Virus record (IMG/VR): IMGVR_UViG_3300024517_000106
Coordinates: 1-24,513 of that record
Reading direction: 5' to 3' (one strand)
Length of the DNA stretch: 24,513 bases
Source: a virus
A model generated the notes under the pieces. It was not told the origin of the DNA and searched no databases. It was given only the letters and a program-made list of their open reading frames with translations. Position 1 is the stretch's first letter. Each line of letters starts with the position of its first letter. This document shows, in pieces, positions 1 through 24,513 of the stretch. Position numbers and translations under genes: made by a program.

Positions 1-2
1 AT

Positions 3-494
3 ATTGCAATCAGTATAGCTCCTCAAATCGCCCAACTAGGGCTGATGTATTTCTTTTTAACAAATCCACGTAAAAATGGATGGATGCCTATAATGGCGTT
101 TCTGTTTTTGCTGGTTGATTTTGCCAGTGATTTACAGGATCGGAGTAACGGACAGTTTGTGATTTTCAACGGCGGCATTGTTGAGCTTGCCTGGAATCCA
201 ACAATCATAGCATCTGCATTTTTCACGCTGATGTATTTTACTATTGGTAGTGAACTGTTTATCAGCGTATCGGTTGGTTTGCTCCTGTCATTATTCCCTG
301 ATGCAATCAATCAATATACGCAGACGTTTACACGTACCCGCGCCGCATTAAAAAAGGCAAATGCAGATATTAAAAAAGCACATCGAGCGCACGGCACGCC
401 AAGAAAGAAGCAAAAGCAGAATGGGCAGCATGTGGGACAGCGACATAGTCGGCATGAGCAACATACCCGCCATAATCAGGGAGGGCGGTGGTGA
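3..494 (+). CDS. Membrane protein with basic His/Lys-rich tail, 5' partial
   Basis: I do not recognise this family. The reading frame is open from the left edge of the window and the upstream codons are still hydrophobic, so the true start is probably outside; the first internal ATG is at 45. Counting from that ATG, hydrophobic segments lie at about residues 14-27 and 52-84, consistent with two or three membrane spans. From about residue 100 to the end (149) the protein is hydrophilic and rich in Lys, Arg, His and Gln, which would be a cytoplasmic tail by the positive-inside rule. The stop overlaps the GTG start of the next gene, so the two are probably cotranslated. A holin-like role is conceivable from the hydrophobicity, but the long charged tail and the absence of lysis genes nearby give no real support. 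Confidence 0.55.
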   Translation: MAISIAPQIAQLGLMYFFLTNPRKNGWMPIMAFLFLLVDFASDLQDRSNGQFVIFNGGIVELAWNPTIIASAFFTLMYFTIGSELFISVSVGLLLSLFPDAINQYTQTFTRTRAALKKANADIKKAHRAHGTPRKKQKQNGQHVGQRHSRHEQHTRHNQGGRW

Positions 495-1063
495 GTCAAC
501 TCGCAAGAGATTTTTTCACACGGCGGCAGCAAATTGATGACCAGATAGCCGCTGTTTGGTTCGGTGTTCCTAATCCCCCTGCATCGGTGATGGTGCGGCA
601 GGAACAGCAACATCTGCCCACACCCATCAGACCCCAGCCGCTGCATATCCACAGTGGACAAACGGCCGTTCACCAAGAACCTCATACGCGCATGGTCGGG
701 ATGAAAATAGTACGCGTTTCCATCACCATTGGCTGGGGCGGTAAAACGCGCTTTTTCAGCACATTCGATAACACAGAGTACACAATAGGACAACGCAAAT
801 ACCAGGAGGCGCGGGCGAATCATGGCGGTGGTTACTTCGTTTATCGTGGCGACGTTGCGGAAACGACGCGCCTGTTTCATGAGAGAAAAATAATCAACAG
901 AGACTTCCATACACGATATGGCTTGCTGGCATGTGAAGTCGAACCGCCGTTTGTCGCCTATGACTGGGAAGGCGGAATGATAGTTGGGTGTGCTGAAGCT
1001 CAGAATATTAAAAAAGTAGCTGTTTCCGGCATTACGCCGTTGGAATATCTAGGGTGTATTTGA
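491..1063 (+). CDS. Hypothetical protein
   Basis: This is a soluble protein of about 190 residues with no motif I recognise. I chose the GTG at 491 because a strong Shine-Dalgarno GGGAGG (479-484) lies six bases upstream and the start overlaps the TGA of the preceding gene; the GTG at 488 is too close to that site. The N-terminal 60 residues are Gln/Pro-rich and look poorly ordered. The C-terminal part, from about residue 70, is richer in beta-prone and aromatic residues and contains a run IGWGGKTRFF and an acidic DWEGG turn. One ACGGCCGT palindrome is read here as Thr-Ala-Val. Coding is supported by tight packing with its neighbours. Confidence 0.6.
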   Translation: MSQLARDFFTRRQQIDDQIAAVWFGVPNPPASVMVRQEQQHLPTPIRPQPLHIHSGQTAVHQEPHTRMVGMKIVRVSITIGWGGKTRFFSTFDNTEYTIGQRKYQEARANHGGGYFVYRGDVAETTRLFHERKIINRDFHTRYGLLACEVEPPFVAYDWEGGMIVGCAEAQNIKKVAVSGITPLEYLGCI

Positions 1064-1098
1064 TTTATCGCCACCCTAAAGGCAGAAAGGATAAGAAA

Positions 1099-1344
1099 AT
1101 GAGGAAACTTTCAGATGAGTTTGAATTGATTGATCCTTCATTCATTACTAGGATTGAAGTGAAGATCACATTTGCGCTTTTGTGGTCAATTACTAAATGT
1201 ATCTTTCAGCGCAAGGATTTGAAGATCACCCACACATTTACTGAAAACCCACTCATAAATCATGACATGTCAGCAGAAGACTACCTTGAGATGGCATTGG
1301 GCGATGATTGGGAAGATGTGATGTTTGAAGGCGAGCTTGAATGA
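1099..1344 (+). CDS. Hypothetical protein
   Basis: This is an 81-residue protein of unknown function. A GTG at 1054 would also open the frame, but the ATG at 1099 is preferred because AGAAAGG (1084-1090) is suitably spaced and the longer form would overlap the previous gene. The N-terminal half is mixed charged and hydrophobic, with an FALLWSITKCIF stretch at about residues 25-36 that could be a short amphipathic or membrane-associated helix. The C-terminus is strongly acidic (ALGDDWEDVMFEGELE). Its TGA overlaps the next ATG (ATGA at 1341-1344), suggesting translational coupling. Confidence 0.55.
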   Translation: MRKLSDEFELIDPSFITRIEVKITFALLWSITKCIFQRKDLKITHTFTENPLINHDMSAEDYLEMALGDDWEDVMFEGELE

Positions 1345-1359
1345 ATAAAACCAACTGGA
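1340..1359 (+). repeat. 20-bp direct repeat at a gene start, copy 1
   Basis: These 20 bases, which include the ATG at 1341 and encode MNKTNW, are identical to 1539-1558. The second copy is the start of the next gene. The sequence outside the repeat differs, so only the initiation region is shared. Confidence 0.85.
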
Positions 1360-1547
1360 AAATAATTATTTCTTTATGTTCTTTAATACTCAAAAATATG
1401 GGCGTACGTTTGATTGTGTTTGTGCTGACGTTTTTAATTGTTGTCGCGTATCTCGCACATGCTGACTTGAAGTGTCGAAAGTATGGCTATGATTCAATTG
1501 TATACAAATATCCCAGCCTGTATTGTATAGAAGAAGAAAATGAATAA
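1341..1547 (+). CDS. Small single-span membrane protein
   Basis: This is a 68-residue protein with one clear hydrophobic segment at about residues 22-41 (LIVFVLTFLIVVAYLAHA) and an earlier, weaker one. Two cysteines follow the membrane segment, which could face the periplasm. The function is unknown. Its first six residues, MNKTNW, and the 20 nucleotides around its start are identical to those of the next gene, so the initiation region appears to have been duplicated. It overlaps the next start by eight bases. Confidence 0.5.
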   Translation: MNKTNWKIIISLCSLILKNMGVRLIVFVLTFLIVVAYLAHADLKCRKYGYDSIVYKYPSLYCIEEENE

Positions 1548-1558
1548 AACCAACTGGA
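1539..1558 (+). repeat. 20-bp direct repeat at a gene start, copy 2
   Basis: This is the second copy of the 20-base block at 1340-1359. It covers the ATG at 1540 and the first codons (MNKTNW) of the four-span membrane protein gene. Confidence 0.85.
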
Positions 1559-2304
1559 CAAATAAAATTCTATGGCTTGTCTATATCGGCTTGTTGGCTG
1601 TGCTATTACCTCATACGGCGTGGATGTTTTTACAATTTGAACCGGTGGGGGATTTTTCCACTTATGTCGCGTGGGCAGCGGCTTTTACATTTGAGGCGGC
1701 TATCGCTGTACTGACCCACAAATTGGCACAACACATTGACAAGACCCCTCGGTACTCTGTGGGGCGGGTGTGGTTAAAGCGACTGGGATACCGATATGCA
1801 AACGCCTACGCATTCAGCCTGATAACGGCCGTCGCTGTATCCACCATTGCCAATGTCTCACATGCTATGCAATATGCAACAGAGGGGTTTGGTACACCCT
1901 GGCACGTTGCGGCGTTCGGCGGTGTGTTACCGTTTGCGTCTCTCATGTTCGCACGGGTATTGTCAAGCGCGAGTGATGAGGTGCAAGAGGTTGACGTTAA
2001 GGCGCAAAAGATGCGAAAGGATTTACAAGAGGTGCGAAAGAACTTGCAAGGTAAAATTGAGTTACTAAAAGTTGCTGAAATCGAACGCGCGGAGATTGAA
2101 AGTCAATTACAACAGACAGCAAGCCAACTTCAAGAAATGACACAATATCGAAACTACTGGCAAACGATAAACCCAAAGACGCAAGTGGCAATTATGTATA
2201 ATGCGGGTGAAATCAAGACCCTGCAAGAGGCCGCAAATGGCGTTAATTTGAGTGAAAGCACAATTAGTAGGATTGCAAGTAGCATCAATGGGAGAGGATC
2301 ATGA
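1540..2304 (+). CDS. Four-span membrane protein with coiled coil and C-terminal HTH-like segment
   Basis: This is a 254-residue protein. Hydrophobic segments at about residues 11-32, 42-62, 90-110 and 121-142 predict four membrane spans. Residues 145-205 are rich in Lys, Glu, Gln and Arg with heptad-like spacing (MRKDLQEVRKNLQ, ERAEIESQLQQ), a likely coiled coil. The last 45 residues resemble a resolvase-type helix-turn-helix: an NPKTQVAIMYNAGEIKTLQ lead-in, then a first helix of the LQEAAN type, a turn around GVN, and a SESTISRIA recognition-type helix. If read correctly, it is an integral membrane protein with a cytoplasmic DNA-binding end. I know no named family and assign no function. It overlaps the next gene by ATGA. 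Confidence 0.65.
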   Translation: MNKTNWTNKILWLVYIGLLAVLLPHTAWMFLQFEPVGDFSTYVAWAAAFTFEAAIAVLTHKLAQHIDKTPRYSVGRVWLKRLGYRYANAYAFSLITAVAVSTIANVSHAMQYATEGFGTPWHVAAFGGVLPFASLMFARVLSSASDEVQEVDVKAQKMRKDLQEVRKNLQGKIELLKVAEIERAEIESQLQQTASQLQEMTQYRNYWQTINPKTQVAIMYNAGEIKTLQEAANGVNLSESTISRIASSINGRGS

Positions 2305-2648
2305 TTACAAAGGCAACCGTCTCCTTTGAGACATCACTCCATAATATATCACTATTAACTACTCTGTATGATTTACTTGAAAACACAAAAATCACCGATA
2401 GCGCACATGACGATCTTGCTCCCGCATCCCTCGATATGTATTTTTGTTTGTTGGATACTATTCTGGATACAATGCCGGGGGTAGTTGAGGAAATGATTGT
2501 GGGCTATGGTAATCTCGAAAACGAAGCAGACATCAAACCTCCGATTTTGCTTTCAGTATACAAATTAGCGATGGAGCGGCGTGGTTATCAGATGCGTACA
2601 GCGGAACAGGCGTATCCGTTGAGGGATGTGATAAATGATAAAAAATGA
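2301..2648 (+). CDS. Hypothetical protein
   Basis: This is a 115-residue soluble, acidic, mostly helical-looking protein of unknown function. The start ATG at 2301 overlaps the preceding TGA, and GGGAGAGGATC just upstream provides a Shine-Dalgarno. The end overlaps the next gene by 14 bases. No catalytic or metal-binding motif is visible. The arrangement supports membership in the same transcription unit as the membrane protein upstream. Confidence 0.55.
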   Translation: MITKATVSFETSLHNISLLTTLYDLLENTKITDSAHDDLAPASLDMYFCLLDTILDTMPGVVEEMIVGYGNLENEADIKPPILLSVYKLAMERRGYQMRTAEQAYPLRDVINDKK

Positions 2649-2916
2649 AGGTGTAATCAAGCGTATTTTGGAGGCGTATGAAATATATGAATCAAACCGA
2701 CGTGAAGAAAATAAATTGCAGCGTCAGGCGGGAAATAAGAGAATCGCACGAAATTATTCACCTACAAGCCACTTGATTATGCGGCTTGGAGCAATTGAGG
2801 ATTTAGGAAACACCCCAACACACGATCTAGTGTTTGTTATTAGGAGATTGGCGGAAGCTGAAAACATGGGGAATGTCGAATATGTGATGTCGTTTTTGCA
2901 GGATTGTGTTGAATGA
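2635..2916 (+). CDS. Hypothetical protein
   Basis: This is a 93-residue protein with a basic N-terminal half (SNRREENKLQRQAGNKRIAR) and a helical C-terminal half. It is not recognised. The start ATG at 2635 lies inside the end of the preceding gene. Its last codons run into the left end of a 55-bp repeat (2911-2965) that carries a promoter, so it ends a transcription unit. Confidence 0.5.
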   Translation: MIKNEGVIKRILEAYEIYESNRREENKLQRQAGNKRIARNYSPTSHLIMRLGAIEDLGNTPTHDLVFVIRRLAEAENMGNVEYVMSFLQDCVE

Positions 2917-2965
2917 GCACCGCCTATGCTATACTCCCCCTATGTATACAAGCGAGAATTCACAC
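2911..2965 (+). repeat. 55-bp direct repeat with promoter and start codon, copy A
   Basis: By eye, 49 of 55 bases match 4084-4138, with no gaps. Shared parts are GAATGAGCACC, TGCTATACTCCCCC, ATGTATAC and GAGAATTCACAC. The two copies are 1173 bp apart and bracket the GNAT-like and DUF6610-like genes. Confidence 0.85.
2927..2935 (+). promoter_or_regulatory. Extended -10 promoter, possibly leaderless
   Basis: TGCTATACT is an extended -10 element (TGnTATACT). No good -35 hexamer is spaced correctly; TTGAAT at 2909 is only 15 bases upstream. Six bases separate the -10 from an ATG at 2942, so the expected start of transcription falls on the ATG itself. The arms AGCA (2917-2920) and TGCT (2927-2930) form a small inverted repeat that could be an operator. 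Confidence 0.55.
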
Positions 2966-3058
2966 GCGAAGCAGAGCAAGATGACAGAAGCCACCTGTAA
3001 TTTTCTAATAAAACAAAGGGGAATAGATGACAAAACACATAAGGGCGTGTTACGATGA
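2942..3058 (+). CDS. Possible 38-residue leader peptide or gene remnant
   Basis: This short reading frame begins at the promoter-proximal ATG and encodes MYTSENSH followed by 30 mostly polar residues. Its TGA (3056-3058) overlaps the ATG of the GNAT-like gene. Its first eight residues match the start of the gene at 4115 (MYTNENSH), so the region is either a real leader peptide coupled to the next gene or the remnant of a duplicated copy of the 4115 gene. The second half contains a 20-base block (3010-3029) identical to 4829-4848, which favours a recombination remnant. Expression is plausible from the promoter position but unproven. Confidence 0.35.
   Translation: MYTSENSHAKQSKMTEATCNFLIKQRGIDDKTHKGVLR
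3010..3029 (+). repeat. 20-bp repeat with ribosome-binding site and ATG, copy 1
   Basis: This block is identical to 4829-4848 and contains AAAGGGG, a TAG and an ATG. At 4846 the ATG opens a real small gene. Here the ATG at 3027 opens only 12 codons, so the initiation site looks vestigial. Confidence 0.8.
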
Positions 3059-3366
3059 TTTTTGAGACATTGTACGAATCGGCAAAACGCAATGAGCTAA
3101 TTTTAATTGATGGTGGTATTTGTCACTGGCATTTGCGCCGTGACAAGCAATTGACCATCCGCGAAATTATCAGCACACGACCTGGTGCTGGTTCCGAGAT
3201 GCTGGCGCAATTGACAGCCGTTCCTGGTGCTGAATCTATATTTGCTAAATGCCCCGCTGATTTACTGGCAAACGATTGGTATAAAAAACGTGGTTTTGTC
3301 TGCGAAGGAACGCAAACAACTAAAGGCGGAAGGAAACTGAAATTGTGGCGGCTGATATTGAACTAA
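3055..3366 (+). CDS. GNAT-like N-acetyltransferase-type protein
   Basis: This 103-residue protein resembles small phage GNAT-fold proteins: a short beta-strand pair at the N-terminus, HLRRDKQLTIREI at about residues 26-38, STRPGAGSEMLAQL (an acetyl-CoA-loop-like Gly/Ala turn followed by a helix), an IFAKCPADLLANDWYKKRGF segment near residues 62-81, and a final strand. The pattern of a lone residue before WYKKRGF is typical of the GNAT C-terminal half. It is shorter than full GNAT enzymes (about 140-170 residues), so activity is uncertain and the substrate unknown. The start ATG overlaps the TGA of the small upstream frame, and the end overlaps the DUF6610-like gene by 22 bases, so the two are probably cotranslated. 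Confidence 0.6.
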   Translation: MIFETLYESAKRNELILIDGGICHWHLRRDKQLTIREIISTRPGAGSEMLAQLTAVPGAESIFAKCPADLLANDWYKKRGFVCEGTQTTKGGRKLKLWRLILN

Positions 3367-4079
3367 TCTATTGTGCTGGTAGTAACCGAATGTTTGCCCA
3401 AATTGCCATTGATGCTGGTTTTTTGTATGGCGCACAGTTACCGAGCACGGTTTACCACTCACTCCATTTTGCGGATCAGAACTGGAAAAACCCAGATCGC
3501 GGAAAATACATATCAGCATTAGCAAAACATCGGCCGTTCATGGCCTCAGTGCTGGACTTTGAGCGTATGGAACAGTTGCCAGAGGTGTTGGCATGGGCAG
3601 AGGATGCGGCGCAGTATATTGAGGTCGTGATAATTATACCTAAGGTGTTTGGTGGCATCTCAAAATTACCTAGCGTGATTGGTGGCAAACCAATTCGTCT
3701 TGGTTATTCCGTACCGACAAAACACGGTGGAACATCCGTTGGTTATTCAGAGTTCGTCGGCTGGCCTGTGCATCTGTTAGGTGGCAGTCCGCAGAAGCAG
3801 ATGAGATTGACGCGATACTTAAATGTTGTCAGCATAGATGGCAATATGCACATGAAAATGGCGATAAGATATAATGCGTTTTTTGATCCTGAGAAAATAA
3901 CAGTGCGTGGATATTGGCCGACGCTTAAAGATTACGACGGTCAAAAATGGGGGGACGGGAGCAAGAAATCAGGTGCTCCATATGAAGCCTTTAGACGTTC
4001 GTGCGTAAACATCATGTCGTTTTGGCAAGACCGTTTTATTTACAGTGGCATTAATGGAGGGTTTGAAGTGGCAGCGTAA
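3345..4079 (+). CDS. DUF6610-like protein
   Basis: This 244-residue protein matches the pattern I know for DUF6610, a phage and bacterial family: a DFE motif at about residue 70, a VIIIPK strand near 96, LGYSVPTKHGGT near 124, WPVHLLGGSP near 143 and VVSIDGN near 163, then a C-terminal segment ending in a Cys-containing helix. The strand/Gly-rich order suggests a TIM-barrel fold like the queuine tRNA-ribosyltransferase superfamily; that link is my inference. The GTG start at 3345 is chosen because GGAAGGA lies upstream and the family's first strand begins at once. It overlaps the GNAT-like gene and is followed by the second copy of the 55-bp promoter repeat. Function is not established; a role in nucleic-acid modification is a guess. 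Confidence 0.6.
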   Translation: MAADIELIYCAGSNRMFAQIAIDAGFLYGAQLPSTVYHSLHFADQNWKNPDRGKYISALAKHRPFMASVLDFERMEQLPEVLAWAEDAAQYIEVVIIIPKVFGGISKLPSVIGGKPIRLGYSVPTKHGGTSVGYSEFVGWPVHLLGGSPQKQMRLTRYLNVVSIDGNMHMKMAIRYNAFFDPEKITVRGYWPTLKDYDGQKWGDGSKKSGAPYEAFRRSCVNIMSFWQDRFIYSGINGGFEVAA

Positions 4080-4083
4080 TATC

Positions 4084-4138
4084 GAATGAGCACCTCTTGT
4101 GCTATACTCCCCCCATGTATACGAACGAGAATTCACAC
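4084..4138 (+). repeat. 55-bp direct repeat with promoter and start codon, copy B
   Basis: This is the partner of 2911-2965, with 49 of 55 identical bases and the same 31-base distance from the left end to the ATG. Here the ATG opens a full gene of 122 codons, so this copy looks like the intact one. Confidence 0.85.
4100..4108 (+). promoter_or_regulatory. Extended -10 promoter, possibly leaderless
   Basis: TGCTATACT is followed by six C residues and then ATG at 4115, the same geometry as at 2927. Transcription starting seven bases after the -10 would begin at the start codon. AGCAC (4089-4093) and GTGCT (4099-4103) form an inverted repeat overlapping the promoter, a possible operator. No -35 match is seen. 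Confidence 0.6.
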
Positions 4139-4483
4139 CGCATCTTCACGAGAAGCGGAAAACAGCGGGCATTATGGCAGCGGTTATTCCATATGGATAC
4201 CCTGCCCGTCACATCCGCATTCCCGCACGAGGGTGCAGACATTTACGGCCGTTCAGCATGGCACTATACGCTAGACGTTGCACGTATGAATCCCCGATAT
4301 ATGCGGCGGCTGGCAAATCATGTCGCTAAATGGAGCAGGGATTATGCAGAGACACTTGACCGCATACAGCGCGAGGGTTGGCAGATTGATGCAATTGATT
4401 GTTTTTTAGTTGAGGCGGCGGAGGGCGAAAGCCTGAAGCCGTCTTTTTATTTGGGGCGGGAATTGTTGCTTGACCCAATATGA
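4115..4483 (+). CDS. Hypothetical protein
   Basis: This 122-residue protein is basic in its first half and acidic near its end; no family is recognised. Upstream in-frame ATGs exist, but 4115 is preferred because it sits at the transcription start expected from the promoter and because its MYTNENSH start is conserved in the small frame at 2942. The middle section (ARMNPRYMRRLANHVAKWSRDYAETLDRIQREGWQ region) is predicted helical. No ribosome-binding site is visible, consistent with leaderless translation. The stop TGA (4481-4483) overlaps the next promoter. Confidence 0.5.
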   Translation: MYTNENSHRIFTRSGKQRALWQRLFHMDTLPVTSAFPHEGADIYGRSAWHYTLDVARMNPRYMRRLANHVAKWSRDYAETLDRIQREGWQIDAIDCFLVEAAEGESLKPSFYLGRELLLDPI

Positions 4484-4489
4484 TACAAT
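4481..4489 (+). promoter_or_regulatory. Extended -10 promoter of the tRNA-like RNA
   Basis: TGATACAAT is an extended -10 element. The expected transcription start, about seven bases downstream (4496-4497), coincides with the first base of the closing stem of the cloverleaf RNA. A weak -35 candidate, TTGTTG, is at 4463. Confidence 0.45.
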
Positions 4490-4496
4490 GAAGCTG

Positions 4497-4585
4497 TCCT
4501 GAAGGTCGCTCTGGGTGTGGCGATGATAAATCGGTTTATCAAAAATAGCGGCGGCTATGTGGGTTCAATTCCCATCCTTCGGGAA
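4497..4585 (+). ncRNA. tRNA-like cloverleaf RNA with long variable arm
   Basis: Four helices fold from this region. The closing stem TCCTGAAGG (4497-4505) pairs with CCTTCGGGA (4576-4584) over nine bases with one G-U. A D-arm-like stem TCGC/GCGA (4506-4509, 4520-4523) has a ten-base loop containing GGG. A central stem TGATAAA/TTTATCA (4524-4530, 4535-4541) has TCGG at the tip. A variable-arm-like stem ATAGC/GCTAT (4545-4549, 4554-4558) follows. A near-perfect T-arm, GTGGG/CCCAT around TTCAATT (4559-4575), matches the tRNA B box GGTTCRANNCC. Departures from a standard tRNA are the lack of two linker bases before the D arm, a six- or eight-base anticodon loop, no A14, and no encoded CCA. I cannot assign an anticodon. 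It may be an aberrant class II-like tRNA or a structured leader of the gene at 4603. Confidence 0.5.
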
Positions 4586-4602
4586 TATTAAGGAATAGAC
4601 AA

Positions 4603-4845
4603 ATGGCACAGAAGGTAATCCAGATCATACCGCTAGTTGATTGGTATGTTTCTTTTGATAATGGCGACGGTACATATTACTCTGTGCCATTAACTGGCGC
4701 ATGGCTAGATGATAACGGGGAAATAGGCGTTTTTGATATAGATGCCTCCGGCCATGTGGAACTATATCCTAGGAAAGAGATGGATTGTGTTGGGATATGG
4801 CACAGGTCACAAATACCAGGTGCTTATAAAAACAAAGGGGAATAG
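4603..4845 (+). CDS. Hypothetical protein
   Basis: This 80-residue, beta-strand-rich acidic protein (DWYVSFDNGDGTYYSVPLTG, then GVFDIDASGHVELYP) is not recognised. The ATG at 4603 has AAGGA (4590-4594) upstream and begins just after the tRNA-like RNA, so it may share that transcript. Its TAG directly abuts the next ATG (TAGATG at 4843-4848). Confidence 0.5.
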   Translation: MAQKVIQIIPLVDWYVSFDNGDGTYYSVPLTGAWLDDNGEIGVFDIDASGHVELYPRKEMDCVGIWHRSQIPGAYKNKGE

Positions 4846-4848
4846 ATG
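4829..4848 (+). repeat. 20-bp repeat with ribosome-binding site and ATG, copy 2
   Basis: This block is identical to 3010-3029. Here the AAAGGGG serves as ribosome-binding site for the small gene that starts at 4846. Confidence 0.8.
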
Positions 4849-4983
4849 GCAAAATATAAATGCGATTCATGCAAAAAGACATTCAAAACGCTGGGCGGAA
4901 TTAGGCGACACAGGGAGCCTTTTCCCCGCGAGTACCAGAATAAAAACAATCGTGTAAGATGCGTACCAAGGAAGGCGAGATGA
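4846..4983 (+). CDS. Small zinc-finger-like protein
   Basis: This 45-residue gene has an excellent Shine-Dalgarno (AAAGGGG) and a TGA that overlaps the next ATG (4980-4983). The product is very basic and begins MAKYKCDSCKKTFKTLGG, with Cys6-x2-Cys9, His22 and Cys39. The first half looks like a C2H2 finger up to the first His (C-x2-C-x3-F-x5-hydrophobic-x2-H), with the second ligand displaced to a Cys. It could bind nucleic acid or protein; no function is assigned. It is a real gene by spacing, coupling and composition even though it is very short. Confidence 0.55.
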   Translation: MAKYKCDSCKKTFKTLGGIRRHREPFPREYQNKNNRVRCVPRKAR

Positions 4984-5243
4984 AAAATCAGTTGGTGTGG
5001 AAAGAGGTGATTAAAGATTATAGTATTCTTGCCTGTAAAACTCCTTATGGAGCCGTTATAATGATTGCAAATCATGTATCCTTTGGTGATATTTTTAGCC
5101 AGACGCAGTGGTTGGGGGGATTTGTTGATTTAGATCATGCAAAGCGTGTATGTTACGAATGGATAGATAAGGACATAAAACTTGAGAAAAGAATGCAGCG
5201 GGCAGAAGAAGCGTATAATGCTATTATGCAGGGCGGCGAATAA
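4980..5243 (+). CDS. Hypothetical protein
   Basis: This 87-residue protein is not recognised. The ATG at 4980 is preferred over one at 4959 because it overlaps the upstream TGA and has GGAAGGCGAG just before it. The N-terminal two thirds mix strands and turns (KTPYGAVIMIANHVSFGD), and the C-terminal third is a charged helix (DHAKRVCYEWIDKDIKLEKRMQ region). It ends in a 41-base gap before the next gene. Confidence 0.5.
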   Translation: MKNQLVWKEVIKDYSILACKTPYGAVIMIANHVSFGDIFSQTQWLGGFVDLDHAKRVCYEWIDKDIKLEKRMQRAEEAYNAIMQGGE

Positions 5244-5284
5244 CTTGTCCATATGTTATCAGTATGTACGCCAATGGGTGAAAA

Positions 5285-5794
5285 ATGGGTGAGAAAAAGA
5301 AAACTGAAGGGAAGTTTCAAATTAACTTTACGGAATGGGATGCCGACAAAGAGGTATTTGTTTCTGCTCCCCAGGTTGGCACGTACCACGAGATAACTTC
5401 GGACTTTGACTGGTCAGGTATATCTAACCCCATTAAAAATTATATTCTTGACAGCATGGACAAAGAAGATGAGATAAAAAACGACATTGAATTTATTATA
5501 ACGGCGATAAAAAAGGGTGTGATAGCGGCAGATGAAATAGAAACAAGGGAAAAACTAGCCGCCTATGCCCATGAGGCGTGGGCTGGCTGGAAAAGGCATG
5601 AATTTGGTAAGGGGGATTTTAACGCAGACGGCACATGGACAATGCCAGCATGGGCAGTAACCCGATGGACGCGACAAATGAATACGCCGTATGACGAACT
5701 GTCAGAAAGCGAAAAGGAATCAGACAGGAAAGAAGCGCGTAAAATGATGGCGATAATGGGGGGCGAGAATGACCCAAAAACAACCCCACTATAA
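5285..5794 (+). CDS. Conserved phage hypothetical protein
   Basis: This 169-residue protein belongs to a type I have seen in many tailed phages: a C-terminal region with AHEAWAGW (about residue 101), a DGTWTMPAWAVTRW strand/helix segment near 123, and MNTPYDELSESEKESDR near 140, which ends in an acidic helix. The function of the family is not known to me. The ATG at 5285 has GGGTGA upstream; a near-identical AATGGGTGA occurs at 5273, so the initiation site is a short tandem repeat. The end overlaps the next gene by 26 bases. Confidence 0.55.
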   Translation: MGEKKKTEGKFQINFTEWDADKEVFVSAPQVGTYHEITSDFDWSGISNPIKNYILDSMDKEDEIKNDIEFIITAIKKGVIAADEIETREKLAAYAHEAWAGWKRHEFGKGDFNADGTWTMPAWAVTRWTRQMNTPYDELSESEKESDRKEARKMMAIMGGENDPKTTPL

Positions 5795-5993
5795 CCTAAT
5801 CGACATGATAGAAGCGGTTCAGGGTTTTGGCAATTCTGCCTATACCGTTATCCCCAGCGGTATCGCACGAGACATTTTGCGAGAATTGAAGCGGTTGTAT
5901 GAGTTGGAAACGGCCGTCACTAAACTTGCACAGATACCCGTCAATTCAGCTACAGCCATTACGCCGCACATGTTGCATGAGCTGCTGACATGA
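5769..5993 (+). CDS. Hypothetical protein
   Basis: This 74-residue protein is largely helical with the pattern ARDILRELKRLYELETAVTKL at about residues 33-53 suggesting a short coiled coil. GGGGGGCGAG upstream of 5769 serves as ribosome-binding site inside the preceding gene. It carries one ACGGCCGT palindrome in the Thr-Ala-Val frame. The function is unknown. It overlaps the next gene by ATGA. Confidence 0.5.
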   Translation: MTQKQPHYNLIDMIEAVQGFGNSAYTVIPSGIARDILRELKRLYELETAVTKLAQIPVNSATAITPHMLHELLT

Positions 5994-6205
5994 TAGTAAA
6001 GCAATTAGAGATAACTTATAGAGACTATGATGGGATAACATCGCTCAAATTATGTGGGGAGTTGAAAAACCTGCTATTGGCAAAACAAGTCCTGAGGGGT
6101 GACGGATTTATACAGGTTGGTTTTAATGGGAGCGTTATTGAAATTCCGTCCGAATGTGTAATTGATGCCAACTATATCTATTATGACGAGTCGGGGCATG
6201 AGTAA
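5990..6205 (+). CDS. Hypothetical protein
   Basis: This 71-residue protein alternates hydrophobic and polar residues in a way that suggests a small all-beta or alpha/beta fold. It has no recognisable motif. The start overlaps the previous TGA (ATGA at 5990-5993), and the stop lies inside the next gene's first codons, so it is translationally coupled on both sides. Confidence 0.5.
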   Translation: MIVKQLEITYRDYDGITSLKLCGELKNLLLAKQVLRGDGFIQVGFNGSVIEIPSECVIDANYIYYDESGHE

Positions 6206-6392
6206 GCGGGCTATTCGCAGGCATCATTATCAAAGACTAAAGAAAAAAAGGCGGCATTGGTGGGGTGGTGTTGACGACGAAACGGCCGCCTTTCTAGTGA
6301 CTACCCCTACTCCGTGCAGTTGCCCAATGTGCGGGAATCCGAGGCGGCATTTTGGAAAGCAGACAAGACAAGAATTACTGATTTACTTGTGA
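6198..6392 (+). CDS. Small basic zinc-ribbon-like protein
   Basis: This 64-residue protein starts at the ATG at 6198 (MSKRAIRRHHYQRLKKKRRHWWGG), which fits the family better than an ATG at 6162. The N-terminal third is extremely basic. Near residue 43 it has PCSCPMCGNPRRHFGKQTRQE, the hallmark of a small family of phage and bacterial proteins of unknown function with a Cys-x-Cys-x2-Cys knuckle followed by GNPRR. Metal binding is likely but only part of a site is visible. It precedes the methylase/terminase block. Confidence 0.6.
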   Translation: MSKRAIRRHHYQRLKKKRRHWWGGVDDETAAFLVTTPTPCSCPMCGNPRRHFGKQTRQELLIYL

Positions 6393-6412
6393 GTAGCTAA
6401 CTATTAAACCCC

Positions 6413-7300
6413 ATGAAACCATACCATAAAAACCCACGCACTATATCAGATTCTCAAAAGGAACAGCTCGCCTCCTCGCTTTTTGAATTAGGCGATCTTT
6501 CCGGCATCATCCACGACCTAAACAGTGACCAGGTGATCGGCGGCAATCAACGCAGCGGTGTATTTGATATTAACGAGTGTGAGATTGAATTGACGCATAC
6601 ATCAGATGAGCCAGATGAGCAGGGAACGATAGCACATGGTTTTATCAAATGGCAAGGCCACCGATACGCATATCGACAGGTGCAATGGACAAGCGAACAG
6701 TGTGAAATTGCAAATATCAGAGCAAATAAATTGGGCGGGGAGTTTGACCTTGAGGCGTTGACGCGGGATTTTGAAACGGCCGTATTGATTGATAGTGGGT
6801 ATGGGCAGATAGAGATTGATGAGATTTTGGCAGAGCTTAAAGCGGGGATGCCATCAGAGGAAAGCAAAGACGCGGAGCCGCAAATATCCCGTGCCGATGA
6901 ATTACAAAAGGAGTGGCAGGTTGAAGCGGGGCAGATGTGGCGATTACCAAGCCGAACGGAGGGACAAGAGCATAGGCTGATTTGTGGGGATTGTACAGAC
7001 GCGGATGTGGTGGCGCGGGTGATGGGTGGGGGTATGGCTGAAATGGTATGGACAGATCCCCCCTACGGCGTGGCGGTAGGTGATAAAAATAAATACCTCA
7101 ACTCGATTGCTCCGAGCAATCGAGTTGAGGAGAATGGCGAAATTATCTTGGATCCTTTCTCTGGTTCTGGCACAACCATCATAGCCGCCGAAAACCTTTC
7201 CCGTCAATGCCGCGCCTGCGAGATAAGCCCACCATATGTTGCGGTAACATTGCAACGCTACCAAGACGCATTCAACATTACGCCGGAGTTAGTATCATGA
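6413..7300 (+). CDS. ParB-like/DNA methylase fusion with internal deletion
   Basis: Residues 1-150 resemble a ParB/sulfiredoxin-like domain, with GGNQR at 43-47, and are typically fused to a beta-class N6/N4 adenine or cytosine DNA methyltransferase in phages. The methylase part has the catalytic TDPPYG at residues 214-219 and the AdoMet-binding DPFSGSGTT at 247-255, followed by ENLSRQCRACEISP. Only about 27 residues separate the two motifs, whereas family members have well over 100 there, including the target-recognition region. A perfect 16-bp inverted repeat (7096-7130) fills the gap, and the frame is kept. The protein (295 residues) is therefore probably inactive as a methylase, or the gap is an assembly fault. 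No clear ribosome-binding site precedes 6413; TATTAA at 6402-6407 sits five bases before the ATG. Confidence 0.75.
   Translation: MKPYHKNPRTISDSQKEQLASSLFELGDLSGIIHDLNSDQVIGGNQRSGVFDINECEIELTHTSDEPDEQGTIAHGFIKWQGHRYAYRQVQWTSEQCEIANIRANKLGGEFDLEALTRDFETAVLIDSGYGQIEIDEILAELKAGMPSEESKDAEPQISRADELQKEWQVEAGQMWRLPSRTEGQEHRLICGDCTDADVVARVMGGGMAEMVWTDPPYGVAVGDKNKYLNSIAPSNRVEENGEIILDPFSGSGTTIIAAENLSRQCRACEISPPYVAVTLQRYQDAFNITPELVS
7096..7130. repeat. Perfect 16-bp inverted repeat at the methylase gap
   Basis: CCTCAACTCGATTGCT (7096-7111) is followed by CCG and its exact reverse complement (7115-7130). No T-run follows, so it is not an intrinsic terminator. It is translated in frame inside the methylase gene, precisely where the central domain is missing. 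Confidence 0.9.
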
Positions 7301-7899
7301 CCCCCCAACACGATGCCATTCTGGCGGCAGGGCAGGAATATGTTAAACGCCTTGCAGAATGGTTGCAAAAAAACCCAAATGCAAACGAGGCAACCGTCGC
7401 CCTTGCGATGGCAAATGGCGAGATTCCGATAGGTGAGCCAAGAGGAGACGGCCGTCCTACAAAACTAAACGAAACGACACACCAGATCATTATTGATGCT
7501 GTGAGAGAGGGGGCGTATTATGAAGATGCGGCGAATGCGGCGGGGGTTGAATATAGAACACTCCGCAATTGGTGTACACGAGGTGAGAGAGAATCAGAAC
7601 GGCGCAAAAGCAAACGCGTAAAAGACGGTACAAAACAATGGGAACATGAGGAAAAATACTTTCAGTTTTTTCACGCCTTAAAAAAAGCAGAAGGGGATGC
7701 GGTCATTGGGAATCTTGCTGGAATAGGCAAGGCGGCGAAAGATGGACATTGGCAGGCTTACGCCTGGAAACTGGAGCGACGATACCCGAAACGATACGGC
7801 CGTCATCACCATACAGCAGATATTACCAGCGATGGAAAACCTATTCCTATTGCTATTGTCAACATGGACGTATCAAAATTAAAGGGTAGTGACGAATGA
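7297..7899 (+). CDS. Terminase small subunit
   Basis: This 200-residue protein recognises packaging sites and loads the large subunit. After a 50-residue helical lead, GDGRPTKLNE at about residue 50 opens a helix-turn-helix: a long helix, YEDAANAAGVEYRTLRNWCTRGE (residues about 75-97), where the second helix would contact DNA. Further on are the FHALKKAEGDA helix and WKLERRYPKRYGR near residue 162, a signature of phage small terminases and related packaging proteins. The ATG at 7297 overlaps the methylase TGA; an in-frame extension to 7207 would lie inside that gene and is rejected. The end overlaps the large terminase start by ATGA. Two ACGGCCGT palindromes are read as Gly-Arg. Confidence 0.75.
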   Translation: MTPQHDAILAAGQEYVKRLAEWLQKNPNANEATVALAMANGEIPIGEPRGDGRPTKLNETTHQIIIDAVREGAYYEDAANAAGVEYRTLRNWCTRGERESERRKSKRVKDGTKQWEHEEKYFQFFHALKKAEGDAVIGNLAGIGKAAKDGHWQAYAWKLERRYPKRYGRHHHTADITSDGKPIPIAIVNMDVSKLKGSDE

Positions 7900-9284
7900 C
7901 GGCCGTTATTGCTATTTCAGAAGCAGGATTTATTACCTATGGCGGAGCGCGTGAAGCGTTTTATGATACCTCGCCAGAGGTTATGTTATCGGGGCCATAC
8001 GATACGGGGAAAACACTATCGGCATTGCACAAATTAAACATCTTAATGGGCATGTTTCCAAACGCCCGCGCCTTAATGGTTCGCAAAACCTATAAATCAC
8101 TTATCAATTCTGTTGTTGTGACGTGGGAACGAAAGGTGCATAATGAACGTATCGGGCTTGATCCTACCTATCCAATAACCAAACATGGGGGTAGCAAGCC
8201 AGAATGGTATGACTATCCCAACGGTTCGCGCATCGTTTTAGGCGGGATGGATAACCCGCAAAAAACGCTATCAGCAGAGTATGATTTTATTTATGTGTCA
8301 CAAGCCGAAGAATTAATAGAGGATGAATGGCAAGCGTTGACCCGTGCCGCCTCAGGGCGTGCGGGGAATATGCCCTACACTCAGGTCATGGGGGATTGCA
8401 ATCCAGACGTACCCGAACACTGGATTTTGCAGCGGGAAAGAATAAACCTTTATGAGTCTCGCCACGAAGATAACCCCACTATTTTTGAGCGAGATGAGTT
8501 TGGAGAGTTGACGGGTGAGTATGAAATGGGGGGCGGTTCACGAATGGCAGCACTTGACGCCATGACAGGGGTGAGGTACAAGCGTGGCCGATTGGGTTTG
8601 TGGGTTGGGCGTGAGGGGCAGGTGTACGAATATGATCCGGCCGTTCATTTGATCAACTTGAAAGACTGCCCCCTATTCGTGAACCGTTACCGTGTTGTTG
8701 ATTTTGGATTTACAAACCCATTTGTTTGTCAATGGTGGGGAGAAGATGGAGACGGCCGTTTGTATATGTATCGTGAAATATATATGAGCCAACGTACAGT
8801 TAAGGTACACGCAGAACAAATCAACAAACTGAGCGAGGGCGAACGGTATGCCTTGCCGTCTATTTGCGATCATGACGCAGAAGATCGGGCAACTCTGGAA
8901 GAAAACGGGATTCCTACTATCCCGGCGATTAAATCAGTACGGCAGGGTATTGACGAAGTAACAGAAAGGCTTAAGATATTAAGAGATGGCAAACCACGTT
9001 TGTATATTTGCCGTGACGCACTGGCTGAAGCCGATCCTGCTATGAAAGCATCGCGGCGACCGACTTCTACTGAACGCGAATTTTCGGGATATGTTTGGCC
9101 TACTGTGAAAACTGGCAGGGCGGCAGACGAAAAACCCGTAAAGTCGGACGATCACGGGATGGATGCCATGCGGTATATGGTTATGCAGTTTGCTAATAAA
9201 ATAGACTATGATGTTTACAGAGGGTTGGGCGAGCTTGACAATAAACCTATTTTTGACAGGGGAGTAAGTGACAGATGGCGATAA
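7896..9284 (+). CDS. Terminase large subunit
   Basis: This 462-residue ATPase/nuclease packages DNA into the prohead through the portal. Walker A is GPYDTGKT at residues 33-40, a variant in which Tyr-Asp replaces the more usual small or basic residues. The Walker B-like strand is DFIYVSQAEEL at 130-140 with the catalytic Glu pair, and a MGDCNP coupling-type motif is near 167. The RNase H-like nuclease has its first acidic residue in YRVVDFG near 268, a second in ICDHDAED near 323, and a third in SDDHGMDAMRYM near 425. Length and order are complete. It follows the small subunit by ATGA and precedes the portal with a 10-base overlap. The second to fourth codons (Thr-Ala-Val) are an ACGGCCGT palindrome. 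Confidence 0.9.
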   Translation: MTAVIAISEAGFITYGGAREAFYDTSPEVMLSGPYDTGKTLSALHKLNILMGMFPNARALMVRKTYKSLINSVVVTWERKVHNERIGLDPTYPITKHGGSKPEWYDYPNGSRIVLGGMDNPQKTLSAEYDFIYVSQAEELIEDEWQALTRAASGRAGNMPYTQVMGDCNPDVPEHWILQRERINLYESRHEDNPTIFERDEFGELTGEYEMGGGSRMAALDAMTGVRYKRGRLGLWVGREGQVYEYDPAVHLINLKDCPLFVNRYRVVDFGFTNPFVCQWWGEDGDGRLYMYREIYMSQRTVKVHAEQINKLSEGERYALPSICDHDAEDRATLEENGIPTIPAIKSVRQGIDEVTERLKILRDGKPRLYICRDALAEADPAMKASRRPTSTEREFSGYVWPTVKTGRAADEKPVKSDDHGMDAMRYMVMQFANKIDYDVYRGLGELDNKPIFDRGVSDRWR

Positions 9285-11059
9285 GACGAAACGACAACGG
9301 GACAGTATTAAACAGGCCACAAACGCAAAAGAAACGGGCGGGCGTATTTGGCGAGATAGGTACATCGGGAATTGAAGCGTGGTCGGGTATTATCCGCCAG
9401 GCATACATTGCCGATCTAACGTGGCCGAGTGCATGGCCTACGTACAGTCGGCTCTATCGCGCTGACGATGAAATTACGATTATCCGCCAGGGTTATACCA
9501 TGTTTGCACGGCGACTTGACCTGACAGTAGAGCCGCCAAAAGACCCCAGTGATGACGATTTGGCTGTCGCCGAATATGGCTTGCAGATGTTTGGTGAAAT
9601 GGAGGGCGGGTCACATTCGTTTATTGAAACGGTAATCAAGACGGCATTCTATGGATGGACATGGTTTGAAACGGTGATGGGGATGCGAAACGGCCGTAAC
9701 TTTGATGGCTGGGTTAGTCAGTACGATGACGGATTGCCGGCTATCCGCAAATTGGCATTCCGCGATCATTCCTCATTTGTCCGGTGGGATATGGATGATG
9801 CGACGGGTACACTTCACGGGATGGAACAGATGGATGCACCTAACCCGTCTATCGTTATTCCGCTAGACCGATCAATACACGTCACTTACGGCGACCCCAG
9901 CAATCCAGAGGGATTGTCACCTATGGAGGCACTATACAGATTAGAGCGCATCAAATGGGGATTGACGAATATTTTTGGTATTGGTTCTGAGCATACAGCG
10001 GGGCATTTGTCCGTTACTAGCGAGAAGCCGTTGGGAGACCTAGACACGCCTGTCATTCGTCAAGCGGCGCAATCAATACAGGCGGCACAAGAGAACAACT
10101 TTGCTATGTGGCCGCCTGGTGTGAATGGCGAACTTATCGACACTCCATTCTCGGCAGCGGCTGTGCTTTTGGAAGGAATCAAACACTGGGGCATGTTGAA
10201 GCTCCAAATATATAATATGCAACATGTCGCTATGAGCACCACCTCTGGCGCGGGTTCGTTTGCCGCCATGAGCGACGCGTCCGCAATGGCTGTCATGATG
10301 TTTAACGGCATGATGGAAGGGATGTTCAAACAGGTGAGCCAGCAGGTGGGCGAACAATTATTTAATCATCCGCTTGTGAGGAAACGCTATCCAGGCATGA
10401 CCGGACTCCCCACTGTTGGCGTGACAAAGATTGAAAAGTCAATCTCACTCACAGAGCTGTCAACATTCGCCAATCAAATGTTCCCCATCATGCCGATGGG
10501 TGACGATGATATTATCGCCATTAGAAAAAAATCAGAATTTTTGCCAACAACGCTACCAGAGGAAACGGCCGTTTCCCCCACCCCGCCAGCATCGCAACCA
10601 GACGATGAACCAGAAGAGGGTGAGCCAGATGAAGATGACAGTGCAGAATTCCACGTCTCCGATTGGTGGGCTTTGCGACAAGAGATTTTTACAGATCGCA
10701 ACCTGCAACAGGATGATTTAATTAAATTATTAGACGCTGCAACAACGCGCGGGGACTTGAAGATGATTCGGCATGAATTGGCGCAATCGAAAACAGATAA
10801 AAAAATTGTCAATGATTATGGTGATGAAATCGCATTGCTGGTTATGAAGGCGGACGACAGGAGATTGACCAAGCAAGAATTTATAGGCAAGATGCGCGAA
10901 ACTGTATTCAATAATATTGAATTGATGTTTAGGCGCGGAGCGAATATAGATTCACGACAGTTATTATTGCCACATGAAATCGATGTATTAAACGAAGAAC
11001 TTGAAACTCACTTTGACAGCATTGAAAAAATGGCAGACGAATTATATGACAATGAATAA
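9275..11059 (+). CDS. Portal protein, DUF935 (Mu gp29-like), with C-terminal extension
   Basis: This 594-residue protein forms the dodecameric DNA channel of the head. The first 430 residues match the DUF935 portal family: a YRADDEITIIRQGYTMFARRLDLTVEP region at about 63-89, FYGWTWFETV near 127, a WDMDDATG strand and turn, GLSPMEALYRLERIKWG near 214, and an AAMSDASAMAVMMFNGMMEGMF helix near 334. An acidic linker (about residues 445-463) is followed by a helical tail of 130 residues, which looks like the N-terminal half of the MuF-type head protein. AGGGGAG (9258-9264) lies before the ATG. The next reading frame encodes the Cys-rich C-terminal half of MuF, so the two products may act together. 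Confidence 0.85.
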   Translation: MAIRRNDNGTVLNRPQTQKKRAGVFGEIGTSGIEAWSGIIRQAYIADLTWPSAWPTYSRLYRADDEITIIRQGYTMFARRLDLTVEPPKDPSDDDLAVAEYGLQMFGEMEGGSHSFIETVIKTAFYGWTWFETVMGMRNGRNFDGWVSQYDDGLPAIRKLAFRDHSSFVRWDMDDATGTLHGMEQMDAPNPSIVIPLDRSIHVTYGDPSNPEGLSPMEALYRLERIKWGLTNIFGIGSEHTAGHLSVTSEKPLGDLDTPVIRQAAQSIQAAQENNFAMWPPGVNGELIDTPFSAAAVLLEGIKHWGMLKLQIYNMQHVAMSTTSGAGSFAAMSDASAMAVMMFNGMMEGMFKQVSQQVGEQLFNHPLVRKRYPGMTGLPTVGVTKIEKSISLTELSTFANQMFPIMPMGDDDIIAIRKKSEFLPTTLPEETAVSPTPPASQPDDEPEEGEPDEDDSAEFHVSDWWALRQEIFTDRNLQQDDLIKLLDAATTRGDLKMIRHELAQSKTDKKIVNDYGDEIALLVMKADDRRLTKQEFIGKMRETVFNNIELMFRRGANIDSRQLLLPHEIDVLNEELETHFDSIEKMADELYDNE

Positions 11060-11399
11060 TGACGCGATTGAATTGGGTCGCTTGCTGGATGCCTTGAAGA
11101 AAAGGTTGCCTAACCTTGCAAACCGCATACGCATTTGGAAAAATAAACTTTTTGGCGTGCGCACTCGGGGGCAGGTTCAAATAAGGACAGAGGTGTTTCT
11201 TATGTGGGAGTTGGGTCTTACCGAAAAGCATTGCGTTGATTGTCTTAGATTGAACGGACAAATACATAGTGCTTCGGCATGGCGCGGCGCAGGCATTCAA
11301 CCGCAATCACCCGATCTTGAATGTGGGGGCTGGCACTGTGATTGTGAGTTGATTCAAATGCCAAGCGATTATGACGGTGGGGAATCGGGAGAATTTTAA
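11046..11399 (+). CDS. MuF-type minor head protein, C-terminal Cys-rich domain
   Basis: This 117-residue protein has the conserved C-terminal part of phage Mu F (head morphogenesis) proteins: a basic helical lead (RLPNLANRIRIWKNKLFG), a VFLMWELGLTEKHC strand, then KHCVDCLRLNG and the late CGGWHCDCEL cluster, which together supply five or six Cys and a His for zinc. The usual N-terminal helices are absent and appear instead at the end of the portal protein. The start at 11046 overlaps the portal stop by 14 bases; an ATG at 11052 is an alternative. No ribosome-binding site is obvious, so translation probably depends on termination of the portal gene. A frameshift fusion would have to be +1. Confidence 0.7.
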   Translation: MTMNNDAIELGRLLDALKKRLPNLANRIRIWKNKLFGVRTRGQVQIRTEVFLMWELGLTEKHCVDCLRLNGQIHSASAWRGAGIQPQSPDLECGGWHCDCELIQMPSDYDGGESGEF

Positions 11400-11402
11400 T
11401 TT

Positions 11403-11594
11403 ATGTATACCAAACCTACCATAACAAAAGAGAAACGGCCGTTGTCTCCCGCCGAAATCAATCTAATAAGGCGCGCCCGCAGTCTCGCCCGCACGGGCGA
11501 TAGTATACATAATTTACAGTTTGTTGTGACGAATAGGGTTTGGAGCTTGTCTGTCGATGGTGGCAAGCTGGAGAGGTTGGGCAATAATGAATGA
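11403..11594 (+). CDS. Hypothetical protein
   Basis: This 63-residue basic protein is not recognised. It has KRPLSPAEINLIRRARSLAR at about residues 11-30, a helix with charged face, then strands. One ACGGCCGT palindrome is read in the third frame (Lys-Arg-Pro). The stop overlaps the next start by eight bases. There is no clear ribosome-binding site before 11403. Confidence 0.45.
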   Translation: MYTKPTITKEKRPLSPAEINLIRRARSLARTGDSIHNLQFVVTNRVWSLSVDGGKLERLGNNE

Positions 11595-11871
11595 CGTAGC
11601 ACATGACCTTAAAAGTTTTGTTGTAGATACTAATGCTATTGAAAATCTTCGTGAGGTAATGATTACCACATTTCCTACTATAAAAATGTACGGGGTTACC
11701 GTATCGCAGATGGATATAGATGAGAAGATGACGGAATATGGGCGGTCATTTAATCACGGCCGTCCACGGAAGGTATCTCTTAAACGGCCGTCTCCTCAAC
11801 TGAGTCGTAGAAAATTAGAGACTTTCAGGGCATTGGCAATATTGGAAAGCACTATGAGGCAAAATGAATAG
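11587..11871 (+). CDS. Hypothetical protein
   Basis: This 94-residue protein has no recognised motif. The ATG at 11587 is preferred because GGAGAGG (11570-11576) is well spaced and the start overlaps the upstream stop; an ATG at 11557 would lack a site. Near residue 52 it has a basic segment, RSFNHGRPRKVSLKRPSPQ, containing two ACGGCCGT copies read in two different frames. A short helix ends the protein. The stop overlaps the next ATG. Confidence 0.5.
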   Translation: MNDVAHDLKSFVVDTNAIENLREVMITTFPTIKMYGVTVSQMDIDEKMTEYGRSFNHGRPRKVSLKRPSPQLSRRKLETFRALAILESTMRQNE

Positions 11872-12178
11872 GTGTAAATCGTGCAAACACTGGACAGAAT
11901 CGGAAGATCATTTCCTCTCGCACTTGATGAAACCCTATGATTGGGAGGCTGAGGAACCTATGAAATTTGACTTTGAGGTGCGCTACTGTGATTCACCCTC
12001 GCTTTTGTTTTCTCAGCGACCGCTATATGCAAATGAGGCAGCCGTTGCAGACGCAAGCGACTATATGGCATCTATGCTGACAGCAGAAGGGTTTGGGTGC
12101 GTGAACTGGGAGGAATCGGGAAACAATGAACGACAGAAAAGCCAGAAAGAAGAAAAAAGAACGAAACAAACATTTTAG
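11864..12178 (+). CDS. Small phage protein with Cys-x2-Cys-x-His motif
   Basis: This 104-residue protein starts MNRCKSCKHWTESED, has another Cys at about residue 42 (RYCDSPS) and a Cys in the GFGCVNWE motif near residue 79, a layout shared by many small phage proteins of unknown function in which MLTAEGFGCVNWE is the usual end. Four Cys and a His could bind zinc. The last 25 residues beyond this motif are Lys/Glu/Gln-rich and may be a read-on into the next frame's overlap. The start overlaps the previous TAG, and the end overlaps the next gene by 53 bases. Confidence 0.55.
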   Translation: MNRCKSCKHWTESEDHFLSHLMKPYDWEAEEPMKFDFEVRYCDSPSLLFSQRPLYANEAAVADASDYMASMLTAEGFGCVNWEESGNNERQKSQKEEKRTKQTF

Positions 12179-12443
12179 ACGCTTGCAGCAATCTAACGAG
12201 ATACTGCAAAGGGCGGGTATGTCCGATGAGGACATTGTAACCGGACGATTGCAGAATCAAATGCAACAGACGATGAATGACACGCTGTTGATAGGTAGGC
12301 TTATGACCGCCTGTGGTGAGGTGTTGCGTGATGATTTTGGATTTAGTCAGGGGCAATTACGAGAGTTTGCAACGGCCGTTTCTGTGAAGGGACGAGAAAT
12401 GGCAAAGGATCGGAATGATGGCGCAGCAACTAACGGCGGATGA
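12126..12443 (+). CDS. Hypothetical protein with very basic N-terminus
   Basis: This 105-residue protein begins with a lysine/arginine-rich stretch (MNDRKARKKKKERNKHFRR) followed by predicted helices. It has no recognised family. GGAGG about ten bases upstream of 12126 supports the start. The basic end could bind nucleic acid. One ACGGCCGT copy is read as Thr-Ala-Val. The end overlaps the following gene by 29 bases. Confidence 0.5.
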   Translation: MNDRKARKKKKERNKHFRRLQQSNEILQRAGMSDEDIVTGRLQNQMQQTMNDTLLIGRLMTACGEVLRDDFGFSQGQLREFATAVSVKGREMAKDRNDGAATNGG

Positions 12444-12633
12444 GTTTCTTTTGATTGCTATCAAAAAAGAGTTTGTTACCAAGAAGGTAGCCAGGGTTAA
12501 AGTCAGATTGCAGCTTGGCGATCTTACCATCGAAGAGTCGGGTGTTGAACTGGCGTTTTTTCTTAGAGAGATGGGTAGCATTACTACCCTCGAGGAGATG
12601 GGCAAGTGGAAAGATCGGCAGCATTGGTTATAG
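12415..12633 (+). CDS. Hypothetical protein
   Basis: This 72-residue protein has alternating charged and hydrophobic residues (VTKKVARVKVRLQLGDLTIEESGVE region) consistent with a small beta-hairpin followed by a helix. The start is one of two adjacent ATGs (12415 or 12418). It is the last gene before a promoter and terminator, and so closes the transcription unit that begins upstream of the terminase genes. Confidence 0.5.
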   Translation: MMAQQLTADEFLLIAIKKEFVTKKVARVKVRLQLGDLTIEESGVELAFFLREMGSITTLEEMGKWKDRQHWL

Positions 12634-12637
12634 ATGC

Positions 12638-12667
12638 TTGACACTATCCCCCTCCCTACTGTAAAAT
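12638..12667 (+). promoter_or_regulatory. Sigma-70-type promoter
   Basis: TTGACA (12638-12643) and TAAAAT (12662-12667) are separated by 18 bases, a near-consensus promoter. Transcription would start at about 12674. It is the best -35/-10 pair I found and sits between the packaging and capsid gene blocks. Confidence 0.65.
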
Positions 12668-12673
12668 AAGAAC

Positions 12674-12765
12674 AAGCGAATATTAACGGCCGTCCACCAT
12701 AGCGGCAAGACTGGCGACACAATGACACAGCCCGTATCTAATTTAGATACGGGCTGTTTTTGTTT
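12674..12765 (+). ncRNA. Candidate small RNA or attenuated leader
   Basis: The region from the predicted start near 12674 to the end of the terminator T-run at 12765 contains no plausible gene, one ACGGCCGT copy (12686-12693) and a possible small GCCG/CGGC hairpin before the terminator stem. Termination would give a transcript of about 90 nt; read-through would enter the capsid protease gene at 12774. I recognise no RNA family. Confidence 0.35.
12728..12765 (+). terminator. Intrinsic terminator
   Basis: A perfect 13-bp stem, CAGCCCGTATCTA (12728-12740) with its reverse complement (12744-12756), encloses a three-base loop and is followed by TTTTTGTTT (12757-12765). It is a strong factor-independent terminator. 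The GGAG of the next gene's ribosome-binding site starts one base after it. Confidence 0.88.
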
Positions 12766-12773
12766 GGAGTGCT

Positions 12774-14093
12774 ATGACTACTAATTTATTTATGATTGAT
12801 TTGGCAGGGGTTGACTTGACAGAAGGTCAACCGTTTGACGGTATGGCGTTTGGCGAATTCATTGACATGATGGGTAGAGAGGTAGAGCTATCCATCGACG
12901 ATGCAGATACATTTGTCACCAATACACAAGCCGCTATTGATGCCACAAAAACAGAGGGCGGCGAGTTGGTTGGGTTGCCTATTGATGCCGGAAACCATGA
13001 CAAGGGGGATGCGGCTGGTTGGATTGTAGCCGTTGAACTAGTAGATAAAATCATCCGCTTTACTCCCAAATGGACAAAGATCGGCATTGAATTGATAGGT
13101 GAGGGATTACGACGTTTCTTCTCCCCCACCGTCAATAATCGGGATAAGGTCGTTCTGGGTGGGGCGTTAGTAAATTGGCCTGCCACAACCGACGCAACGG
13201 GCAAGGTGCTACTTCGCCCGATTGAACTATCACAAGAGTTGCAATCATTCCAGCATTTTGATGACGGCGCACCCCCTACAAAAGAGATGACGGGGGGGGA
13301 GCATGACTTTGAAATGGTCGTTGGTAACGGCGTGACTTATGCTCAGGTTGGCACACAAGAGCCGCTTCCATTTTCTGTTACAACTACATCGGACAGCACC
13401 ACTGGCTATATAAACGTAAGTGCTTTTGACAATGTGAATAGCGGGGGCAATGAGCCACCCGATAATGATGTCGGTGACATCGAAGAGGAAGATATTATGA
13501 CAATTGAATTAACACAAGAGGCTCTTGACGAACTTGTGGACACGCGAGTACGTGAAGCCCTCGAAAATCATGAGCCGGATGGCGATACGGTTGATTTGAA
13601 TCAATTGGCGGAGTTGATGGGTATCAACATTGACAGTGCGGCCGATGGACAAATTAATCATTACAAGGAGCTGGCAGAGCTGGCACAGCAGCAGGCTGAA
13701 ATGAAATTCAAAAATCAGCTTGCAGAGTTGCAGCGGTCTAATCGTTACGCCGAACTGGCGCAGCGAGTGACGGGCGGGTCGCCAGACGTACCGCGCGGCG
13801 TTCCTGTTGATCCCGATACGCTTAAATCTGAATTGATGAAATTGAATCCAGAGCAAGCGGAATTTTGGGGCGGGTTGCTTAGTACCATCACCAAAGCTGG
13901 TTTGACGGAGTTTACAGAGTTGGGGCATGGCAAGCAGGTCAAACAATTGTATCCCGTGCCTGAACATGCCGAACGGATTTTGGAAACGGCCGTCAAGGGC
14001 AATCCAAACCTTGATTTTGAGGCATGGTTTGAAGCTGCTGGGTTAGATAGCCCGTCCAACTACGATCTTAGTAAATATAGGGAGGTGAAATAA
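12774..14093 (+). CDS. Capsid protease/scaffold polyprotein, Mu gpI-like
   Basis: This 439-residue protein matures the prohead. The N-terminal 200 residues resemble the Mu gpI protease: GLPIDAGNHD at 67-76 with the His-Asp of the catalytic region, GWIVAV at 82, a WTKIGIELIGEG segment near 100, and RFFSPT at 114-119, in the expected order. A Gly/Asn/Asp-rich linker at about 210-240 leads to a helical, Gln/Glu/Leu-rich scaffold domain (250-350) and a C-terminal tail. An internal ATG at 13497 with its own Shine-Dalgarno probably makes the scaffold alone, as in Mu where I and Z share a frame. GGAG (12766-12769) serves the full-length start. The stop overlaps the next ATG (TAATG). Confidence 0.8.
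   Translation: MTTNLFMIDLAGVDLTEGQPFDGMAFGEFIDMMGREVELSIDDADTFVTNTQAAIDATKTEGGELVGLPIDAGNHDKGDAAGWIVAVELVDKIIRFTPKWTKIGIELIGEGLRRFFSPTVNNRDKVVLGGALVNWPATTDATGKVLLRPIELSQELQSFQHFDDGAPPTKEMTGGEHDFEMVVGNGVTYAQVGTQEPLPFSVTTTSDSTTGYINVSAFDNVNSGGNEPPDNDVGDIEEEDIMTIELTQEALDELVDTRVREALENHEPDGDTVDLNQLAELMGINIDSAADGQINHYKELAELAQQQAEMKFKNQLAELQRSNRYAELAQRVTGGSPDVPRGVPVDPDTLKSELMKLNPEQAEFWGGLLSTITKAGLTEFTELGHGKQVKQLYPVPEHAERILETAVKGNPNLDFEAWFEAAGLDSPSNYDLSKYREVK
13497..14093 (+). CDS. Nested scaffold protein (internal in-frame start)
   Basis: Starting at Met242 of the protease gene, this 198-residue product begins MTIELTQEALDELV. GAGG (13485-13488) lies eight bases before the ATG, better than most start sites here. 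The product would be the helical scaffold domain without the protease, the same in-frame arrangement as Mu gene Z within I and lambda Nu3 within C. The position is exactly after the flexible linker. It assembles the procapsid and is then removed by the protease. Whether the internal start is used is inference. Confidence 0.55.
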   Translation: MTIELTQEALDELVDTRVREALENHEPDGDTVDLNQLAELMGINIDSAADGQINHYKELAELAQQQAEMKFKNQLAELQRSNRYAELAQRVTGGSPDVPRGVPVDPDTLKSELMKLNPEQAEFWGGLLSTITKAGLTEFTELGHGKQVKQLYPVPEHAERILETAVKGNPNLDFEAWFEAAGLDSPSNYDLSKYREVK

Positions 14094-14548
14094 TGGCTGA
14101 TTTAACAGCAGATGCATATGTCAAAATTCAGGGTGAGGCTACATCCGAAATGTGGGTGTTGGATAATTCAGTCGCTCAGACAATCTACAAGGGTCAGCCG
14201 ATGATTCTGGACATATCGGCAGATACGGTTTATGTGCGTGGCTTTGTAGATGCGACCGTCGTCGCCTCCGATGATATTTTCATCGGTATCGCGGCCGAAG
14301 GGGCAACCGTCGCCACCGCTGATACTGAAACGGATAATGAAATTGAAATTTTTATCGAGCCTACAATCGTAGGGATTCCGGGTAGCACTTTCACCGACGC
14401 CGATGTCGGTGACACGATGTACATGAGTGACAGTGCTACATTATCGGCTACAGCAGCCGATAATCCAGAATTAGGGACATTAAAACGGGTGCGAGACGGT
14501 TTTCAGTATGTGCGTCTTGTTAGTCCGAAAGTGACAACGGGAGCATAA
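14093..14548 (+). CDS. Capsid decoration-like protein
   Basis: This 151-residue protein sits between protease and major capsid genes, the usual place of a decoration or cement protein. It is acidic, rich in Ala, Thr, Asp and Val and predicted to be mostly beta, with a KGQPMILDIS strand at about residue 33, FIGIAAEGATVA near 63 and a DVGDTMYMSD turn near 104. The pattern of a bound-value 'GIAAEGATV... DVGDTMYMSD' is typical of DUF2190-type and other head decoration proteins. The start forms TAATG with the previous stop. It probably binds the outside of the capsid after expansion. Confidence 0.6.
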   Translation: MADLTADAYVKIQGEATSEMWVLDNSVAQTIYKGQPMILDISADTVYVRGFVDATVVASDDIFIGIAAEGATVATADTETDNEIEIFIEPTIVGIPGSTFTDADVGDTMYMSDSATLSATAADNPELGTLKRVRDGFQYVRLVSPKVTTGA

Positions 14549-14550
14549 TT

Positions 14551-15444
14551 ATGGCTATTTCTGGAAACTTACCGAAACACCTTGAAGTCGCCGCACGCAC
14601 GGGCGTACTGGGGGCAGTTGCACAAGATGATATGCCATATCGGCGTGTCGCTCTGGAGGTTGACCTAACAGCCGCTTCGACTACGTTTGTTGATTTGGGC
14701 GGGATGCCAATCCCAACCGAAGATCCAGCGGCGGTTGATACGATGATTGAGAAGGGGAAAACGGTTGCGCCTGAGGATTGGCATTTGACCGTTTCTATTT
14801 CTCAAAATGCGATTGACGATGATCAAACAGGAATGCTAGAAAGTCGTTTTCGTAATGTCTTACCAGCGTTTCAGCGACATATCAATGATCGGACATTTGT
14901 TGTATTAAATGCTGGCGATACGTCAACATACGGCACGGGCATCACCAATGAGACAGAATTTTTTGCCGATGCTCATTTGTATGTGGGTGCCAAGAATACC
15001 ACCTCACAAGACAACCTGGCGGCGTTAACCTTATCTCTTGACAACTTCAATACGGCATGGGTCGCCTTCTCTCAATTCAAAGACGATCAAAGCAACTACT
15101 ACAATTTGAACGGCAGTTTACTGGTTTGCCACCCGACCAACAATGTCATAGCGGCCAACATCACAGGCAACAACCAGGCAATGGATACCGCCAATCGTGA
15201 AATGAATCCATATACAGGAACGCAGTATTTTACCGTTCCTCAATTTGATACAACCGCATGGGTTTTGATTGATGAGGGTTATCCCGTGAAGCCAATTTTT
15301 GTAGCAATTCGCAAGCGGCCAGAATTACAGGATATGTGGTTTGATTCGCAGCAGCCAGACGGCGGCAAGCATTATTTCAAATATCACGGCCGTTATGTGG
15401 TTGACTACGGCGATCCTTTGCTCGCATATATGGGAAATTCATAG
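14551..15444 (+). CDS. Major capsid protein, Mu gpT-like
   Basis: This 297-residue protein forms the icosahedral shell. It matches the gpT family along its length: an N-terminal MAISGNLPKHLEVAARTG arm, PYRRVALEV, IEKGKTVAPEDWHLTVSISQNAIDDDQ, a central LYVGAKN strand-turn, FTVPQFDTTAWVLID near 226, KPIFVAIRKRPELQDMWFDS near 247 and the family-typical HYFKYHGRYVVDYGDPLLAYMGN end. Length is normal for the family and slightly compact. GGGAG upstream supports the start. The preceding gene is the decoration protein and the following start has AGGAGG, consistent with high expression. Confidence 0.88.
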   Translation: MAISGNLPKHLEVAARTGVLGAVAQDDMPYRRVALEVDLTAASTTFVDLGGMPIPTEDPAAVDTMIEKGKTVAPEDWHLTVSISQNAIDDDQTGMLESRFRNVLPAFQRHINDRTFVVLNAGDTSTYGTGITNETEFFADAHLYVGAKNTTSQDNLAALTLSLDNFNTAWVAFSQFKDDQSNYYNLNGSLLVCHPTNNVIAANITGNNQAMDTANREMNPYTGTQYFTVPQFDTTAWVLIDEGYPVKPIFVAIRKRPELQDMWFDSQQPDGGKHYFKYHGRYVVDYGDPLLAYMGNS

Positions 15445-15453
15445 GAGGCAATC

Positions 15454-16014
15454 ATGGCGGTAACAAACTTGGATTCTCTTACTCTGTCCGATACGCTTAT
15501 CTATGGTACGTTGAATGACGGCACGACCGCATTAACCGCATCGGTTGCTGAGCTTAACGCCGTTGCTGATGTTTCGGCAGGTGGTATTGTAGACGCGACG
15601 GCCGCAACATTAACGGTAACGGCCGCTCTTCATGCCAATAAAATCGTCACGCTAAACCGAGCGGCGGGCGTGACCGTAACATTGCCCGCTGCAACGGCCA
15701 CCGGACACATTTATCGTTTTGTTATTGGCACTGCCGCAACGTCAAACGCAAACATCATTGAAACTTCTGCTACCTCTGAACACATGACCGGCTCATTACG
15801 AGCGGTTGACGATGACGTAGAGGGGGCAACGGGCTTCCAATGGAACGCCGAAACAAGCGACGATACCATCACAATGGATGGCACGGCAACGGGCGGCAAG
15901 GCTGGCGATACGATTACCATTATCGACTATGAAGCTACAAACTTCACAGTTGACGGACACCTAACGCAAAGCGGTGGCTCAGAGGTTACACCATTTAGCG
16001 CGGCGGTGAGCTAA
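15454..16014 (+). CDS. Head decoration or fibre-like protein
   Basis: This 186-residue protein is low in charge and rich in Ala, Thr, Gly and Asp. It has the SVAELNAVADVSAGGIVDATAATLTVT motif pattern (residues about 30-56) common in phage structural proteins with beta-sandwich or head-fibre roles, followed by repeated strands. AGGAGG directly upstream of 15454 predicts strong translation. It lies straight after the capsid gene, so a decoration or head fibre function is likely, but I cannot name a family. Two CGGCCG copies lie in the Ala/Thr-rich part. Confidence 0.55.
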   Translation: MAVTNLDSLTLSDTLIYGTLNDGTTALTASVAELNAVADVSAGGIVDATAATLTVTAALHANKIVTLNRAAGVTVTLPAATATGHIYRFVIGTAATSNANIIETSATSEHMTGSLRAVDDDVEGATGFQWNAETSDDTITMDGTATGGKAGDTITIIDYEATNFTVDGHLTQSGGSEVTPFSAAVS

Positions 16015-16322
16015 TGAAGATGCGCGTAAGGCCGGACTGTAAACATTCAATAATCAATGCCTTTGCGGGTCGGGAGTTTGTAAAATACGAATGGCGTGAC
16101 GTTCCTGTTGGAAATGAGGTAGAGGCAGGAAGTCACCCATTCTTGGAAATTCAATCGCCCGACGACGAAGTTGATTTCACTCTTCCCCCTGGCTCTATAG
16201 ATGACGCTTATCCTAAAGCCACGCCGTCAAAGCCCGCAGCTAAAAAAACGGCCGTTAAGAAGCCACCGGTTAGACGCAAGCGCAAACCAAAGAAGGCAGC
16301 AAAAGGGCGTGGTAATGGTTAA
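16014..16322 (+). CDS. Head-associated protein with lysine-rich, histone H1-like tail
   Basis: This 102-residue protein has a folded N-terminal part (about 65 residues; PDCKHSIINAFAGREFVKYEWRDVP, then acidic) and a 35-residue tail beginning KATPSKPAAKKTAVKKPPVR, rich in Lys, Arg, Pro and Ala like linker histones and some phage DNA-binding tails. The tail could contact packaged DNA or the capsid interior. I do not recognise the family. The start overlaps the previous stop (TAATG-like) and the end overlaps the next gene by eight bases. The tail contains one ACGGCCGT. Confidence 0.5.
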   Translation: MKMRVRPDCKHSIINAFAGREFVKYEWRDVPVGNEVEAGSHPFLEIQSPDDEVDFTLPPGSIDDAYPKATPSKPAAKKTAVKKPPVRRKRKPKKAAKGRGNG

Positions 16323-16689
16323 ATCACAGTATCTATCAGGCACGACAGACGCAGCAGGCGACGCCACGATCAACGCGACAGTTCCGGCTTACGGCCGTTT
16401 GGTGGCTGTTGAATGGATTGATGGTGACTTGGCCGATGGCGTTGACGCGGTGCTATCCGTTACGTCAACAGATAGCAGCGTTGATAATACGCTGTTGACT
16501 TTGACTGATGCCAATATCGACGCCTGGTATTACCCTCTCGCAGCCGCACATGATAACGCGGGCGCGGGCGTGACGTTTGACGGCGCAAATGAAATATATG
16601 TGCAGCAGGTTGTCAATGGAATGCTTAAGCTGGTTATCTCTAGTGGCGGTGATACCAAGACCGGCGGCGCGGTTGTCTACTATGAGTAA
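16315..16689 (+). CDS. Small beta-rich structural protein
   Basis: This 124-residue protein starts at the ATG at 16315; an in-frame ATG at 16201 lies inside the previous gene and is rejected. The sequence is acidic and beta-rich, with YGRLVAVEWIDGDLADGVDAV at about residues 26-46 and TLLTLTDANIDAWYYPLA near 61-78, a pattern I have seen in phage head or tail structural proteins next to capsid genes. A role as decoration or head-completion protein is likely by position only. Confidence 0.55.
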   Translation: MVKSQYLSGTTDAAGDATINATVPAYGRLVAVEWIDGDLADGVDAVLSVTSTDSSVDNTLLTLTDANIDAWYYPLAAAHDNAGAGVTFDGANEIYVQQVVNGMLKLVISSGGDTKTGGAVVYYE

Positions 16690-16692
16690 GCG

Positions 16693-17205
16693 ATGGCTCT
16701 AGCTACTAATTCATACGGTTCATTGGCTGAAGTTGCGGCATTGGTGCCACGATATGCAAACAAGGCGGGGATGTTTGATGCGACTACAAACCCACCAGCT
16801 ATTCGTGTTGAGCTAATGGTTGATCGCATTTCTGCATTGGTAAATGGATGCCTGGCATCTATCGGATTTCAAATACCGATTACGCAAACGGACGCCGCCC
16901 TGATTATGGACAATATCGTCGTAGAACATGTGGCGATAATGGTTGAGGGTGTCAACGGCACGGGTCGATATGCTCCGCAATCCAAAGCGATAGCCAAGCG
17001 TTCCCCGATTGCCATCATTGATGAAGAGATAAAAACGTTTTTAGAGGGCATTGCACCAGGATTAGAGGATTTGGGCGCAAGTCGTGAAACGTCGGTCATG
17101 GGTCGCATGGGATTCCGTCAATTCGATAACGCTGGGGATGAGGTTACGCCAATGTTCCAGCGTAAGGCGTTTGGTAATAAGATTAAGGATTGGGATACGG
17201 CATGA
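16693..17205 (+). CDS. Head-tail connector-like protein
   Basis: This 170-residue protein begins with YGSLAEVAALVPRYANKAGMFDA and continues with SALVNGCLASIGFQIPI, the arrangement of phage head-tail connector proteins of the gp6/HK97 type, which begin with a short helix and an active-looking central helical bundle. Central helices and a flexible C-terminus with QFDNAGDEVTPMFQRKAFG follow. It binds the portal and closes the head before tail joining. Position after the head genes and before the gp10-like gene agrees. The end overlaps the next gene by ATGA. Confidence 0.6.
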   Translation: MALATNSYGSLAEVAALVPRYANKAGMFDATTNPPAIRVELMVDRISALVNGCLASIGFQIPITQTDAALIMDNIVVEHVAIMVEGVNGTGRYAPQSKAIAKRSPIAIIDEEIKTFLEGIAPGLEDLGASRETSVMGRMGFRQFDNAGDEVTPMFQRKAFGNKIKDWDTA

Positions 17206-17735
17206 TATATTGGGAATTTCTCAAGTCGCTAATGAGGCATAAATATTATGTATTTTTGGCTGGATTAAAAACGGGCGTTCCTATCTGGCGGCTAATTATC
17301 CATGATTGGCAAAAGTTTACGTTGTCTGAATTCCCCCAGTATGCCCGTTATTTTTTTGGTGGCAAGCAGGAAAAGGACAAAGAATCTTTTATGTTGGCTT
17401 GGTTGCATCATGTTCATTACGGAAAGCATCACTGGGAACATTGGCTATTAAACCCTAACTATAATTTTTCAACGGGTATCAACGGGAAATTACCAATGCC
17501 AGAAACCTATGTGCGAGAAATGGTAGCGGACTGGATGGGCGCAAGTAAAACTTATACAGGTTCCTGGAATATGGCTGTATGGTTGTCTAACAATGGGTCA
17601 CGCATGGAAGCGAATATGCACAAAGATACGATAGATTTGGTTCATAAGGTTTTAATCGAACTAGACTACTTTTTTACAGATAACGCACCTTGGATTTGCA
17701 TGTATGGGCATATTGATAATGCGGAGATGGCATGA
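17202..17735 (+). CDS. DUF5662-like protein
   Basis: This 177-residue protein resembles DUF5662, a phage and bacterial family of unknown function rich in conserved His and Trp: IHDWQKFTLSEFPQYARYFF at about residues 33-52, FMLAWLHHVHYGKHHWEHWL near 65-84, and PETYVREMVADWMGA near 103-117. The His/Asp pattern suggests a metal site. ATGA at 17202 overlaps the connector stop and the next start overlaps its own TGA, so it is cotranscribed with head-tail genes although it is probably not structural; it looks like a moron gene. The longer start at 17190 is rejected because it overlaps the previous gene further. Confidence 0.65.
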   Translation: MIYWEFLKSLMRHKYYVFLAGLKTGVPIWRLIIHDWQKFTLSEFPQYARYFFGGKQEKDKESFMLAWLHHVHYGKHHWEHWLLNPNYNFSTGINGKLPMPETYVREMVADWMGASKTYTGSWNMAVWLSNNGSRMEANMHKDTIDLVHKVLIELDYFFTDNAPWICMYGHIDNAEMA

Positions 17736-18265
17736 CGCGCTTTACCGTCGAATCGAGGCCGACCTTTAGGGATTTAGGCGGGCGGTTTGCAAGGGCAAAT
17801 GATGACTTGCTTGATATTCGACGCGAAGAGCTACGAACAGAGGGGCGGTTTCTTGTCAACCTTACCAAGAAGAAACTAAAAGACAAAACCGCTCCATACA
17901 GTAGCTCTAAATTAGAAAATGCTATTCGCTTCAATACGCGCAGCGACGGTCAAACGGTACGCTTGTCGGTGACAACGCCATCACAGGCGGGGCCACATAA
18001 AATCGCGCCACTAAACGCGCAGGCATTGGCATTTAACTGGCCGCGTGTCGGCATGATGACTTTTGTCCCACGCGGCGGCGGCTTCAAAACGCACGTCAGG
18101 GCGGGGCAACTGTGGGTAGGTAAAGGTTATGTAGATCATCCTGGCGGGTCGCTTGTACCCCTATTTACGCCATTGCTAGAAGATGCGAATAGTGAGTGGA
18201 GTAACACGCGCGGGCGCGCGGTATTGAATCGGATTAGCTTGCGTTACGTGAAGTCAATTACATAA
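17732..18265 (+). CDS. HK97 gp10-like head-tail joining protein
   Basis: This 177-residue protein has the features of HK97 gp10-type tail-completion proteins: an N-terminal helix LLDIRREELRTEGRFLVNLTKKKL at about residues 26-49, a TAPYSSSKLENAIRF strand-turn, a Gly/Lys-rich loop (PHKIAPLNAQALAFNW), and the VRAGQLWVGKGYVDHPG motif near 130 before a final helix. It bridges the connector and the first tail ring. The ATG at 17732 overlaps the DUF5662-like TGA. The next gene starts at TAATG. Confidence 0.65.
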   Translation: MTRFTVESRPTFRDLGGRFARANDDLLDIRREELRTEGRFLVNLTKKKLKDKTAPYSSSKLENAIRFNTRSDGQTVRLSVTTPSQAGPHKIAPLNAQALAFNWPRVGMMTFVPRGGGFKTHVRAGQLWVGKGYVDHPGGSLVPLFTPLLEDANSEWSNTRGRAVLNRISLRYVKSIT

Positions 18266-18720
18266 TGGCTACTGAAAAACAGGTAGAAGAGGGTATGCGG
18301 GATAGTTTCTTAGAAATATCAGAATATTTTGACGGCGATTCCGTGCTGATTAATGAGGCTATATTTCTTGATAAATCAATTCAGTATATGCCCGCCGTCA
18401 ACATTTTAACAAGCGATGAATTTACAATCATTCAGGATGCACCAACGGCAGAATTATCATATCCAAAGCCTGTATTACTATACGTCGCTTTTGTAGATTG
18501 GAAAGTTTCCCGTGACCAATTCAGGGATGTCAGGCAGGCGGTGTTTGATAAATATAACGAGGTAGGGACGGCACGAAGCGCGGGCGGTCTGGATGGCGTG
18601 ACGATTGATAACATCCGCAACGTATCAAATATTATCGGCATGGGATACGCAGGTGAACCTGCCCCCGTGCAGCCCGTCTATCTGGTGCAGGAACTTGTTT
18701 TCGAGGTGAATTTGTTCTAA
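18265..18720 (+). CDS. Tail terminator-like protein
   Basis: This 151-residue protein is in the tail-terminator position after the gp10-like gene. It has SYPKPVLLYVAFVDWKVSRDQFRDVRQAVFDKY near residues 65-97, an alpha/beta pattern typical of gpU-like terminators, and a final strand YLVQELVFEVNLF. It caps the tail tube and joins it to the head. The identification rests on position and pattern, not on a signature motif. Its TAA overlaps the next ATG. Confidence 0.5.
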   Translation: MATEKQVEEGMRDSFLEISEYFDGDSVLINEAIFLDKSIQYMPAVNILTSDEFTIIQDAPTAELSYPKPVLLYVAFVDWKVSRDQFRDVRQAVFDKYNEVGTARSAGGLDGVTIDNIRNVSNIIGMGYAGEPAPVQPVYLVQELVFEVNLF

Positions 18721-18896
18721 TGGCAAAAAAGAAATCATTATCATTTATCACCTATGAGGTATTGATACCTATCAAAAACGACAAAACGGCCGTTTCCTTT
18801 GACGTTGGCGAGACGGTAACGGTAAAGGATTTTAGTGCAAAGGTGATTAAAAACTGGCTGGATATAACGCCACCGGTTTTAAGGATTAAAAAATAA
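18720..18896 (+). CDS. Small hypothetical protein
   Basis: This 58-residue basic gene starts MAKKKSLSFITYEVLIPIKN and contains an alternating strand pattern plus a C-terminal segment IKNWLDITPPVLRIKK. TAATG overlaps on both sides (18718-18722 and 18894-18898) show that it is a genuine member of the tail operon. It carries one ACGGCCGT read as Thr-Ala-Val. The function is unknown; small genes in this place sometimes assist tail joining. Confidence 0.6.
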   Translation: MAKKKSLSFITYEVLIPIKNDKTAVSFDVGETVTVKDFSAKVIKNWLDITPPVLRIKK

Positions 18897-19177
18897 TGGC
18901 GAGTCAAGCTGTTAATAAAATTCGAATTACGCCAATAATAGATGAAAATGTGCGCATGGGTATGTACAACGTATTTTTGAATGACATTGATATATCATCA
19001 TGTGTGCGTGGTGTAACGTTTGATCATGAGGTGGGAATGGCTCCAATGATAACGCTAAAATTGATACCTGCATTTTTTGAAATCTCAGAAAACATGGGAA
19101 TGCACGTAAGGGGTCATATTGATGGAAGTGATTTTATTTCTAGTGCAATTGAGGAAATAAAAGAGGCTGTAAAATAA
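18896..19177 (+). CDS. Small tail-associated protein
   Basis: This 93-residue protein has a beta-rich middle, VFLNDIDISSCVRGVTFDHEVG at about residues 26-47 and MITLKLIPAF, recalling small phage proteins next to tail tube genes that carry a 'VxVxGxDxSxxVRxVxI' strand pattern. No function can be assigned. It is coupled at both ends to its neighbours by TAATG overlaps. Confidence 0.5.
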   Translation: MASQAVNKIRITPIIDENVRMGMYNVFLNDIDISSCVRGVTFDHEVGMAPMITLKLIPAFFEISENMGMHVRGHIDGSDFISSAIEEIKEAVK

Positions 19178-19926
19178 TGGCGGCTACCGCATCTGGAAAA
19201 GACAAGATATTACGCTGGACGCGGATATATGTCGGTGGCTACGACCTCTCCGGTGATTCTCGCACGTTTTCAAGTGCTGACATCATTTATGGCGAGGCAG
19301 ACGTGACGGGATGGTCGGAGGCGGTGACGAATTTTCTAAGAGACGGCCGTCTCGCAACGGGCATCCGTGGCTATCAAGCATTGTTAAACGATGCGACAGG
19401 ACGCGCCTATACCATCCTTCAGGCGGGCAATGCTCAAAACGTCTCATTGCTATTTGGCGGCGGTGGGGAGCCAGCCATCCCCGATCCAGCGTACCTAATT
19501 CCATCTGTACAAATGATGGATAACGCAACTATAGACGGCAATGTGGCAATGATTAACGCCGATTTTATCCCACAGGCGGGGGCGGTTGATACGGCCGTCG
19601 CCAATCCTTTTGGGGTTCTGCTTTCACCTGCAACGTCAATCAGCAGCACAACGACGGGAGCAAGTCATGACAATGAGGGTGCAACGACAGGCGGCTGGCA
19701 TTCAATTATTCATATTACGGCCACCTCATCGGGTAATTTTGCATTTACGATTGAACACTCAACAGACGACAGCGCATGGGCAACACTAGGAACATTTACA
19801 ACGACAGGCGGCAGCGTGACAAGCGAATATCTGTCAGGTAGTGGAACCGTTAATCAATATACTAGATTTTTAGCAACACGAACGGCAGGAACGGTTACGC
19901 CTGTTGTTTCATTTGCAAGGGGTTAA
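19177..19926 (+). CDS. Tail tube-like protein with C-terminal sandwich domain
   Basis: This 249-residue protein has an N-terminal tail-tube-like domain (YVGGYDLSGDSRTF at about 19, then ADVTGWSEAVTNFLRD near 42) and a C-terminal Thr/Ser/Gly-rich beta domain (about residues 150-249; TTGGWHSIIHITATSSGNFA, FTIEHSTDDSAW) like the extra domains that decorate tail tubes or capsids. The short motif V-x-G-x-S-E-A-V-x-N-F-L-R is shared with the next gene. It is the better candidate for the main tube subunit with an ornament. One ACGGCCGT is read as Gly-Arg and one as Thr-Ala-Val. Confidence 0.55.
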   Translation: MAATASGKDKILRWTRIYVGGYDLSGDSRTFSSADIIYGEADVTGWSEAVTNFLRDGRLATGIRGYQALLNDATGRAYTILQAGNAQNVSLLFGGGGEPAIPDPAYLIPSVQMMDNATIDGNVAMINADFIPQAGAVDTAVANPFGVLLSPATSISSTTTGASHDNEGATTGGWHSIIHITATSSGNFAFTIEHSTDDSAWATLGTFTTTGGSVTSEYLSGSGTVNQYTRFLATRTAGTVTPVVSFARG

Positions 19927-19929
19927 AAG

Positions 19930-20394
19930 ATGGCAACCGGAAAAAACAAAGTTGAACGAGGTTTTAGACTTCTTTTTGATGACAGCGGCGGTACAGCGCG
20001 CGACTTAAGCGGGGATTTAGTCCCTGGCAGCGTATCGGGCGGCGGATTGACATTTGATGAGGCAAACATGACGGGCGTGAGTGAGGCGGTAAATAATTTC
20101 TTGCGCGGTCATGCGACCAGCGAGATAGCCGCAAACTTCCACATGAATGACACGGCCACGACGGGGGCGACTACCGTCCTGAATGGTCAATCACTGCCAT
20201 CTGTGGCAGGAACTGGAACGCTTACGCTTCAGTGGGGGGCGTCTAGCGCAGCCCCCACAAATCCAGATCCTGAGTGGGAGGGTGAATATATTTTATTGTC
20301 TAGTAATATCGCCCTTGAGGGTAATAAACATGTGCATCAGGTCGTGTTCAAACCTACCGGTAGCACGGCTCCCGCATTTGGAACCGTCGCATAA
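19930..20394 (+). CDS. Tail tube-like protein, paralogue of preceding gene
   Basis: This 154-residue protein has FDDSGGTARDLSGDLVPG at about 15, TFDEANMTGVSEAVNNFLRG near 37-56, and FHMNDTATTGATT after that, paralleling the N-terminal domain of the preceding gene (SEAV-N-FLR motif and position). The end (GNKHVHQVVFKPTG) is also tube-like. It is short for a complete major tail protein with ornament, so one of the two may be the tube and the other a tube variant or initiator. It is followed directly by the tail chaperone pair (TAATGA). Confidence 0.55.
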   Translation: MATGKNKVERGFRLLFDDSGGTARDLSGDLVPGSVSGGGLTFDEANMTGVSEAVNNFLRGHATSEIAANFHMNDTATTGATTVLNGQSLPSVAGTGTLTLQWGASSAAPTNPDPEWEGEYILLSSNIALEGNKHVHQVVFKPTGSTAPAFGTVA

Positions 20395-20753
20395 TGATCA
20401 TTCCCTGCCCCGTCGATGGTTTCACCGAACAAACGGCCGATAACAAACCCGTCTATTTTTTAGACGTGCCGGACGAATGGCTAGGTAAGCATCTATCTGT
20501 TCGTGACACGGCCGTAACTGGGTTGGCAAACGGTGAAGCGGCAGGGATGCCCATCGAGTTCAAAACATTTGCCATTTCATTAGCCCTTGCCGACAACTGG
20601 AACCTGCCAGGCGTAACGGGCAAAATGGAAAGCGTTGATTTTAATATGCTCAATTTGTCCATAATGGCGTGGGTGAATTATACGGTGTGGGGGAGCTTTA
20701 ATAGGTGTTTTAATGTCCCAAAAAACTCATCACCTCCGTTACCGAATGGGTAG
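20394..20753 (+). CDS. Tail assembly chaperone G
   Basis: This 119-residue product binds the tape measure and tube subunits during tail assembly. It has PCPVDGFTEQ at the start, DVPDEWLGKHLSVRDTAV in the middle, and a helical second half. It stops at the TAG at 20751-20753. Position between tube genes and tape measure, and a canonical -1 slippery heptamer near its end that leads into the T frame, identify it as the G product of a G/GT pair. It is the abundant, unshifted form. Confidence 0.75.
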   Translation: MIIPCPVDGFTEQTADNKPVYFLDVPDEWLGKHLSVRDTAVTGLANGEAAGMPIEFKTFAISLALADNWNLPGVTGKMESVDFNMLNLSIMAWVNYTVWGSFNRCFNVPKNSSPPLPNG

Positions 20754-21040
20754 ACGGAGGGGTAGGGAAAGGGGAAAGCGTCTGGACGTTTGATAATGGT
20801 GGGGCAATGGCATATATGAGCGGTAGCGTGTTTTCGATGTGGCAAGCATACAGGTACAAAAACATTCTACCCAGATCGGGCGGCTGGGAGAATCAGCCGC
20901 TTTTTGTTTTAGCACAGATTGAGGCGATAGATTTGATATACAGCACATGGCGATATATCAGATCGGATAATTCTGATTGGGGCAAATTATCAGCGACACA
21001 AACGGAGATTGTTAAACAGGTTGAGTTATGGCTAGTATAA
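20394..21040 (+). CDS. Tail assembly chaperone GT, -1 frameshift product
   Basis: Reading shifts back one base at A AAA AAC (20720-20726) and continues in the frame that is open to the TAA at 21038-21040. The fusion has about 215 residues: 111 from G, then 104 from T, beginning LITSVTEWVDGGVGK and including YMSGSVFSMWQAYRYKNILP and TWRYIRSDNSDWG. T has no good start of its own; the ATG at 20807 is internal to the continuous frame and has no well-placed ribosome-binding site. The G/GT ratio controls tape measure assembly. The end overlaps the tape measure start by 13 bases. Confidence 0.8.
20720..20760 (+). promoter_or_regulatory. Programmed -1 ribosomal frameshift signal
   Basis: The slippery heptamer A AAA AAC is in the zero frame (codons AAA and AAC). 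After a six-base spacer (20727-20732) comes a hairpin: CCTCCGT (20733-20739) with ACGGAGG (20754-20760), and TACC (20740-20743) with GGTA (20749-20752), one bulged G at 20753 and a five-base loop. The zero-frame TAG is part of the stem. Confidence 0.82.
20880..20910 (+). terminator. Intrinsic terminator-like element inside the T frame
   Basis: GCGGCTG (20880-20886) pairs with CAGCCGC (20894-20900) around a seven-base loop and is followed by TTTTTGTTTT (20901-20910). It is a well-formed intrinsic terminator lying about 120 bases before the tape measure gene but within the frameshifted coding region. Confidence 0.55.
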
Positions 21041-22920
21041 AAACCGAACTAATCATCAGCGCAGTTACAAAAGGCTTCAAGGCCGTTGAAACTTCCGTTA
21101 AGGGTTTGGGGAAATCATTTGAAACGGCCGCCGAAAAAGCATCTACGGCTGGCAAGAAACTTGACGGATTAGATGTAGCCGCCAAAAATATCGCCAAAGC
21201 TGGATTAGCGGCAGGTGGTGCGGCTTTGCTTGCTTTTGGCAAGGCATCCATAACGGCCGCCTCTGATGTTGAAGAAATGCAGTCAAAGTTTGACACTGTT
21301 TTTGGTTCATTGGGCGGAGAAGTCACCGACGATTTGCAGGGATTTGCAGATGCTGCCAATCGTTCCATTTTTGACCTACAGGGATTCGCCGCCACGCTAC
21401 AAGACACCTTTAAGCCGTTAGGGTTTGCCGGTGATGCAGCCGCCGACATGTCGGTCAATATGGTGCAACTGGCAACTGATTTGGGGAGCTTTAACAATAT
21501 TGACACGGCGACGGTTGTCAACGATCTTCAATCTGCACTGGTTGGAAATACCGAAACTCTCCGCAAATACGGGATTGTTGCCAGTCAGTCAGCTATTGAT
21601 AACGAGGCTTATGCACTCGGCCTGAACTTTACAAAAGGCAGAATGGACGCTCTGACAAAGGCAACGGCTATCCAGTCTATCATTATGAAGTCAACCGTTG
21701 ACGCGCAAGGTGATGCGATTAAAACGGCCGATAGTTTTGCTAATCAGATGGTTGGACTAAAAGCCGCCGTGCAAGAATTGAGCGTCACATTTGGCGGGGC
21801 ATTATTACCAGCGGCAACGGCCGTTGTCGGTAAATTGACGGAAGCGACCGATGTCGTCAAGGGTTTGCAGGGGCAAATGGGGCAGATGGCGGAAGCATCA
21901 GACGACGGCACCTCTGCATTTTCTAACGTGCTAGTTGTCATGAATGAAATTAATAAGGCGGTGGGTGGTATCCCCGTCGATGATTGGATTGCAGGGATAC
22001 GCGGCGGCGAGAGAGCCGCTAATGCAGGGGCAATTGCTACAGCTGAACTAGCGGCGGAGATTGAAGAATCCGACAGCGTATTGGCAGCATTGACGCAAAC
22101 AACGCTTGACAACATTGCGGCCGATGAAAGAGCTGCTGCCGCACATGATTTACTTGTATTATCAATACGCGACGGGTTAGATGATGGTGAGCGTTTAGCC
22201 GTTACATGGCAGGATGTGAAGGCGGCGGAAGAAGCGCGGCTTGAGACTGCCGAACGAATGAAAGAAGCTGATGAGGAAAGTGCATTGGCTTTATTTGAAT
22301 TAGAACAGGCACAGGCGGGATATTTTCAAACGGCACTTGATGGCTCGCTGGTGCAAGACGATCTTAATAACGCCATCTTTGACGCAGCCGCAGCAGCGGG
22401 GGCAAGTGCGACAGAGTTAGCTTTACTTGGTGGGGCGTTGGGATTGTATAGTGAGGATGCTGTAAATGCCGCGCTTCAATCGGCGTTGATTCAGGCAAAG
22501 ATAGCTGAATTGGCGGGGTCATTTGCACGGGGCGAAACCACTATCACCGAAATGAGGGCAGAGCTGAACGGGTTTATTTCTGACATCCAAAACGTTCCAA
22601 CGTCAAAGACAATTGATTTTCATTTGAATATACCCAAGATACCGCCATCGTTAGGCGGTAGCGTTGTTCCTGGCGGTAGTGCCGTTGCAGCGGCTGGCGG
22701 GGCAGATTTTACCGTCCCCGCTGGCTTTCCCAACGATTCATTTCCGATTCTTGCACAATCAGGCGAGCATGTAAAGATTACACCAGCAGGGCAAAATGGA
22801 GGCGTTGGTGGGCTTACCGCCAATATAAACATTAGTATTCAAAACGGCGACCCTGCTACCGTCAGAGGGTCAGTGACTGACGGATTGCTAGAAGCGTATC
22901 GACGTAAGGGGGAGGTATAA
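21028..22920 (+). CDS. Tape measure protein
   Basis: This 630-residue protein sets tail length and occupies the tail lumen until DNA ejection. The N-terminal 50 residues carry repeated Lys-rich amphipathic segments, then a hydrophobic Ala/Gly/Leu-rich segment (about residues 52-78) and the tape-measure signature EEMQSKFDTVFGSL near 85, DANRSIFDLQGFAATLQDTFKPLGF near 108, and SVNMVQLATDLGSF. The rest is rich in Ala, Glu and Gln and predicted helical. At 630 residues it is short; the usual 1.5 Angstrom per residue would give a tail of roughly 95 nm. Six CGGCCG copies lie in its Ala/Thr-rich parts. It directly follows the chaperone pair. Confidence 0.88.
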   Translation: MASIKTELIISAVTKGFKAVETSVKGLGKSFETAAEKASTAGKKLDGLDVAAKNIAKAGLAAGGAALLAFGKASITAASDVEEMQSKFDTVFGSLGGEVTDDLQGFADAANRSIFDLQGFAATLQDTFKPLGFAGDAAADMSVNMVQLATDLGSFNNIDTATVVNDLQSALVGNTETLRKYGIVASQSAIDNEAYALGLNFTKGRMDALTKATAIQSIIMKSTVDAQGDAIKTADSFANQMVGLKAAVQELSVTFGGALLPAATAVVGKLTEATDVVKGLQGQMGQMAEASDDGTSAFSNVLVVMNEINKAVGGIPVDDWIAGIRGGERAANAGAIATAELAAEIEESDSVLAALTQTTLDNIAADERAAAAHDLLVLSIRDGLDDGERLAVTWQDVKAAEEARLETAERMKEADEESALALFELEQAQAGYFQTALDGSLVQDDLNNAIFDAAAAAGASATELALLGGALGLYSEDAVNAALQSALIQAKIAELAGSFARGETTITEMRAELNGFISDIQNVPTSKTIDFHLNIPKIPPSLGGSVVPGGSAVAAAGGADFTVPAGFPNDSFPILAQSGEHVKITPAGQNGGVGGLTANINISIQNGDPATVRGSVTDGLLEAYRRKGEV

Positions 22921-22923
22921 ACA

Positions 22924-23340
22924 GTGGGTAAGGCGGTATTTTTGGCCTCATTTGGAGCGCAAACGCTAAAAGATGGCACGGATTTTAAGCAGAAATCTGT
23001 AGACGACGGCGGAGACGTGCCGCGTACTAGTTTATACGAAACGATTGACGGCTCATGGTTTGATGCGGCCGCATCGGGTGCAAATACATTAGTGCCTGGT
23101 ACTGTCTCGTGTGAGATAGCCGTTACAGGATCAAGCGATGCCAACTTCAAAACCAATACCAATCTGATTGACGCTCTGAACGGTACGAAGGCCACCTTGA
23201 CGGGGACATATGCAGATGCGACCACAGTGACATGCACAGCGCGCTGTACTGTTGGCTCCGTTTCAATCAATACATCCTCTCATCTAATCCCCGTCGCATT
23301 TTATAGGTTGAGTTTTCAAAAAACAACAAGCTGGGCGTAA
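22924..23340 (+). CDS. Small tail protein
   Basis: This 138-residue protein follows the tape measure with a strong GGGGGAGG (22909-22916) before a GTG start. It is rich in Thr, Ser, Ala, Gly and Asp and predicted to be beta (KAVFLASFGAQTLKDGTDF, ETIDGSWFDAAASGANT, SCEIAVTGSSD). The position suggests a distal tail or tube-end protein. I know no named family. The beta-rich composition resembles the tube-like genes upstream, but I see no shared motif. Confidence 0.5.
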   Translation: MGKAVFLASFGAQTLKDGTDFKQKSVDDGGDVPRTSLYETIDGSWFDAAASGANTLVPGTVSCEIAVTGSSDANFKTNTNLIDALNGTKATLTGTYADATTVTCTARCTVGSVSINTSSHLIPVAFYRLSFQKTTSWA

Positions 23341-23343
23341 ATT

Positions 23344-24513
23344 ATGGGTAATGTCACCAACGTACAGGTAGAAATCTTCAACGGCTCCGATGTCAGTCAG
23401 GGGACGATTGACGGTGACAAACTGTTGAGTTTCAAAACTAAAGCCATGTTGAGCGGCATCGGGAAAGGCGAGTTTGTTGTCGCGCTAGATGATACGGAAA
23501 GCACGGCCTTGGTGACAAGAAACGCTATAGCCGTTCTGTCATTAGATACAACGCGCATCTCGGGCATCATTGTACAAGCATTTATTATTCAGGAAATCAA
23601 GCAGGATATTTTAGCAAGCGGCCGTGCCGTCTTGCGCGTGTCCGGTGCTGACATGCTCTATGAATGGACATATACCAACCTGGGTTATACGGTCATTGAT
23701 GATGGTGCGGGGGGTGAAATATCAAATATTGTTGATAATATTGTAACCAATTTCGACCCAGGCATTGGCGGCGGCTGGGGTCATACCAATTTCCATTTTT
23801 CAGCGGGACAAGGCGATGGGTATCACGTCCCAAGCGCGGAGACAGCATGGCAAGCAATTAGTCAGCTTGGTGGGGCGCGGGGGATTTATTATTCGCTAGG
23901 ATTAAATGATGCCTCTTATTCTGGCGTAGGCATTCCCGACCGCCGCATCATTGAGTGGGGTAGCTTCCAGGTCACAAACAGCCCCCCGCCGGCCTCTGTA
24001 TTTGATACGATGATCCTGATGTTAGCTCCATCTGCAACGGGTGAGCGGCCAATTCTTGACGGTACGTTTAGGATTATCAATGAACCAAGTGAGGTTGTGA
24101 CGCGGGTATATGTTTATGGCGCGGGGCAGGGTAATGACCGTTTTACATTGGCAGATAAAACAGACGCTGATCCTACCGGATTCACAACCACGGCAGCCGA
24201 TTCTCTCATTGTAAATACAACGCTGGAAGCCGTTTCAGACCAGCCGCAAATCACGCGCGTGACTCATTTCTCGTCTATCAAGCCAGAGGATATTAGCGAT
24301 GCCACAATGAGGGCAACGGCCGCCAACCAATTGTTACAAGCAGGCGTGTCCTATCTAACCGAACGTGATGGTTCTAATAAAGTTTATTATCAAATGGACA
24401 CGCTCCCAGACGGCCGTCATATACCAGGCCAACTTGTCACCCTGACATACACACGCACTTCGCCGTGGGATAGTGCGGGGGCAGAGATCGATACAGACAT
24501 TATATCAATCAGC
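23344..24513 (+). CDS. Tail hub/baseplate-like protein, 3' partial
   Basis: The ATG at 23344 begins MGNVTNVQVEIFNGSDVSQG, and the frame stays open for 390 codons to the right edge. Alternating strands (DKLLSFKTKAMLSGIGKGEF, VLSLDTTRISGIIVQAFI, VLRVSGADMLYEW) are typical of siphovirus Tal/gp37-like tail proteins that form the hub under the tape measure, with a conserved-looking VYVYGAGQGNDRF strand near residue 256 and TTLPDGRHIPGQ-type loop near 355. The rest of the gene, probably with a receptor-binding or lytic part, lies outside. One ACGGCCGT is read as Gly-Arg. The function is inferred from position and strand pattern. Confidence 0.6.
   Translation, partial: MGNVTNVQVEIFNGSDVSQGTIDGDKLLSFKTKAMLSGIGKGEFVVALDDTESTALVTRNAIAVLSLDTTRISGIIVQAFIIQEIKQDILASGRAVLRVSGADMLYEWTYTNLGYTVIDDGAGGEISNIVDNIVTNFDPGIGGGWGHTNFHFSAGQGDGYHVPSAETAWQAISQLGGARGIYYSLGLNDASYSGVGIPDRRIIEWGSFQVTNSPPPASVFDTMILMLAPSATGERPILDGTFRIINEPSEVVTRVYVYGAGQGNDRFTLADKTDADPTGFTTTAADSLIVNTTLEAVSDQPQITRVTHFSSIKPEDISDATMRATAANQLLQAGVSYLTERDGSNKVYYQMDTLPDGRHIPGQLVTLTYTRTSPWDSAGAEIDTDIISIS

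Follow-up and report, generated by a model that had tools for sequence, protein, structure and literature searches.

Class II bacterial tRNAs, i.e., tRNA-Ser, tRNA-Leu, and tRNA-Tyr, are in part charged by enzymes that pay no attention to decoding: bacterial SerRS and LeuRS ignore the anticodon. The 5' leader of E. coli thrS imitates the anticodon arm of its own enzyme's tRNA. Eukaryotic RNA viruses offer well-known examples of full-body tRNA mimics, while the tRNAs for which phages are known are mostly functional ones. Allo-tRNAs are characterized by 12-bp acceptor-T stacks (8/4 or 9/3) and readable anticodons (Mukai et al. 2017, reviewed in PMC7609411), and some members among these and the allo-tRNA-like sequences are described as not functioning in E. 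coli translation (PMC7609411). The variable loop of tRNA-Tyr is cut by defence enzymes, which is countered by phage tRNA-Tyr in case of T6 against Septu and of T5 against retron-Eco7 (PMC13096335); PMC11555353 represents related work.

The locus described here is situated on a 24.5-kb phage contig (the window, i.e., the whole stretch of 24,513 nucleotides that was analysed), which recurs identically inside a 49,347-bp IMG/VR record at an offset of window position + 20,498. A tRNA-like element was placed at 4497-4584 on the plus strand. With class II tRNAs, e.g., Chloroflexota tRNA-Ser (L159, L161), it has in common the acceptor abutting a consensus T-arm, the GG D-loop, and the long variable arm, but it is devoid of the 7-nt anticodon loop, U33, A14, A21, and the encoded CCA, and its similarity to these tRNAs outside the T-arm is not significant. 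With tRNA-Sec (RF01852) it shares a possible 8/5 acceptor-T stack, a long variable arm, and a long anticodon stem, but it scores 23.8 bits against a family cut-off of 47, has a D-stem of 3-5 bp instead of 6, and contains no UCA anticodon in the loop, which places it outside this family. The earlier note had compared the element to allo-tRNAs. This likeness extends to the class II shape and the long closing stem, but not to the T-stem of 5 bp (four Watson-Crick pairs and one G-U pair) or to the anticodon arm, which lacks a canonical loop; the hallmarks of allo-tRNAs and tRNA-Sec are 8/4, 9/3, 8/5, or 9/4 arms together with anticodons that can be used, whereas the element is readable as 7/5, 8/5, or 9/5, and neither an 8/4 or 9/3 stack nor a readable anticodon was found. 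Similar to tRNA-Tyr of T6 and T5, it is phage-encoded with a class II variable arm, but the latter possess normal anticodons and a defence target; among the neighbours of the element, nothing but an MTase is annotated with respect to defence or counter-defence, and no defence target was found near it. Compared to the thrS leader, tRNA mimicry in a 5' leader would be common to both, but in the element it is the anticodon arm that resembles a tRNA least.

Locus, predicted fold, and geometry

The element occupies most of a 119-nt intergenic gap, which is bounded by the stop of the upstream ORF at 4483 and the start of an 80-aa ORF at 4603. No ORF of at least 50 aa across the element is present in the ORF list of the window. 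The features of the locus are as follows:

4481-4489, plus strand: extended -10 promoter-like motif TGATACAAT, predicted from sequence only, overlapping the stop codon of the upstream ORF
4497-4584, plus strand: tRNA-like RNA, five-helix cloverleaf of class II shape (folding, models, descriptor)
4497-4505/4576-4584, plus strand: closing (acceptor-like) stem, 9 bp (predicted fold and pair probabilities)
4497-4505, plus strand: 5' strand of the closing stem; 4499-4505 in the standard 7-bp acceptor reading
4506-4523, plus strand: D-arm-like hairpin (stem 4506-4510/4519-4523) with GG in the loop; U4506 and C4507 readable as U8 and C9
4524-4541, plus strand: anticodon-arm-like hairpin (stem 4524-4530/4535-4541), either 7 bp with a UCGG loop or 5 bp with the 8-nt loop AAUCGGUU
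4545-4558, plus strand: variable-arm-like hairpin (stem 4545-4549/4554-4558), 5 bp with a 4-nt loop (predicted fold)
4559-4575, plus strand: consensus T-arm GUGGG-UUCAAUU-CCCAU (stem 4559-4563/4571-4575; predicted fold and motif searches)
4576-4584, plus strand: 3' strand of the closing stem; possible discriminator G4583 (7-bp acceptor) or A4584 (8-bp acceptor), CCA not encoded
4590-4595, plus strand: Shine-Dalgarno-like AAGGAA right behind the tRNA-like fold, as read from the letters
4603-4845, plus strand: downstream 80-aa ORF on the same predicted transcript as the element; no homologue detected

Folding and pair probabilities recovered all five helices described in the earlier note at their positions, and the textbook T-arm as well as the long variable-arm-like stem are confirmed in the predicted fold. 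The cloverleaf comprises 31 pairs with no mismatch and three G-U pairs; in transcript context, all 31 have probabilities of at least about 0.57, the majority exceeding 0.9. The minimum free energy of -33.5 kcal/mol (z = -3.44) was matched by none of 200 shuffles, and 25 of the 4,308 windows with matched GC content in the 49-kb genome fold as well as the element, which places it in the lowest 0.6%. In longer RNAs the z-score weakens to -1.85 (end at 4610) and -0.84 (end at 4660), and in both the cloverleaf stays the predicted fold. As evidence against chance, folding energy alone is moderately telling, and the cloverleaf shape is far more telling. A generic tRNA descriptor, consisting of a 7-bp acceptor abutting a consensus T-arm, a D-arm with a GG loop, and an anticodon arm, matched once in the 49-kb phage, namely at the element, and not once in 1,240 Mb of Markov sequence simulated with the dinucleotide frequencies of the phage, a rate that serves as a guide rather than a p-value because the descriptor was drafted after the element had been seen and its loop lengths were allowed. 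With one mismatch permitted, nearly all matches in 1.67 Mb of fetched loci were tRNA genes, with L107 as one clear false match.

The geometry, previously regarded as non-standard, is so only in part: an ordinary reading of the acceptor/D region exists, but the anticodon arm is abnormal, A14 and A21 are lost, and the 3' CCA is not encoded. In the ordinary register, a 7-bp acceptor (4499-4505/4576-4582) is followed by U8, C9, and a 3-bp D-stem, with G4583 as discriminator. One Chloroflexota tRNA-Ser gene shows the same AGG-UCGC...GGCG acceptor/D-arm arrangement. The absence of a two-base linker is a matter of register, since U4506 and C4507 may take the places of U8 and C9. Of the features characteristic of tRNAs, the element shows an acceptor stem that adjoins, without a gap, a 5-bp T-arm with a UUCRANN loop, and a D-arm with G18 G19. 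The core residues A14 and A21 are absent, the D-loop CUGGGUGU containing no A, and a 5-bp anticodon stem with a 7-nt loop and U33 was not found in the element, where a 7-nt loop requires a mismatched, slipped register.

In case of the extended -10, the proposed motif is real and puts the predicted +1 at approximately 4496-4497, but a good -35 box is lacking (weak or absent), and the sigma-70 promoter scan does not list the site. Three extended -10 sites were observed on the plus strand of the region. Besides the one at 4481-4489, these are the TGCTATACT sites at 2927 and 4100, which lie within 55-bp repeats (2911-2965 and 4084-4138; 89% identical), each copy preceding small accessory ORFs. The two extra sites suggest a region of separately started accessory genes.

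Resemblance to tRNAs and search for relatives

The fold and the tRNA character of the element are supported by computation, and the earlier tRNA-like reading is well founded on the descriptor control, on the retrieval of tRNAs by a model built from the element only, and on a sub-threshold resemblance to tRNA-Sec. The latter, with 23.8 bits, is the only notable Rfam resemblance; a search with RF00005 (tRNA) gave no match at the element, and neither ARAGORN with default settings nor Rfam at gathering thresholds called anything there. At 80% of its threshold ARAGORN lists the element, which carries no weight because this list comprises 19 hits in 49 kb. The identity as a tmRNA was discarded, none being called by ARAGORN. 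In a search of 45 related phage records with RF01852, the top four were two tRNA loci (29.4 and 24.1), the element (23.8), and a tRNA-Met gene (22.9), all three other loci being ARAGORN-called tRNA genes.

A single-sequence covariance model of the element was run on 780 bacterial genomes, 380 from the phylum of a Saccharibacteria MAG and 400 from that of a Chloroflexi MAG. It yielded 36 hits, and 17 of the 18 that were fetched coincide with ARAGORN tRNA genes, mostly for Leu, Ser, and other types and including the genes of L159 and L161; the exception is L163 without an ARAGORN tRNA. Conversely, for a model of 16 class II tRNAs the sole phage hit was at the element (20.2 bits, E = 0.003), with an alignment that sits in another register and leans on the T-arm. 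A degenerate motif that runs from the 3' strand of the variable arm through the T-arm was detected in a further 15 viral contigs. The match falls within an ARAGORN tRNA gene in 13 of these, within an unannotated fold of tRNA-like shape in a tRNA array in L172, and in a stretch not folding as a tRNA in L169. The fold in L172 (3246-3345), missed by ARAGORN, has a 9-bp closing stem and a long variable region and belongs to a large phage tRNA array. Outside the T-arm, pairwise similarity between the element and tRNAs does not exceed the shuffled control (19 of 200 as good). Likewise, pairwise alignment gave no support beyond the T-arm for descent from a particular tRNA isotype; thus, shape and T-arm carry the tRNA character, not a traceable descent.

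A divergent homologue was not found in the collections searched, and the element is known from one sequence. A search of viral contigs with the flanking genes returned the same phage and one distant neighbourhood (L138) without the element, whereas exact and degenerate DNA patterns of the element matched only the same phage, ordinary tRNA genes, or unrelated DNA. Its covariance model detected no homologue on 80 related terminase loci, 50 whole records, and 38 cellular loci. The region 2680-2754 of L053, from a related phage, was rejected as a homologue; it represents a class I tRNA with an altered, 6-nt anticodon loop.

Possible roles of the element

Our preferred, though tentative, reading is that 4497-4584 encodes a mimic of class II tRNAs that would not decode under standard rules, forms the first element of an accessory-gene transcript, and acts in trans. 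We infer its transcription, processing, trans action, and target as follows. The extended -10 promoter would launch the RNA about one base ahead of the closing stem, and due to this start a short accessory-gene mRNA would carry the element at its 5' end. The element would adopt an L-shaped tRNA body with T-loop/D-loop elbow, acceptor, and variable arm, and host tRNA 3'-processing may release it from the mRNA. Since its anticodon arm forms a long hairpin that lacks a normal loop, the RNA is not expected to decode by standard rules. In trans, the mimic would occupy host proteins that read the body or the variable arm of tRNAs; candidate targets are an anticodon-ignoring synthetase (e.g., SerRS or LeuRS) and a defence enzyme that cleaves tRNAs. 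We favour this trans-acting mimic since the element retains what proteins binding the tRNA body would read and has its decoding part closed. By analogy, it is tempting to speculate on a phage class II tRNA decoy, its anticodon loop closed to a hairpin and its elbow, acceptor, and variable arm kept, that binds host synthetases or tRNA-cutting defence enzymes, although we consider this specific role rather doubtful. If the element is a tRNA body with a closed anticodon arm, it would provide a clean test case for non-decoding tRNA shapes against tRNA-cutting defences or in host-enzyme binding. Standard tRNA finders pass over such genes, which constitutes a blind spot.

The main rival of the trans-acting mimic is a cis-acting leader, somewhat unlikely in our view, in which the tRNA-like fold remains on the mRNA of the 4603 gene and governs its stability or translation, be it by protection of the 5' end, by binding of a host tRNA-binding protein (as ThrRS on the E. 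coli thrS leader), or by a Shine-Dalgarno sequence freed on folding. The layout agrees with such a leader: the fold starts within about a base of the predicted transcript start and stops 5 nt ahead of the AAGGAA ribosome site, no terminator was found between the element and the 4603 gene, and the cloverleaf survives in longer transcripts. However, any tRNA gene within an operon would show the same layout. Similarly, a CCUU in a strand of the closing stem is complementary to AAGG of the ribosome site, but such a complementarity easily arises by chance. Furthermore, a full tRNA elbow and a variable arm exceed the needs of simple 5' protection, and the 4603 gene is without a detected homologue or known function.

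Unlikely is a divergent class II tRNA, perhaps Sec-like or allo-tRNA-like, that still works and decodes by means of an unusual loop, e.g., CGG or UCG in a 6- or 8-nt loop. Odd-loop tRNA genes do exist in phage tRNA arrays, class II RNAs with foreign anticodons are chargeable by SerRS (PMC7609411), and tRNA-Sec is both the sole Rfam match of note and, given that acceptor/T is readable as 8/5, similar in its stack to bacterial tRNA-Sec. On the other hand, a 7-nt loop with U33 is missing and the 7-bp stem would need opening; A14 and A21 are missing, CCA is not encoded, and no second tRNA gene was found in the 49-kb genome. The same losses of anticodon loop, A14, A21, and CCA would fit a decaying, functionless remnant of a captured host tRNA gene, i.e., a pseudogene or an old attachment site, and according to PMC9897764 integrating elements commonly leave tRNA fragments in prokaryotes. 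Such a remnant is improbable, considering that none of the 31 pairs is broken, that the element is whole rather than a 3' fragment, that the promoter-like site lies exactly upstream, and that no integrase was noticed among the listed ORFs of at least 90 aa, as read from the ORF list. Very improbable, finally, is a chance fold of the intergenic region; the single known sequence and the 25 equally well folding GC-matched windows are in agreement with it, but the descriptor results in random sequence and in the fetched loci argue against it.

Neighbouring genes and repeats

Upstream of the element, a DUF6610 protein (PF20314, E = 3.9e-35) is encoded at 3345-4079, for which a single distant viral relative (L138) was found. 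In the 49-kb record of the same phage (L124), an effector-associated domain, EAD7 (E = 1.5e-17), was detected in a phage protein at 4061-4435. EAD7 is a domain of bacterial conflict systems, and the protein is possibly a counter-defence factor. Together with a phage protein containing a TPTATPT linker, we take the EAD7 domain as a hint of a Chloroflexota host.

A 26-bp ribosome-site repeat (3010-3035 and 4829-4854; 96% identical), which contains AACAAAGGGGAATAGATG, is common to two small genes. In the region of the methylase gene, a strong inverted repeat is located at 7043-7142 with a self-complementary stretch of 35 bp (7096-7130; 97%), and this repeat folds better than the tRNA-like element.
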